A DNA stretch of 64,000 bases. Source: Propionivibrio dicarboxylicus. GTDB lineage: Bacteria; Pseudomonadota; Gammaproteobacteria; Burkholderiales; Rhodocyclaceae. Under the pieces are notes generated by a model. The model was not told the origin of the DNA. It ran no database searches and saw only the letters and a program-made list of their open reading frames with translations. The stretch covers positions 248,001 through 312,000 of the forward strand of contig NZ_FNCY01000001.1 of NCBI RefSeq assembly GCF_900099695.1, given 5' to 3'. How positions within the stretch are numbered: the first letter of the stretch is position 1; every line of letters begins with the position of its first letter. This document shows positions 1 to 64,000 of the stretch, in pieces. A program made the position numbers and the translations under genes.

Positions 1-426
<426 letters not shown>

Positions 427-446
427 CAACACCGGTCTCGAAGACG

Positions 447-490
447 CACAAAGAGCTGCCAGCATTCTGCTCGCAGCTCTTTGTGTTTTC
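447..490 (+). terminator. Intrinsic terminator of thiC
   Basis: A perfect 13-bp stem, 447-459 (CACAAAGAGCTGC) with 473-485 (GCAGCTCTTTGTG), encloses a 13-base loop and is followed by TTTT at 486-489. It lies between the convergent thiC and chemoreceptor genes. Confidence 0.85.
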
Positions 491-525
491 GGCGGCGCTG
501 AAGAAACGACAGCGCCTGTCCGCAC

Positions 526-2136
526 TCACACCTGAAAGCGTGCCGCCGAATTTCTCAATTCATTGGCCAATTGCTCCAGCATCCTGACATTGCTGTTGGC
601 TTGCTCGACAGACTTCGCTGATGCTTCGATCATGCTCGATATCTGCTCGACATTGCGCGCAACCGTCGCGCTCGCCTGACTCTGCTCGCTGGTTGCGGCG
701 GCAACTTCGCTGACGTTGCCTTTGGCTACCTGAGTCGCATCACTGATCTTGCGAAGCGCCGACCCGGTCTTGCCCACAATTTCGACGCCCAGCAACACCT
801 GGGGACCTACGGCCCGCATGCCATCGACAACATTCGCGGTGTCTTTGTGGATCCCTTCGATCATGCCGGTAATCTGATCCGTCGCCAGACTGGTTCGCTC
901 TGCCAACTTGCGGACCTCGTCGGCAACGACAGCGAACCCTCTCCCCTGTTCTCCGGCTCGCGCCGCCTCAATCGCTGCATTGAGCGCCAGCAGATTCGTC
1001 TGGTCCGCGATTTCCTTGATGACTCGTGCGATTCCGCCAATCTCATAGGAGCGCTCGACCAAGCTGCCGATCATTCCCGACGCATCTTCAACCTGCTTCG
1101 CTGCACGCTGAAATTCCTGACTGGCACTGTTGACAAGCGACTCGCCGTCCAGCGCCAACTGGTTCGCATTGACGGCGTTGGTTTCCGTTTCCTTTGCACT
1201 CTGCGAGATATGGTTCACGCTGACTGCAATCTCCTCGATCGCGATTGCCGTTGCCGTGATCGCATCGAGCGATTGGAGCGAAGCCGCATTGATCTGGCCC
1301 ATCTGAAGCGTCAGGCTGTCTGACGCATTTCCGACCCGATCAGCATTCTGCTTGATCGCCAGAATGATGTCGTGGAGACTCTTCTGCATCAACTCTATGG
1401 ATTCCATCAGACTTCCCGCCGACCGGCTGTATTCGATCCGTTGCGACAAGTCCCCAGCGGCAATCGCCCGCGCCATCTCTGCCGCATATTCGGGCTCGCC
1501 GCCCAGCGCGCCATAGATCCGTTTTGCCATCAGCAATGCCGACACGACAACCACGACGAAGACCGCAAACCCGATCAGACCGAGGTAGATCGCATTTTTG
1601 CGATACGCCGCATCAATATCATCGATAAAGAGGCCGTAGCCAATCATCCATTCCCATGACGGAATTTTTGTCACCCCGTTGAGTTTCGGCACCGGTTCGG
1701 TCGTTCCTGCTTTCGCTGTCATGATTTCGACCAAAGCCGGGTCTGCGTTCTTGAGTCCGTCCAAATACACCTGCAAAGTTGTGCGCCCATCCGGAACTTT
1801 GGCGCCCACATCGACTTTTCCGACTCTTTTCGGATCTGGATGAACCAGAAGCGTCCCGACAAAATCACGAATGAATACATAGTCATTGCCGTCTCGCAGC
1901 GCTAATGCCGCCTCCTTGGCACGCGCTTGCGCCTCCTCCCGCGACAGGGTCCCCTTTTTTTCCATCGCGACGAAATAATCCACCTGCTTGCCGGCGAGAT
2001 TGAGTGTCTGCATGATTTGCGCGCGACGATCCTCGAGCATCGTCATGCGCAAGACTTGCAGCGCCACGAGGACGAGGATGACAGTCCCCAGGGCGGCTAG
2101 CCCGACGACAAGGCCAAGACGGGTAGAGAGTTTCAT
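526..2136 (-). CDS. Methyl-accepting chemotaxis protein with single-Cache sensor
   Basis: About 536 residues in standard chemoreceptor order: TM1 (about 7-29), a periplasmic domain with the sCache_2 look (DYVFIRDF..., then [14 protein letters not shown] just before the membrane), TM2 (about 184-207), HAMP, and a long cytoplasmic signalling domain. The conserved hairpin tip ([19 protein letters not shown], near residue 380) contacts CheA and CheW. sCache_2 domains usually bind small organic acids; the ligand here cannot be read from sequence. The C-terminus lacks an NWETF-like CheR tether. The start is set at ATG 2136, with GAGG five bases upstream; a GTG at 2142 in frame would abut that site. 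The gene stands alone and is divergent from the hydrolase at 2340. Confidence 0.95.
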
Positions 2137-2339
2137 GACCACCTCGGAAAGCTATAGTTTTCAGACATCTCTCGCGGGGCTGCAAGAGACCGTTCGTTGC
2201 AGACCATCCAGTCGGTTGGAGAGATGAGGCGTGATGCAGACCCGAACCGGTACTCCCTGAACGGCGTAGGGAATTGATTCTGGTTTCTCGTGTCAACCTC
2301 CGCCGAGGAACTATTCCTCACTTTTTCAGGAGAATTTTC

Positions 2340-3227
2340 ATGAGCGACCCCAACGGCCCCAGCCCGGAATTCGACAGCCTTGCCCCATCCATCTCCTTTA
2401 CCCGGCGCAGCTTCATCGTTTCGGCGCTCGGCGCGGGGTTCGCGCTCTCGGTTCAGCCCATCATGGCGCAAACGCTTATCACTACCGATACCGATGGATT
2501 GACCTGCAGCGAGATCAAGATTCCTGTGGCCGATGGCGCCTTGCCGGCCTATTTTGCCCGGCCCAACGCCGGCAAGAAATTTCCGACCATTCTGGTGATT
2601 CAGGAAATATTCGGCGTTCATGAGCACATCAAGGATGTCTGCCGTCGCCTGGCCAAACAAGGCTACCTGGCGATCGCACCCGAACTTTATGCGCGACAGG
2701 GCGATCCGCGCCAATACACCAACATTCAGGAACTCATGAACCAAGTCGTCAGCAAGATCCCGGACGCCCAGGTCATGAGCGATCTGGATGCCTGCACAGC
2801 CTGGGCCAAGGGCAATGGCGGCGACGAAACACGCCTCGGCATCACCGGCTTCTGCTGGGGAGGGCGCATTACCTGGCTTTATTCCGCGCACAATCCTCAA
2901 GTCCGTGCGGGCGTTGCCTGGTACGGACGCATCGTCGGAGACAAGAACGCCTTGACCCCGCGACACCCGATCGACGTCGGCGCCGCCCTTCACGGTCCGG
3001 TACTCGGACTTTATGGCGGACAGGATCAAGGCATTCCGCTCGATACCGTCGCAGCCATGCGCGGCGTACTCGCCAGCGGAACCACCGCCAGCAAGGAATC
3101 TGCAATTGTCATATATGACGACGCGCCTCATGCCTTCCATGCCGACTATCGCCCAAGCTACCGCAAGGAAGCTGCGGAGGATGGCTGGAAGCGGTTACTG
3201 GCGTGGTTCAAGGCCAACGGAATCTGA
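2340..3227 (+). CDS. Dienelactone hydrolase family protein, Tat-exported
   Basis: About 295 residues. A twin-arginine signal is visible (TRRSF at 21-25, then a hydrophobic run ending IMAQT), so the enzyme is probably exported folded to the periplasm. The alpha/beta-hydrolase domain carries a Cys nucleophile in GFCWGG (Cys172), a likely catalytic Asp229 (GGQDQ) and His264 (APHAF), the Cys-Asp-His triad of the dienelactone hydrolase/carboxymethylenebutenolidase family. Tat-exported members are common in proteobacteria, but their substrates are mostly unknown, so the chlorocatechol pathway should not be assumed; no catechol genes are near. The start ATG 2340 is chosen over the upstream in-frame extension because AGGAG lies seven bases before it. 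Confidence 0.9.
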
Positions 3228-3282
3228 GATCGTTGCCGGAACAAGACACTCACGCGGATCGCGGTTCGCTTATACTGGTGCC

Positions 3283-3780
3283 ATGCAGAACCGACGTCAC
3301 TGGATTCTACTGGCAACATTGATCGTCGCCGCGTGCGGCAGCGTCCCTCCCGTTGTCGAGCGCCCGGCCAGCCGGCCGACGGCACCAGAACGGCGACCGA
3401 GCACGAAGAGCAACGAGGTCGTGATGTTCGCGCTCGGTCTGATCGATACGGGCTACCGCTTCGGTGGCAAGAACCCCGAAGCGGGTCTCGACTGCAGCGG
3501 CATGGTGTCCTATATTTTCAACCAGGCGACGGGGCTGAAAGTGACCGGCAACGCCGCTGAAATCGCGCGCAAGGGTCTGCCCATAGAAAAGAGCCGCCTG
3601 CAGCCCGGCGATCTCGTCTTTTTCAACACCCGCAACGCCCCGTTCTCGCACGTCGGCGTCTATATCGGCGATGACCGATTTGTTCACGCGCCCTCAAGCA
3701 CCGGACGGGTGCGCATCGACCGCTTGAGTGCCGGATACTTCGCTGCACGCTTCGAAGCGGCGCGCAGCTACTTCGACTGA
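3283..3780 (+). CDS. NlpC/P60 family lipoprotein (putative peptidoglycan endopeptidase)
   Basis: A 165-residue protein with a lipoprotein signal peptide and lipobox ending at Cys18 (IVAAC), a short Pro/Arg-rich linker, then an NlpC/P60 domain. Catalytic Cys71 (LDCSGMV), His123 (FSHVGVYIG) and His135 (FVHAPSS) are all present. Family members cut the D-Glu to meso-DAP (or equivalent) bond in stem peptides; a membrane-anchored enzyme like E. coli MepS or Spr is the closest model. No +2 Asp retention signal is seen after the Cys (CGS), so outer-membrane sorting is likely. It starts 55 bases after the hydrolase gene and may share its transcript. The stop lies 13 bases from the convergent regulator's stop. 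Confidence 0.92.
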   Translation: MQNRRHWILLATLIVAACGSVPPVVERPASRPTAPERRPSTKSNEVVMFALGLIDTGYRFGGKNPEAGLDCSGMVSYIFNQATGLKVTGNAAEIARKGLPIEKSRLQPGDLVFFNTRNAPFSHVGVYIGDDRFVHAPSSTGRVRIDRLSAGYFAARFEAARSYFD

Positions 3781-3793
3781 AACAGGACGCGGC

Positions 3794-4492
3794 TTATCTT
3801 GCGTCGTTGTACACGGTCGCCCTGGAAACCCCCAGGTACTGCGCAACCGTTTCCATCGACTTCCGGATATTGAGGAAGCCCGCACTCTTCAGTTCGCGGA
3901 CCAACGCCCGCCGCTGTGCCGACTTGAGTGCGCGCGGGGTAGTCGCATGCAAGGCGGCAAACTGATCGATTCTCGCGCAGATCGTTTCCGACCCGCCCCC
4001 CACCGGCTGTATCCGGATGGGATCGATACGCACTTGCCCGGCTGCGCTTGTTCCTGGCCGGATAGACTCGCTGATATTGAGCAAGGCGCCAATCATGCCG
4101 AACTGTTCGAGCACATTCTGCAATCCGCGGAAGAGCGACAAATCGACATTCAGACACAGGGCTGCGATATAACGCCCACGCGAATCCTTGATGCCGATCG
4201 ACGTACTCTTGATCTGCCGACCGTCCGGCAATTGATTGGCATAGTTAGAGACGATCTGGGGAAACTCTGAATCGGTGACGCGGGCCATGCCCAACTCCGT
4301 CGCGGGCGACCCGACGTCACGCCCCGACAAATTGTTGTAGATCGCAAGGATTGCATGATCCGGATGCAGCAAATCGTGCACAACGACCTCGCAAAAAGGC
4401 GCAAACGTTTCCCCCAGTCCTTGAGCAATCTGGTTAACTTGCTCAAGCAAAAGCGCTTGTTCTTTATTAGCCTCTTTCGTTGTTTTTTTCAT
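3794..4492 (-). CDS. YheO/DauR-type transcriptional regulator (PAS-like plus HTH)
   Basis: About 232 residues. The N-terminal half matches the YheO-like PAS domain (FAPFCEVVVHDLLHPDHAIL, then NLSGRDVGSPAT and IKSTSIGIKDSRGR); the C-terminal end is a helix-turn-helix (METVAQYLGVSRATVYNDAR) like that of DauR, a regulator of D-arginine catabolism in Pseudomonas. The ligand here is unknown. The start is set at ATG 4492, which has GGGGA eight bases upstream; ATG 4501 is in frame but sits directly on that site, and ATG 4528 has no visible ribosome site. It is transcribed alone, convergent with the NlpC/P60 gene, with the amtB terminator behind its promoter region. Confidence 0.88.
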   Translation of the reverse strand: MKKTTKEANKEQALLLEQVNQIAQGLGETFAPFCEVVVHDLLHPDHAILAIYNNLSGRDVGSPATELGMARVTDSEFPQIVSNYANQLPDGRQIKSTSIGIKDSRGRYIAALCLNVDLSLFRGLQNVLEQFGMIGALLNISESIRPGTSAAGQVRIDPIRIQPVGGGSETICARIDQFAALHATTPRALKSAQRRALVRELKSAGFLNIRKSMETVAQYLGVSRATVYNDAR

Positions 4493-4608
4493 CGTGACCA
4501 TCCCCGAAGAATTCAGATACACGGTCAATATAGCACCCTCAACCCGTTTTTTACGTCTTTCAGAGACGCATCATAGCCAAGGATCGATTCCGTTGGAATA
4601 GTGGTACA

Positions 4609-4639
4609 CAAAATAAAATAGGGCGCCACAAGGGCGCCC
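4609..4639 (-). terminator. Intrinsic terminator of the torF-glnK-amtB operon
   Basis: Read on the minus strand, a GC stem (GGGCGCC 4639-4633 with GGCGCCC 4627-4621, five-base loop) is followed by a T-rich run (TATTTTATTTT, 4620-4610). It lies 25 bases after the amtB stop. Confidence 0.85.
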
Positions 4640-4663
4640 AAAGAGAGTTGCAGCACAGAGGAG

Positions 4664-6121
4664 TCAGAACTTGTACGCCGATTCACCGTGCGAGGTGACG
4701 TCGAGACCTTCGCGCTCTTCTTCTTCGGGAACGCGCAGGCCGATGAACATATCCACCAATTTGAAGGCAACGACGGAAACAATGCCGGACCAGACGATCG
4801 CCGTGCCGACACCCCACAACTGACTGATCACCTGCGCAACCATGTCGTATTCGCCGACAGCGTTGGCAACGTAGTCATACACGCCGGTACCGCCGAGAGA
4901 AGGCGCGCAGAAGACGCCAGTGAGGATCGAACCAAGGATGCCGCCGACGCCATGCACACCGAATACGTCGAGCGAATCGTCGGCACCGAGCAGTCGCTTG
5001 AGACCATTGACACCCCAGAGGCAGACGACCCCGGCCAGCAGACCGATGACGATGGCACCAACGACGCCGACGAAACCGGCAGCAGGCGTAATCGCAACCA
5101 ATCCGGCTACGGCACCGGAAGCAGCACCCAGCATCGAGGGTTTGCCCTTGAGCATCCATTCAGCCAGCATCCAGGACATTGCCGCCGCCGCCGTTGCCAC
5201 CCAGGTATTGACCATCGCCAGCGCCGCGCCGCCCGAAGCTTCGAGCGCCGAACCGGCGTTGAAACCGAACCAGCCGAACCAGAGCAGCGATGCACCGATC
5301 ATCGTGAAGGTCAGGCCATGCGGCGCCATCGACTCACGTCCATAACCAATCCGCTTGCCCATCAGGTAGGCACCGACCAGACCGGCGACTGCGGCATTGA
5401 TGTGCACCACCGTACCGCCAGCAAAATCGAGCGCGCCTTTCTGGAAGAGGAAGCCGGCCGTTTTGCCCGCCGCTTCGCCGGCTGCCGCGTCGATGTAGGC
5501 ATCAGGACCCGCCCAGTACCAGACCATATGCGCCATCGGCAAGTACGAGAAGGTGAACCACAGCACCATGAACACCAACACGGCAGAGAATTTCGCGCGT
5601 TCAGCGAAGGCACCGACGATCAGACCGCAGGTAATTGCCGCGAAAGCGCCCTGGAAGACGACATAGGCCAACTCGGAAATACCGACGCCCTTGGTGAAGG
5701 TCGCCGCGATCGAATCGACGGTGACACCTTTCAGGAAGAGCTTGTCGAGTGTACCGAGGAAACTTCCGCCTTCGGTAAAGGATAGCGAATAACCGTACAC
5801 CACCCAGAGGACGCTGATCAGCGAGAAGGTGACGAACACCTGCATCAATACCGAGAGCATGTTCTTCGAACGGACGAGGCCACCGTAGAACAGGGCCAGG
5901 CCCGGAATCGACATCAGGATGACAAGCGCCGCACTGACCAGCACCCAGGCGTTGTCGCCCTTATTGACGGTGGGCGCCGGGGCAGCCGCAGCGGCCGCGG
6001 GGGCGGCTGCAGTCGCCGTGACGACAGCGGAGGCGGCCGGCGCCGCCGTGTCCGCCGCGAATGCGGACGTGAAGAGTCCCAGCGCGCTGACAAAAGCCAG
6101 CACGGCAAGTAGTTTTTTCAT
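4664..6121 (-). CDS. amtB: Ammonium transporter AmtB
   Basis: A 485-residue Amt/Mep/Rh channel protein. It begins with a cleavable-looking signal peptide (MKKLLAVLAFVSALGLFTSA), then an unusually long Ala/Pro-rich stretch (about residues 23-52) before the 11-helix core. Family motifs visible include PGLALFYGGLVRSKN, the His-containing segments of the pore (FDVFGVHGVGGILG) and a cytoplasmic C-terminal tail (EEEEREGLDVTSHGESAYKF) that in this family contacts GlnK. It imports ammonium and is blocked by de-uridylylated GlnK. It is the last gene of the porin-glnK-amtB operon, with a good ribosome site (AGGAG) before ATG 6121, and is followed by an intrinsic terminator. Confidence 0.97.
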   Translation of the reverse strand: MKKLLAVLAFVSALGLFTSAFAADTAAPAASAVVTATAAAPAAAAAAPAPTVNKGDNAWVLVSAALVILMSIPGLALFYGGLVRSKNMLSVLMQVFVTFSLISVLWVVYGYSLSFTEGGSFLGTLDKLFLKGVTVDSIAATFTKGVGISELAYVVFQGAFAAITCGLIVGAFAERAKFSAVLVFMVLWFTFSYLPMAHMVWYWAGPDAYIDAAAGEAAGKTAGFLFQKGALDFAGGTVVHINAAVAGLVGAYLMGKRIGYGRESMAPHGLTFTMIGASLLWFGWFGFNAGSALEASGGAALAMVNTWVATAAAAMSWMLAEWMLKGKPSMLGAASGAVAGLVAITPAAGFVGVVGAIVIGLLAGVVCLWGVNGLKRLLGADDSLDVFGVHGVGGILGSILTGVFCAPSLGGTGVYDYVANAVGEYDMVAQVISQLWGVGTAIVWSGIVSVVAFKLVDMFIGLRVPEEEEREGLDVTSHGESAYKF

Positions 6122-6147
6122 GATTTACTCCTTGGATTTACATAGGC

Positions 6148-7367
<1,220 letters not shown>

Positions 7368-7419
7368 GAATGACTCCTTGAATGGTGTTGAACAAACAAA
7401 CGCGAGACAAGGACGTATT

Positions 7420-7435
7420 AGCACATGGCGTGCCA
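7420..7435 (-). promoter_or_regulatory. Sigma-54 promoter of torF-glnK-amtB
   Basis: On the minus strand the sequence TGGCACGCCATGTGCT matches the sigma-54 consensus (TGGCACG-N4-TTGCW) at nearly every position and has the obligatory GG-N10-GC spacing. It lies 53 bases before the torF start codon, so transcription should begin near 7410. Confidence 0.88.
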
Positions 7436-7497
7436 TATAAAAAATCACTTATGAATTATATGCTTACAACACCATACAGAAAACTGTCGCAATGAAT

Positions 7498-7514
7498 TGC
7501 ACAGCGCTGGCGCA
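7498..7514. promoter_or_regulatory. NtrC-like enhancer site, promoter-proximal
   Basis: TGCACAGCGCTGGCGCA matches the NtrC dyad TGCACC-N5-GGTGCA with two mismatches. Its centre is about 96 bases upstream of the predicted sigma-54 start. Confidence 0.7.
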
Positions 7515-7529
7515 ATTTCATCCAGAGTT

Positions 7530-7546
7530 TGCACCAAGGCAGTGCC
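7530..7546. promoter_or_regulatory. NtrC-like enhancer site, promoter-distal
   Basis: TGCACCAAGGCAGTGCC matches the NtrC dyad with two mismatches. It is centred 32 bases (three helical turns) from the proximal site, which places both on one DNA face, as in the E. coli glnA enhancer. It also lies 60 bases before ubiK. Confidence 0.7.
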
Positions 7547-7605
7547 GGCGAGCACCCCATTCCGCTGTGCTAGACTTGCATAAAAATCCAGACACCGAGG
7601 CCACC

Positions 7606-7863
7606 ATGCTCGACCCAAAAATTTTTGAGGAACTCAGCGCCAAACTGAGCACCATCGCCGCAGCCACACCCGCCGCCGATATCGAGAAAAATGTCCGGGC
7701 GCTGCTCTCCGGCTTCTTTTCCCGACTGGACCTCGTCACCCGCGAGGAATTCGACATCCAGGCCCAGGTGCTGCAACGCACGCGCGAAAAATTGAGCGCG
7801 CTTGAAGAGCGCGTCGCCCGGATGGAAAACACAACGCCGCCGGACGCTAACGCGTCGCGCTAA
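7606..7863 (+). CDS. ubiK: Ubiquinone biosynthesis accessory factor UbiK (BMFP/YqiC family)
   Basis: An 85-residue protein with the family pattern: an N-terminal amphipathic part (MLDPKIFEELSAKLSTI), a middle segment (NVRALLSGFFSRLDLVTREEFD) and a C-terminal coiled coil (VLQRTREKLSALEERVARME). UbiK homologues trimerise through the coiled coil, bind membranes and help assemble the aerobic Ubi complex with UbiJ. The start ATG 7606 has GAGG upstream. It is frequently found divergent from glnK operons and next to comM in betaproteobacteria; here comM is about 6 kb further on, with the iron operon inserted between them. Confidence 0.88.
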   Translation: MLDPKIFEELSAKLSTIAAATPAADIEKNVRALLSGFFSRLDLVTREEFDIQAQVLQRTREKLSALEERVARMENTTPPDANASR

Positions 7864-7881
7864 GCCTTCCTCCGGTCATTT

Positions 7882-8304
7882 TCAGCGTCCCGACTCGGGC
7901 TCGGTGACGAATCCAATGCGCGTCACGCCGCGTCGCGCCGCTTCCGACATCAGCTGCGCCACATGCTCGTAAGGAACCGTGCGCGCGATCCTGAGTTGCA
8001 CTTCGGTTTGTGATTCGGCGGCCGCCACGCTCTCCAGGCGTTGTGCCAGTTGTGCCGAATCCACCGGGACGCCGTTCCAGAAGAGGCGGCGCTCGCCGTC
8101 CATCGTCAGTTGTACCGGCGTATTCCGCTGCTGATTCGGTGTTGACGACGCTTTCGGCAGATCGACCTTGACCGCGTGCGTGAGCAAGGGCGCGGTCACC
8201 ATGAAGATGATCAGCAACACCAGCATCACGTCGATCAGCGGCACCATGTTGATCTCAGCCAAGGGCTCGTCGTCGCCACTATTTTCGAGGCTACCAAAGG
8301 CCAT
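7882..8304 (-). CDS. exbD: Biopolymer transport protein ExbD
   Basis: A 140-residue inner-membrane protein with one N-terminal TM helix (about 22-42) carrying the essential proton-pathway Asp25 (VPLIDVMLVLLIIF) and a periplasmic domain of about 95 residues. Together with ExbB it converts proton-motive force into movement of TonB. It is the last gene of the iron operon, 12 bases after exbB, with a GGGGG ribosome site. Its stop is 18 bases from the convergent ubiK stop. Confidence 0.96.
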   Translation of the reverse strand: MAFGSLENSGDDEPLAEINMVPLIDVMLVLLIIFMVTAPLLTHAVKVDLPKASSTPNQQRNTPVQLTMDGERRLFWNGVPVDSAQLAQRLESVAAAESQTEVQLRIARTVPYEHVAQLMSEAARRGVTRIGFVTEPESGR

Positions 8305-8316
8305 TCCGACCCCCTC

Positions 8317-9117
8317 TCAATGGCTCGACGACATCAGCACACCCGACCCCGGCGTCTGTGTCCTGGCCATGGCAATGACATTTTCGCTGGTCGCCCGGGC
8401 GTCGTTCCGCATCGGTGATGTCTTGACGCCCGTCGCCAGGAAAGCAAAGACGTCATAAGCGAAGGCGTTGAGTTGCGCGAGAATATTACGGTTCGCCCGG
8501 GCGAAAGCGTTGTAGGCGACCGCCGCGGGGATGGCGACAGCCAGGCCGATCGCCGTCATGATCAGCGCTTCGCCGACCGGCCCCGCAACTTTGTCGAGCG
8601 TCCCCTGGCCAGATGCGCCGATGGCGAGCAACGCGTGATAGATCCCCCAGACAGTGCCGAACAGGCCGACGAAGGGCGTCGCCGATGCGACCGTCGCCAG
8701 AAAGGTCTGACCGAACTCCAGGCGCTGCCGGTCTTCGTCGATCGCCCGCTTGAGCGCGCGCGTGAGCAGGTCGTCGGCCGAACCGGCATTGATCAGCGCC
8801 GATGCTTCACCACGCCCTGGCATGCCACGACGATGGCATTGTTCGATGGCCGTGAATCCGTGATGCACGAGATGCGCAAAAGGTTCGTTTGCGCCGCGTT
8901 CGCGCAAGCGCGCTGCGACTGCCTCAAGATTGGGCGCATCCCAGAAGACGGCGAGAAAATCCCGGCTGCGGCGCGTCATCCGGCGTGTCACGAAGCCTTT
9001 CACCACGATCAGGTACCAGGTGCCGATTGATGCGAACAGCATCATACAGAGCACCGCCCTGGCAATGCCATCGGAATTATTGAGAAAGTGGAGAAACCCC
9101 AACGAACTGTCGTTCAT
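8317..9117 (-). CDS. exbB: Biopolymer transport protein ExbB (MotA/TolQ/ExbB family)
   Basis: A 266-residue protein with three TM segments: near residues 14-36, a long cytoplasmic loop, then two C-terminal helices (TFLATVASATPFVGLFGTVW and LIMTAIGLAVAIPAAVAYNAF), the conserved MotA/TolQ/ExbB proton-channel domain. It forms a pentamer around an ExbD dimer and energises TonB. It begins eight bases after the tonB stop with GAGG as ribosome site, so it is cotranscribed and probably translationally linked with tonB. Confidence 0.96.
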   Translation of the reverse strand: MNDSSLGFLHFLNNSDGIARAVLCMMLFASIGTWYLIVVKGFVTRRMTRRSRDFLAVFWDAPNLEAVAARLRERGANEPFAHLVHHGFTAIEQCHRRGMPGRGEASALINAGSADDLLTRALKRAIDEDRQRLEFGQTFLATVASATPFVGLFGTVWGIYHALLAIGASGQGTLDKVAGPVGEALIMTAIGLAVAIPAAVAYNAFARANRNILAQLNAFAYDVFAFLATGVKTSPMRNDARATSENVIAMARTQTPGSGVLMSSSH

Positions 9118-9125
9118 GCCAACCT

Positions 9126-9785
9126 CTATTGTTTCAAGTTGAAAATAATCGGAACCAGTACCCAGGCCTCGACGGCCGTTTCGCCGCGCCGGGCGGCAAC
9201 GAAGCGCCAGCGCTGTACGGCATCCACCGCGGCCCGGTCGAGCCGCGACGATCCGCTACTCGTTCGCATGTCGATCTGAACCGGCCGACCGCCGGCATCG
9301 ACGCGAACGTGGAGCATGACCTTGCCCTCTTCGCCGAGACGGCGTGCGGCCGCGGGGTAAGCCGGCGCCGGATTCTGCAGATAGTCGGCGTCATAGCGCG
9401 GCAGGCTTTCGGCAACCGCCGGCGCGGCCACTGCTGCTGCGGCAGCAGGCGCGGGCGCCGCGGCCGGGGCATTCGTCGACGCAGCTGCGGGCGATATCGG
9501 CGCCGTCGTATTTGCCGGTGTCGGCGTTGGCGCCGACTGAACGGGCTGCGGCGTTTTGTGACGACGTTCGACGACAGTCGGCTTCGCCGCCGCTCGCGTC
9601 GGCATCGTCGGCGTCGGCGTTTGCACCAGATGCACCATGAGGGACGCCGGCACCGGTGTTGGACGGGGCGCGGGCGTGGCGACGAGTCCGAGCAGTAACG
9701 CGACGTGAGCAAGCGCGACAACACCAAGACCTTTGGCGGAAAATGAATACGACATAGCGTCGCGCTGCCCGTTCGTCTTGCTCAC
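9126..9785 (-). CDS. tonB: TonB energy-transducing protein
   Basis: About 219 residues from GTG 9785. Layout: a short cytoplasmic leader, one TM helix (GLGVVALAHVALLLGLVAT), a long Pro/Ala/Thr-rich periplasm-spanning linker, and the C-terminal TonB domain (YPAAARRLGEEGKVMLHVRV, then WRFVAARRG). The C-terminal domain binds the TonB box of outer-membrane receptors. The GTG is preferred over ATG 9755 because AGGAG lies six bases before it and because GTG overlaps the preceding gene's stop as GTGA, a translational-coupling arrangement; the ATG has no ribosome site. The partner receptor and ExbB/ExbD are in the same operon. Confidence 0.93.
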   Translation of the reverse strand: MSKTNGQRDAMSYSFSAKGLGVVALAHVALLLGLVATPAPRPTPVPASLMVHLVQTPTPTMPTRAAAKPTVVERRHKTPQPVQSAPTPTPANTTAPISPAAASTNAPAAAPAPAAAAAVAAPAVAESLPRYDADYLQNPAPAYPAAARRLGEEGKVMLHVRVDAGGRPVQIDMRTSSGSSRLDRAAVDAVQRWRFVAARRGETAVEAWVLVPIIFNLKQ

Positions 9786-11098
9786 GCCGTTCTCCTGCCT
9801 TGCGAACGGCGTCGCCCGTCCCGCTTCTTCCACCACAAATAGATGCCGGTCAGCGACAGCATGGCGACCACCAGACCCATCATCGACACGGCGATACGCC
9901 CGGGCAAACCGAGAATGCGACCGGAATGAAGCGGAAATTGCGCCTGCATGAAACGGTCGGCCAGCGTGCCGTGCCAAGGCAAGCGTTCGCCAATCAGTGC
10001 ACCATTCCCCGCGTCGACAAACAGCTGTGCCGGACCGACGCCAGCGCTGCCGTGGCCTTCGCCGGGATGGAAAAACTGCACGCTGAACACATCATGGCGT
10101 GATGAATAGAACGCCCCTCCAGGCGGCTCGTGCCAACCGCGCCGACGCGCGTCGGCCTGCGCCGCGGCGATTGCCTCGGCAAATCCGATGCGCGGCTCGA
10201 ACGGGCTGCCAGGACTCGCCTCGGCGCGCGTTTCATACGGCGTCGGCGTCACCTCGCTCACCGTCGACATGAGCGGATAGAACACTTCCCGGTAGAGATT
10301 CAGCGAAAACGCGGTAAAGGCGAGCACCAGCAACACACCCCAGGTCCACAACCCAAACGCGCGGTGGATATCGTAATTGAACCGATACGGCGCGCTACCG
10401 CGACGTATCTGCCAGGCCACCGACCAGCGTCGCCACCAAGCGCGAACCGGTTGTGTCGCTTTCTTGGCCAAGGGCGCCGGAAAGGTCAGAAGCAGCGCCG
10501 TCAGGCAATCGAACAACCACAACAGCGCCACCCCGCCGAGCAACCATATTCCCCACCGATCGTTGCCGGCGATTTCTGGCACATGCAGGCTGAAATGCAA
10601 CTTGTAGAGAAAAGACACCGCGGTTTCCCGGGTAATCGGCCAGACGGCACCCCACTCCCGCCGACCGAGTTCCGCGCCGCTGACGGGATCGACGAAGACC
10701 TGGTTGTAGTTGACGGCAAATGCGGTTCCGGTCGCCCGGTCGATACGCGGCTCGACACCGAACGCCAGGGCCGCGCCGGGTTCCCGCGACAGCGGTACAT
10801 AGGTGACCCGGACGCGAGGATCGCGCGCCTCAATCGCCGCCGCCAAAGCGAGCGAAGGAATCTCCGGCCCACGCGTCACCGCCGACAGAAGCCGCGGATT
10901 GAGCCAGGCGTCGAGTTCGTGATCCCACGATATCAACGCACCCGTCAGCCCGGTCACCACAAGAAAGGGCGCGATCGCCAGGCCGACATAGCGGTGCAGG
11001 CGAACGAGCCAGGGACGTATCAACATTTTTCGCCCAGAAATTCTGCGCCATCGATCGAATGCCGACGTATCGGCACCGATCGAAGCGCTCGGACTCAC
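9782..11098 (-). CDS. PepSY-associated TM protein (putative siderophore-iron reductase)
   Basis: About 438 residues with four TM segments typical of PepSY_TM proteins: LHRYVGLAIAPFLVVTGLTGALI near the N-terminus, two central helices (WGIWLLGGVALLWLFDCL..., LWTWGVLLVLAFTAFSLNL) and a C-terminal one (IAVSMMGLVVAMLSLTGIYLWWKK). Conserved His residues in or near the helices fit haem binding. Family members such as FoxB and PiuB are linked to siderophore-iron reduction at the inner membrane. The GTG at 11098 overlaps the receptor stop as GTGA and is used here; ATG 11026 is an alternative start that would shorten the protein by 24 residues. Its own stop overlaps tonB in the same way. Confidence 0.88.
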   Translation of the reverse strand: MSPSASIGADTSAFDRWRRISGRKMLIRPWLVRLHRYVGLAIAPFLVVTGLTGALISWDHELDAWLNPRLLSAVTRGPEIPSLALAAAIEARDPRVRVTYVPLSREPGAALAFGVEPRIDRATGTAFAVNYNQVFVDPVSGAELGRREWGAVWPITRETAVSFLYKLHFSLHVPEIAGNDRWGIWLLGGVALLWLFDCLTALLLTFPAPLAKKATQPVRAWWRRWSVAWQIRRGSAPYRFNYDIHRAFGLWTWGVLLVLAFTAFSLNLYREVFYPLMSTVSEVTPTPYETRAEASPGSPFEPRIGFAEAIAAAQADARRRGWHEPPGGAFYSSRHDVFSVQFFHPGEGHGSAGVGPAQLFVDAGNGALIGERLPWHGTLADRFMQAQFPLHSGRILGLPGRIAVSMMGLVVAMLSLTGIYLWWKKRDGRRRSQGRRTA

Positions 11099-13266
11099 AA
11101 ATCGACGGTCGCGGACAACACGAAGGTGCGCGGCGCCCCAAGAACGAGGTAATTGGCCCCCGGATAACCACCGACCGAAGCCCAATAGCTGCGATTCGTG
11201 ACGTTATCGACGCGCAGACGCACGGTCACGGCTTGTCCGGCGACCTGCGTCACGTAACGTGCGCCGACGTCATAGCGCGACCACGAAGGCAAAGTCAGCG
11301 TATTGGCGGCATCGGCATATTGCGCCGACGTATGCAGGACGCGCCCGGTCAGCGTCAGGCCACGGACAGCGGACAGATCCCACTCGCCGCCAAGGTTGAC
11401 CTGGCGACGTGGAGCACCGATGACCTCTTTGCCGTCAAGTGTGCCGCCTTCGGTTTTCGTCTGCCTGGCGTCCAGCGTCGTCACACCGCCGAGCAAGCGG
11501 GTACCACGCACCGGTTCGCCGAACAGACTGAGTTCCAGTCCGCGATTACGCTGCTCGCCGGCCTCGGTGAAGGTCTGGTTGACGACGAAGGCGCTCGGCT
11601 TGGTCGTCTGAAAAGCATTCAGCGAACCGCCGAACCGGCCGCCGTCATACTTGATGCCGATCTCCTTCTGCTTCGACACGTAGGGCGCCAGCGCCTGACC
11701 GGCGTTGGTGACCGCCTGCCCGCCGCTAGTCGCCGGCGCAACATCGCCCTTGGCCAACCCTTCTATGTAGTTGCCATACACCGAGACACGCGGGGCCACC
11801 TTGACGACCAGGCCAGCCATCGGACTCACATGACTCTTCTTGTACGCCGACTCCTGCGCCCCGGTACCGTAGTTGTAGCCCTTGCTCTCGATCGTCTGAT
11901 GACGCGCACCGAGCGTCAGGAACGCCCGGTCGGCCGCGAAGGACAGCGTATCGGCAAGCGCCACGCTCGACAGGCGGGTCTCCTCGGTCGTCTTGGGCGA
12001 ACTCAAGACACCGCCGGTGTAATAGTCGGCCGCGGGCGCGGCGACGCTCGTCGGGCTATAGAGATTGCCGGAAAACCCCGAAAAATTCGAAAATGCGTAG
12101 GCGTTGCGCGAATCCAGCGAATACGCCGAGGCGACCGCGCTGAGCTTGTGCTTGACCGGCCCCGACTCCATGCTCGTGCGTACGCCGATTTCCCCCGTAT
12201 GCACGGTGTCTTCGCGCACATTGTCGAAGCGATAAGTCGTCGTCTTGCCGTCGGCAGTCGCGGTCGGATTGGCCAACACGTTCGCCTCCTTGCCAACGCG
12301 CATGCCGCCGGCCGCCCACACGGTCACCCGGTCGTTTACATCGACCTCGCCGCGCACGGTCCCGAACGTCTGCTTTTCGTCGGAATAGGTCCAGGGCTGC
12401 GCATAGTTTTTCGTCGCATCGGGGGCCGACGGGATACCGCCGCTCGGCGTCACGCTGGGGCGCGGCTGATCAAGATGGTGGTCCTGATAACCGACATCCG
12501 CCGAAAGACGCCAGTCGGTACTACGATAGTCGAGTCCGAGCGAGAACAGGCTGAGTTCGCGCTTCTCGCCGCTGACCGCGGTACCGCCTTCGCGCCGGAC
12601 GGCGTTGAGGCGGACACCGGTACTGTCGTCCAGACCACCACGACGCGCCAGATCGGCAGCCAGATAGCGCTGCCCCCCGCTTTCGATTCCCGTCGTGAAC
12701 TGCGTGAGAGGCTCGTTGGGCGCACGTTTAGGCACCAGGTTGATGGCGCCACCGATGCCGCTACCCCCCGGCGCGGCGCCATTCAGGAAGGCATTGGCGC
12801 CGCGGAATATCTCGACCCGCTCGAGCAGTTCGGCGGCAACGTACTGGCGGGGCAGCAATCCGTACAAGCCGTTGTAGGCCATATCATCCGAATACACCGG
12901 GAAGCCGCGCACCACATACAGTTCCTGGAAATTGCCGAAACCGCGCGCACTACGCACGGCCGGATCGTTCTGGACGACGTCCGCGACGCTGCGCGCCTGC
13001 TGGTTCTGGATGAATTCCTGCGTATAGGCCGTGCTGACGAACGGCGTTTCCATGATGTCCTGATTACCGAGGAGACCGATTCGCGCCCCTCGCGCCACCT
13101 GTCCGCCGGCATACTCCGGCGCCAAACCTGCCGCCGAAGCATCGGCACTGGCATTGACCACCACCGGTGCCAACTCCGCCGCCGTCGAATCAACGCCCTG
13201 CGCACTCGCCGTGCACGCCCACAACACCCCGGTCAACAACGAGGCCGATCGATATTGATGCTTCAA
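11095..13266 (-). CDS. TonB-dependent siderophore receptor
   Basis: About 723 residues: signal peptide (SASLLTGVLWACTASAQG), plug domain (ETPFVSTAYTQEFIQNQQA, PAVRSARGFGNFQELYVVRGF) and a 22-strand barrel ending in aromatic-flanked strands (RTFVLSATVDL). The plug's early part fits the siderophore-receptor group (FhuA/FoxA-like); the exact ligand is not readable. No long N-terminal signalling extension is present and no FecI/FecR genes are adjacent. The start is TTG 13266: GGGAG lies five bases upstream and the product begins directly with a good signal peptide (MKHQYRS). It is the first gene of the operon, under a promoter covered by two Fur boxes. Confidence 0.92.
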   Translation of the reverse strand: MKHQYRSASLLTGVLWACTASAQGVDSTAAELAPVVVNASADASAAGLAPEYAGGQVARGARIGLLGNQDIMETPFVSTAYTQEFIQNQQARSVADVVQNDPAVRSARGFGNFQELYVVRGFPVYSDDMAYNGLYGLLPRQYVAAELLERVEIFRGANAFLNGAAPGGSGIGGAINLVPKRAPNEPLTQFTTGIESGGQRYLAADLARRGGLDDSTGVRLNAVRREGGTAVSGEKRELSLFSLGLDYRSTDWRLSADVGYQDHHLDQPRPSVTPSGGIPSAPDATKNYAQPWTYSDEKQTFGTVRGEVDVNDRVTVWAAGGMRVGKEANVLANPTATADGKTTTYRFDNVREDTVHTGEIGVRTSMESGPVKHKLSAVASAYSLDSRNAYAFSNFSGFSGNLYSPTSVAAPAADYYTGGVLSSPKTTEETRLSSVALADTLSFAADRAFLTLGARHQTIESKGYNYGTGAQESAYKKSHVSPMAGLVVKVAPRVSVYGNYIEGLAKGDVAPATSGGQAVTNAGQALAPYVSKQKEIGIKYDGGRFGGSLNAFQTTKPSAFVVNQTFTEAGEQRNRGLELSLFGEPVRGTRLLGGVTTLDARQTKTEGGTLDGKEVIGAPRRQVNLGGEWDLSAVRGLTLTGRVLHTSAQYADAANTLTLPSWSRYDVGARYVTQVAGQAVTVRLRVDNVTNRSYWASVGGYPGANYLVLGAPRTFVLSATVDL

Positions 13267-13347
13267 AGAATGCTCCCTCAATCCGAAATTCGAAAAACAA
13301 TTGAACGCCGCGCTTACCGGGCCTCTTCGATCGAGACTCCTTGGCAA

Positions 13348-13409
13348 ACGAGAATTATTCTCATTTTAATCCATGCAAAACACGCTCGTCAATGAGAATA
13401 ATTGTCATT
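13348..13409 (-). promoter_or_regulatory. Fur-controlled promoter of the iron-uptake operon
   Basis: The minus strand shows -35 TTGACG (13392-13387), an 18-base spacer and -10 TAAAAT (13368-13363). One 19-bp Fur-box-like dyad (13348-13366, AAATGAGAATAATTCTCGT on the minus strand) covers the -10, and a second (13391-13409, AATGAGAATAATTGTCATT on the plus strand) covers the -35. Bound Fur-Fe(II) would block RNA polymerase. The initiation region to TTG 13266 is about 90 bases. Confidence 0.85.
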
Positions 13410-13645
13410 TGCATACAGGATAACAGAGCGCGTCCAAACGAATACGCCCCGTTTTTTGCCAATTTTTTGTCAAAGTATGTGCAAAAGTGCCATTCCAAAC
13501 GGTCACTTCGCGACTAGGCTGAGCGGCCCTGACGAGACGCGGCATCGATCGAGGCGGCGCGCTTTCGGACGCTTCTGAACGCGCACCTCGGAACACCACG
13601 CCACCGGGGTTCCAATCAATGATTGCCTAGTCTGGAGGCGCCACC
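13410..13645. other. Intergenic region between receptor promoter and comM
   Basis: The gene-free stretch runs from the TTG start at 13266 to comM at 13646 (379 bases). The part next to the receptor holds its leader and the Fur-controlled promoter. In the remaining part I see only T-rich runs (13451-13471) that could belong to a comM promoter, and no convincing gene or RNA structure. Confidence 0.5.
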
Positions 13646-15145
13646 ATGTCGCTCGCCATTGTTCATAGTCGCGGACTCGACGGTCTCTCCGCGCCCGAAG
13701 TCGCCGTCGAAGTTCACCTGGCCAACGGGTTACCAAGCGTCACCGTCGTCGGACTGCCCGACACCGAAGTCAAGGAAGCCCGCGACCGCGTGCGCGCGGC
13801 ACTGCTGAATTCGGGCTTCGACTTCCCGGCGAAACGGATCACCATCAATCTGGCCCCCGCCGACCTGCCCAAGGAATCCGGCCGCTTCGACCTGCCGATC
13901 GCGCTCGGGATTCTCGGCGCTTCCGGTCAGATTCCCGTGACGGCCCTTGACGACTACGAGTTCGCCGGAGAACTCTCGCTGTCCGGCGTGCTGCATCCCA
14001 TCCGGGGCGCCTTGGCGATGGTGCTCGCCGCCGGCAAGACCGGCCGCCGTTTCATCCTGCCGGCCGAAAGCGCACAGGAAGCCGCGCCGGCCGCCGATGC
14101 ACCGCTGTTCGCTGCCGGCTCGCTGCTCGACATTTGCGCGCACCTGTGCAAAAGGCAGGAACTGCCGCAGTGCGCCGCCTCCCCGCTTGACGACAACACG
14201 GCGACAGACGATATCGACCTTGCCGATGTGCGAGGGCAGAGCCTGGCCAAGCGCGCACTCGAAATAGCCGCCGGCGGCGGGCATTCGCTGCTGTTCTCCG
14301 GACCGCCGGGTAGCGGGAAGTCGATGCTTGCCGCGCGACTCCCCGGACTGTTGCCGCCGCTGACTCCCCGGGCAGCGCTCGAATCGGCGGCAATTCTTTC
14401 GCTGTGCGGCCTTTTCCGACCGGAACGATTTTCGCAACCGACCTTTCGTTCACCACACCACTCAGCATCGGCCGTCGCTCTGGTCGGCGGCGGCAGCGTT
14501 CCGCGTCCCGGCGAAATCTCGCTCGCCCATGAAGGTGTCCTTTTTCTGGATGAACTGCCGGAATTCCAACGTCAAGTCCTCGAGGCGCTGCGCGAACCGC
14601 TCGAAAGCGGCCGCATCCATATCTCGCGCGCCGCCCGCCAGTCGGTTTTCCCGGCGCATTTCCAGCTGATTGCCGCGATGAATCCCTGTCCCTGCGGCCA
14701 TCATGGCGACGCAGGCGGAAAATGCCGCTGCACGGCGGAACAGGTGCTCCGTTACCGCAACCGGATCTCGGGCCCGCTGCTCGATCGCATCGACCTGCAC
14801 GTCGACGTGCCGGCGCTTCCCGCGGATGCGCTGCAACAACTGCCGATCGGCGAGTCATCGGCAACGGTACGCGCGCGCATCTGCCAGGCGCGGGAACGCC
14901 AGCAGGCGCGTCAGGGCAGCACCAACGCCAAACTCCCCGTCAGCCAGATCGAACGCTATTGTCATCCTGATGCCGAAGGTCTTGCCCTGCTGAAACAAGC
15001 CATCGTGCGCCTCGGCCTCTCGGCCCGTGCATATCACCGCGTGCTCAAGGTCGCGCGCACGATTGCCGATCTCGCCGACAGTCGGACGCTACGCCCCGAG
15101 CATATCGCCGAAGCCGTATACTATCGTCGCTTCGCAAAGGACTGA
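13646..15145 (+). CDS. comM: YifB family Mg-chelatase-like AAA+ ATPase (ComM)
   Basis: A 499-residue protein. The N-terminal domain (residues 1-120) is Lon-protease-like in fold (S5-like), followed by the ChlI-type AAA+ core with Walker A GPPGSGKSML, Walker B VLFLDELPEF and the sensor region, a cysteine cluster (NPCPCGHHGD) and a C-terminal Mg-chelatase domain (ARAYHRVLKVARTIADL). ComM is a branch-migration helicase that promotes integration of heterologous DNA in natural transformation, although the gene is present in many non-competent proteobacteria. The start has GGAGG nine bases upstream. Confidence 0.94.
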   Translation: MSLAIVHSRGLDGLSAPEVAVEVHLANGLPSVTVVGLPDTEVKEARDRVRAALLNSGFDFPAKRITINLAPADLPKESGRFDLPIALGILGASGQIPVTALDDYEFAGELSLSGVLHPIRGALAMVLAAGKTGRRFILPAESAQEAAPAADAPLFAAGSLLDICAHLCKRQELPQCAASPLDDNTATDDIDLADVRGQSLAKRALEIAAGGGHSLLFSGPPGSGKSMLAARLPGLLPPLTPRAALESAAILSLCGLFRPERFSQPTFRSPHHSASAVALVGGGSVPRPGEISLAHEGVLFLDELPEFQRQVLEALREPLESGRIHISRAARQSVFPAHFQLIAAMNPCPCGHHGDAGGKCRCTAEQVLRYRNRISGPLLDRIDLHVDVPALPADALQQLPIGESSATVRARICQARERQQARQGSTNAKLPVSQIERYCHPDAEGLALLKQAIVRLGLSARAYHRVLKVARTIADLADSRTLRPEHIAEAVYYRRFAKD

Positions 15146-15148
15146 TTG

Positions 15149-16357
15149 ATGACCCCACCCGCCGCCGGCCGATCGACTGCCGGCATTGCCGTCCTGCTGG
15201 CCGCACTGGCTGCAGTCGGCTCGTTTTCCGTCGATGCCTACCTGCCCTCGTTGCATGACATCGGCGATGCGTTTCGTGCCTCGCCGATCGAGGTGCAACA
15301 GACGCTGACCGCCTATCTCTTCATGTTTTCGCTGATGTCGCTCTGGCACGGCGCCATTTCCGACGCCATCGGACGTCGACACGTCATTCTTTTCTCACTC
15401 GTCGTATTCGTGCTCGCGTCGGTCGGCTGCCTGTTTGCCACGCGCATCGAACATCTCTGGCTGCTGCGCGGCATGCAAGGCTTTTCCGCCTGTGCCGGCG
15501 TCGTCGTCAGCCGCGCCATCGTTCGCGATATATTCGTCGGTCCCGCGGCGCAACGACTGATGTCGCACATCACCATGATGTTCGCCATCGCCCCGGCCGT
15601 CGCCCCTGTCATCGGCGGTCAATTGCAGAGCACCTTCGGCTGGCGCTCGATCTTCATCTTCCTCGCCCTCATGGGTGGCGCACTGTGGGCTGCCTGCGTC
15701 TGGCGACTGCCGGAAACTTTACCGCTGGCTCAGCGCCGGTCGCTGCACCCGATCTATCTCGCCAAAGCCTATGCAAAAACACTGACCTCGCCGGCCTTCC
15801 TGCTCGCCACCTGCGCACTCGCCTGCAACTTCGGCGGATTCTTCATCTACATCATGTCGGCGCCGGCCTTCCTGATCCGTCACCTCGGTGTCCCCGAGAC
15901 CGGTTTTCTCTGGCTCTTCGGCCCGGCGATGTGCGGCTTGGTCTGCGGCGCCTGGCTGTCCGGCCGCCTTGCCGGCCACCTTTCGCCCAAACGCACCATC
16001 GCCCTGGGTTACGCCATCATGGCGTTCGCCGTCAGCATCAACCTGGGCATCAGTTTCCTGCTCGCACCAGGATTGCCGTGGAGCGTACTGCCGATGCCGT
16101 TCTATACGCTTGGCATGTCTCTGACGATGCCAAGCATGTCGCTGCTTGCCCTCGACATGTTCCCCAAACAACGCGGACTGGCGGCCTCCTGCCAGATGTT
16201 CCTGCAGTCCTTGTCGAACAGCCTGGTCGCCGGTATCGCTGCACCCGCCGCCTGGTCTTCAACGCACTCGCTGGCCGCGGCCATGGGCGCGTTCATGACA
16301 GTCGGCGCGCTATGCGCCTTTCTTCATTTCCGCTGCGCGCACGCGCCGGAGCGCTGA
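15149..16357 (+). CDS. Bcr/CflA-type multidrug efflux MFS transporter
   Basis: About 402 residues with 12 predicted TM helices. Motifs fit the DHA1 drug:proton antiporter family of the Bcr/CflA type: VDAYLPSLHDI in helix 1, the loop 2-3 motif GAISDAIGRRHVI and motif C-like glycine/proline content in helix 5 (AIAPAVAPVIGG). Such proteins export drugs such as bicyclomycin or natural metabolites. It begins three bases after the comM stop and is likely cotranscribed with it; ATG 15149 is taken as the start. The stop is convergent with the small HicA-like gene, one base apart. Confidence 0.9.
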   Translation: MTPPAAGRSTAGIAVLLAALAAVGSFSVDAYLPSLHDIGDAFRASPIEVQQTLTAYLFMFSLMSLWHGAISDAIGRRHVILFSLVVFVLASVGCLFATRIEHLWLLRGMQGFSACAGVVVSRAIVRDIFVGPAAQRLMSHITMMFAIAPAVAPVIGGQLQSTFGWRSIFIFLALMGGALWAACVWRLPETLPLAQRRSLHPIYLAKAYAKTLTSPAFLLATCALACNFGGFFIYIMSAPAFLIRHLGVPETGFLWLFGPAMCGLVCGAWLSGRLAGHLSPKRTIALGYAIMAFAVSINLGISFLLAPGLPWSVLPMPFYTLGMSLTMPSMSLLALDMFPKQRGLAASCQMFLQSLSNSLVAGIAAPAAWSSTHSLAAAMGAFMTVGALCAFLHFRCAHAPER

Positions 16358-16358
16358 A

Positions 16359-16643
16359 TCAGGCCGTTTTCTGCCGCGCTTCGTACGACGACAGCGTCAC
16401 GCCGGCCCGCGCCAGGAATTCGCGGATCTGCTTGATTTCCTGCTTTGGGCAGGTCGAATTGTTGTGCGGCTGATGGACGAACAACTCCATCCGGTTCAAC
16501 AACACGCGAAAGCGCGCACCATGGGCCGATTCGACGCTGGCGCCGAGATGCAACAGCAATGATTCGATTTCGCGCCAATGGATGTTGGCGCTGGGCGGCT
16601 CATGATAGATGGCTTGGAGCAGGTGCAGGTGTTTGTTGCTCAT
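16359..16643 (-). CDS. HicA-like small protein, orphan, probably non-catalytic
   Basis: A 94-residue protein with the length and pattern of the HicA/YcfA dsRBD-like fold (LLQAIYHEPPSANIHWREIESLLLHLGA, then RFRVLLNRMELFVHQPH and a final helix KQEIKQIREFLARAGV). Canonical HicA toxins have a catalytic His in a GSHH-type strand; here the equivalent is HGARFRV, so the usual His seems displaced or absent. No HicB-type antitoxin gene adjoins it. It may be a domesticated relative rather than a toxin. A GGGAG ribosome site lies before ATG 16643. The family assignment is from pattern recognition only. Confidence 0.65.
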   Translation of the reverse strand: MSNKHLHLLQAIYHEPPSANIHWREIESLLLHLGASVESAHGARFRVLLNRMELFVHQPHNNSTCPKQEIKQIREFLARAGVTLSSYEARQKTA

Positions 16644-16770
16644 CGCGATCTCCCGACAGCGGAACGGACACGACCATCATAGCCCGCCAGCCGCATTCTG
16701 GACACCCTGACAGCGACAAGCGCACGCCAGATTTTTGCCACATTCCGTTCGCATCAAGAGTATGCTAGGC

Positions 16771-16806
16771 GCTCGGGAGGACGAGCGTTCCCTCGGGGTG
16801 GGAACG
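16771..16806 (+). promoter_or_regulatory. Twin hairpins in glgP leader; possible CsrA site
   Basis: Hairpin one pairs GCTCG (16771-16775) with CGAGC (16782-16786) and exposes GGAGGA in a six-base loop. Hairpin two pairs CGTTCCC (16786-16792) with GGGAACG (16800-16806). A GGA in a hairpin loop is the classic CsrA/RsmA recognition form, and a second GGA is in the ribosome site at 16830-16833. Confidence 0.45.
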
Positions 16807-16841
16807 GTATCCAATGACCTGGCACACACGGAGAAAACGCC

Positions 16842-19319
<2,478 letters not shown>

Positions 19320-19324
19320 CGTAA

Positions 19325-19360
19325 AAAGCCCCGGGGCAATCGCTCCGGGGCTTTGTTTTT
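19325..19360 (+). terminator. Intrinsic terminator of glgP
   Basis: A perfect 10-bp stem (AAAGCCCCGG 19325-19334 with CCGGGGCTTT 19345-19354), ten-base loop, followed by GTTTTT. It is five bases after the glgP stop. Confidence 0.93.
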
Positions 19361-19384
19361 CAGCGGCGGCGCGCGCCGCCTGCG

Positions 19385-20317
19385 TCAGAGCGCCGCGATC
19401 CGGGCGCGCATCATCTCGGTGCCTTCGACGATCTTGTCGAGGATGGCATCGAGCGCCCAGAAGCGCTCGCGCACGTCGAAGGTGATCGTCCGACTCTTGA
19501 TCGACGCAAAGGTCCCGATACGCTGGTGGTACATCTTGGCCAGTACCGGGTAGCCGAAGGGCTCGGCCAACGCGGCCAACACGAGGAAATTGGCGAGTTC
19601 TGCCGCCAGCGCCGGGTGTTGTGCGCCTTGCGTGTACAGCCATTTGTACAGGTCGGGATGGAAATTCGTGAAGACGCCGTTGAAGCCGCGCGAGCCCGCC
19701 TTCATCGCATCGTAGGCGATCGCCGCATTGGCATTGAGGATCGCAAACGGCGTCCCGGCCGTCATCGCCACGCGCCGCTTGACCGTCTCGAGATCGCAGG
19801 AAACGTCCTTGAGCAACACGAAACGCCCACTGTCGATGCAGAAGCGCAGTTCCTCATCGGTCAGCAGACGGCGGTAGGGTGCCGGACACTCGTACAATCC
19901 GAGCGGCATATCAGCCGGCAAGCGATCGAGCAGCCACTGGAGGTTGCCAAGGAAAGGCGCCGTACCGCGCTGTTTCGGATCGAGGTGATTGGTCACCAGC
20001 ACGATACCGTCGGCACCGGTGTCGACGGCGGCCTGCAACTCCTCGAGCTGACTGTAGGGATCATCGCTGACATGTCCGGAGACGACGACCGGCACACGGC
20101 CGGCGACCTGCTTGACGACGAAACGGCCCAGCGCCCGACGCTCGTCGACCGAGAGAAACATCATTTCACTCGATTGGCAGACGGCAAACAGCGCGTCGGA
20201 ACCCTTCTCGATATACCACTCGATCAAACGTTCGAGCCCGGCATAATCGATCTCGCCGCTCTCGTTAAACGGCGTGATCATGACGGGAACAATGCCTTCA
20301 ATACGTTGGCGGCTCAT
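19385..20317 (-). CDS. Dihydrodipicolinate synthase family protein (aldolase/lyase, substrate unknown)
   Basis: A 310-residue TIM-barrel protein of the DapA/NanA class I lyase family. It opens with the family start (GIVPVMITPFNESGEIDYAGLERLI), has the Schiff-base Lys in FVLLKDVS and the conserved Tyr in LGLYECP. The GTTGE motif that marks true DapA is replaced by CQSSEM, so lysine synthesis is unlikely; a sugar-acid or keto-acid aldolase or dehydratase is more plausible. It has no metabolic neighbours to suggest a substrate. A GGAGGAG ribosome site precedes ATG 20317, and a perfect palindrome sits 45 bases upstream of the start. Confidence 0.85.
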   Translation of the reverse strand: MSRQRIEGIVPVMITPFNESGEIDYAGLERLIEWYIEKGSDALFAVCQSSEMMFLSVDERRALGRFVVKQVAGRVPVVVSGHVSDDPYSQLEELQAAVDTGADGIVLVTNHLDPKQRGTAPFLGNLQWLLDRLPADMPLGLYECPAPYRRLLTDEELRFCIDSGRFVLLKDVSCDLETVKRRVAMTAGTPFAILNANAAIAYDAMKAGSRGFNGVFTNFHPDLYKWLYTQGAQHPALAAELANFLVLAALAEPFGYPVLAKMYHQRIGTFASIKSRTITFDVRERFWALDAILDKIVEGTEMMRARIAAL

Positions 20318-20361
20318 CTGCGCTCTCCTCCCAGACCTCCGGCAGGAATGCGCCGGAGCAT

Positions 20362-20385
20362 GTTAGCTAAAACGATATAGCTAAC
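20362..20385. promoter_or_regulatory. Perfect 8-8-8 palindrome, candidate operator of the DHDPS-family gene
   Basis: GTTAGCTA (20362-20369), an eight-base spacer, then TAGCTAAC (20378-20385). It lies between the histidine-kinase stop and the DHDPS-family start. There is no T-run on either side, so an operator is more likely than a terminator. The binding protein is unknown. Confidence 0.5.
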
Positions 20386-20398
20386 CATTTTAGGCCGA

Positions 20399-21760
20399 TC
20401 ACGCCGAATCTGCAACGACGCCCGGGGACGCTGGCATCGCCACGCACGGCAGGCTCATCTCGACGGCAAGACCGCCGCCATCGGCCTCCGACAAGCGCAC
20501 ACTGCCGCCGCAGCGGACGACGATCCGGCGCACGATGGCCAAGCCGAGGCCGCAGCTGCCGCGCGTCGCGCGCGCCGGCTCACCCTGAACGAAGGCCTCG
20601 AAGACACGCGCACGCTGCGCCGGCGGAATCCCCGGACCGTGATCGCGTACCGTCAGCAGAACCGACGCCGGCTCCGGCGCCGACACGGCGATCTCGACCG
20701 GCGGAGCGCCATACTGCAACGCGTTGCCGATCAGGTTGTCGAGTACCCGCTGCAAATCGCCATGCGCGACGGCAACGTGACACGCCACCGCCGCCGGTAC
20801 CACGGTCATGTCGACCGGCCGGCCGAGTTCGCGCTGGCGGGCCACCTCGTCGCTGACGGCGTCGGCCAGGCACAGCGGCGCAACCGGCGACGCCTCGTCA
20901 GCCTCGCTACGCAGGAACGATAGGCACTGGCCGACGATGCGCTCCATGTCCTCGCCATCGCGTTCAAGGCCCGCACGTTCGGCATCGTTCTCGAGCAAGG
21001 CCAGGCGCACGCGCAAGCGCGCCAGCGGCGCCCGCAGATCGTGCGTCAGGCCGGCCAGCATCTCGCGCCGCTCGGCGTCGGCTTGCGCCAGTTGCGACAC
21101 CATCCGGTTATGCTGTTCGGCGAGTTGACGCACTTCCATCGGTCCCTCGGGCAGCACCGGTCGCGCCCGCCCGTCGCCGGTCGCGACGACGGCCTCGCCA
21201 AGACGGCGTAGCGGCCGGACGATGCCGCGCACGAACACGCCAGCGACCACGATCAGCGCCAACAAGGCGCCGCCGAGCCAGAACCATTGTTCGAGCGGCA
21301 TGCCGCGCGGCTCGAAACGCGGCGGCGGCAACACCAGCCACCAGCGCTCGCCCGTCACATCAAAGCCGATCCAGAGGCTGCTGCGACGGCCCTGGCCCTC
21401 GTTTCGCAACACCACCGGCTCGCCCAGACTGCGGCCGAGCTCGATACCGAGCCGTCCGGCAAAACCGAAATTGGGCGTTCGCTCCGGCACATCCCGACCA
21501 TCCGGTCGCAGTTGCAACCAGGGGCCACCTGGATCGGTCTGCTCGAGCTTGCGCCGCGCGCGCTCGTCAAGGCCGGGCAGGATCGTCTGCAGCAAACGGA
21601 TCTGGCCGGCGATATGCTGGCCTGTCTGCCGAAGATGCGATTCGCGACCGTCGTGAAAAACAACCGAGAAGGTAGTGATCTCGGCCACCGCGACGACAAT
21701 GACGACCAGCAGGACGGTCAGCTTCGCCAGTGAGAAAGGCCAGAGCCGGGGCAGTTTCAT
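20399..21760 (-). CDS. Two-component sensor histidine kinase, EnvZ/OmpR-partner class
   Basis: About 453 residues: TM1 (about 12-34), a periplasmic region of about 125 residues, TM2 (about 160-180), HAMP, HisKA with phospho-acceptor His240 (LAGLTHDLRAPLARLR), and an ATPase domain with N box (NLIGNALQYG), G1 (DHGPGI) and G2 (GSCGLGLAIV). The start ATG 21760 overlaps the regulator stop as ATGA, so the pair is translationally coupled; the frame upstream of it only shadows the regulator gene. The divergent Spy-like gene suggests an envelope-stress signal as in CpxA or BaeS, but this is inference. Confidence 0.94.
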   Translation of the reverse strand: MKLPRLWPFSLAKLTVLLVVIVVAVAEITTFSVVFHDGRESHLRQTGQHIAGQIRLLQTILPGLDERARRKLEQTDPGGPWLQLRPDGRDVPERTPNFGFAGRLGIELGRSLGEPVVLRNEGQGRRSSLWIGFDVTGERWWLVLPPPRFEPRGMPLEQWFWLGGALLALIVVAGVFVRGIVRPLRRLGEAVVATGDGRARPVLPEGPMEVRQLAEQHNRMVSQLAQADAERREMLAGLTHDLRAPLARLRVRLALLENDAERAGLERDGEDMERIVGQCLSFLRSEADEASPVAPLCLADAVSDEVARQRELGRPVDMTVVPAAVACHVAVAHGDLQRVLDNLIGNALQYGAPPVEIAVSAPEPASVLLTVRDHGPGIPPAQRARVFEAFVQGEPARATRGSCGLGLAIVRRIVVRCGGSVRLSEADGGGLAVEMSLPCVAMPASPGVVADSA

Positions 21761-22479
21761 CCCTTCGACTCCGCCTTCGTCGCACCGTCGGGCACGAACA
21801 CGTAGCCGACCCCCCAAACGGTCTGCAGGAAGCGCGGCTGCGTCGGATCCACCTCGATCAGGCGGCGCAGGCGGTGGATCTGCACATCGATCGCCCGATC
21901 GAAGGATTCCGAGTCGTCGCCCCGTGTCATTTCGAGCAAACGCTCGCGTTTCATCGGCCGCCCGGCGTTGTTGACCAAGGCATTGAGCAGCGCGAACTCG
22001 CCGCTCGTCAGCACCATCTCCTCGCCATGACGTTCGAGTCGCCGGGTGGCGCGATCGAAAGCCCAGTCGCCGAACCGATACACGCCGCCTTGCGTCTGCG
22101 GCGCCGCAGCCGGTTGCGCCCCGCGGCGCAGCACGGCCTCGATGCGCGCGACCAGTTCGCGCGGATCGAAAGGCTTGCCGACATAGTCGTCTGCCCCCAT
22201 TTCGAGCCCGACGACACGATCGACCGGTTCGTCGCGCGCGGTCAGCATGATGATCGGGACCGTCTCGCCACGCCCGCGTAAGCGCCGGCATGCCGCCAGG
22301 CCGTCCTCGCCGGGCATCATCAGGTCAAGGACCAGCAGGTGCGGCTGATAGCGTTCGAGATAGGCATCGAGCTGACGGGTGTCTGGCAGCAGCAACACGT
22401 CGAGCCCATGACGTCCGAGATAGGTCGCCAATAGCTGCCGTAATTCTGGATCGTCGTCGACAAGCAGGATCTTTTTCAT
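21757..22479 (-). CDS. OmpR-family response regulator
   Basis: About 240 residues: receiver domain with phospho-acceptor Asp52 (LLVLDLMMPGEDGL), acidic pocket (VDDDPE) and Lys (GKPFDPRELVARI), then an OmpR/PhoB winged helix (about 140-235; FALLNALVNNAGRPMKRERLL, IDVQIHRLRRLIE, TVWGVGYVFVP). The start ATG 22479 begins the canonical MKKILLVDDD; an ATG 36 bases upstream lacks a ribosome site. It forms an operon with the kinase gene and is divergent from a Spy-like gene 217 bases away, so the shared intergenic region is the first place to look for its binding sites. Confidence 0.95.
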   Translation of the reverse strand: MKKILLVDDDPELRQLLATYLGRHGLDVLLLPDTRQLDAYLERYQPHLLVLDLMMPGEDGLAACRRLRGRGETVPIIMLTARDEPVDRVVGLEMGADDYVGKPFDPRELVARIEAVLRRGAQPAAAPQTQGGVYRFGDWAFDRATRRLERHGEEMVLTSGEFALLNALVNNAGRPMKRERLLEMTRGDDSESFDRAIDVQIHRLRRLIEVDPTQPRFLQTVWGVGYVFVPDGATKAESKG

Positions 22480-22695
22480 GGATTTACACCGAGAGGCAAA
22501 TTCTCTGGCTACCATTCTATGTCAGCCGGATGCGCGCGAAAGCACGCCGAAACAATTTGAAACCGGCCATCCCGAGCGCGAAATTCTTTGCAACGCGCTA
22601 GCACAGACAATGGCGACATCGCTTCAGGCCGCAAGGCTCCTTACCGGACGCCGCAGGACAAGCGAATGTTCCATTCATCATCAAGGAGTACCGCA

Positions 22696-23274
22696 ATGAA
22701 AATTCATAAGCATTCCCCCCGCTTTCTGATCGCCGCGCTGACGCTTTCGCTCGGCGTCGCTGCCGGCGCGTTCGCCATGCCGCGCGGCGAGGCCGGAAGT
22801 CCGGGCATGCAGATGCACGGCATGCATGCCGGCTTTGCCCATGGCGGTCGCGCCATGCAACGCCTGCACGACGATCTCAAGCTCGACGCCGCGCAGGAAG
22901 CCGCCTGGCAGGATGCCGAAAAATTCGCCAAGGACAGCTTCGCCAACGGCCGCGACGCATTCCGCAAACAGCACGAGGAAATCCAGGCCGCGCTGGCGCA
23001 GCCAGGCGCCGACCTGCGCGCCATCGTCAAGCGCATGGACGATCTGAAAGCCGAAGGGCAGAAGCAGCGCACGGCCGTCCGCGACCGCTGGCTCGCGGTC
23101 TATGACAAGCTCAACCCCGAGCAGAAAGAAAAGGCACGGCTTTTCTTCAAGGCCGGCGCCGAACGCATGACACGTGGCCGTACCGCATCCGAATGGCATC
23201 ATCGTCCGCAGCGCGGCGGACTACCGGGCGATGCGCGCCCGGCACCTGACAACGTTTCTCCCCGCGCCAACTAG
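22696..23274 (+). CDS. Spy/CpxP family periplasmic protein (LTXXQ repeat)
   Basis: A 192-residue exported protein: signal peptide (about 1-28, ending GAFA), a His/Met-rich segment (PGMQMHGMHAGFAHGGRAM) and an all-helical body with two LTXXQ-like motifs in degenerate form (LDAAQEAAW and LNPEQKEKA). Spy and CpxP are periplasmic chaperones or stress sensors, and CpxP inhibits the kinase CpxA. The Met/His-rich N-terminus suggests possible metal contact. AAGGAG lies before ATG 22696. The gene is divergent from the two-component operon and ends in its own terminator just ahead of the efflux operon. Confidence 0.87.
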   Translation: MKIHKHSPRFLIAALTLSLGVAAGAFAMPRGEAGSPGMQMHGMHAGFAHGGRAMQRLHDDLKLDAAQEAAWQDAEKFAKDSFANGRDAFRKQHEEIQAALAQPGADLRAIVKRMDDLKAEGQKQRTAVRDRWLAVYDKLNPEQKEKARLFFKAGAERMTRGRTASEWHHRPQRGGLPGDARPAPDNVSPRAN

Positions 23275-23284
23275 GCGCACTTTT

Positions 23285-23313
23285 CGGCCCGGCGTGTCCG
23301 GGCCGCTTTTTTT
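23285..23313 (+). terminator. Intrinsic terminator after the Spy-like gene
   Basis: Perfect 8-bp stem CGGCCCGG (23285-23292) with CCGGGCCG (23298-23305), five-base loop, then C and seven Ts (23307-23313). It ends only 24 bases before the next start codon. Confidence 0.9.
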
Positions 23314-23336
23314 CCCGAAATCCAAAACGCGTATCG

Positions 23337-24776
23337 ATGCATTCTTCCCGTTTCCTGCTCCCGCTGATGCTGCTCAGCCTGCTCGGCGGTTGCGCTTCAC
23401 TCGAACAACGTTTCGACAAGACCCGCTCGGACACGACGATTGCGATCCCGGTACGCTGGGACGCTCCGACGCCAACCAGCGCAGCCCTGGCTCCGGACGA
23501 ACTCGCCCGCTGGTGGACGCGACTGGCCGACCCGACACTCGACACGCTGGTCGCCACCGCCCTGAACAATGCCCCGGATATTCGCAGCGCCCAGGCGAAA
23601 TTGCGCCAGTCGCGCGCGGCCCAGGCGCTTGCCGTTGCCAACCTGGCGCCCTCGCTCGATGCCTCGGCGTCGTCAACGCGCGCACTGACCGGGCTCGCCG
23701 CCGGCGGCAGCGGCACCCCGCAAACGCTTCATGCCGCTGGCTTCGACGCGAGTTGGGAACCGTCGATTTTCGGCGGTCTGCGCGACGCTGCCGCCGGCGC
23801 CCGAGCCGATGCCGATGCCATGGCAGCCAGTCTCGCCGCAACACAGGTATCGCTCGCGGCCGAAGTCGCCACGCAGTACGTCACGCTACGCGCCAGCCAA
23901 CGCCGCCTCGCCATCGCCCAAGCCAACGTCATCAGCCAGGACGAAACGCTGCAGATCGCCGTCTGGCGGGAAATGGCCGGCCTCGTCACGGCGCTCGACG
24001 TCGAACAGGCGCGCACCAATCTCGCCCAGACGCGGGCGACGATCCCCAGTCTAGAAAGCAGCCGCGCCGGCGCCGAGCACCGGTTGGCGCTGCTCACCGG
24101 CCAGCCGCCGGCAACCTTGCGCCAGCGCCTGGCGATACCGGCGGCATTGCCGGAGGTGCCGACGGACATTGCCGTTGGCATTCCGACCGACACTCTGCGC
24201 CAACGTCCCGACGTCCAGGCCGCCGAACTGACGCTCAAGGCCGAGATCGCCCGCAGCATGCAACGCGAAGCCGACCGATTGCCAAGCCTGAGCTTGAGCG
24301 GATCGTTCGGCTGGCAGGCAACCGGCATCGACGCACTGACCGGCGGCACCAGCGCCGTGCGCTCGCTGGCCGCCAGCCTCGCCGGCAATCTGTTCGACGG
24401 CGGCCGCATCCGCAGCCGTCTCGCCGCGCAACGCGCCGTCGAAGAACAGGCGCTGATCGCTTGGGAAAAAAGCCTGCTGACCGCACTTGAAGACGTCGAA
24501 AACGCGCTGACGTCCTACCGCGTCGGGCGCACGCGCGTCGATGCCCGCCGCCAGGCGGCCGACGCGGCCGGAAAAGCCGCCCAGTTGGCGCGCACGCAGT
24601 ACCAAGCCGGCATCGCCGATTTCCAGAAAGTACTCGAGACCGAACGCACCCGCCTGAGCGCCGAAGACAGCCTCGCTTCCGCCGAAGCAGATCTCCTGAA
24701 CGCCGTCGTCCAACTCTACAAGGCGCTTGGCGGCGGCTGGCAAACCAGCCAGGACAGCAGCGACAGACCCTCATGA
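23337..24776 (+). CDS. Outer-membrane efflux lipoprotein, NodT family (TolC-like)
   Basis: A 479-residue TolC/OprM-type outer-membrane factor. A lipoprotein signal with lipobox LLGGC (Cys19) is followed by two OEP repeats: long helical segments and beta strands (LARWWTRLADPTLDTLVATAL, AQLARTQYQAGIADFQKVLETERTRL). It forms the outer-membrane duct of a tripartite exporter. The next gene starts inside its stop codon (ATGA), so it belongs with the MacA and MacB-like genes. No clear ribosome site precedes ATG 23337; translation may depend on other leader elements. Confidence 0.92.
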   Translation: MHSSRFLLPLMLLSLLGGCASLEQRFDKTRSDTTIAIPVRWDAPTPTSAALAPDELARWWTRLADPTLDTLVATALNNAPDIRSAQAKLRQSRAAQALAVANLAPSLDASASSTRALTGLAAGGSGTPQTLHAAGFDASWEPSIFGGLRDAAAGARADADAMAASLAATQVSLAAEVATQYVTLRASQRRLAIAQANVISQDETLQIAVWREMAGLVTALDVEQARTNLAQTRATIPSLESSRAGAEHRLALLTGQPPATLRQRLAIPAALPEVPTDIAVGIPTDTLRQRPDVQAAELTLKAEIARSMQREADRLPSLSLSGSFGWQATGIDALTGGTSAVRSLAASLAGNLFDGGRIRSRLAAQRAVEEQALIAWEKSLLTALEDVENALTSYRVGRTRVDARRQAADAAGKAAQLARTQYQAGIADFQKVLETERTRLSAEDSLASAEADLLNAVVQLYKALGGGWQTSQDSSDRPS

Positions 24777-26059
24777 AGCAACCCGATATGAACCTTCCCG
24801 ATTTCAATGCCGACCGTCTCCGCGCGCCCACCGGCTGGCGCCGATTCCTTCGATCGAAACCGCTGCTCATTGGCGGCGGTCTCGCCATCGCCGCACTCGT
24901 TCTACTGGTCGCACTCCCCGGCGGATCGAGTGATCACGGCGGACGCTACCGGACCGAAGCGGCCAGCCGCGGCAAACTCGTCGTCACGATCTCGGCCAGC
25001 GGTACCCTGCAACCGACACGCTCGGTCGACGTCGGCTGCGAACTCTCGGGAACGCTCGAAGCGGTGCTGGCCAACGAAAACGACCATGTCCGCAAGGGAC
25101 AGGTCGTCGCCCGACTCGACACCTCGAAACTGCGCGACGCCGTCGCCAAATCGGCGGCCGCCGTCGCCGCCGCCGAAGCCGGTGTGCTGCAGGCCGAAGC
25201 CACCGTCGCCGAAGCGCGCGCCAGCCTCGGCCGCTTGCGCCATGTTGCCGAACTCTCGGGCGGCAAGGTGCCTTCGAAGACCGAGCTGGAAACCGCCGAA
25301 GCCACCTACCAGCGCGCCGTCGCCAACGTCGCCAGCGCCAAGGCCACGGTCACCCAGGCACGGGCAGCGCTGAAGACCGACGAGACCAATATCGACAAGG
25401 CCGTCATCCGCGCCCAGACCGACGGTGTCGTGCTGACACGCAAGGTCGAACCCGGCCAGACGATCGTCGCTGCGATGACGACGCCGGTGCTGTTCACGAT
25501 CGCCGAAGACCTGACCAAGATGGAGTTGCAGGTCAAAGTCGACGAAGCCGACGTTGGCAGCGTCAAGCTCGGCCAGTCGGCCAACTTCACTGTCTCCGCC
25601 TGGCCCGGTCGCAAGTTCCCGGCGACGCTCCAGCGTGTCGGCCTCGGCTCGACGACGACCGACAACGTCGTCACCTACAAGACCGTACTCAGTGTTGCCA
25701 ACGACGATCTGGCGCTCCGCCCCGGCATGACGGCGACGGCGCGCATCGTCACCGCGCAGCGCGACGATGTGCTGCTCGTCCCCAACGCGGCGCTGCGCTT
25801 TACGCCGCCCGATATCGCCGGTGAAGCGCCGTCCGGCAGTTTCCTCTCGCGCTTGCTGCCGCGTCCACCGCAACCGAGGAAGACCACCCCGGCAAGCAGC
25901 ACGACCGATGCCAAACAGGTATGGACGTTGCAAGATGGACGCCCTGTCGCCATCGCCGTCCAAACCGGCGCCAGCAACGGCCGCCAGACCGAGATCACCG
26001 GGGGCGAGTTGAAGGACGGCATGGCGATCATCGTCGACTATCAGGAAGCGCCGCGGTGA
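24773..26059 (+). CDS. MacA-like periplasmic adaptor (HlyD/RND adaptor family)
   Basis: A 428-residue membrane-fusion protein: cytoplasmic N-terminus, one TM helix (about 33-51), lipoyl-like half-motifs (SASGTLQPTRSVDVGCELSGTL and DGVVLTRKVEPGQTIV) flanking a helical hairpin rich in Ala/Glu, then beta-barrel and membrane-proximal domains (VDEADVGSVKLGQSANFTVSAWPG). It links the MacB-type ABC pump to the TolC-type duct. It overlaps both neighbours by four bases, ATGA with the gene before and GTGA with the ATPase after it. Confidence 0.92.
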   Translation: MKQPDMNLPDFNADRLRAPTGWRRFLRSKPLLIGGGLAIAALVLLVALPGGSSDHGGRYRTEAASRGKLVVTISASGTLQPTRSVDVGCELSGTLEAVLANENDHVRKGQVVARLDTSKLRDAVAKSAAAVAAAEAGVLQAEATVAEARASLGRLRHVAELSGGKVPSKTELETAEATYQRAVANVASAKATVTQARAALKTDETNIDKAVIRAQTDGVVLTRKVEPGQTIVAAMTTPVLFTIAEDLTKMELQVKVDEADVGSVKLGQSANFTVSAWPGRKFPATLQRVGLGSTTTDNVVTYKTVLSVANDDLALRPGMTATARIVTAQRDDVLLVPNAALRFTPPDIAGEAPSGSFLSRLLPRPPQPRKTTPASSTTDAKQVWTLQDGRPVAIAVQTGASNGRQTEITGGELKDGMAIIVDYQEAPR

Positions 26060-26757
26060 GCGATTCGCCATTGATCCGCCTGCGCGGCATCACCAAGACT
26101 TATGGCAACGGCGTCGCCGCTTTCCAGGCACTGAAAGGCATCGACCTCGACATTCCGGCCGGCCAGTTCGTCGCCATCATGGGACCGAGCGGATCGGGCA
26201 AGTCGACGGCGCTCAACCTGCTCGGCTGCCTCGATGGCCCGAGCAGCGGCAGCTACCGCTTCCGCGACATCGGCGTCGACACGCTCGACCGGCAACAACG
26301 GGCGCTGCTGCGCCGCCACTGCCTCGGTTTCGTCTTTCAGGGTTTCAACCTGCTCGCCCGCACCTCGGCGCAGGAAAACGTCGAGTTGCCGCTGCTCTAT
26401 CGCGGCGCCGAAACCGCCCAGCGTCACGCCGCGGCGCGCGAGGCGCTGGCCCACGTCGGCCTGACCGGCTGGGAACACCACACGCCGGCCGAGCTTTCGG
26501 GTGGCCAACAACAGCGCGTCGCCATCGCCCGCGCCATCGTCACCCGCCCCTTGCTCCTGCTCGCCGACGAACCGACCGGCAACCTCGACAGCCAGCGCGG
26601 CCACGAGATCATGGAACTGCTTGTCACACTCAACCGCCAACAGGGCATCACCATCGTCATGGTCACGCACGAACCGGAGATGGCCGACTATGCCGACCGC
26701 ATCATCCGTTTCAGCGACGGCCTGGTCGCCAGCGATCACGAAAAGGAGCGCGCATGA
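26056..26757 (+). CDS. MacB/LolD-type ABC transporter ATP-binding protein
   Basis: About 233 residues with Walker A GPSGSGKST, signature LSGGQQQRVAIARAIV, Walker B LLLADEPTGNLDS and the H-loop VMVTHEPEMADYA. In E. coli MacB the ATPase and permease are one chain; here they are two genes, as in many betaproteobacteria. The start is GTG 26056, overlapping the adaptor stop, with AGGAA upstream. It powers the mechanotransmission mechanism of MacB-type exporters rather than moving substrate through the inner membrane. Confidence 0.95.
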   Translation: MSDSPLIRLRGITKTYGNGVAAFQALKGIDLDIPAGQFVAIMGPSGSGKSTALNLLGCLDGPSSGSYRFRDIGVDTLDRQQRALLRRHCLGFVFQGFNLLARTSAQENVELPLLYRGAETAQRHAAAREALAHVGLTGWEHHTPAELSGGQQQRVAIARAIVTRPLLLLADEPTGNLDSQRGHEIMELLVTLNRQQGITIVMVTHEPEMADYADRIIRFSDGLVASDHEKERA

Positions 26758-27974
26758 CGCAGATGCTGCTCAACGCCCTGCTGCTCGCGCTGCGCGCGAT
26801 CCGGCGCAACCTGATGCGCTCCTTCCTGACCGTCCTCGGCGTCGTCATCGGCGTTGCCGCGGTCATCACCATGGTGACGCTCGGCAACGGCGCCACCCGC
26901 ATGGTTTCCGACCAGATCTCCAGCCTCGGCAGCAACCTGCTGATCCTGCGGCCCGGCCAGCAACTCGGCCCGGGCCGCGACAGCGCCGGTGCGCAGAATT
27001 TCAAGCTCAGCGACGTCGATGCGATCGAAAGCCAGATCCCGAGCCTGCGCGCGGTCGCGCCGGTGGTCGGTAGCAAGGTCACGCTGGTTGCCGGCAACCA
27101 GAACTGGCAATCGCAGGTGAACGGCACCACCAATGCCTACCTCACCACCGGTAACTGGACGCTGGCCGCCGGCCGCAGCTTCGAGGACGACGAGGAGAGC
27201 GCCGGCAAGGCCGTCTGCATTCTCGGCAATACCGTCCGCAAGCAGCTGTTCGGCAACGTCTCGCCGATCGGCAACGAACTGCGCGTCAAGAATTTCAGCT
27301 GCCAGGTCATCGGCCTCCTGCGCGCCAAGGGACAAGGCGCGATGGGCCAGGATCAGGATGACATTGTGCTGATGCCGGTGCGCACCGCGCAGCGGCGGCT
27401 GATCGGCAACGTCACCGATGTCTCGATGCTGATGCTGTCCTTGCGCGACGGCGTCAGCGCCGACCCGGTGATGGAGCAGATCCGGCGCCTGATGCGCGAG
27501 CGGCGCAAACTCGCCGAGCATATGGACGACGATTTCCATGTCATGGACACCAAGCAGATCGCCGAAACGCTTTCGGGCACGATCCGCACGATGACCGGCC
27601 TGCTCGGCGCCGTCGCTGCCGTCAGTCTGCTGGTCGGCGGCATCGGCATCATGAACATCATGCTCGTCTCGGTGACCGAGCGCACCCGCGAGATCGGCAT
27701 CCGCCTCGCCATCGGCGCGCTCGAACACGAGGTGCTGCTGCAATTCCTGATCGAAGCCGTCGTCCTCTCGGCGCTCGGCGGACTGATCGGCATCGCGCTC
27801 TCGCTCGTCGTCTGCCTGGCGTTGACGGCGTTGATGCACATGCCCTTCCTCTTCAATCCCGGCATCAACCTGTTGGCATTCTTCTTTTCCGCGCTGATCG
27901 GCATCGTCTTCGGCTACATGCCGGCGCGCCGCGCTGCCGGGCTCGACCCCATCGTCGCATTGAGATTCGAGTAG
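26754..27974 (+). CDS. MacB-type ABC transporter permease (FtsX-like)
   Basis: A 406-residue protein with the MacB topology: TM1 near the N-terminus (SFLTVLGVVIGVAAVITMVTL), a periplasmic MacB_PCD domain of about 220 residues, then three C-terminal TM helices of the FtsX fold (LLGAVAAVSLLVGGIGIMNIMLV, ALGGLIGIALSLVVCLALTAL, FFSALIGIVFGYMPARRAAGL). It starts within the ATPase stop (ATGA). The operon order outer-membrane factor, adaptor, ATPase, permease gives a complete tripartite exporter; likely substrates are lipopeptides, macrolides or siderophores, but none is determined by the sequence. Confidence 0.94.
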   Translation: MTQMLLNALLLALRAIRRNLMRSFLTVLGVVIGVAAVITMVTLGNGATRMVSDQISSLGSNLLILRPGQQLGPGRDSAGAQNFKLSDVDAIESQIPSLRAVAPVVGSKVTLVAGNQNWQSQVNGTTNAYLTTGNWTLAAGRSFEDDEESAGKAVCILGNTVRKQLFGNVSPIGNELRVKNFSCQVIGLLRAKGQGAMGQDQDDIVLMPVRTAQRRLIGNVTDVSMLMLSLRDGVSADPVMEQIRRLMRERRKLAEHMDDDFHVMDTKQIAETLSGTIRTMTGLLGAVAAVSLLVGGIGIMNIMLVSVTERTREIGIRLAIGALEHEVLLQFLIEAVVLSALGGLIGIALSLVVCLALTALMHMPFLFNPGINLLAFFFSALIGIVFGYMPARRAAGLDPIVALRFE

Positions 27975-28048
27975 TCAAAAAAAGGAACGCAGGGCGGACG
28001 AAATCGGCGTATAAACGTGGATTCCCGTGTTCGCTCCACTTTGTCTCC

Positions 28049-29239
28049 ATGTTGGGTCTTGACAGGCGCCCCGGCGCCGACCGGCAGGCCTCGCCTGCCG
28101 TCATCTGGCTGATCGGTTTTTTCGGCTTCATCAACCTCTATTCGATGCAATCGATCCTGCCGCTGGTCAGCGCCGATTTCGGCGCCTCGCCGCTGCAGGC
28201 CGGCGCCACCGTCGGCGCCACGGTACTCGCCGTCGCATTGGTCTCGCCGTTCATGGGCATGCTCTCCGACGCGCTCGGGCGCAAGGTCGTCATCTGCTGG
28301 TCGCTGTTCGGCCTCGCCGTGCCGACCGCCCTGATCCCGCTCGCCCACGGACTCGACAGCATCGTCCTCCTGCGCTTTCTCCAGGGGCTCGCCATCCCCG
28401 GCATCGTCGTCACCATCACCGCCTACATCGGCGAGGAATTCAGCGGCGACCAGGCCGCGCGCATCACCAGCGTCTACATGGGCGGCGCCGTCATGGGCGG
28501 ATTCTCGGGCCGCTTCATCACCGGCCACGCCAGTCACCTGCTCGGCTGGCGCGGGGCCTTCGTCACGCTCGTCGTCCTCAACCTGATCGGCGCGGTCGTC
28601 GCCGTCTGGCGCCTGCCGGCATCGCGCCGCTTCGTCGCCAACACCGATCCGGGGCAGGCCTTCCGCACGATCGCCATGCACCTGCGCAATCCCCGGCTGC
28701 TGGCCGCCTGCGCCGTCGGTTTCTGCGTGCTGTTCTCGCTGGTCGGCAGCTTCACCTATGTCAACTTCCTGCTCGCCGCGCCGCCCTTCGAACTCAGCGC
28801 CGCCGGACTCGCCAACATCTTCTGCGTCTATCTGCTCGGCGTCGTCATCACCCCGCTGGCCGGTCGTTTCATCGTCCGTTTCGGCTTCCTGCACGCGCTG
28901 CTGATCGCGCTCGGCATCTCCTCGCTCGGCATCGCCACGACGCTGGTGCCGGCATTGACCGCGGTGATCGCCGGCCTCGCCATCTGCTCTTCCGGCGTTT
29001 TCATCTGCCAGGCCGCGACGATCAGCTTCATTGCCCGCCACGTCCCAAACGGACGCTCGTCGGCCTCGGGACTCTATTACCTCGCCTACTACGCCGGCGG
29101 CGCCGCCGGCACCGGCATCGGTGGCCTGGCCTTCGAAGCCTGGACGTGGCAGGGCACGGTCGTGGCGATGATCCTGGTGCAGGCGCTGGCCGGCCTCATC
29201 GCCTGGCTCGGTTGGCGGGCGCCCGACACCGCCGGCTAA
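28049..29239 (+). CDS. MFS transporter
   Basis: A 396-residue protein with 12 TM helices. The N-terminal half has the MFS loop 2-3 motif (GMLSDALGRKVVI) and a helix 4-5 region fitting drug-type transporters (GLAIPGIVVTITAYIGEEF); it resembles the YnfM/Bcr-like group with NLYSMQSILPLVSADFG at helix 1. The substrate is unknown. Start ATG 28049 is the first in the frame with enough length but lacks an obvious ribosome site. It lies 75 bases after the MacB permease and could be read from the efflux operon. Confidence 0.87.
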   Translation: MLGLDRRPGADRQASPAVIWLIGFFGFINLYSMQSILPLVSADFGASPLQAGATVGATVLAVALVSPFMGMLSDALGRKVVICWSLFGLAVPTALIPLAHGLDSIVLLRFLQGLAIPGIVVTITAYIGEEFSGDQAARITSVYMGGAVMGGFSGRFITGHASHLLGWRGAFVTLVVLNLIGAVVAVWRLPASRRFVANTDPGQAFRTIAMHLRNPRLLAACAVGFCVLFSLVGSFTYVNFLLAAPPFELSAAGLANIFCVYLLGVVITPLAGRFIVRFGFLHALLIALGISSLGIATTLVPALTAVIAGLAICSSGVFICQAATISFIARHVPNGRSSASGLYYLAYYAGGAAGTGIGGLAFEAWTWQGTVVAMILVQALAGLIAWLGWRAPDTAG

Positions 29240-29258
29240 CCGGTCGGCGCCTGGGCGC

Positions 29259-29268
29259 TTGCTATAAT
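29259..29268 (+). promoter_or_regulatory. Extended -10 promoter of dacC operon
   Basis: TGCTATAAT, a perfect extended -10 (TGnTATAAT), lies 25 bases before ATG 29293. No good -35 is seen, as expected for extended -10 promoters. The leader would be about 20-30 bases. Confidence 0.65.
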
Positions 29269-29292
29269 CACAGCTTGTTCCTTCCACCCAAG

Positions 29293-30444
29293 ATGATTCC
29301 TTCCATGCGCACGCTCCGCTCGCTTTGCCTTTCCTTGCTATTTCTCCCCGTGCTCGCCCTGGCGCAACAGATGTCGCTGCCGACGCCGCCGACGCTGGCC
29401 GCCAAATCGTGGTTGCTGCTCGAAGTGCCGTCCGGCCAGGTGCTGAGTTCCCAAGCCGCCGACGACCGCCTTGAACCGGCGTCGCTGACCAAACTGATGA
29501 CCGCCTACCTGACCTTTTCGGCACTGAAACAAGGCACGATCAAGCTCGACCAGGCCATTCCGGTCTCGGAAAAAGCCTGGCGCGCACAAGGGTCGCGCAT
29601 GTTCATCCAGGTCGGCACACAGGTCGTCGTCGAAGACCTGATCAAGGGCATGATCGTCCAGTCCGGCAACGACGCCTGTGTCGCGCTGGCCGAGGCGATC
29701 GCCGGCAGCGAAGACAATTTCGCCCAGATGATGAACCGCGAAGCGCAACGCCTCGGCATGAAGAGCACGAGCTTCCGCAACGCGGCCGGCATGCCCGATC
29801 CGCAGCATTACACGACGGCCAGCGACCTCGCGCGGCTGACTACGGCGCTGATCCGCGACTTCCCGCAAGAATATGCCAAGTACTATTCGATCCGCGAATT
29901 CCGCTACAACAAGATCACCCAGCCCAACCGCAACCGCCTGCTCTGGCTCGATCCCAGCGTCGACGGCGTCAAGACCGGCCACACCGATGCGGCCGGCTAT
30001 TGCCTGATCTCCTCGGCCAAGCGCGGCCCGCGCCGGCTGCTCTCGGTCGTGCTCGGCACGACCTCCGATTCCGTCCGCGCGCAGGAATCGCTCAAGCTGC
30101 TCAACTACGGCTTCCAGTTCTACGACGCGGTCAAGCTCTACGCAAAGGACCAGCCGGTGTCGACGCTGAAAGTCTGGAAAGGCACACAGGGCACGCTCAA
30201 GGCCGGCTTCGCCAACGACTTCCAGCTCGCCGTACCCAAGGGCTTCGAACAAAGCCTCAAGAGCGAATTCGTCGCGCAACCGAAGCTGATGGCGCCGATC
30301 GCCGCCGGCCAGATCGTCGGCACGCTCAAGGTCAGCCTCGACGGCAAGCCCTTCGGCGAATACCCGGTGAGCGCGCTCGAAGCCATTCCTGAAGGCGGCG
30401 CCGTCAGTCGCGCCATCGACACCGTTCGTCTCTGGTTCAACTGA
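29293..30444 (+). CDS. dacC: D-alanyl-D-alanine carboxypeptidase (penicillin-binding protein 5/6 type)
   Basis: About 383 residues. Signal peptide (TLRSLCLSLLFLPVLALAQQ), then a low-molecular-weight PBP domain with active-site S64-L-T-K67, S124-G-N126 and KTG (VDGVKTGHTDAAG), and the C-terminal PBP5 all-beta domain with an amphipathic membrane-anchor end (SRAIDTVRLWF). It trims the terminal D-Ala from peptidoglycan pentapeptides in the periplasm. ATG 29293 or ATG 29305 may be the start; the second gives a tighter signal peptide. It heads the conserved order dacC, aminotransferase, ybeD, lipB, lipA. Confidence 0.95.
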   Translation: MIPSMRTLRSLCLSLLFLPVLALAQQMSLPTPPTLAAKSWLLLEVPSGQVLSSQAADDRLEPASLTKLMTAYLTFSALKQGTIKLDQAIPVSEKAWRAQGSRMFIQVGTQVVVEDLIKGMIVQSGNDACVALAEAIAGSEDNFAQMMNREAQRLGMKSTSFRNAAGMPDPQHYTTASDLARLTTALIRDFPQEYAKYYSIREFRYNKITQPNRNRLLWLDPSVDGVKTGHTDAAGYCLISSAKRGPRRLLSVVLGTTSDSVRAQESLKLLNYGFQFYDAVKLYAKDQPVSTLKVWKGTQGTLKAGFANDFQLAVPKGFEQSLKSEFVAQPKLMAPIAAGQIVGTLKVSLDGKPFGEYPVSALEAIPEGGAVSRAIDTVRLWFN

Positions 30445-30451
30445 GCCCGCC

Positions 30452-31339
30452 ATGAGCACGACGGTCGACACGACCTGCTATCTGAACGGGCAATTCCTGC
30501 CCTTGTCGGCGGCGCGCATCTCGCCGCTCGACCGCGGTTTTCTCTTCGCCGACGGCGCTTACGAGGTCATTCCGGTCTACTCGCGCTATCCGTTCCGATG
30601 CGAAGAGCATCTGCGTCGCCTGCAGGATTCGCTCGACGGCATCCGCCTCGCCAATCCGCTCTCGATCGCGCAGTGGCAGGCGGTCATCGCCCAAATCATC
30701 GAGGCTGCGCCCTTTGCCGACCAGTCGCTCTACCTGCAAGTAACGCGCGGCGCCGACACCAAGCGCGACCAGCCCTTCCCGGCCGTGCCGCCGACCGTCT
30801 TCGCCTTCACCGCGGCGCTGACCCGTCCGAGCGACGAAATGCGCCGCAGCGGCATCGCCGCCATCACCCTGCCGGACATCCGCTGGGGCCGCTGCGACCT
30901 CAAGACCGTCGCCTTGCTGCCCAACATCCTGGCGCGCCAGCAGGCCGTCGACGCGGGCTGCACCGAATCCATCCTGATCCGCGAGGGTTTTCTCACCGAA
31001 GGCTCGGCGTCGAACATCTTCATCGTCCGCAAGGGCATCATCCTGGCGCCGCCCAAGGATCACCACATGCTGCCCGGCACGACCTATGACCTCGTCCTCG
31101 AACTGGCGGCGCGTCATGGCGCCGCGCACGAGGTGCGACCGGTCACCGAGGCGGAACTTCGCGACGCCGACGAAGTCTGGATGACGTCGTCAACCAAGGA
31201 AGTGCTGGCCGTCACCACGCTCGACGGCCAACCGGTCGGCCACGGCGCCGACGCCGGGCGGCCCGGCCCGGTCGGCCGGCAAATGCTGGCGTGGTACGTC
31301 GACTTCCGCGAACAACAAATGAGGCATGGCCGTGGCTGA
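30452..31339 (+). CDS. D-amino acid aminotransferase (fold-type IV PLP enzyme)
   Basis: A 295-residue branched-chain/D-amino-acid transaminase family protein. It shows the N-terminal YLNGQFLPLSAARISPLDRGFLFADGAYE pattern split over strands, the PLP-Lys in CDLKTVALLPN and the EGSASNIF and TSSTKEVLAV motifs. The position between dacC and ybeD-lipB is conserved in betaproteobacteria, where it is annotated as D-alanine transaminase, making D-Glu or D-Ala for the cell wall from keto acids. It starts seven bases after dacC. Branched-chain aminotransferase or aminodeoxychorismate lyase are the alternatives within the family. Confidence 0.88.
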   Translation: MSTTVDTTCYLNGQFLPLSAARISPLDRGFLFADGAYEVIPVYSRYPFRCEEHLRRLQDSLDGIRLANPLSIAQWQAVIAQIIEAAPFADQSLYLQVTRGADTKRDQPFPAVPPTVFAFTAALTRPSDEMRRSGIAAITLPDIRWGRCDLKTVALLPNILARQQAVDAGCTESILIREGFLTEGSASNIFIVRKGIILAPPKDHHMLPGTTYDLVLELAARHGAAHEVRPVTEAELRDADEVWMTSSTKEVLAVTTLDGQPVGHGADAGRPGPVGRQMLAWYVDFREQQMRHGRG

Positions 31340-31607
31340 AGCTCCCGAAAAAGAAACGCTGCTCGAATTCCCCTGCGCCTTCCCGCTCAAGATCATGGGA
31401 TTGGCCGGCGACGCGCTGGCGCAGACAGTGCTCGAGATCGTCCGGCGCCACGCCCCGGACTTCGACGGCGCGACGATGGAAATGCGCGCTTCCTCCGGCG
31501 GCAAGTACGTCAGCCTGACCTGCACCATCCGCGCCACTTCGAAGCCACAACTCGACGCGCTCTATCGCGAACTGACGAGCCATCCGCTCGTCAAGGTGGT
31601 GCTCTAG
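31326..31607 (+). CDS. ybeD: YbeD/DUF493 family protein
   Basis: A 93-residue protein that matches YbeD (DUF493): [18 protein letters not shown], then [41 protein letters not shown], an ACT-like ferredoxin fold. The molecular function is unknown; YbeD is almost always next to lipB. It overlaps the end of the aminotransferase gene by 14 bases and has GAGG before ATG 31326. lipB begins three bases after its stop. Confidence 0.92.
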
Positions 31608-31610
31608 AGC

Positions 31611-32255
31611 GTGAACTCGGGCGTCCTTCCGCCGATTCGCGTGCGTCAACTCGGCCGTGTCGACTATCGGCCGACCTGGCAGGCGATGAACGATTTCAGC
31701 GCCGCGCGCAACGGCGACACACCCGACGAGCTCTGGTGCTGCGAGCATCCGCCAACCTACACGCTTGGCCAGGCCGGCAAGCCGGAACACCGGCTCCACG
31801 ACAACGGCATTGCACTGATCCAGATCGACCGCGGCGGACAGATCACCTACCATGGCCCCGGACAGGTCGTCATCTACCTGCTTGTCGACCTCAACCGCCG
31901 GCACCTCAAGGTCAAGGACTTCGTCTGGCGCATCGAGCAGGCCATCATCGACCTGCTCGCCGAGCACGGTCTTGTCTCGCGCCGCGTCGATGGCGCCCCC
32001 GGCGTTTATGTCGATCGCAACGACGGCACGGTCGCCAAGATCGCCGCGCTGGGGCTGCGCATCCGGCGCGGTTGCAGCACGCACGGTCTGAGTCTCAACG
32101 TCGACATGGATCTTTTGCCGTTTTCCGCGATCAATCCCTGTGGTTACGCCGGCATGGCGGTCACGCAGACGCGCGACCTCGGCCTCGCGCTACAACCGGC
32201 AGACGCCGCGGCAGCGCTCGCCGGCGAACTCGTCAAACAACTGGAGAAGGCATGA
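31611..32255 (+). CDS. lipB: Lipoyl(octanoyl) transferase LipB
   Basis: A 214-residue enzyme that moves octanoyl groups from acyl carrier protein to lipoyl domains of E2 subunits and GcvH. Family motifs: [35 protein letters not shown], the catalytic Lys ([14 protein letters not shown]) and Cys ([10 protein letters not shown]). Translation starts at GTG 31611, three bases after the ybeD stop, with no strong ribosome site, so it is probably coupled to ybeD. Its stop overlaps lipA as ATGA. Confidence 0.96.
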
Positions 32256-33223
32256 GCGAAGAACAAAAGCCCGCCGCCAAGGTGGCGGGCGTCAAGGAAC
32301 GCGGCGAACTCAAGACCGCGCGCATCCCGATCAAGGTCGTCCCCGTCGACACGCCCTTGCGCAAACCGTCCTGGATTCGCGTCAAGGCCGGTAATGACGT
32401 CGGTCGCTACGGCGAGATCAAGCGCATGCTGCGCACGCAGAAACTGCACACCGTCTGCGAGGAAGCCGCCTGCCCCAACATCGGCGAATGCTTCGGCCGC
32501 GGCACTGCAACCTTCATGATCCTCGGCGACATCTGCACGCGCCGCTGTCCGTTCTGCGACGTCGGCCACGGCAAACCGCTGCCGCCCGACGAAAACGAGC
32601 CGCAGCACCTGGCCGAAAGCGTCGCCCATCTCAAGCTGCGCTACGTCGTCATCACCAGCGTCGACCGCGACGACCTGCGCGACGGCGGCGCCGCCCATTT
32701 TGCCGATGTCATCGACGCGGTGCGCGAGCAATCGCCCTCGACGACGATCGAAATCCTCGTCCCCGACTTTCGCGGACGTCATGAACTGGCCATCGGCATC
32801 CTCGGCGAATCGCTGCCTGACGTCCTCAACCACAACCTCGAGACGGTGCCGCGCCTCTACAAGCAGGCACGTCCCGGCGCCGATTATGCGCACTCGCTGG
32901 CCTTCCTCAAGGCGTTCAAGGCGCGCTACCCGCAGATTCCGACAAAATCGGGATTGATGGTCGGTCTCGGCGAAACCGACGAGGAAATTCTGGACGTCAT
33001 GCGCGACCTCCGTGCCCATGACGTCGAGATGCTGACGATCGGCCAGTACCTCGCACCGTCGAACCATCACCTGCCGGTGCTGCGTTACGTCACGCCGGAA
33101 ACCTTCGCGATGTTCGAGCGCGAGGCGCTGGCAATGGGATTCTCGGGTGCCGCCTGCGCGCCGATGGTGCGCAGTTCCTACTGGGCCGATCAGCAAGCCG
33201 ATCGCGCCGGCGTCACGGCGTAG
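32252..33223 (+). CDS. lipA: Lipoyl synthase LipA
   Basis: A 323-residue radical-SAM enzyme that inserts two sulfurs into protein-bound octanoyl groups. Both iron-sulfur clusters are visible: the auxiliary cluster motif [12 protein letters not shown] (sacrificed as sulfur source) and the radical-SAM CTRRCPFC, plus the C-terminal RSSYWADQ with the Ser ligand. ATG 32252 overlaps the lipB stop and has GGAG upstream. The frame is open much further upstream, but that part shadows lipB. It ends the operon, convergent with the caspase-like gene. Confidence 0.97.
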
Positions 33224-33226
33224 GCG

Positions 33227-35077
33227 TTAGCGGCTGCCCGCCGGATGGATCGCTTTCAGTTCGATGACTTCCTTGAAATTCCAATTCGGATTGTTCTTGC
33301 TTGAAGTCACGATCTGCTTGATCAGGCGGCGCTGATCCTTCGAGTACCACGCAACGACCGGCGCCGTTCCGGTTCCGGACGAATTCGTCGCATTGATCCA
33401 GCCCTCCAGCCGGATCGTGTTGAAGGTGCCGGCCGCCACGGTGATCGTTTCGGTCCCGCTCTGCTTGAGATTGGCGACCCGGCAGAAGCCACCTTCAAGC
33501 GGATTGCAACGGGGAAAATTGCCACTCATCACGTCGATGCCCGATGGCAAGGAATCGTTCGCCCAGTGCGGCGCGAACATGAAGCGCGAATCGCCCGGCA
33601 CGGCGACCGCCATCAATTCACCGCCGACGACCCATTCGGTCCGGTTGCCGCCATCCCAAGTGAATTCTTCCAGCGACTTGCCGCCTGACATTGCCTTTAC
33701 CCGAAAAACCAGGCGATGCCCCTTGCCGCCGAACTTCTCGTCTCTAACCGCATACTCCCAGGCATCGCCGGCATTGACGGCAGCATCGGCAAGCAGCGAA
33801 GACGCGGGGCGCTTGTCGTCCTGCCTGAGCGATGACGGCACCATTGCCAGCTGCAGCGACGTCTCTGGTTTCCTTTCCGGCGCGGCGACGACCGTCGTCA
33901 CAGGAGCTTGCGGCACAACGGCTTCGCCCGAGGCCTTGCGCGCTTCGCGCTCGGCGAGGAGCAGCGCATTCTGCCGCTCGATGGCTTCCTTGAGCATGCG
34001 CTCCATCGATTCCTTCAGCTCGCTGCGCTCCCGCGCCGCCCGCTGCTCGATCTCGGCGCGCTCGCGGGCAATACGCTCTTCGGCCTTGCGCTCGGCTTCG
34101 GCGCGTTCGCGCGCGACCTGTTCATTGGCTTTTCGCAAAGCCTCCGCCACCGCCTGTTCATTGACGCGCTGCTGCGTTTCGGCTCGCTCCTTCGCCGATT
34201 GCTCGTTGGCCTGGCGCAGCGCCTCGGTCACCGCCTCGGCCACGGCTTTATCGACCATTTCCTTTTGCACCGCCGCCGTATTGGCTTCCGGCACCGGCGT
34301 CAAAAAATAGAAATCGCCGTCGAGCGAACCGTAGCGCCAGGGTTCCTGCTGACCGCGCGTATCGCGCTTCACATCCTGCTGCACCTTGCGCAGCAACTGC
34401 TCGATTTCCATGCGCTGGGAGCCTTCGAGCGCCGCCAGCAGGGCGCCGGTGTAGGGGCTGTTCTTGCCGTCGCCATCGAGCGCCGTATTGCCGTGCTTGG
34501 TCGAGAACGAGATCAGCGTCCCGGTCGCTTCGCTCGGCGCCGCCATCCCCCGCGACCCGCCGCGGCTGAAACTGCGCGTCAGCGGATTGTCGCGACAGGC
34601 ATCGAAAAAGACGATCTTGACCTTGGCGCTACCCATGTCGTCGATGACATCATCAAGGCGGACCATCTCGCGTTTCAGGTCGCGTTCGCTTTGCGGATTG
34701 GCGTCGATCGGAATCAGATAATTGTTGCCGCTCACCTGGATGCCGTGCCCGGCATAAAAGACGACGGCCACGGCCGACTGGTCGGCTTTGCCGCTGAAGC
34801 GTTTGAAGACGCCATCAAGATCGGCTTTCGTCGCATCCAGTTTGAGTTCGACGTCAAACTTCAACTTCTTGAGTGCCGAAGCAATCGCCGTCGCATCGTT
34901 ACGCGGATTGACGAGCGCACCGGAGGGGTAGCGGCTATTGCCGATGACAACAGCAACCCGGGCACCGTCCTCGCTCGCCGATGGCATCCCCTTTTTCGCC
35001 AATTCGACGCACGTCGCCTGCCCGGCAACGACGAATTGCATGACGACGACAAAAAGAGGGAGGAGGCTCCGCCACAT
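33227..35077 (-). CDS. Caspase family protein with coiled coil, exported
   Basis: About 616 residues from ATG 35077, which begins a signal peptide (LLPLFVVVMQFVVAGQATC); ATG 35131 is an alternative. A peptidase C14 p20-like domain follows (ALVIGNSRYPSG type start) with the His of YAGHGIQVSGNNYLIP and the Cys of FFDACRDNPLTR, the caspase dyad. Then comes a long Glu/Arg/Ala-rich coiled coil of about 110 residues and a C-terminal beta-rich domain (WEYAVRDEKFGGKGHRLVF) with no recognised function. Bacterial caspase-like proteins cut after Arg/Lys or Asp in stress, signalling or defence; the target of this periplasmic one is unknown. It is a single gene. Confidence 0.85.
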   Translation of the reverse strand: MWRSLLPLFVVVMQFVVAGQATCVELAKKGMPSASEDGARVAVVIGNSRYPSGALVNPRNDATAIASALKKLKFDVELKLDATKADLDGVFKRFSGKADQSAVAVVFYAGHGIQVSGNNYLIPIDANPQSERDLKREMVRLDDVIDDMGSAKVKIVFFDACRDNPLTRSFSRGGSRGMAAPSEATGTLISFSTKHGNTALDGDGKNSPYTGALLAALEGSQRMEIEQLLRKVQQDVKRDTRGQQEPWRYGSLDGDFYFLTPVPEANTAAVQKEMVDKAVAEAVTEALRQANEQSAKERAETQQRVNEQAVAEALRKANEQVARERAEAERKAEERIARERAEIEQRAARERSELKESMERMLKEAIERQNALLLAEREARKASGEAVVPQAPVTTVVAAPERKPETSLQLAMVPSSLRQDDKRPASSLLADAAVNAGDAWEYAVRDEKFGGKGHRLVFRVKAMSGGKSLEEFTWDGGNRTEWVVGGELMAVAVPGDSRFMFAPHWANDSLPSGIDVMSGNFPRCNPLEGGFCRVANLKQSGTETITVAAGTFNTIRLEGWINATNSSGTGTAPVVAWYSKDQRRLIKQIVTSSKNNPNWNFKEVIELKAIHPAGSR

Positions 35078-35161
35078 GACGCTGATGTTCTTCGCCCGAG
35101 AAATGAACAATGCATCGTACCAAATCTCCATCGCTCGCCCAATACATGAATGGAATGCGCG

Positions 35162-35506
35162 TCATCCGACGCCGCCGCGCCTGCCGGTATCGATCGTCGG
35201 CAGGATGCTCAGATACCGGACCCAGCGCTGCAAGGCGGCAAGCAGTTGCGAGGACTGCGCCGGGACCACTGGGACCAGTTGGCAGCGGGCGGACTGTCGC
35301 TTGTCGATCGACTCGACCACGGCCCGGCCGCCATGCGTCAGAAGAAAGCACTCGCCCACCCTCAAGATCACGTCTTGCCCACCGTTTTCTTCGGTCAGCC
35401 AGACCTTGCCACTCACGCAGCGCAGCAAACAGCCGTCCGCCCCGAGCAAGGACACCGCCTCACCCACGCCAAGTTCGATCTGGATATAGGTCGATTGATG
35501 TAACAT
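35162..35506 (-). CDS. DUF2917 domain protein
   Basis: About 114 residues from ATG 35506, with GGAG nine bases upstream. The core (LLRCVSGKVWLTEENGGQDVILRVGECFLLTHGGRAVVESI) is the small cupin-like DUF2917 pattern. The C-terminal part is helical. Function is unknown. In many betaproteobacteria a DUF2917 gene is divergent from a LysR regulator, as here (122 bases between starts), which suggests the regulator controls it. Confidence 0.8.
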   Translation of the reverse strand: MLHQSTYIQIELGVGEAVSLLGADGCLLRCVSGKVWLTEENGGQDVILRVGECFLLTHGGRAVVESIDKRQSARCQLVPVVPAQSSQLLAALQRWVRYLSILPTIDTGRRGGVG

Positions 35507-35627
35507 GATTGCCACGCTCCGATTCGTCCCGAGCCAATCACCATGCCGGCCCATACAGTGAATATTCGGGCGAAATCGGGGATACTTCCATCGATATATT
35601 TCTTCATTTATTGTGAGCAATATTCAC

Positions 35628-36539
35628 ATGTCGCAGCCCGCACCTCCGCTCAATGCGCTGCGCACGCTCGCCGCCGTCGTCAAGTACGGGGGCGTTTCGC
35701 GGGCGGCCGAAAAACTCTGTCTGACGCACAGTGCCGTCAGCCACCAGATCCGCGCGATCCAGGAAGCGCTCGACACGCCACTCTTCGAAAAACACGGTCG
35801 CATGCTGCGACCGACCGCGCCGGCCGCCGCCTACATCGCCCGGATCGCCGCGGCACTCGACGAAATCGACCGCGCCACCGAAGCGCTCCTCGACGCCCGC
35901 CATGACAAGAAACTGCGCGTCAGCACGACGCCATCATTTGCCGCGCACTGGCTGCTGCCCCGTCTGGGCGAATTCATCGCCGCGAATCCGGGCATCGACG
36001 TCGAACTCGAATCCTCGTCGCGCCTCAGCCAACTCCAGGAAGGCGAAGCCGACGTCGCGGTCCGCTTCGGTGCCGGTCATTACCCGGGTCTCCATGCCGA
36101 TCTGCTGATGCGCGACTGGATCTTCCCGGTCTGCGCCCCGGAATTCGCCCGCCAGCATCAACTCGCCGATCCGCGTGTCCTGAAGGATTTGCCGCGCCTG
36201 CATTCGCAGGGCGAACCCTGGTCGTGGTGGCTGCAGGAGGCAGGACTCGGCGCCATCGCCGAACCGGAACATGGCATTGTCTTCAGCGACTCCTCGCTCA
36301 TGCTGCAGGCGGCGATCCGGGGCCAGGGCATCGGTCTGGCGCGCCTGTCGGTCGCCTACGAGGCGCTCGCGAGCGGACAGTTGATCCGGCCGTATGCCCA
36401 CCAGGCACTCACCCCGCATGCCTACTACTTCGTTTGCCGCAAGGACAAGAAGGATTCGCCGGTCGTCATGAATTTCCGTCATTGGCTCGGCGAACAAATC
36501 GACGAATTCTCCCGACGCTACGGCACGGGCGCGCCCTGA
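35628..36539 (+). CDS. LysR-family transcriptional regulator (GcvA-like)
   Basis: About 303 residues: N-terminal winged HTH (PPLNALRTLAAVVKYGGVSRAAEKLCLTHSAVSHQIRAIQ) of the GcvA subgroup, then the periplasmic-binding-protein-like effector domain. ATG 35628 is used; a GTG 15 bases upstream is possible but adds nothing family-typical. The divergent DUF2917 gene is the probable target. The heptamer GTGAATA at 35558-35564 recurs inverted (TATTCAC, 35621-35627) directly before the start codon and may be part of the operator. Confidence 0.92.
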   Translation: MSQPAPPLNALRTLAAVVKYGGVSRAAEKLCLTHSAVSHQIRAIQEALDTPLFEKHGRMLRPTAPAAAYIARIAAALDEIDRATEALLDARHDKKLRVSTTPSFAAHWLLPRLGEFIAANPGIDVELESSSRLSQLQEGEADVAVRFGAGHYPGLHADLLMRDWIFPVCAPEFARQHQLADPRVLKDLPRLHSQGEPWSWWLQEAGLGAIAEPEHGIVFSDSSLMLQAAIRGQGIGLARLSVAYEALASGQLIRPYAHQALTPHAYYFVCRKDKKDSPVVMNFRHWLGEQIDEFSRRYGTGAP

Positions 36540-36558
36540 GCCCTCCTTTCTCAGGCGC

Positions 36559-37092
36559 TCAGCGCACATCCTCCGCCGAACTGCCGTCGGCGAAAAATGC
36601 CGGATGGAATGCAACGCGCCCCTGAGGACAAGCGGCGCCAAAACTCAGGGCGAAGAAGAATTCATCCGGCACGCCATCGACCGACAAACCGGGAACCGGT
36701 CGAAAGCCGAAGCGCGTGTAATAGGCCGGATGGCCAACCAGGCAACAGCCCGCCGCCGAGAGACCCGACAGTCTCGCCAACCCGGCCTGCACGAGCGCAG
36801 TCCCGACGCCGGCACGCTGCCGGCTCGGCACCACCGACAAGGGTCCCATGCCGTACCAGCCGGCACTGCCATCCGACAGAACGACCGGCGAAAAGGCGAT
36901 GTGCCCGATCAGCTCGCCGGCTGATTCGGCCACCAGTGATACCGACAGTGCCCGGGCCCGTCGCAACGCGGCAATGATGAATTGCTCGGTATGCCGACTG
37001 ACTGACAGGGTGGCAAAGGCAGCGACGGTGATTTGCCCGATCGCTTCGATGTCGGCAGGCGCTTCGTCCCGAATGATGATGTTCGATAACAT
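36559..37092 (-). CDS. GNAT family N-acetyltransferase (YhbS-like)
   Basis: About 177 residues from ATG 37092 (GGGA eight bases upstream; ATG 37101 lacks a site). It has GNAT motif order: IIIRDEAPADIEAI start, GHIAFSPVVL strand, the acetyl-CoA loop in VVPSRQRAGVGTALVQAGL and the YYTRFGFRPVPG end. The YhbS/Eis-like C-terminus (GVPDEFFFALSFG) fits small-molecule or tRNA-linked acetyltransferases of COG3153; the substrate is unknown. It is convergent with the LysR gene and 28 bases downstream of the PPC-domain gene, so those two are likely one operon. Confidence 0.88.
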   Translation of the reverse strand: MLSNIIIRDEAPADIEAIGQITVAAFATLSVSRHTEQFIIAALRRARALSVSLVAESAGELIGHIAFSPVVLSDGSAGWYGMGPLSVVPSRQRAGVGTALVQAGLARLSGLSAAGCCLVGHPAYYTRFGFRPVPGLSVDGVPDEFFFALSFGAACPQGRVAFHPAFFADGSSAEDVR

Positions 37093-37120
37093 CGGCGTCA
37101 TCCCGTTGGTATTGTCGATT

Positions 37121-37567
37121 TCAGGGATTGAGCAAGCGGAACCCCTGCAGCCCCGCCTCGAAACGCCGCACGGCCGTGCAGTTCACGAGTTCGACCACGA
37201 TCACTTCCATTACGTGCCAGACCTTGACGCCAGCGCGCGCGCAACCGACAACCAGGGAATCCTGGCGGCCGCAAGCCAGATGCACATGCGAAATGAGATT
37301 ACCCTGTTCGTCGGGAAAAATCGTTCCGACGCCGGCAACCTCGTGTGCTTCGTCAAGACAACGCTCGATGAAGACCAGCGGATCGGCCCGCCCGGCTTCG
37401 GTCCCGGCGATCAGACGACTGCCGGCATCGGCGTCTCCGAGAACGATGAGCCCGGCCGCGGCGATCGCCTGCTCGCGCGCCAGACGCTCGAGACACTCAT
37501 GAACGATATCGCCATCCTCAAGCCGAACCACAAAAACGCGCCCCAACGACGCTTGTGAATATTTCAT
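37121..37567 (-). CDS. PPC domain (DUF296) DNA-binding-like protein
   Basis: A 148-residue protein of the plants-and-prokaryotes-conserved domain family: FVVRLEDGDIVHECLERLAREQAI, then GLIVLGDADAG, HVHLACGRQD with the metal-site His residues, and VWHVMEVIVVEL. PPC proteins form trimers with a zinc site; bacterial members are of unknown function despite the DNA-binding label given by the plant AT-hook relatives. The usual GGHL segment reads VGCARAG here, so one His ligand may be missing. It precedes the GNAT gene. Confidence 0.8.
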   Translation of the reverse strand: MKYSQASLGRVFVVRLEDGDIVHECLERLAREQAIAAAGLIVLGDADAGSRLIAGTEAGRADPLVFIERCLDEAHEVAGVGTIFPDEQGNLISHVHLACGRQDSLVVGCARAGVKVWHVMEVIVVELVNCTAVRRFEAGLQGFRLLNP

Positions 37568-37719
37568 GAAGCCTCCGTCATGACAAGAACGTCCGCATCC
37601 GATCTGCGGCAGAAAAGAGTTTTATCGTACCGGCGCGCCACCAGAAACGCCACCGTCACACGCCGCCAGCCTCTCCGAACTGCAATACAATGACCTATTC
37701 GACAACCGGAGGACAGTCC

Positions 37720-38463
37720 ATGGCACAGAACATCGAAGGCAAGATCGTGGTCATCACCGGCGCCAGCAGCGGACTCGGCAAGGCAGCCGCTCGCGCGCTA
37801 TCCGCCGACGGTGCCAGCGTCGTTCTCGGCGCGCGGCGACTGGCACTGATCCAGTCCCTCGCCGACGAACTGACGGCCAAAGGCGGCAAGGCACTCGCCA
37901 TCGAAACCGACGTGACACAACGCGATCAGGTCAGCAAACTCGTCAATACGGCAGTCCAGACCTTCGGCCGCGTCGACGTAATGATCAACAATGCCGGGCT
38001 GATGCCGAATTCGCCGCTCGAACGGCTCAAGGTCGACGAGTGGGAACAGATGATCGACGTCAACCTGAAAGGTGTGCTCTACGGCATCGCCGCCGTATTG
38101 CCGGTGATGAAAGAGCAGAAATCCGGCCACATCATCAACGTCTCTTCGGTCGCCGGCCACAAGATCCGCCAGGGCGCCGCCGTTTATGCGGCGACCAAAC
38201 ACGCCGTGCGGGCGCTGTCGGAAGGACTGCGTCAGGAAGTGAAGGCTTACAACATCCGCACGACGATCATTTCGCCGGGCGCCGTCGACACCGAACTTCC
38301 CAACAGCATCAGCGAACCCGACATTGCCGAGGCCGTGCGCCGGATTTATGAACACGCCATTCCGGCCGACGCGTTCGCGCGTGCCGTCAGCTTCGCGGTC
38401 AGCCAACCCGACGACGTCGACATCAACGAAATCCTGTTCCGTCCGACGCGTCAGGAATTCTAG
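37720..38463 (+). CDS. SDR family oxidoreductase
   Basis: A 247-residue classical short-chain dehydrogenase: nucleotide motif [12 protein letters not shown], catalytic Ser (NVSSVAG) and YAATK (Y-x-x-x-K), ending with the YciK/YdfG-like segment [18 protein letters not shown]. This end is typical of NADP-dependent SDRs related to YdfG (3-hydroxy acid/serine dehydrogenase), though the substrate is unproven. Start ATG 37720 has GGAGG seven bases upstream. The methyltransferase gene follows after 15 bases and may be in the same operon. Confidence 0.93.
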
Positions 38464-38478
38464 GCTCGGATAAGGTCG

Positions 38479-39123
38479 ATGACCGGCGCCGCCGCAGGAT
38501 TGGCCTGGCTGATTGCGATCTTCGTCGCGATCAGCCTGCTCTGGCGCCTGTTTTCCCAACGACGGACGCTGCCGTGTCCGTCCTGGCTCGGCTGGATGGT
38601 CGAGCGCGAAAACCCGTTCGCCCGCACGCACCGGGCCGACTTCATCGTGCGCCAGATGCGACTTGACACAGGCATGCAGGTTCTCGATGCCGGCTGCGGC
38701 CCCGGACGGCTGAGCCTGCCGCTGGCACTTGCCGTCGGACCCGAGGGCGAGGTCGTCGCCGCGGACCTCCAGGCCGGGATGCTGGCGCGCGTCGATGCCA
38801 AGGCGCGGCAAGCCGGCATCGACAACATCTGTACACGAATGACCGCACTCGGACAGGGCACGCTGGAGTCGAAGCGCTACGATCGCGTCGTCATGGCGGC
38901 AGTGCTCGGCGAGATACCCGACCAAGGCGCCGCCTTGGCCGAACTGTTCGTCAGCCTGAAACCCGGCGGTCTGCTCGCAGTCGCCGAACTGATCTTCGAC
39001 CCGCACTTCCAGCGCCGCAGCCACGTTCGCGCACAGGCGGAAGCGGCCGGCTTCCGGGAAAAAGCACATTTCGGCCACGCCATCGCCTACCTGACGCTTT
39101 TCGAGCGGCCAACCGGGCACTAG
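38479..39123 (+). CDS. Class I SAM-dependent methyltransferase, membrane-anchored
   Basis: A 214-residue protein with an N-terminal TM helix ([19 protein letters not shown]) followed by a Rossmann-type methyltransferase domain ([60 protein letters not shown]). The ubiE-like pattern fits modification of a lipid or quinone, but no substrate can be given. It lies behind the SDR gene. Ends four bases short of other features, with nfo 124 bases on. Confidence 0.87.
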
Positions 39124-39247
39124 GCACCCGGTTCCGTCTGCGCGGGTTCGCACCGCCACAACCGACGGGCGATTCGCGAAAAATCCCTGGCCGCCCTTCA
39201 CCACTCTCGGGCAAAATCGCGACTCCACCACCCACAGGTTCTCTTCG

Positions 39248-40084
39248 ATGCTCTCCATCGGCTGCCATCTTTCCACCGCGCGCGGCTTTCTCGCCATGGG
39301 CCAGGACGCCCTGTCGATCGGCGCCAATACCTTCCAGTTCTTCACGCGCAATCCCCGCGGCGGCGCGGCAAAAGCCATCGACCCGCAAGACATCGCCGAT
39401 TTCCGGTCGCTCGCGGCAAACAACGGTTTCGCCAAACTGCTGGCGCATGCGCCTTATACGCTCAACCCGTGTTCGGCCGACGAAAAAACGCGAAGCTTCG
39501 CGCACGAAGCGATGCGCGACGATCTGCAGCGCATGGAGCACCTGCCCGGCAATCTCTACAACTTCCACCCCGGCAGCCACGTCGGCCAGGGCGAAGACAT
39601 CGGCATTGCGTTGATCGTCGCCCAACTCAACACGGTCCTCTCGCCGACACAGACCACCACGGTGCTCCTCGAAACCATGGCAGGAAAGGGCAGCGAGATC
39701 GGCCGGAACTTCGAAGAACTTCGGCGCATCATCGACGGCGTACATCTTCAGGAAAAGCTCGGCGTCTGTCTCGACACTTGCCACCTCAACGACGCCGGCT
39801 ATGACCTCGTCAACGACCTCGACGGGGTACTGACACAGTTCGACGCGGTCATCGGCCTCGATCGCCTGCACGCGATCCATCTCAACGACAGCCAGAACCC
39901 GCTCGGCAGCCGAAAGGACCGACACGCCTGCATCGGCGCCGGCAGTCTCGGACTTCCGGCGATCGAGCGCATCGTCAACCATCCCGCCCTGCGGCATCTG
40001 CCGTTTCTGCTCGAAACGCCAAACGAGCTTCCCGGCTATGCCAAAGAGATCGCCACGCTGCGCGCAGCATTCAACCCGGAATGA
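39248..40084 (+). CDS. nfo: Deoxyribonuclease IV (AP endonuclease)
   Basis: A 278-residue TIM-barrel enzyme of the Nfo family with the zinc-ligand motifs: the opening [83 protein letters not shown] and LETPN. It cuts 5' to abasic sites in base-excision repair and does not need Mg. It is transcribed alone and its stop is convergent with the exported hydrolase gene. Confidence 0.96.
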
Positions 40085-40096
40085 ATTGGCGGCAAA

Positions 40097-41263
40097 TCAG
40101 TTGGCAGCAAGAACAGCGTCATCGACCGCGAATAACTGACACCCCGTCGGCACCCGGCTGCGACACAGATCAAGCGCCCGCTTGCCGGGGTTTTCGCCGC
40201 CGACCGCCACGCTGCAGACACTGGCAGACCAGGCAAACGCGCGCGGATAATCGGCGTCCACGAAGTCGTTGAAGGCGTTTTGGCAGCGCGCTCCCCAGCG
40301 CATGCTCGCGGCAACGGCTTCCAGATGAATCCGGGCCGGGTCGGCACTCGCCGTGCGCGGCAGCACCTGGGTCGGCAACCCGAGCTCGGCCAGAAATTTT
40401 TCGACCTCCGGCCACCAGATGGACCAGCCGTCGCGATGACCGAATAGACCATGGGCGTCGGTGCCGAACTTGCCGAAAGCCACCATGCGTACATTTCCGC
40501 CAGCGCCGACATAAGCGTTCAACATCGCGTTGCGGGTTTCGGGCGACCAATACGAATCGTTATCGCCGTAAAACCACAGCGATGGAAGGCGGTTCGTTTC
40601 ACCATAGGAGCGGAAGGCATCGACCAACAATCGCTCCCATCCAAGACATTCGGTTTTTCTCAGCCCGCCGGCGAAGTTGACCAGGCCGCGAACACCGGCG
40701 TACGGCTTCGTGCCCAAGGCCAGCGTCGTCAATCCTCCATGCGACTGCCCCATCACCACGATCCGCGTCGGGTCGACATACGGCAGTTGCGTCGCGTAGT
40801 CGAGCGCCGCACGCACATCCCGGGCCTGGCTCAGGCCGTTGGCCTCGATATTGCAGCCACCGGAAATGTAATTGCCTGAGGAACGCGAGAACCCCCCACG
40901 CATCGGGATCATGACGGCATAGCCACGCCGAACCAATTCGCGGCTCGCGACGATATAGCGCGCCCGCGACTGAAAACGCGGATTACCCGAAGCCTTGCCG
41001 TGATTGATGACGACCAGCGGAAACGGCCCGTCGCCGTCCGGACGGAAAAATGTCGTTTCCAGCACCGCGGCAAGCGGCCCGCTCCCATTTGGAATAAACA
41101 CTACCGCTTCGTTCAACGACTTGTTGAACATCGGTTCGGCGGCAAAGACGGGGAACGGCAAGAGGCAAAAGAAAACCAGCCACCCGCGGACCAGGATCAG
41201 CCGGACGCGGTGGCCGGGGCGGCAGTCGGCCGCCCCGCATTCGTCATAGCGCGACGATTTCAA
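40097..41263 (-). CDS. Exported alpha/beta hydrolase (dienelactone hydrolase-like)
   Basis: About 388 residues. A signal peptide is visible (VRGWLVFFCLLPFPVFAAEP) behind about 25 polar residues. The hydrolase domain has the nucleophile elbow VVMGQSHGGLTTLALG, the acid region SLWFYGDNDSYW and the His of TDAHGLFGHRDGW. A second domain of about 90 residues, with several Cys, follows (ASMRWGARCQNAFNDFVDAD...). The frame has no ATG or GTG before the signal peptide; TTG 41263, which overlaps the 3' end of the lactonase gene by 20 bases, is the only usable start. The substrate is unknown. Confidence 0.82.
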   Translation of the reverse strand: MKSSRYDECGAADCRPGHRVRLILVRGWLVFFCLLPFPVFAAEPMFNKSLNEAVVFIPNGSGPLAAVLETTFFRPDGDGPFPLVVINHGKASGNPRFQSRARYIVASRELVRRGYAVMIPMRGGFSRSSGNYISGGCNIEANGLSQARDVRAALDYATQLPYVDPTRIVVMGQSHGGLTTLALGTKPYAGVRGLVNFAGGLRKTECLGWERLLVDAFRSYGETNRLPSLWFYGDNDSYWSPETRNAMLNAYVGAGGNVRMVAFGKFGTDAHGLFGHRDGWSIWWPEVEKFLAELGLPTQVLPRTASADPARIHLEAVAASMRWGARCQNAFNDFVDADYPRAFAWSASVCSVAVGGENPGKRALDLCRSRVPTGCQLFAVDDAVLAAN

Positions 41264-42242
41264 CGCAGATCGGCTCTTTTCCGGTCCGTTGACAGCCTGC
41301 TGCCGTCAGCCGTCCGCTGACCGGATCGATCGAATACACGGTCAATGCCGCCGACTGCTGTCCGGCCGCAACCAGCCAGCGCCCCGAAGGATCGACATCC
41401 ATGCCCCGCGGCGTATCCTGCGTCGGCGTATGTCCAACCAAGGCCAACTTTCCCGTCTTCTTGTCCACGCGCAAGGTCGCGATCGTGCTGCTGCGCCGAT
41501 CGGAGGCGTACATGAAACGGCCATCGCCGGTCAGTCTCAGTTCCGCCGTCCACGGCGCACCGCCAAAACCAGACGGCATCATCGAGATCGTTTGACGCAG
41601 ATCCAGTCCGCCGCGCTCGGCATCGAACGCGAAGGCATCGATGCATCCGTTCAATTCGTTCAGGCAGTAAACGAAACGATTGTCAGCCGAAAACACCGGA
41701 TGCCGCGGACCACTCCCGGCCGCCACCGCGGAGACTGCGTTCGGCACCAGACGACCGCCGGCTTCGATCCGATAAATACGGATGGCATCGGCGCCAAGCG
41801 TCGGCACCAGCAGCCAACGTCCGCTTTGGTCGACGCGGGCGGCATGCGCACGCGGCAAACCGGATTCGGTCTGCTGTGCGGCCAGTGGAACACCGGCCGC
41901 ATCGAGCGGAAAGACGCTCAGGTTGTTGTCGCCGTACGACGACGAAAACGCCACGCCTGACGCCGGCGCGGCGTACACATAAACCGGCGCACCCGGCGCA
42001 ACGACACCGCCCAAACTCCGCAAACACCCGTCCTCCGGCTTAATGGCGAAGGCATGGAAAGCATTTTCGTTGCGCATTCCCACATACAAACGCTGCTGGG
42101 CGGGCATGGCGCGCATCGGCACCGGCGATCCGGACGTCAGCAAACGTTGGCGCAGACTGATGCCCCCCGAGCGGGGATCAAGGGAAAAAACATCGATTTC
42201 GCGGCTTTCGCCACAGGAGACGTAGACAAACAACGCTTGCAT
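41244..42242 (-). CDS. Lactonase family beta-propeller protein (6-phosphogluconolactonase/YbhE-like)
   Basis: A 332-residue seven-bladed propeller protein. Blades recur with the pattern ...DxSGRWLLVPTLG and VDPSGRWLVAAGQQS, DGRFMYASDRRSSTIATLRVD, as in E. coli Pgl (YbhE). Family members hydrolyse 6-phosphogluconolactone or act as other lactonases; no pentose-phosphate genes are near. ATG 42242 is chosen over the in-frame extension because GGAG lies eight bases before it and MQALFVYVSCGESREIDVF is the usual start. It has no signal peptide, unlike the overlapping hydrolase downstream. Confidence 0.88.
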   Translation of the reverse strand: MQALFVYVSCGESREIDVFSLDPRSGGISLRQRLLTSGSPVPMRAMPAQQRLYVGMRNENAFHAFAIKPEDGCLRSLGGVVAPGAPVYVYAAPASGVAFSSSYGDNNLSVFPLDAAGVPLAAQQTESGLPRAHAARVDQSGRWLLVPTLGADAIRIYRIEAGGRLVPNAVSAVAAGSGPRHPVFSADNRFVYCLNELNGCIDAFAFDAERGGLDLRQTISMMPSGFGGAPWTAELRLTGDGRFMYASDRRSSTIATLRVDKKTGKLALVGHTPTQDTPRGMDVDPSGRWLVAAGQQSAALTVYSIDPVSGRLTAAGCQRTGKEPICVEIVAL

Positions 42243-42386
42243 GCAGTGGACTCCGACAGTTGATTGCGTGACGCACAGGATCATCGCCATTCCGCTAGAT
42301 CATCGCAAGTCAAGATTTGAGCGGGAGCGATCCGGCCGTCGGACGCCGTCCGGATTTACCCACACGAGGTCATACGAACCCAATAA

Positions 42387-42426
42387 TGAAAACGACCGGT
42401 TGTCATCATTGACGACAACCGGTCGT
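42387..42426 (-). terminator. Intrinsic terminator of the small HTH gene
   Basis: Perfect 13-bp stem ACGACCGGTTGTC (42392-42404) with GACAACCGGTCGT (42414-42426), nine-base loop, followed on the minus strand by TTTT. It lies 75 bases after the HTH stop; the intervening stretch 42440-42490 holds further short inverted repeats (CGGACC/GGTCCG). Confidence 0.75.
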
Positions 42427-42500
42427 GTTTGCGACATTCCGGGTGGCCTGTAATATTCGGACCACCCCGAGGTCCGAACAATTCCGGACCCGATGTCTGT

Positions 42501-42755
42501 CTATTGGCTTTCGCGCAGGTAGACGAGCAGTGCCTGCGCCGACGCCTCGGGTGCATAGGCCAGATGTAGCAGCAGTTGGACCGGATGCGGCAGTTTGCGG
42601 CCGGACTCATAGCGCGAACCGCCCGATTGGGTCACACGGATACGGCTCCAGAATATCGACTGATTGACACCGAGCTTTCTGCGCAGGGTAGCAGCCTGTT
42701 CGCCAGTTTGCAGGAAAAGCTTCGGCGCTTTTGCAGCTTTGGGTTTGCTTGGCAT
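42501..42755 (-). CDS. Small helix-turn-helix protein (XRE-like)
   Basis: An 84-residue protein: a basic N-terminus (MPSKPKAAKAPKLFLQTGEQ), a helix-turn-helix-like centre (AATLRRKLGVNQSIFWSRIRVTQSGGSRYESGRKLPHPVQ) with the XRE-type RYESGRKLP third-helix and turn pattern, and a helical end (LLLHLAYAPEASAQALLVYLRES). It probably binds DNA as a dimer, but the target is unknown; no toxin partner is adjacent. ATG 42755 has GGAG seven bases upstream. The gene has its own terminator, a likely promoter dyad upstream, and sits in a lower-GC patch. Confidence 0.75.
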   Translation of the reverse strand: MPSKPKAAKAPKLFLQTGEQAATLRRKLGVNQSIFWSRIRVTQSGGSRYESGRKLPHPVQLLLHLAYAPEASAQALLVYLRESQ

Positions 42756-42804
42756 ATAAAGACTCCATGACAGTGAGTACTACGATTCCCTCCGAACAGG
42801 AGGT

Positions 42805-42840
42805 GTTGTTGTTGCGCTATAAGTATGCACCAACAATAAC
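42805..42840. promoter_or_regulatory. Imperfect dyad upstream of the HTH gene, candidate autoregulatory operator
   Basis: GTTGTTGTTGCGC (42805-42817) is partly complementary to GCACCAACAATAAC (42827-42840) across TATAAGTAT, which on the minus strand resembles a -10 region. It lies 50-85 bases before the HTH start. No experimental or family evidence ties it to that protein. Confidence 0.35.
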
Positions 42841-42961
42841 GAAATTTTCCGTCTTAGTGCCAAAACTGACAGGTTACGCACGCCTAAGGACATTCAACTA
42901 AAGTCATAGACGCATTGACAGAGAATTTCAAGAAAAGCTCAATCAAAATATTCCGAATGAC

Positions 42962-43495
42962 TCATTCGTTACAAGCCTGTCGGTATCGAATGAAGCGCGA
43001 AGGATAGCGAGCAATTACCCACGACAGGAAAACGTACTTAACTGTCTTACCAATTCCAATGGCAACAAGCACACCCAGCGTTGAGGGCTCGGCCAACGAG
43101 TAAGCAAAAATTGCCGGCGTTTGCGGGATTGGCGAGCCGGCGATAACGGCCAGCGCGAACAGACCATATGCATGCAGCCAGGCGCTCGCGCTCTGCCAAT
43201 GCGCGTTATCGACAAGCTGCGGATAGCGCTCCAGCACCAATTCCTTGCCCAAGTACTGGAACAACTCAACGAGCACAGCCCCGCCAATGCCACTGGCAAC
43301 TCCGGTCAGTACTCCGAGTAAAAACCAGCGGCGGGGGGCGAGCAAAACAGCCGGAATCAGCACGATGACAAATGGAAATGAAAAGCTGGCCGTCGAGGCG
43401 AACGCAATTAGCGCGACCACCGCCGGATAGTAGCGATGTCCGACGCTACGATCGAGCAGTTTCCGGACCCAAAGAGGAATGCGCGTCGAGTTCAT
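42962..43495 (-). CDS. DedA/YqaA-like inner-membrane protein (VTT domain)
   Basis: About 177 residues with four or five hydrophobic segments (YYPAVVALIAFASTASFSFPFVIVLIPAVLL, FLLGVLTGVASGIGGAVLVELF, YGLFALAVIAGSPIPQTPAIFAYSL, VLVAIGIGKTVKYVFLSWVIA). The GSPIPQTPAI segment resembles the re-entrant G-x-P-x-P motif of VTT/DedA-family proteins, which move phospholipids or undecaprenyl carriers across membranes. The fit is to short YqaA-type members. ATG 43495 has GAGG eight bases upstream. The gene is alone, in a patch of lower GC than its surroundings. Confidence 0.72.
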   Translation of the reverse strand: MNSTRIPLWVRKLLDRSVGHRYYPAVVALIAFASTASFSFPFVIVLIPAVLLAPRRWFLLGVLTGVASGIGGAVLVELFQYLGKELVLERYPQLVDNAHWQSASAWLHAYGLFALAVIAGSPIPQTPAIFAYSLAEPSTLGVLVAIGIGKTVKYVFLSWVIARYPSRFIRYRQACNE

Positions 43496-43695
43496 TCGAA
43501 GCACCTCGGGGACTCCGGCGCTTGCTCGCGACATCGGGTCGGCGTTAGCCTTGTCATTGATCGAATACGTATCGGTGACCTATTCATGAGAAATATTGTA
43601 AAGACATCCTTGGCGGCAAAAATTGTATGTGTTTTTCCAGCCCCAGAGCAGGCACAATTTCACGTTATTTTTGGGTTAGGCAATTTTTTCGGATC

Positions 43696-44178
43696 ATGAC
43701 TTGGGAATTTTGGGGACGCTGCCTCGCTCGACTCCAGGCAGATTTCCGGGGCACCTTTCTTCCGTCCCGTCTGCGGCGCTTGCGTCCAGGCGCCGACGAC
43801 ATTCAAACGGTTATCGCCAGGCTAGGCCCGGCAACAGCCTCCTGGCAAACCGACGGCGGAAGCGTGATGGAATTTGCGACGATGCCCTTCGGTACACAGA
43901 ATTTCATGCTCGACTTCGATCGAAACGGGATCTTGCTCGGCATCCGGAACGCGCTGACCGACGCCAATTTCGCCCGGATTGTCGTTGGCATGGATCACGA
44001 AGACGTCCGGCGCGTGCTGGGAAATCCCGCCCACACGATCCGGTTCCCGCTCAAGCACGAGGAGGTGTGGGATTGGAAAACCGGGGACGACGCCGGAGAA
44101 ACGACCTTCTTCAACGTCCATTTCGACGACGACGGGCAGGTCTGCGCGACGAGTCGTCACCGGGAGCCCCGCGGCTAA
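43696..44178 (+). CDS. Hypothetical protein with two BamE/SmpA-like repeats, no signal peptide
   Basis: A 160-residue protein. Residues about 30-85 (ADDIQTVIARLGPATASWQTDGGSVMEFATMPFGTQNFMLDFDRNGILLGIR) and about 90-150 (MDHEDVRRVLGNPAHTIRFPLKHEEVWDWKT...TFFNVHFDDDGQVCATSR) share the order helix, LG-P turn, aromatic-rich strands, which is the SmpA/OmlA (BamE) pattern twice over. BamE itself is a lipoprotein, but this chain begins MTWEFWGRCLARLQ and has no signal peptide or lipobox. Function unknown. ATG 43696 is the most likely start, with only a weak ribosome site. Confidence 0.65.
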   Translation: MTWEFWGRCLARLQADFRGTFLPSRLRRLRPGADDIQTVIARLGPATASWQTDGGSVMEFATMPFGTQNFMLDFDRNGILLGIRNALTDANFARIVVGMDHEDVRRVLGNPAHTIRFPLKHEEVWDWKTGDDAGETTFFNVHFDDDGQVCATSRHREPRG

Positions 44179-44212
44179 ACGCCCGCAACCTCACAAAGAA
44201 CACCGCTTTGGC

Positions 44213-44241
44213 TTGACAATCAATGGTTTGGCGCGTAAATT
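44213..44241 (+). promoter_or_regulatory. Sigma-70 promoter of metH leader
   Basis: TTGACA (44213-44218), exactly 17 bases, TAAATT (44236-44241). Transcription should begin near 44248, leaving about 150 bases of leader before metH. Confidence 0.75.
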
Positions 44242-44244
44242 CCC

Positions 44245-44399
44245 GTGCCTGTCCTGGGCTTATTCCCCGACACCGCGCCGATTTGAAGTTCAGCTTGCGG
44301 GCGCGCAAAAAATCCGGCTAAAGCGGGCTTCAATGCAGCGATTCCGAACCCGTTCGCCACGAAGCCGAACGGGTTTTTATTTTTTGAGGTTCCTTCATC
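44245..44399 (+). ncRNA. Structured metH leader; candidate riboswitch/attenuator or short RNA
   Basis: The leader can fold into a stem closed by GTG/CAC and GGG/CCC (44245-44273), a second hairpin CGCGCC (44274-44279) with GGCGCG (44300-44305), and the terminator at 44347-44385. GCGGG (44323-44327) could pair with CCCGT (44349-44353) and hold back the terminator's 5' arm, though this pairing is short. I do not recognise the SAH, SAM or cobalamin riboswitch consensus in it. Confidence 0.5.
44347..44385 (+). terminator. Intrinsic terminator immediately before the metH ribosome site
   Basis: Perfect 10-bp stem AACCCGTTCG (44347-44356) with CGAACGGGTT (44366-44375), nine-base loop, then TTTTTATTTTTT. 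The metH ribosome site GAGG starts at 44386, so read-through is needed to express metH from the upstream promoter. Confidence 0.9.
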
Positions 44400-47300
44400 A
44401 TGCAGCCTGACCGTACCGCCGAACTCGCTTCCTTGTTGCAAGACCGACTGCTCATCCTCGATGGCGCCATGGGAACGATGATCCAGCGCCGTCAACTGCA
44501 GGAAGCCGACTACCGCGGCAGCCGTTTTGCCGATCACCCGTCGGATCTCAAGGGCAACAATGACCTCCTCCTGCTCACCCGCCCCGACGTCATCCGGGAT
44601 ATTCATGGCGAATATCTTGCGGCGGGTGCCGATATCGTCGAAACCTGCACGTTCAACGCGACCTCGCTATCTCAGGCCGACTACAAGCTCGAACACCTCG
44701 CCTATGAACTCAACGTTGCCGGCGCCCGGCTCGCCCGAGAGGTCTGCGACGAGTTCAGCGCCAAGACACCGGCCAAGCCGCGCTTCGTCGCCGGCGTCGT
44801 CGGTCCGACCTCGCGCACCGCATCAATCTCTCCGGACGTCAACGACCCAGGCTACCGCAACGTCAGCTTCGAGCAACTCGTCGAGGCCTATACCGACGCC
44901 ATCCGCGGCCTGACCGACGGCGGCGCCGACATCCTGCTGGTCGAGACCGTCTTCGACACACTCAACGCCAAGGCGGCACTGTTCGCCATCGAGCAGTTTT
45001 TCGACACGATCGGCCGCCGCTGGCCGGTCATGATTTCGGGAACGATCACCGATGCCTCCGGCCGTACGCTATCGGGACAAACCGCCGAAGCTTTCTGGAA
45101 TTCGCTGCGCCACATCAAGCCGCTTTCCTTCGGCCTCAACTGCGCACTCGGCGCCAAGGAATTGCGTCAATACGTCGAAGAGCTGGCCCGGGTATGCGAC
45201 TGCCACGTCTCGGCGCATCCCAACGCCGGGCTGCCGAATGCGTTCGGCGGCTACGACGAAACACCCGACATGCTTGCCGATGAAATCGCCGACTGGGCGC
45301 GCCACGGCTTCGTCAATATCGTCGGCGGCTGTTGCGGCACCTCGCCGGACCATATCGCCGCGATCGGGCACAAGGTCGCCGGACTCGCCCCGCGGACTCT
45401 CCCGGACATCGAGAAGAAGCTCCGCCTGTCGGGTCTCGAGCCCTTCAACGTTGGCAAGGACTCGCTCTTCGTCAATGTCGGCGAGCGCACCAACGTAACC
45501 GGCTCGCGCGCATTTGCGCGCATGATCCTTGAAGGGCGCTTCGACGACGCCCTGGCGGTTGCCCGGCAGCAGGTCGAGAACGGCGCCCAGGTCATTGACA
45601 TCAACATGGACGAGGCGATGCTCGATTCGCGCGCGGCGATGGAGCGCTTCCTCAAGCTGATCGCCTCCGAGCCGGACATTTCGCGCGTGCCGGTAATGAT
45701 CGACTCGTCGAAGTGGGAGGTCATCGAAGCCGGCTTGCGCTGCATCCAGGGCAAGGGCATCGTCAATTCGATCTCGATGAAGGAAGGCGAAGCGAGCTTC
45801 CTCGACCACGCCCGCCTCGCCCTGCGTTACGGCGCCGCCGTCGTCGTCATGGCCTTCGACGAAAAAGGCCAGGCGGACACCTACACCCGCAAGATCGAAA
45901 TCTGCCAGCGCGCCTATACGCTGCTGACCGGCATCGGCTTTCCGGCGGAAGACATCATCTTCGATCCGAACATCTTCGCCATCGCCACCGGCATCGAAGA
46001 GCACAACAACTATGCGGTCGACTTCATCGAAGCCTGTCGCTGGATCCGCGCCAATCTCCCGTACGCCCAGATCTCCGGTGGCGTCTCCAACGTCTCGTTC
46101 AGCTTCCGCGGTAACGACGCCGTACGCGAGGCGATCCACACGGTATTCCTCTACCATGCGGTCCGCGCCGGCCTTTCGATGGGCATCGTCAACGCCGGCA
46201 TGCTCGGTGTTTATGACGATCTCGACCCCGAACTGCGCGCCCGGGTCGAAGCGGTCGTGCTCAATACCGCCTCCGACGCCGGCGAAAAGCTCGTCGAATT
46301 CGCGCAGACGGTCAAGGAAGGCAAGGCCAAGGAGAGCGGCGTCGACCTCGCCTGGCGCGCCCAACCCGTCGAGAAGCGGCTCGAACACGCGCTGGTCAAG
46401 GGCATTACCGATTTCGTCGTCGCCGACACCGAAGAGTGCCGCGCCGGGCTGGCCGCGCAAGGCCGTCCGCCGCTTGGCGTCATCGAAGGGCCTCTGATGA
46501 GCGGGATGAACGTCGTCGGCGACCTGTTCGGCGCAGGCAAGATGTTCCTACCGCAAGTCGTCAAGTCGGCGCGCGTCATGAAACAGGCCGTCGCTCACCT
46601 CGTTCCCTTCATCGAGGAAGAGAAGCGACGCAGCGGTGCCGCCAGCAAGGGGCGCATCGTCCTCGCCACGGTCAAGGGCGATGTCCATGACATCGGCAAG
46701 AACATTGTCGGTGTCGTGCTCGGCTGCAACGGCTACGAAGTCATCGATATCGGCGTCATGGTCTCCTGTGACAAGATTCTCAACGCGGCGCGCGAACACG
46801 GCGCCCAGGCGATCGGTCTCTCCGGCCTGATCACGCCGTCGCTCGAGGAGATGACGCACGTCGCTGCCGAAATGCAGCGTCAGGGCTTCGAGGTGCCGCT
46901 CCTCATCGGCGGCGCGACGACCAGCCGCGCCCACACAGCGATCAAGATCGCCCCCAGCTACGATGGCACCGTCATCTACGTTCCCGACGCTTCGCGCGCG
47001 GTTGGCGTCGTCACCCGCCTGCTGTCGGAAGAGCAGTCGGCCGACTACCGCCGCGAGATTGCCGACGACTACGCGCGCGTGCGCGAGCAGCACGGCGCCA
47101 AAAAGGGCGTGACGCTGGTCACGCTCGCCGATGCGCGCGCCAATCGTTTGGCCTGGAACGAAGACGCCGGCTACCGTCCGGTCGCACCGGCCGAACCCGG
47201 CCGTCATGTCCTGCGCGACATCGACCTGGCGACGCTCGCGCGCCATATCGACTGGGGCCCGTTCTTCCAGACCTGGGACCTGGCCGGCGCGTTCCCGCGC

Positions 47301-48080
47301 ATCCTCGATGACGCCGTCGTCGGCGAAGCGGCCCGTGCCGTCTATGCCGATGGCCAGGAAATGCTGCGCCAGATCATCGCCGAACGCTGGCTGACCGCCA
47401 ACGCCGTTTTCGGCCTGTATCCGGCCAATGCCGTCGGCGACGCGATCGAAATCTACAGCGACGCCGCACGGACGCAGACGGCCATGGTCTGGCACACGCT
47501 GCGCCAGCAGCACGAGCGGCCAGCGGGCAAGCCGCACTACGCGCTTGCCGACTTCATCGCCGGCAAAGGCACGCCCGACTGGGTCGGCGCCTTCGCCGTC
47601 ACTGCCGGCATCGGCATCGAACGGAAACTCGAGGAATTCGCCGCCGCTCATGACGATTATCGCGCCATCATGTTGAAGGCCCTCGCCGACCGCCTGGCCG
47701 AGGCCTGCGCCGAGTGGCTGCATCGGGAAGTGCGCACGCGATACTGGGGCTACGCCAAGGCCGAAGCGCTCGACAATGACGCGCTCATTCGGGAGGAATA
47801 CGTCGGCATTCGCCCGGCCCCCGGCTACCCGGCCTGCCCCGACCATCGAACCAAGGGTCCGCTGTTCGACCTGCTCGATGCCCCGACCAACGCCGGCATG
47901 GCCCTCACTGAATCGTTCGCGATGACGCCCGCCGCCTCGGTGTCCGGTTTCTATTTCGCGCATCCGCAAGCGCGGTATTTCGCCGTTCCGAAGATCGGTA
48001 GCGATCAGCTTGAGGACTGGGCGCAACGCAACGCCATGGCACTCGCCGATGCCGAGCGCTGGCTGGCGCCGATCCGATAG
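44400..48080 (+). CDS. metH: Cobalamin-dependent methionine synthase MetH
   Basis: A 1226-residue multidomain enzyme of full length. Order: homocysteine-binding zinc domain (opening [11 protein letters not shown]; Zn ligands in NCALGAKEL and [11 protein letters not shown]), folate-binding domain ([18 protein letters not shown]), B12 cap, cobalamin domain with the base-off His motif [10 protein letters not shown], and the C-terminal AdoMet reactivation domain ([15 protein letters not shown]). It transfers the methyl of 5-methyl-THF to homocysteine. ATG 44400 has GAGG directly before it. Its leader includes a terminator, so attenuation is likely. murB starts six bases after its stop. Confidence 0.97.
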
Positions 48081-48085
48081 ATCCG

Positions 48086-49111
48086 ATGACGTCCGCGCCG
48101 CGTATCCGAAGCGACGTCGATCTGGCAACGCACACCACGCTGGCGTTGCCCGGCAAGGCAGCGCGCTTCGCTTCGATCACACGGCCAGATGAACTCGAAG
48201 CGCTCGCCCGGTCTGCCGAGCGCCGCTTCGTCCTCGGCGGCGGCAGCAACGTCGTGCTCACCGGCGATTTTCCCGGGCTCATCCTGCATATGGCCATTCG
48301 CGGCCGCGCGCTCGCAAGTGAGGACGCGGACGCATGGTATGTCCGCGCCGGTGCTGGCGAACCCTGGCACGACTTTGTGCAATGGACGCTGGCACAGGGC
48401 TGGCCCGGTCTGGAAAATCTCAGCCTGATTCCCGGCACCGTCGGTGCCGCACCGGTGCAGAACATCGGCGCCTACGGACTGGAAGTCGGCGAACGCCTGC
48501 ACTGCGTCAGTGCCATCGACATGCGTAACGGCCAGGTCTGCCGCTTCGATCGCGACGCCTGCCGTCTCGGCTACCGGGACAGTCGCTTCAAGCAGGAAGG
48601 CTGGCATCTCGACGCGAGCATGGTCATCACCGAGGTCGTTTTCCGCCTGCCCAAGCGCTGGACGGCACTCACCCGCTACGCCGACATCGGCGCCGAACTC
48701 GACGCGCGCAAGGTCGCCCTGCCGACGCCGGCGGAGATCGCCGACGCTGTCAGCGCGGTCCGGCGGCGCAAACTCGCCGATCCGGCCGTGCTCGCCAACG
48801 CCGGCAGCTTCTTCCAGAATCCCATCGTCGACGCCGAACAGGCCGGTCGTCTGCTGGCCACCCACCTGGGCATGCCGCACTATCCGCAAGGCGACGGACG
48901 GTGCAAACTCGCCGCCGGATGGCTGATCGAACAGAGCGGCTGGAAAGGACGCTGGCTCGGTTCCGTCGGCATGTACGAAAAGCAGGCACTGGTATTGGTC
49001 AATCGCGGCGGCGCCCGCGGCGAGGATGTCCTTACCCTGATGCGCGCGGTGCAGAATGATGTCCGGCAATGCTTCGGCGTTGCCCTCAACCCCGAGCCCG
49101 TATTCATCTAG
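48086..49111 (+). CDS. murB: UDP-N-acetylenolpyruvoylglucosamine reductase MurB
   Basis: A 341-residue type I MurB (E. coli length). It reduces UDP-GlcNAc-enolpyruvate to UDP-MurNAc with NADPH and FAD. The FAD-binding GGGSNVVLTGDFPGLI, IPGTVGAAPVQNIGAYGLEV, and the catalytic Ser region NAGSFFQNPIV are visible, with the C-terminal Glu region of type I enzymes (FGVALNPEPVFI). It begins six bases after metH; it is likely transcribed with metH although the pathways are unrelated. Confidence 0.96.
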   Translation: MTSAPRIRSDVDLATHTTLALPGKAARFASITRPDELEALARSAERRFVLGGGSNVVLTGDFPGLILHMAIRGRALASEDADAWYVRAGAGEPWHDFVQWTLAQGWPGLENLSLIPGTVGAAPVQNIGAYGLEVGERLHCVSAIDMRNGQVCRFDRDACRLGYRDSRFKQEGWHLDASMVITEVVFRLPKRWTALTRYADIGAELDARKVALPTPAEIADAVSAVRRRKLADPAVLANAGSFFQNPIVDAEQAGRLLATHLGMPHYPQGDGRCKLAAGWLIEQSGWKGRWLGSVGMYEKQALVLVNRGGARGEDVLTLMRAVQNDVRQCFGVALNPEPVFI

Positions 49112-49178
49112 ATCGCCGGTGGCTGACGCGAAATCCATTAAAATCGATGCTGTAGACATTCGTGACGAGGAACGGCGG

Positions 49179-49919
49179 GTGATCGGAAAAACGGTACTGA
49201 TAACCGGCGCAGCCAAACGCGTGGGGCGATCCATCGCCCGCGAACTGCACGGCGCAGGATGCAATATCGTCGTGCACTACCGGCATGCCGCCGAAGCGGC
49301 GCGGACCCTCACCGAGGCCCTCAACGAGGAACGCTCAGGTTCCGCCTGCTGCCTGCACGCAGATTTGCTCGACGTGAGAGCGCTGGCCGCACTCGTTGAC
49401 CAAAGCGTGGCGCACTTCGGGCACCTCGACGCACTGGTCAACAACGCTTCGAGCTTCTTCCCCACCCCCCTCGGCACGATCGACGAGGCGGCCTGGACGG
49501 ACCTCATGGGCAGCAATCTCAAGGCACCGCTTTTTCTTGCCCAGGCCGCCGCGCCACACTTGCGCGAGAGTCATGGCGCCGTCATCAACATCACCGATAT
49601 TCACGCCGAGCGGCCGATGGCCGGCTACCCGCTGTATTGCGCCGCCAAAGCCGGTTTGCTCGGTCTGACGCGCGCACTGGCCATCGAACTCGCCCCCGAT
49701 GTCCGCGTCAATGCGGTCGCACCGGGACCGATTCTCTGGCCCGAAGGCGGCGACGATTTCGACTCCGCCGAACGCGCGGAAATCGTCGCGCACACCCTGC
49801 TCAAGCATGAAGGCAGTCCGCACGACATCGCCCGTACGGTCCGCTTCCTGCTCGCCGATGCGCCTTACATCACCGGCCAGGTCATCAATGTCGACGGCGG
49901 TCGCACCGCCCACCTCTAG
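49179..49919 (+). CDS. Pteridine reductase-like SDR (FolM/PTR1 type)
   Basis: About 246 residues from GTG 49179 with GAGGA eight bases upstream. The nucleotide motif [12 protein letters not shown] (TGxxxRxG) separates FolM/PTR1-type pteridine reductases from ordinary SDRs, followed by [35 protein letters not shown] (the Y-x-x-x-K pair) and INVDGGRTA. It probably reduces dihydromonapterin or dihydropteridines with NADPH. The frame extends upstream but only overlaps murB. It is in an apparent metH-murB-folM-ttcA cluster. Confidence 0.88.
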
Positions 49920-49954
49920 CTTTTTTCTTCATCGCATTCACCCGTAGGATTCCC

Positions 49955-50842
49955 GTGGAAAATTCAAAGACGCTGCAGCGCCTCTCACGGCGGCTGGAAA
50001 CCGCCGCTGGCAAAGCCATCGCCGACTACAACATGATCGAGGACGGCGACACCGTGCTCGTCTGCATCTCCGGGGGCAAGGATTCATACGCCATGCTCTC
50101 GATCCTGATGGCCCTGCAGAGACGCGCACCGGTCAATTTCAGGCTGATCGCCATGAATCTCGACCAGAAACAACCCGGTTTCCCCGCCGACGTGCTGCCC
50201 CGCTATCTCGCCGAACTCGGCGTCGACTACCGTATCGTCGAGCAGGACACTTATTCCATCGTCAAGGAAAAGATCCCGGAAGGAAAAACCACCTGCTCGC
50301 TCTGCTCGCGCCTGCGCCGTGGCGTGATCTACCGCACGGCCAAGGAACTCGGCGCCAACAAGATCGCGCTAGGCCACCATCGCGACGACATCGTTCACAC
50401 GCTCTTCCTCAACCTGCTGTTCGGCGGAAAACTCAAGGGTATGCCGCCCAAGCTGCTGACCGACGACGGCGCGCATGTCGTCATCCGTCCGCTCGCCTAC
50501 TGCAGCGAACACGATATCGCGCGCTATGCACGCGGCATGGCATTCCCGATCATTCCGTGCAATCTCTGCGGTTCGCAAAGCAACCTGCAGCGGCAAAAAA
50601 TCCGCGAAATGATGGCGGAATGGGACACGCGCTACCCGGGACGGACGGAGTCGGTGTTCACCGCGATGCAGAACATTGTCCCCTCGCACCTCGCCGACAC
50701 CGCGCTGTTCGGTTTCAAGGATTTGCGCGTCGGCCAGACGCTCGATGCCATGGACGGTGGCGATCTGGTCTTCGACGATCCGTTCCAGGAGTCGCTGCCA
50801 CCGGCGACCAGCGTCGTCACGATCCAGCGTAGCGAGTCATAA
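49955..50842 (+). CDS. ttcA: tRNA 2-thiocytidine(32) synthetase TtcA
   Basis: A 295-residue PP-loop ATPase with [4Fe-4S] cluster. Motif SGGKDSYAM binds ATP, and [10 protein letters not shown] and CNLCGSQSN give the cluster cysteines, matching TtcA. It puts the thio group on C32 of some tRNAs. Translation starts at GTG 49955, giving the typical start [25 protein letters not shown] is upstream. Its stop is 67 bases from the convergent hprK, with a hairpin between them. Confidence 0.96.
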
Positions 50843-50876
50843 GGCGTCAGCCGACGCCGACGTTGCGCGCCTGAAT

Positions 50877-50900
50877 CGGCAGGGCTGGCAAGCCCTGCCG
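50877..50900. other. Hairpin between convergent ttcA and hprK
   Basis: CGGCAGGGCT (50877-50886), four-base loop, AGCCCTGCCG (50891-50900), a perfect 10-bp stem. There is no T-run on either side, so it may be a Rho-dependent or bidirectional end; I cannot call it an intrinsic terminator. Confidence 0.55.
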
Positions 50901-50909
50901 GAACGCGGT

Positions 50910-51851
50910 TTACTCGCCGTCGAGCACTGCGCGTTGCTGGCGGTCGATGAAGTCGCTCATGCTGTCGATTCCGCGCAACTGGAGAATGCAGTTGCGCACG
51001 GCCGCCTCAAGCAACACCGCCAGGTTACGTCCCGGCGCGACATGGAACACCACCTTGCGAACGGAAACGCCGAGAATTTCCTGCGTCTGCGAGTCGAGCG
51101 GCAGGCGCGGTGTATTCCCGCCGGGGGCCTGCTTCTGCAGATGCACGATGAGCTTAAGCTTCATTTTCCGTCGCGCTGCAGTCTCACCGAAGATCGTCCG
51201 GATATTCAGCAAGCCGAGTCCGCGCACTTCGAGATAGTCGCGCAGCATACCGGGACAGCGCCCTTCGAGGGTATTGGCGGCGGTATGTGCCAACTCTACG
51301 ACATCGTCGGCAACCAATCCGTGGCCACGCGAAATGAGTTCGAGCGCGAGTTCGCTCTTGCCGACGCCGGCATCGCCGGTAATCAGCACGCCCATGCCAT
51401 AGACATCCATAAAGACGCCATGCACCGACAGCGTTTCGGCGAACTGGCGGGCGAGGTAAAGGTGCAGGTGATCGATCACCTGTGCACAGGGCTTCGGCGT
51501 CGAAAACAGCGGCACCCCCTTTTTTTCGCAACGATCGAGCAGGTCCTGGCCCGGATCGAGCGCGTCGGCAATAATCATCCCGGGCGGCCGGGCCTGCATC
51601 ATCTCATCGAGATGGCGCTGCCAGTGATCCTCGCCTGCGCGTTCCGCCCAGCGCCGTTCGGCCTGCCCGATGACCTGGACGCGGTGGCTGTAGATGAGAT
51701 TGAAATGGCCGACGACATCGGGGCCGAAAAATTCCGGCTCGGTCAATTCCAGATTTCGATCGACGCCTTCCGCAGCCACCCATTTCAACTTGAGCTTTTC
51801 GGCGTGGTCTTCAAAAAGCTGAGAAATGCTGAAAGCGCGCGTCGAGCTCAT
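50910..51851 (-). CDS. hprK: HPr kinase/phosphorylase
   Basis: A 313-residue bifunctional enzyme that phosphorylates or dephosphorylates Ser46 of HPr. Walker A is GDAGVGKSELALELI and the C-terminal HprK signature (RGLGLLNIRTIFGE) is present. In betaproteobacteria it is part of the incomplete nitrogen-related PTS and lies beside ptsN. ATG 51851 overlaps the ptsN stop as ATGA. Convergent with ttcA. Confidence 0.96.
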   Translation of the reverse strand: MSSTRAFSISQLFEDHAEKLKLKWVAAEGVDRNLELTEPEFFGPDVVGHFNLIYSHRVQVIGQAERRWAERAGEDHWQRHLDEMMQARPPGMIIADALDPGQDLLDRCEKKGVPLFSTPKPCAQVIDHLHLYLARQFAETLSVHGVFMDVYGMGVLITGDAGVGKSELALELISRGHGLVADDVVELAHTAANTLEGRCPGMLRDYLEVRGLGLLNIRTIFGETAARRKMKLKLIVHLQKQAPGGNTPRLPLDSQTQEILGVSVRKVVFHVAPGRNLAVLLEAAVRNCILQLRGIDSMSDFIDRQQRAVLDGE

Positions 51852-52309
51852 GCTGGGACTCTCTCAGGTGAAAATAGCTTGCGAACCTGCTCGACGCTCG
51901 TCGCCTCGCGCAAGGCTTCGCGACACGCGCTGTTGGAGAACAGTTCGGCCAGTTCCGACAGGATCTGCAGGTGCAACTCGGTGGCATGTTCGGGCACGAG
52001 CAGGACAAAAAAGATCGACACCGGCTTTCCGTCCGGCGACTCGAAGGGAACCGGCGCGGCGAGACGAACGAATGCCGCCTTGGCTTCCTTGAGATTCTTG
52101 ATGCGACCGTGCGGTACGGCAACGCCATGACCGAGCCCGGTGGAGCCGAGCTTCTCGCGCGCGAACAAGCTTTCGAAAACGGTGCTGCGAGCAATCCCCT
52201 GATTGTTCTCGAACAACAGGCCGACGCTTTCGAAAACCCGCTTCTTGCTGGTCGCTTGAAGATCAAGAAGAATGTTTTCGACAGGAAGCAAACGGAGGAG
52301 CTGGCTCAT
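51848..52309 (-). CDS. ptsN: PTS IIA-like nitrogen-regulatory protein PtsN (EIIA-Ntr)
   Basis: A 153-residue IIA domain. The phosphorylated His is in GLGHGVAVPHGRIKNL. It starts LLRLLPVENILLDLQATSKKRVFE and belongs with rpoN, hpf and hprK. EIIA-Ntr adjusts potassium, nitrogen and carbon responses through protein contacts. Its stop overlaps hprK. It starts 95 bases after the hpf stop. Confidence 0.96.
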   Translation of the reverse strand: MSQLLRLLPVENILLDLQATSKKRVFESVGLLFENNQGIARSTVFESLFAREKLGSTGLGHGVAVPHGRIKNLKEAKAAFVRLAAPVPFESPDGKPVSIFFVLLVPEHATELHLQILSELAELFSNSACREALREATSVEQVRKLFSPERVPA

Positions 52310-52404
52310 AGGCGACGATACGGGCGAGACGATTCGGGTGGGGGCAGTAAGAACCGGGCAGCTGATCGCGCGAACGCGATCAGCTGCCCGGCATCAGAAC
52401 GCAA

Positions 52405-52722
52405 TCAGATGTTATGGCCTATCTTCTGGCCGCGGTGATGATCTTTCTGAATTTCCTTGTGCTTCTGGATCTGTCGATCGAGTTTGTCGGCAAGAACGTC
52501 GATGGCGGCATAGAGATCCTCCTCGATCGCTTCGACATGCACGTCCTTACCGGATAGATGAACCGTGACCTCGGCTTTCTGCTTCAGCTTCTCCACCGAC
52601 AGGATCACGGCGACGTCGATCACGCTGTCGAAATGACGCGTGACGCGCTCGAGCTTGCCGGTAACATAGTCATGAATCGCCGGGGTAACCTCGAGGTGGT
52701 GTCCTGTAATTTGCAGGTTCAT
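52405..52722 (-). CDS. hpf: Ribosome hibernation promoting factor (short HPF)
   Basis: A 105-residue HPF/RaiA-family protein (MNLQITGHHLEVTPAIHDYVTGKLERV, then DVHVEAIEEDLYAAIDVLADKLDRQI). Short HPF stabilises 100S ribosomes with RMF in stationary phase. The C-terminus ends just after KHKEIQKDHHRGQKIGHN, without the long-form dimerisation domain. It is directly downstream of rpoN, 136 bases away, as in many proteobacteria. Confidence 0.95.
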   Translation of the reverse strand: MNLQITGHHLEVTPAIHDYVTGKLERVTRHFDSVIDVAVILSVEKLKQKAEVTVHLSGKDVHVEAIEEDLYAAIDVLADKLDRQIQKHKEIQKDHHRGQKIGHNI

Positions 52723-52858
52723 GGTATGACTCCTTTTTTGTGTTGTCAGCTGCTTTCACAGCCATCAGATTGCCCCTTGACCGCCACCAGGGCCGCCCGG
52801 GGGTGTTGATTCGCGGGATTGGCACCGCGAGCGCGTTGCTGATACATGACCACGCCCA

Positions 52859-54298
52859 TTAAATCGTTCGTCTCAGTTTGACCGGCGGAATACCGAGTGA
52901 TTCCCTGTATTTTGCTATCGTTCGCCGGGCGACCACAATGCCCTGTTGCCCGAGGACTTCCGACAACTGGCTGTCCGACAACGGATTCTTGGTGTCTTCG
53001 GCGCTGACCAACTGTTTGATCAGGGCCCGAATCGCCGTTGCCGAGCAGGCGCCGCCGGTTTCGGTGGCGACGTGACTGCCGAAAAAATACTTCAGTTCGA
53101 AGATCCCGCGCGGCGTCGCCATGTATTTCTGGGTCGTCACGCGCGACACCGTCGACTCGTGCAGCCCGAGAATTTCGGCGATCTCGCGCAGAACCAGCGG
53201 CCGCATGGCGACTTCACCGTGATCGAAAAACTGGCGCTGACGATCGACAATCGTCTGCGCGACGCGAAGAATGGTGTCGAAACGCTGCTGAACGTTCTTG
53301 ATCAGCCAGCGCGCCTCCTGCAGTTGCCCCGACAGGCCCGAGCCACGGTGGCGCGAGAGAATCTGGGCGTACAGGCTGTTGATGCGCAGCTTCGGATAGG
53401 CGTCCGAATTGATATTGACGGTCCATTGCCCGCGCAGCTTGCGCACTACCACGTCCGGTACGATATAGCGGGCATCGAGCGCGGCATACTTGCTGCCGGG
53501 GCGCGGGTTGAGGCTGCGGATCAGGAACTGGGCCTGGCGCAACGCTTCGTCATCGCATTCCAACAGCTTTTTCAGCTTGGCAAAGTCCCGACCGGCAAGC
53601 AGCTCGAGATGATCACGCACGATCCGGATGGCCAGTTCGCGCGTGTCGTCGACCGGCAGGGCAGTCAGTTGCAGCAGCAGGCATTCCTGCGCATTACGGG
53701 CGCCGACGCCGGTCGGATCGAAATTCTGCAAATGCCGCAGAGCGATTTGCAGCTCTTCCGGCTCGATTTCCAGTTCAGCCGGCAAAACGCCAGCCAGTTC
53801 CTCGAGCGACTGGGCCAGATAGCCGTCATCGTCGAGCGCATCGATCAGGCATTGCACAAGGACACGGTCACGCTCTTCCAGGCACATCAAACCGAGTTGC
53901 CAGGAAAGATGTTCGCGCAGCGAAGTCGTTGCCGCCTGAACGTCCTGATAATCGTTGTCGTCGTCGTCGAACGATCCTGAGGATCCGCTCGCCCCGGCGA
54001 AATTACCCTCCTCGCCGAACCAGCTTTCGTCCTCCGCTGCCGACGATGTCGGTGCCGGCTCCCCCGCGTCCTCGGTGGCGGCAGCGTCCCCGCCGCTCAT
54101 CGGCGCCTCGGCCTCCGACGACGACGGGCCCGAGGCGTATTCTTCCTCGGCGCGCTCCAGCAAGGGATTTTCCTGGAGATACTTCTCCAGTTCCTGCTCA
54201 AGCTCGATCGTCGATAGCTGCAATAGCCGGATGGACTGCTGCAGCTGCGGCGTCAGCGCGAGATGTTGCGACAGCTTGAGTTGTAGGGATGGTTTCAT
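52859..54298 (-). CDS. rpoN: RNA polymerase sigma-54 factor RpoN
   Basis: A 479-residue sigma-54. Region I is Gln/Leu-rich (SLQLKLSQHLALTPQLQQSI), region II is acidic (about 60-115, with the run of Asp in DDDDND), region III holds the core-binding part, HTH (IAEILGLHESTVSRVTTQKY) and the C-terminal RpoN box ARRTIAKYRE. It reads -24/-12 promoters such as that of torF-glnK-amtB at the other end of this window. lptB is upstream and hpf downstream. Confidence 0.97.
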   Translation of the reverse strand: MKPSLQLKLSQHLALTPQLQQSIRLLQLSTIELEQELEKYLQENPLLERAEEEYASGPSSSEAEAPMSGGDAAATEDAGEPAPTSSAAEDESWFGEEGNFAGASGSSGSFDDDDNDYQDVQAATTSLREHLSWQLGLMCLEERDRVLVQCLIDALDDDGYLAQSLEELAGVLPAELEIEPEELQIALRHLQNFDPTGVGARNAQECLLLQLTALPVDDTRELAIRIVRDHLELLAGRDFAKLKKLLECDDEALRQAQFLIRSLNPRPGSKYAALDARYIVPDVVVRKLRGQWTVNINSDAYPKLRINSLYAQILSRHRGSGLSGQLQEARWLIKNVQQRFDTILRVAQTIVDRQRQFFDHGEVAMRPLVLREIAEILGLHESTVSRVTTQKYMATPRGIFELKYFFGSHVATETGGACSATAIRALIKQLVSAEDTKNPLSDSQLSEVLGQQGIVVARRTIAKYRESLGIPPVKLRRTI

Positions 54299-54379
54299 GT
54301 CGGAGCCGAACAGGTCACCGGATACGTGAAAGGATCGACCCGCCTGTTGTTTTACATTGTGGAAAAACGAGCGTTGCGC

Positions 54380-55126
54380 TCAGAGGCGGAAGTTCTCGCC
54401 CAGATACACCTTACGCACGCTTTCATTATAAATGATTTCCTCTGGCCGACCAGCAGCAAGAACCGTACCTTCATTGAGGATGTAGGCGTGATCACAGATG
54501 CCAAGCGTCTCGCGGACGTTGTGGTCAGTGATCAGTACGCCGATGTTGCGATCCTTGAGGAAGCGGATGATCTTCTGGATGTCGAGCACGGCGATCGGAT
54601 CGATCCCGGCGAACGGCTCGTCGAGCAGGATGAAGCGCGGATTGGTCGAGAGTGCGCGGGCGATTTCGACGCGCCGTCGCTCGCCGCCCGACAGCGCCGC
54701 TGCCGGACTGTTGCGGATGTGTCCGATATGAAGTTCGGCGAGCAGATCTTCGGCCCGCCGCTCGACCTCCTCGGCCGAGATATTTTGCAACTCAAGCACA
54801 GCACGGATGTTTTCGATCACCGACAGCTTGCGGAAGACCGAGGCTTCCTGCGGCAGATACGAGAGCCCCATGCGCGCGCGCCGATGGATCGGCTGGTGCG
54901 TGATGCGCTCGCCATCGACGAAAACGTCGCCGGCATCGCAGGCGACCAGGCCGACGACCATGTAGAAGCAGGTCGTCTTGCCGGCGCCGTTCGGACCGAG
55001 CAGGCCCACCACTTCGCCGCTGCACACTTCGAGCGAGACATCCTGGACCACCTTGCGCTTTTTGTAGCTTTTCTGCAGGTGGGTCGTCGCCAGCGTACTC
55101 TTGTTTTTGTCAGTCTCGGCCATCAT
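54380..55126 (-). CDS. lptB: LPS export ABC transporter ATP-binding protein LptB
   Basis: A 248-residue ABC ATPase with Walker [10 protein letters not shown], signature [15 protein letters not shown], Walker [14 protein letters not shown] and the LptB-specific segments ([45 protein letters not shown]). It powers LptBFGC to move LPS to the outer membrane. It begins at ATG 55126, sharing a base with the recX stop (TGATG). The usual upstream lptC-lptA genes are not here. Confidence 0.96.
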
Positions 55127-55572
55127 CAGTCATCACTCAAATCGCCGCGCAAAACGCGACGGATCGTTTCTCCGGAAAACCCCCGGCTCATCAAGAAGCG
55201 CATCTCCTTCGCCCGCCCGGCGGCATCCGCCGATGCCGGTCGGTCACCGAAGCGGCGACGCCACACCTGGCAGGCACGCACCCACTCTTCCTCGCAGTCC
55301 GCCAACGCACTCCTGACCAGATCGTCGTCGACGCCCTGCGTTCTCAACTCTTGCGCCAGACGCGCGTTGCCAAAGCGGGCCGCGCGCACATTCAGCCGCG
55401 CTTCGACGTAGCGCTCGTCAGACAGCAAGCGACGGGCGACGAGATCGTCGAGCACGGCATCGAGCGCTTCCGCCGACTCGGCATGCGGGCCGAGCTTGCG
55501 CGCCAGTTCGGCCCGCGAATGCTCACGTCGGGCCAGCAGACGCACGGCACGCTCGCGCAAGGAGGTGTCCAT
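55126..55572 (-). CDS. recX: Regulatory protein RecX
   Basis: A 148-residue helical protein of the RecX family ([56 protein letters not shown], with two further three-helix repeats). It binds RecA filaments and limits their activity. It follows recA after 24 bases and joins lptB as TGATG, so it may translationally couple LPS export to SOS-regulated genes. Confidence 0.93.
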
Positions 55573-55596
55573 GGCCCGCTATGGCGTTTCCGCCGG

Positions 55597-56613
55597 TCAG
55601 CCTTCGACCGCCGGCTTCGCCGACGGCACGTTGACGGCGGCGCGGATCTTGGCCTCGATTTCGGCTGCGATCTGCGGATTCGCCTTGAGAAACTCGCGCG
55701 CGTTGTCCTTACCCTGGCCGATTTTCTCGCCGGCATAGGCATACCAGGACCCCGATTTCTCGACGAGTTTGTGCGCCACACCGAGTTCGATGATTTCGCC
55801 CTCGCGCGATGTGCCTTCCCCGTACAGAATATCGAAAAGGGCTTCGCGGAACGGCGGCGACACCTTGTTCTTGACGACTTTGACGCGGGTTTCGTTGCCG
55901 ACCACCTCGTCGCCCTTCTTGATGCCGCCGATGCGACGGATGTCGAGGCGCACCGAGGCGTAGAACTTGAGTGCGTTGCCGCCGGTCGTCGTTTCGGGGC
56001 TGCCGAACATCACGCCGATCTTCATGCGAATCTGGTTGATGAAGATCACCAGCGTATTGGTCCGGTTGATGTTCGCCGTCAGCTTACGCAGCGCCTGGCT
56101 CATCAGACGCGCCTGCAAACCGGGGAGCGAGTCGCCCATTTCACCTTCGATTTCGGCCTTCGGCACGAGCGCCGCCACCGAGTCGATGACCACCACGTCC
56201 ACACTGCCCGAGCGCACCAGCATGTCGGCGATTTCGAGCGCCTGTTCGCCGGTATCGGGCTGCGAAATGAGCAGATCATCCAGTTTCACGCCCAATTTCT
56301 GGGCATAGGTCGGATCGAGTGCATGCTCGGCATCGATGAACGCCGCTGTGCCGCCCAGCTTCTGCATTTCCGCCACTACTTGCAGCGTCAGCGTCGTCTT
56401 GCCGGACGATTCCGGGCCGTAGATCTCGACGACGCGGCCGCGCGGCAAACCGCCGACGCCGAGCGCGATGTCCAGGCCGAGCGAACCCGTCGAGACGACC
56501 TGCAAATCCTTCTCGACGCTGCCCTCGCCCATCTTCATGATCGAGCCCTTGCCGAATTGCTTTTCGATCTGAGCCAGTGCCGCAGCCAGTGCTTTTGCCT
56601 TGTTGTCGTCCAT
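55597..56613 (-). CDS. recA: Recombinase RecA
   Basis: A 338-residue RecA: start [27 protein letters not shown], Walker [11 protein letters not shown], Walker [12 protein letters not shown]2 loop region [27 protein letters not shown]. It binds single-stranded DNA, drives strand exchange and activates LexA self-cleavage. A LexA box lies 79-94 bases before ATG 56613 on a -10-like element, so the gene is SOS-controlled. recX follows. Confidence 0.98.
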
Positions 56614-56691
56614 TGCGTGTCCTTTGGTCAGGTTGGCATGAATTATCTCATGTTCGCCGACGCCGGAAGTCTACCCGCCCGACAGCGAATA

Positions 56692-56707
56692 CTGTGATTA
56701 TATACAG
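56692..56707 (-). promoter_or_regulatory. LexA (SOS) box of recA
   Basis: CTGTGATTATATACAG fits CTG-N10-CAG. On the minus strand it contains TATAAT (56702-56697), so LexA bound here would cover the recA -10 element. It is just downstream of the pncC stop. Confidence 0.88.
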
Positions 56708-56723
56708 CAGTTTTATTCCCAGG

Positions 56724-57239
56724 TTAACTGATTGCGGTCATCGTCTTCACACGCTCGCGCAATTCCGACAGGACAAACTCGACCGACTGCGCCCGGACAG
56801 ACTGACGATCACCGTCGAAACGCCGGCTGCTCGTCGCCACCGCCCCCGCCGGCCCGGCCCAGGCAAAGCAGACGAAGCCAACCGGTTTCTCGGGCGAACC
56901 GCCGCTGGGTCCGGCCACACCGGTGATTGCCAGCGCCCAATCGGCATGGCTATGCGCCAGCGCGCCGTTGGCCATCGCCACGGCTGTCGCTTCGCTGACC
57001 GCACCATGCCGGATCAGCACCTCCGCCGGCACGCCGAGCATTTCCTGCTTGGCGTCGTTGGAATAGGTGACGAAGCCGCGCTCGAACCAATCGGAACTGC
57101 CGGCCACCGCCGTCAGGCATTGACTGACCCAACCGCCCGTGCAGGACTCGGCCGTCGCCAGCCGCAGCCCCTGGCTGCGCAGGGCATCGCCAACCTGCTC
57201 GGCGAGCGCTTCGAGAGCGGCTTGATCGGGTGGATTCAT
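56724..57239 (-). CDS. pncC: Nicotinamide-nucleotide amidohydrolase PncC (CinA C-terminal type)
   Basis: A 171-residue protein of the CinA C-terminal domain family: LATAESCTGGWVSQCLTAVAGSS, TYSNDAKQEMLGVP, AITGVAGPSGGSPEKPVG. PncC converts NMN to nicotinate mononucleotide and ammonia. It lacks the N-terminal CinA domain. ATG 57239 overlaps the pgpA stop as ATGA. It is the last gene of a seven-gene run and ends just before the recA promoter region. Confidence 0.93.
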   Translation of the reverse strand: MNPPDQAALEALAEQVGDALRSQGLRLATAESCTGGWVSQCLTAVAGSSDWFERGFVTYSNDAKQEMLGVPAEVLIRHGAVSEATAVAMANGALAHSHADWALAITGVAGPSGGSPEKPVGFVCFAWAGPAGAVATSSRRFDGDRQSVRAQSVEFVLSELRERVKTMTAIS

Positions 57240-57739
57240 GACAACAGGAAGCGAGCGATGGCCAGCACCAAGACGGCATAGCCGGCGGCGACGAGATCGT
57301 CGCACATGACGCCGAAACCGTTTTTCACCTGCTCGTCGAAATAGCGCGCCGGCTGCGGCTTGACGATGTCGAACAGGCGGAACAGCAAGAACGCCGCTCC
57401 CTGCCAGAGCCATCCTGGCGGGCAGAACACGAGGACCAGCCAGAACGGCACGATCTCATCCCAAACGATGCTGCCGTGATCGCACACGCCGAGATCCTGT
57501 CCGGTCTTGTGCACAGCGACCACCCCACCGACGAAGGCGACGGCAATCAGGAGCAGCAACTCGATGTCGCTCAGCCACGGACGCATGAGCACGAAGCTTC
57601 CCCAGCCGAACAGCGTCCCGACCGTCCCCGGCGCGAACGGCGACAAGCCGCTGCCGAAGCCACAGGCGACAAGACGCGCCGGATGCATCAGGAAAAAGCG
57701 CAGCGGCGGGCGCGCGCTGACCGTCTTGATCTTAACCAA
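57236..57739 (-). CDS. pgpA: Phosphatidylglycerophosphatase A
   Basis: A 167-residue membrane enzyme removing phosphate from phosphatidylglycerophosphate. Family motifs: GFGSGLSPFAPGTVGTLFGW and DHGSIVWDEIVPFWLVL near the active-site acidic residues, with several TM helices (LLLLIAVAFVGGVVAVH, LVAAGYAVLVLAIARFLL). It overlaps the thiL end by eight bases and pncC by four. The thiL-pgpA pairing is conserved in proteobacteria. Confidence 0.95.
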   Translation of the reverse strand: MVKIKTVSARPPLRFFLMHPARLVACGFGSGLSPFAPGTVGTLFGWGSFVLMRPWLSDIELLLLIAVAFVGGVVAVHKTGQDLGVCDHGSIVWDEIVPFWLVLVFCPPGWLWQGAAFLLFRLFDIVKPQPARYFDEQVKNGFGVMCDDLVAAGYAVLVLAIARFLLS

Positions 57740-58688
57740 AGTGATCGAACCCTTTCTGTTTCAAGGCCACCGGCTGACCCTCGGCGTCGAGCAAGCGGAC
57801 CTCGCCGCTGCCGGCGACCGCCCGGCCGATCCGCCACAGCGGCAAATCGAGACCTGCGGCCAGCGCCGCCAGCGCGCTACGATTCTCGGACGGCGCCGTA
57901 AACGCCAGTTCGTAGTCGTCGCCGCCGGCCAACTGACAATGTCGCGCCGCATCGACCGGCGCACCGGCTGGCAACGGGGGCAAGTGTTCGGCCAGAACCT
58001 CGAGATCGAGCCGGGAGCGTTCGGCAATATGCCCGACATCGGCGAGCAGGCCGTCGGAGACGTCGATGGCCGCACGCGCCAAAGACTCGCTGCGCAACGC
58101 CAGACCGAGTTCGACGCGCGGCACGGGTTGCTGCAAGGCGCGAATACACTGCGCCGCCAGCACGCCGGGCAAGGACGCGCGCCCTTGCAGTTGCGCCAGG
58201 CCCAAGGCGGCAAGCCCCGGACGGCCGGACACCCAGAGGTCGTCGCCGACACGAGCCGCATCACGTCGCAGGGCTGTACCGACCGGCACCTCACCGAGCG
58301 CGGTGATGCACAGATTCAAGGGGCCGCGCGTCGTATCGCCGCCGACGAGATCGACGCCATAGCGGCCGGCACAGGCGAACAAGCCTTCGGAAAAAGCGGC
58401 GAGCCAGACTTCGTCTGCTTTGGGCAGGCTACCGGCGAGCAGCACCCAGCGCGGCACGGCGCCCATCGCACCCAGATCGGACAGGTTAACGGCCAGTGTT
58501 TTCCAGCCAAGCTGGAAAGGATCGGTATCGGGCAGGAAATGCGTTCCCGACACGAGCATATCGGTGGTGATCGCCAATTCCATGCCCGGCGAGGGCGCCA
58601 GCAAAGCGCAGTCGTCACCCGGCCCGAGCACGGCCTGCGGCGTTGCCCGGGCAAAATAACGATCGATCAGCGAAAACTCGGAGGGCAT
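57732..58688 (-). CDS. thiL: Thiamine-monophosphate kinase ThiL
   Basis: About 318 residues. It phosphorylates thiamin monophosphate to the diphosphate cofactor. Motifs: LGPGDDCALL, ITTDMLVSGTHFLPD, NLSDLGAMGAVPRW, VGGDTTRGPLN, DVSDGLLADVGHIAERS and GGDDYELAF. ATG 58688 (MPSEFSLIDRYFAR) gives the family N-terminus; GTG starts at 58700 and 58712 are possible but without ribosome sites. It overlaps pgpA and follows nusB after 54 bases. With thiC at the left edge, two thiamin genes lie in the window, in separate operons. Confidence 0.93.
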   Translation of the reverse strand: MPSEFSLIDRYFARATPQAVLGPGDDCALLAPSPGMELAITTDMLVSGTHFLPDTDPFQLGWKTLAVNLSDLGAMGAVPRWVLLAGSLPKADEVWLAAFSEGLFACAGRYGVDLVGGDTTRGPLNLCITALGEVPVGTALRRDAARVGDDLWVSGRPGLAALGLAQLQGRASLPGVLAAQCIRALQQPVPRVELGLALRSESLARAAIDVSDGLLADVGHIAERSRLDLEVLAEHLPPLPAGAPVDAARHCQLAGGDDYELAFTAPSENRSALAALAAGLDLPLWRIGRAVAGSGEVRLLDAEGQPVALKQKGFDHFG

Positions 58689-58742
58689 GGCCAGGATCAC
58701 GCCGCCGGACACGCCGGAAAACCAGCGCCACTACGCATTGCG

Positions 58743-59228
58743 TCAGCGGCTCGTCCGCGCCGAGCGCTTGGCTTCGACTTCGATCGGCCGCAATTTCGCC
58801 GCAAGCTTGTCGAGCACGCCATTGACATACTTGTGGCCGTCGGTGCCGCCAAAACCCTTGGTCAGTTCAATCGCCTCGTTAATGATGACGCGATACGGGG
58901 TTTCGGGATAATTGGTCAGCTCGTAGGCCCCGGCCAGCAGGACACTGGCCTCGATCGGCGACAACTCGCCGAACGGCCGGTCAAGATAGGCCTGCAGCGC
59001 CGCCTGCAATTCCGACTCCTGAGCGAGCACACCGCGCAGCAAACCGGTGAAAAACTCACGGTCGGCCTTGCCGAATTCCTCGCTATCGCGCAAATGCGAC
59101 TCAATGGCGGCCTCGTCGTTGCCGCTCAGGCGCCATTGGTAAAGACCCTGCAGGGCGAACTCGCGCGCGCGGCGGCGCGGCGACTTGTTGACCGGCTTGG
59201 CCGGCTTGTTGGGCGTTGCTTCGTTCAT
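58743..59228 (-). CDS. nusB: Transcription antitermination factor NusB
   Basis: A 161-residue all-helical NusB ([73 protein letters not shown]). It binds boxA with NusE in rRNA antitermination. An Asn/Lys-rich N-terminal extension ([18 protein letters not shown]) is present. It overlaps ribH as ATGA, the standard ribH-nusB pair. Confidence 0.96.
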
Positions 59229-59707
59229 ACGGGTCTCTCGTCCATGGCGCGCAGCAGGTTCGCCACTTCAATCACTGTTCGGGCGCAATCCGAGCCTTTT
59301 TCGCGCGTCCGTGCGAGCGCCTGCTCGTCGTTCTCGCAGGTCAGGATGCCATTGGCAACCGGAATGCCGGTATCGAGTTGCACATCCATGACCGCACGGC
59401 AGGAATCGTTCGACACCACTTCGAAATGGTAGGTCTCGCCACGGATCACCGCGCCCAGCGCGATGAGCGCGTCATAGCGGTCGCTTTGCGCCATATTCTG
59501 GAGCACGAGCGGAATTTCCAGCGCGCCGGCCACCGTCGCGATGTCGATATCGCCGTCATCGACGCCGAGCCGCCGCAATTCGGCGACGCAAGCCGACAGC
59601 AAGCTCTCGCAGATGTCCTGGTTGAAGCGGCTCATGACGATGCCGACGGACAGCCCCTCGCCATTGAGATTCGACGGATATTCATAGATGTTGTCAAAGC
59701 GCGGCAT
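59225..59707 (-). CDS. ribH: 6,7-dimethyl-8-ribityllumazine synthase RibH
   Basis: A 160-residue lumazine synthase: [12 protein letters not shown] at the start, [34 protein letters not shown], and [14 protein letters not shown]. It joins the dihydroxybutanone phosphate from RibB with the pyrimidine from RibD. ATG 59707 has an AGGAAAGG site. It follows ribBA after 27 bases and overlaps nusB. Confidence 0.96.
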
Positions 59708-59734
59708 GATTCGACCTTTCCTAGAACGTGACTG

Positions 59735-60889
59735 TCATCGATTCGCGGGACAGGGGGCGGCGGCATCCGGCTCGTCCGGCGTCGCAACATAACCGGTCAC
59801 TTCGAGATCGAAGCCGGTCATGCTCGGCATGCGCCGCGGACTTGCCATCAGGCGCATTTTCCGCACGCCGAGGTCGCGCAGGATTTGTGCGCCGATCCCG
59901 TAGATGCGCGGGTCCCACTTGGCCACCGGACGCTTCGCCGGCGCCGCCTCGGACAGCGCCTTGACGAGATCCAGCTCATTGTCATGGCGGCGCATGAGCA
60001 CGATAACACCGGTCTCAGCCTCCGCCAGCAGACGCATCGCGCTGTCGAGCGAGAACGCGTGGCGACCATTGTCGAGATCAAGAAAATCGAGCACGTTGAG
60101 CGGTTCGTGAACGCGCACCAGGGTTTCCTTATCGGGCGAAATGTCACCCTTGGCAAGCGCCAGATGCACTTCGTTGCTGGCCCGGTCGGTATAAGCATGC
60201 AGCATGAATTCGCCGCGCGCGGTACGCACCGGCTTGGACACCGTACGTTCGACCAGCGTCTCGTTGCGACTGCGGAACTGGATCAGATCGGCGATGGTAC
60301 CGATCTTGAGCCCATGCTGACGGGCGAATTCGACAAGATCGGGCATCCGCGCCATCGTGCCGTCTTCCTTGAGAATCTCGCAGATCACCGACGAAGGCTC
60401 AAGCCCGGCCATCAGCGGCAGATCGCAACCAGCCTCGGTATGTCCGGCACGGACAAGCACGCCACCGGGACGCGCCGTGATCGGGAAAATGTGTCCGGGC
60501 TGGACGATGTCTTCGGGCTTGGCATCCCGCGCCACGGCGGCACGAATGGTATTGGCGCGATCCTGCGCCGAAATCCCGGTCGTCACGCCTTCGGCGGCTT
60601 CGATCGAGACGGTGAACGCAGTGCTGTAAGGGCTCTTGTTGTCACGCGCCATTGGCGCCAGGCCCAACTGCCGGGTCCGCGCTTCGGTGATCGTCAGGCA
60701 GACGAGGCCGCGTGCGTGCGTGACCATGAAATTGATCGCTTCCGGCGTCACATGCTCGGCGGCAAGAACCAGGTCACCCTCGTTTTCGCGGTCTTCCTCA
60801 TCGACGAGGATGACCATGCGCCCGGCGCGCAACTCGGCAACGATATCTTCAATCGGCGCAATCGCCGGCGATGAACTGAACGGCGACAT
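59735..60889 (-). CDS. ribBA: 3,4-dihydroxy-2-butanone-4-phosphate synthase with degenerate GTP cyclohydrolase II domain
   Basis: A 384-residue protein. The first 200 residues are a complete RibB domain ([47 protein letters not shown]). The rest has the RibA length and fold but lacks the zinc-binding Cys cluster (canonical form CLTGD...RCDC); the equivalent stretch is [18 protein letters not shown] with no Cys. It is thus RibB plus a noncatalytic RibX-like domain, a form known in proteobacteria. A separate ribA must be elsewhere. It shares one base with the ribE stop (TGATG). Confidence 0.93.
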
Positions 60890-61512
60890 CAGACATTCTC
60901 CTTTTGCAACTCGGACACATCGCCGCTGAGCATTCGCTCGACATAACGCGCGATCAGATCGATTTCCAGATTGACGAGATCACCCGCCTGGATCGCGCCG
61001 AGCGTCGTCGCCTCCAGCGTGTGCGGAATCAGGTTGATTGTGAAATCGGCATTCTCCACGGTATTGGTCGTCAGACTGACGCCATTGACCGTGATCGAGC
61101 CCTTGCGGGCGATGTACTTGGCGAGCGCTGCCGGCGCGCGGATTTCGAGCAGGCGATTGTCGCCCACCGGATCGAAGCGCAACACGGTGCCGACACCATC
61201 GACGTGGCCCGACACGAGATGACCGCCAAGACGGTCGGCCAGGCACAACGCCTTTTCCAGATTGATGCGGCCCGGCGTGGCCAGACCGACGGTACAGGAC
61301 AGCGTTTCCGGCGAGACGTCGACACAGAAGGCGCCGGGCTGCTTGTCGACGACCGTCAGGCAGACGCCATTGCAGGCGATCGAGTCGCCCTGGGCGACGT
61401 CTTCGAGGTCGAGCGAACCGGCATCGACCGTCAGGCGAACCGTGGTCGTGCCATCATTGCGAGGCGTCAGAGCGGTGATGCGGCCAACGGCCGCAACGAT
61501 TCCCGAGAACAT
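60889..61512 (-). CDS. ribE: Riboflavin synthase (alpha subunit)
   Basis: A 207-residue enzyme of two lumazine-binding barrels: [12 protein letters not shown] start, [13 protein letters not shown] and [13 protein letters not shown] in the matching positions of the two halves, GHVDGVGTV and the end of domain 2 [15 protein letters not shown]. It dismutates two lumazines to riboflavin and the pyrimidine. It is the first gene of the run ribE-ribBA-ribH-nusB-thiL-pgpA-pncC. No FMN riboswitch is seen in its 80-base upstream gap to leuA. Confidence 0.96.
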
Positions 61513-61592
61513 AATCAGAACCCATCGGAGGGAAGCGAGAAGGGAGGTGATTCTACCATGCTCCCGCCGCCATCCGACGACGATCTGACCGC

Positions 61593-63272
61593 TCAGGCCG
61601 GGTCTGCCGCCCTCCCGTTCCCATACAGGCGATTGACGCCGCTCATCAGCGCCTTGATCGATGCCGTGACGATATTGGCGTCCAGGCCGATACCGAAGCA
61701 GTCGCGATCACCGCCGGCGCCGCAGACTTCCATGAAAGCGCAGGCGCGAGCATCGCCACCCTTGCCCATCGAGCGCTCTTCATAGCTGCGCACCTCGATC
61801 GCCAGACCGATCGTGCTCAAGGCATGTACCGCTGCATCGATCGGGCCGTTGCCCTCGCCAACCAGCGTCTGCCGCTCACCATCGACCTCGGCAATCAGGC
61901 GGATACCCTGGGCCTGGCCATCCTCGAACAGATGATGTTCGAGATAGCGCACCGGCGTCGTCGTCTCGAGATAGGTCGCCGAGAAGAGATTCCAGATGTC
62001 GGCCGCTTCCATCTCGCCGCCGTGGGTGTCGGTATGACGCTGCACTTCGCCCGAGAACTCCACCTGCAAGCGACGCGACATGGTGATGCCGTATTCGGTT
62101 TCGAGCAGATAGGCGACACCGCCCTTGCCCGACTGGCTATTCACGCGAATGACCGAATCGTAGCTGCGCCCGAGGTCGGCCGGATCGATCGGCAGATATG
62201 GCATATCCCACGTGGCATCCTGCTGCTGAACGGCAAAGCCCTTGCGGATGGCATCCTGGTGCGAACCGGAGAAGGCGGTAAACACCAGATCGCCGACATA
62301 CGGATGACGCGGATGAATCGGCAGTTGCGTGCAGTACTCGAAGGTACGCGCCACCGAGTTGATATCGGAAAAATCGAGCTTCGGATCGACCCCTTGCGTG
62401 TAAAGATTGAGTGCCAGCGTCACCAGATCGACGTTGCCGGTCCGCTCACCGTTTCCGAACAGGCAACCCTCGACGCGATCCGCGCCCGCCATCAGCGCCA
62501 TTTCGGCGGCCGCGACCGCCGTCCCGCGATCGTTATGCGGATGCAGGCTGAGGATGACGCTGTCACGACGCGCGAGATGGCGATGCATCCACTCGATCTG
62601 GTCGGCATAAACGTTCGGCGTCGCCATCTCCACCGTCGTCGGCAGGTTCAGAATGACCTTGCGAGCCGGCGTCGCGCCCCACGCCTCGGTCACCGCATCG
62701 CAAATTTCCAGCGCATAGTCGAGCTCGGTCCCGGTAAAGTGTTCCGGGCTGTATTCGAGCATCCATTCGGTGTCCGGCTGGGCGTCGCACAACTCGCGCA
62801 CGAGCTTCACCGAAGACACCGCCATGCCGACGATCTCGGCCTTGCTCAGACCGAAGACCACCTCCCGGAACGGCTTCGACGTTGCATTGTAGATATGCAC
62901 GATGGCTCGCCGCGCCCCCTTCAGGCTCTCGACGGTACGGCGGATCAGTTCGCCCCGCGCCGGCGCCAGCACTTCGATGGTCACGTCATCGGGAATATGC
63001 TTGCCTTCGATCAGGGTCCGGACGAAATCAAAATCGGTCTGCGACGCCGACGGAAAGCCAACCTCGATTTCCTTGAAACCGACCGCGCACAAGGTCCGGA
63101 ACATGCGCATCTTGCGCTCGGCATTCATCGGCTCGAACAGCGCCTGGTTCCCGTCGCGCAGATCGGAACTCATCCAGATCGGCGCGCGCGTGATGGTTTG
63201 CGACGGCCAGCGCCGGTCGCTCAACGCAATCGGCGGAAACGCGGTGTATTTGCTGGCGGGATTCTTCAACAT
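61593..63272 (-). CDS. leuA: 2-isopropylmalate synthase (LeuA, long type)
   Basis: About 559 residues, of the longer bacterial LeuA type. It joins acetyl-CoA and 2-ketoisovalerate in the first step of leucine synthesis. The TIM-barrel part has [47 protein letters not shown] and [13 protein letters not shown] with metal-binding His residues; the C-terminal part is the regulatory domain where leucine binds ([14 protein letters not shown]). ATG 63272 with GGAGAG upstream is preferred over the one 24 bases earlier. Divergent from an Lrp-family gene. Confidence 0.96.
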
Positions 63273-63361
63273 GACATCTCTCTCCGGAATCAACAATCAT
63301 CTCAATGACAGTATCTTAGCCGAGAGCGCAACGCAGACGATTGCGATTATCAACGAACAGA

Positions 63362-63417
63362 CACGACTTTTTGGCATTAAATTAAATATAATTAGTCGTG
63401 CCAGCAATAAAATTGCT
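63362..63417. promoter_or_regulatory. Lrp-type operator candidates between leuA and the Lrp-family gene
   Basis: AGCAATAAAATTGCT (63403-63417) is a perfect 6-3-6 palindrome close in form to Lrp/AsnC-family sites. CACGACT (63362-63368) and AGTCGTG (63394-63400) form a second, wider inverted repeat around an AT-rich core. The region serves both divergent genes. Confidence 0.5.
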
Positions 63418-63441
63418 CACTAACGAGACAGCGAGATATTT

Positions 63442-63903
63442 ATGGAAATCGACCGCTACGACCGCGCGATTCTGCAGGTCCTCCAGCAGGAAGGGCGCAT
63501 CAGCAACCAGGACCTCGCCGACCGTGTCGGTCTGTCGCCCTCGCCCTGCCTGCGCCGCGTCCGTGCGCTCGAAGACGCCGGCGTCATCCGTGACTACCGT
63601 GCCCGGGTCAATGAAAAGGCCCTGGGCTATTCGCTCGTTGCGCTCATCTACATTGCCATGGATGCGCACACGCCCGAACGCTTCGAACACTTCGAGATGG
63701 AGATCCGGAAACTGCCGGAAGTGCTCGAATGCCTGCTGATCACGGGGCAGGATGCCGACTATCAACTCAAGGTGATCGTCCGGGACATGGATGCGTTCCA
63801 GGAACTCCTGCTCAATCGCATCAATCGGATCCAGGGGGTCACCGGCGTGCATTCGAGCTTCGTCCTTCGCCGGGTGGTCGAACGCACCGACGTCCCGGTC
63901 TAG
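63442..63903 (+). CDS. Lrp/AsnC family transcriptional regulator
   Basis: A 153-residue protein: N-terminal HTH (EIDRYDRAILQVLQQEGRISNQDLADRVGLSPSPCLRRVRALEDAGVI) and C-terminal RAM/ACT effector domain (LPEVLECLLITGQDADYQLKVIVRDMDAFQEL). It resembles Lrp itself more than AsnC. Ligands are usually amino acids; the divergent leuA and the palindrome in between suggest leucine-related control and autoregulation, which is inference. The start ATG 63442 has GAG upstream. Confidence 0.93.
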   Translation: MEIDRYDRAILQVLQQEGRISNQDLADRVGLSPSPCLRRVRALEDAGVIRDYRARVNEKALGYSLVALIYIAMDAHTPERFEHFEMEIRKLPEVLECLLITGQDADYQLKVIVRDMDAFQELLLNRINRIQGVTGVHSSFVLRRVVERTDVPV

Positions 63904-63954
63904 GCGCTTCGTCGTTCCTTGGGATACACTCGACCGTGGCTCGACCTCCCGTGT

Positions 63955-63970
63955 CCGGCCCCTTGGCCGG
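63955..63970. other. Short GC hairpin after the Lrp-family gene
   Basis: CCGGCC (63955-63960), four-base loop, GGCCGG (63965-63970). It lacks a T-run, so it is only a possible transcription end. The last 97 bases of the window contain nothing else I can support. Confidence 0.35.
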
Positions 63971-64000
63971 CACCAGCCCTTCCGATCCACTTTGACCCCG

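Follow-up and report, generated by a model that had tools for sequence, protein, structure and literature searches.

The leader of metH in the 64-kb stretch of DNA analysed here (which we refer to as the window) very likely carries a SAM-II riboswitch whose expression platform terminates transcription and which acts as an OFF switch for metH. With nearly the same confidence, we assign this leader, the orphan metXZ RNA and the Rfam family RF02424 (annotated on the wrong strand) to one beta-proteobacterial SAM-II subtype, which mostly scores below the Rfam cut-off and governs metX, metZ, metH and, in some genomes, metK. The window element is an ordinary SAM-II member with metH as its target, as published work on SAM-II already covers the class, its promoters and its terminators. 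Corbino 2005 defined the class, reported that SAM is bound and SAH discriminated against, gave its OFF logic and noted near-consensus promoters and terminators, with Bordetella in one figure legend (PMC1273637), and terminator-linked SAM-II in beta-proteobacteria has been published since 2007 (Barrick and Breaker, PMC2258182).

Identification of a SAM-II aptamer upstream of metH

The match to RF00521 spans the full length of the model, and no other Rfam family reaches its gathering threshold anywhere in the window (Table 1); a permissive Rfam scan of the leader alone (44150-44420) returned it with an E-value of 5.9e-8. The earlier note had considered a new riboswitch class possible and had proposed a covariance search against Rfam, stating that a clear hit to a known family would remove the novelty; the search found exactly such a family, SAM-II, at 40.1 bits against a threshold of 36. 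The leader is just 4 bits above this cut-off, and the best members of the family reach 88.2 bits. At E-values up to 1, Rfam gave no match in the leader to the SAH, cobalamin, SAM-I or SAM-V riboswitch families. Besides SAM_alpha, the permissive scan returned three sub-threshold sRNA families: Bp2_287 on the minus strand, anti-hemB (17.3 bits, gathering score 49.5) and RybB (15.7 bits, gathering score 40), the last two of which were rejected as chance or terminator-like resemblances. Sequence and comparison establish family membership, the conserved core, the promoter, the terminator and the overlap of mutually exclusive strands.

The leader shares with published SAM-II elements a full-length match, P1, the conserved core, an upstream promoter, a terminator and a methionine gene on its 3′ side (PMC1273637, PMC2258182), but differs in its metH target, in belonging to a beta-proteobacterial subtype with a GC-rich P1 and a lower score, and in a start site further 5′ of P1 (28-33 bases, in 19 of 39 metH leaders). 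The SAH riboswitch (RF01057) is a class that likewise governs SAM-cycle genes, reported to include metH in Comamonadaceae (PMC4239095), whereas the metH leader has no match to it and the genome's own single copy (L129, G000:C29:201184-201264, minus strand) stands in front of ahcY.

Table 1 Positions of the leader elements and of metH in the window
Feature	Position	Strand	Support
Sigma-70-type promoter, TTGACA-17-TAAATT	44213-44241	+	Similar site in 27/39 metH leaders
SAM-II aptamer (Rfam RF00521, SAM_alpha)	44265-44342	+	40.1 bits, gathering score 36
P1 hairpin, 44274-44279 × 44300-44305	44274-44305	+	99.0% of cells paired, 96 aptamers
Loop L1: conserved GATTTG 44280-44285, GCTTGC 44293-44298	44280-44298	+	Invariant alignment columns
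P2 5′ strand	44283-44291 and 44293-44296	+	Within loop L1
Conserved GCTAAAG 44317-44323; P2 3′ strand 44321-44333	44317-44333	+	GCTAAA invariant in 96/96
Antiterminator, 44322-44327 × 44349-44354, exclusive with P2 and terminator	44322-44354	+	Minimum-energy fold of 44272-44363
Intrinsic terminator: stem 44346-44356/44366-44376, T-rich run 44374-44385	44346-44385	+	Terminator scan
metH ribosome-binding site GAGG	44386-44389	+	
metH, cobalamin-dependent methionine synthase, 1226 aa	44400-48080	+	Two NCBIfam models

Promoter, terminator and ribosome site of metH

The TTGACA-N17-TAAATT promoter that had been read from the sequence earlier is present, with hexamers at 44213-44218 and 44236-44241 separated by a 17-base spacer and 10 of 12 positions identical to the consensus, where shuffling gives an expectation of 0.4 such sites. 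Transcription of the leader would start near 44248, and about 100 transcribed bases lie between promoter and terminator. Promoter-like sites stand upstream in 27 of the 39 metH leaders; among mononucleotide shuffles they arise in 43 of 780. In 19 of those 27 leaders the site takes the form TTGACA-17-TA(A/G)ATT, with the end of the −10 element 28-33 bases 5′ of P1. Such sites were found in just 7 of 48 metX leaders (39 of 960 shuffles); several metX leaders have TTGACA or TTGACT together with TAACTT, a combination outside the promoter pattern used.

The perfect 10-bp terminator ending at the metH ribosome site, also described before, was recovered as AACCCGTTCG/CGAACGGGTT within 44346-44376 around a loop of 9 bases, and its T-rich run directly adjoins the GAGG. 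A stock terminator scan found no site in the metH leader because its loop limit is 8; our custom scan found the terminator in the window leader, placed one 3′ of the aptamer in 38 of 39 metH leaders (67 of 780 dinucleotide shuffles) and recovered one in 44 of 49 metX leaders (77 of 980 dinucleotide shuffles), where three of the five metX leaders lacking it look cut short by the gene-start estimate. The start codon of metH is the ATG at 44400, and the protein matches NF007024 at 2113.8 bits (cut-off 1497) and TIGR02082 at 1694.3 bits (cut-off 1010.85).

Conservation and covariation of the aptamer

We aligned 96 aptamers, 84 of 103 prepared from the same order (the 19 omitted were truncated, near-duplicate or skipped, with no stated rule) and 12 of 30 loci from a different class of the same phylum, presumably alpha-proteobacteria. 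Twenty-four columns are invariant, and GATTTG and GCTAAA are present in 96 of 96 aptamers in both groups. The comparison of relatives that had been suggested shows that the stems recur, P1 being paired as given in Table 1, with double changes at three of its six pairs and five pair types at its end. P2 would be a pseudoknot between L1 and the 3′ strand, for which 13 pairs with one bulged base are possible in the window RNA; it pairs in 76.5% of cells, with innermost pairs invariant and outer pairs variable and poorly aligned. The two hairpins of the earlier note are better read as the P1 hairpin, which stands, and a probable P2 pseudoknot in place of a second hairpin.

The covariation score of the whole structure is 0.211; shuffles give 0.103, and none of 500 reaches the observed value. 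Percentage paired, this score and the number of cells with a double change (92) are higher than in every one of the 500 shuffles and in each of six slid versions of the structure. In the same 96-aptamer alignment, the number of pairs with a double change and the number of further pair types are not above shuffles (458 and 473 of 500 as high, respectively), and a structure slid by +2 or +3 matches or exceeds the true one in these two counts, one slid version having 6 pairs with a double change against 5 for the true structure. A sub-group of metH leaders (L009, L016, L019, L024, L033 and L042) carries a TCT...AGA insert in L1, and ATTGC replaces CTTGC there.

Distribution of the element

The window's own genome has two RF00521 matches on the same contig, one before metH and one 54.8 kb further before metX, the latter at 30.8 bits, below the cut-off of 36, with a terminator behind it; this metX matches NF047916 at 670.5 bits and is followed by a partial metW. 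A search of this genome with one exact pattern found no tandem-type second aptamer. At E ≤ 0.001, RF00521 occurs in 21 of 28 genomes of the genus (13 above cut-off), 106 of 199 of the family (34), 137 of 300 of the order (52) and 50 of 249 of the phylum (43), and in 0 of 14 control genomes in each search; close relatives were counted separately throughout, so that these counts are of non-independent events. SAM-II lies directly before metH in 15 of the 28 genus genomes, and some, e.g. G012, have metH with no RF00521 match. The motif pattern placed 115 of 116 fetched loci, missing L070, to which Rfam gives 37.2 bits, and by tblastn 115 loci have metX (49), metH (39) or neither (27, two of them at contig ends) behind them.

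A proposed transcriptional OFF switch

The antiterminator pairing claimed earlier (44323-44327 with 44349-44353) exists and extends by one pair (Table 1); its first strand lies inside the P2 3′ strand and its partner inside the 5′ arm of the terminator. The minimum-energy fold of 44272-44363, which ends before the terminator 3′ arm, consists of P1 and the antiterminator. With the 3′ arm included, the fold has the terminator and a P2-like helix, with P1 open because the folding program cannot draw pseudoknots. The folding energy of the leader does not stand out from that of shuffles (z −1.02, with 31 of 200 shuffles equally good; z −1.33 in a second fold), nor does that of the truncated RNA (z +0.76), and folding energy was set aside as evidence of structure. 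As the P2 strand that SAM should lock contains the antiterminator strand, the leader is most likely an OFF switch that acts by transcription termination at ample SAM; binding of SAM by this RNA and the direction of switching are inferred. With little SAM, the nascent RNA would fold into P1 and the antiterminator, which would occupy the terminator 5′ arm and allow polymerase to continue into metH; when SAM is plentiful, its binding would hold the P2 pseudoknot (44321-44333 with L1) and occupy the antiterminator strand, so that the terminator could form and release a transcript of roughly 138 bases. A choice between terminator and antiterminator before metH, with SAM among the candidate ligands, had been proposed from the sequence and fits the SAM-II assignment.

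It is unlikely that the aptamer binds SAM whilst the terminator is a fixed attenuator, with control exerted on RNA stability, on translation or on promoter activity instead of by a terminator switch. This arrangement has a precedent in the S. meliloti metA leader, where, in the published account, a terminator behind SAM-II is not linkable to the aptamer and no SAM-II-driven antiterminator was predictable, and of the two S. meliloti SAM-II copies in that account (Scheuer 2022) one has a predicted SAM-dependent terminator that releases an sRNA (PMC9373788). The antiterminator duplex in the window is also within the shuffle range (p 0.34), in keeping with the earlier description of this pairing as the weak point. 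Against a fixed attenuator, the antiterminator strand sits within the P2 strand and is paired in the minimum-energy nascent fold, and across leaders that are related to one another the duplex is stronger than the average of its shuffles in 36 of 38 metH and 31 of 44 metX cases, though singly significant in just 2 of 38 and 6 of 44, and the pairing was retained for its recurring position, not for its strength. The GAGG lies 53 bases past P2, and direct masking of the ribosome site by P2 is therefore unlikely.

That the main product is a trans-acting short RNA of about 138 bases, with control of metH secondary, we consider highly improbable. A terminated RNA is indeed expected, and S. meliloti makes such RNAs, for which a trans role has been suggested (PMC9373788), but the element is tied to methionine genes in many genomes, the mark of a cis element. 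Of the two products that the earlier note had set as alternatives, a ligand-sensing leader and a free short RNA, the leader holds and the RNA is most readily seen as a by-product of termination. There is only the slightest chance of a new riboswitch class, which the score above Rfam's curated SAM-II threshold speaks against, or of a SAM-II fold sensing SAH, B12 or homocysteine. The score is modest beside the 88.2 bits of the best members, metH itself uses B12, and SAM-I variants with a different ligand have been described (PMC10853860); against this, the core with its 24 invariant columns is common to high-scoring members, the leader scan matched no SAH, cobalamin, SAM-I or SAM-V switch, and the genome keeps a separate SAH riboswitch at ahcY. 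A SAM-responsive SAM-II switch that terminates transcription ahead of metH remains the preferred reading.

The orphan metXZ element as a probable beta-proteobacterial SAM-II subtype

Leyn 2014 reported SAM_alpha, in the genomes that study treats, solely in Rhizobiales and Rhodobacterales, and described an orphan metXZ element before metXW or metZ in beta-proteobacteria, in which pairings 1:4 and 2:6 form a pseudoknot with a terminator behind (PMC4239095). Compared by description, this element shares with ours the two-pairing pseudoknot, the terminator, the taxa and the metX and metZ genes, and differs in having been published as a separate new element, metH not being a target in its description there. 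It is very probably SAM-II, with most members below the Rfam cut-off; our literature search, which covered journals outside subscription, turned up no publication that we recognised as equating the two. SAM_alpha scores 32.1 bits in Nitrosospira sp. Nsp14 (metZ), 29.4 in Methylophilales HTCC2181 (metZ) and 29.8 in Variovorax (metX), all below 36, and 36.9 in Novimethylophilus (metZ), and the genes behind the element in Nitrosospira, Methylophilales HTCC2181 and Variovorax agree with the metXZ groups as published (PMC4239095). Sub-threshold SAM-II copies that match the metXZ topology, genes and taxa were observed at L173, L231, L161 and L210.

A model built from 19 metX leaders, all below the Rfam cut-off (R2), gives the window leader 73.2 bits. 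At E-values no higher than 0.1 it also recovers 29 of the 30 SAM-II loci from the other class, missing L154; two of the 29 are weak (E 0.016 and 0.02). An extra R2 match at window 2854-2911 on the minus strand (E 0.033) was taken as chance. The exact pattern of the beta subtype gave at least 119 stretches with at least 120 elements in named genomes, the genes behind them being metX (at least 48), metZ (at least 23), metH (at least 8), MetY-like or related sulfhydrylase-type genes (at least 5), MetN-like ATPases (at least 4) and metK (at least 1), with no assignment for at least 31; three of the metH labels (28-30% identity), one MetN-like (28%) and two metZ (37-39%) are weak. A metY label for genes of the L099 type was rejected, as their best match above cut-off is a 'cystathionine gamma-synthase family' model and not the MetY model.

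RF02424 and tandem arrangements

RF02424 (Bp2_Cand287_SIPHT, a 'Burkholderia sRNA') matches the same DNA as the window aptamer on the opposite strand (44269-44378, minus), and differs in being annotated as an sRNA on that strand and in scoring 21.9 bits here, far below its gathering score of 70. It occurs in 18 of 120 genomes of the order, one above cut-off, and a SAM-II core lies opposite the RF02424 strand in 12 of 12 fetched loci (L117-L128), so that, judged by sequence, the family looks mis-stranded. L117, the sole match above cut-off at 107.5 bits, contains an additional hairpin and precedes metZ (NF006003, 726.9 bits); its identification as SAM-II rests on the core motif and R2, since SAM_alpha does not list it at E up to 0.05 and R2 matches over its positions 3-35 alone. 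Our confidence in a single subtype is slightly lower because L117 has no SAM_alpha match and the MetY and MetN labels are weaker. At L127 (1552-2433), a MetN-like ABC ATPase is preceded by a SAM-II-like core, whose loop is short, and by a terminator-like hairpin, the protein being closest to TIGR02314 (MetN) but below its cut-off, and SAM_alpha is not listed for this locus.

A second SAM-II-like core lies within 260 bases in at least 14 of 235 elements (L023, L082, L088, L095, L096, L116, L178, L214, L215, L228, L239, L248, L253 and L276), and tandem SAM-II switches are known, with 44 doublets reported (PMC9481103). The order is SAM-II and terminator, then a variant core GAGTTA/GATTTA...ACTTGC...GCTAAA, often before small proteins without a Pfam or NCBIfam match (two tested, an L023-type fragment and the L120 type); L096 precedes a Sel1-repeat protein and L276 precedes metK. 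At L101 (1501-2994), SAM-II stands before metK and a SAH riboswitch behind it.

Implications

For metH, the assignment points to feedback by SAM, sensed by an aptamer of a known class, as the likely regulator. The main value of the analysis lies beyond this assignment, in the clean-up of metXZ and RF02424. If the single-subtype reading is true, one orphan regulatory RNA would be removed from the list, a cut-off and the strand of one family in Rfam would be worth revising, and the low scores could explain why an Rfam-based regulon study of 2014 saw SAM-II in just two alpha-proteobacterial orders.
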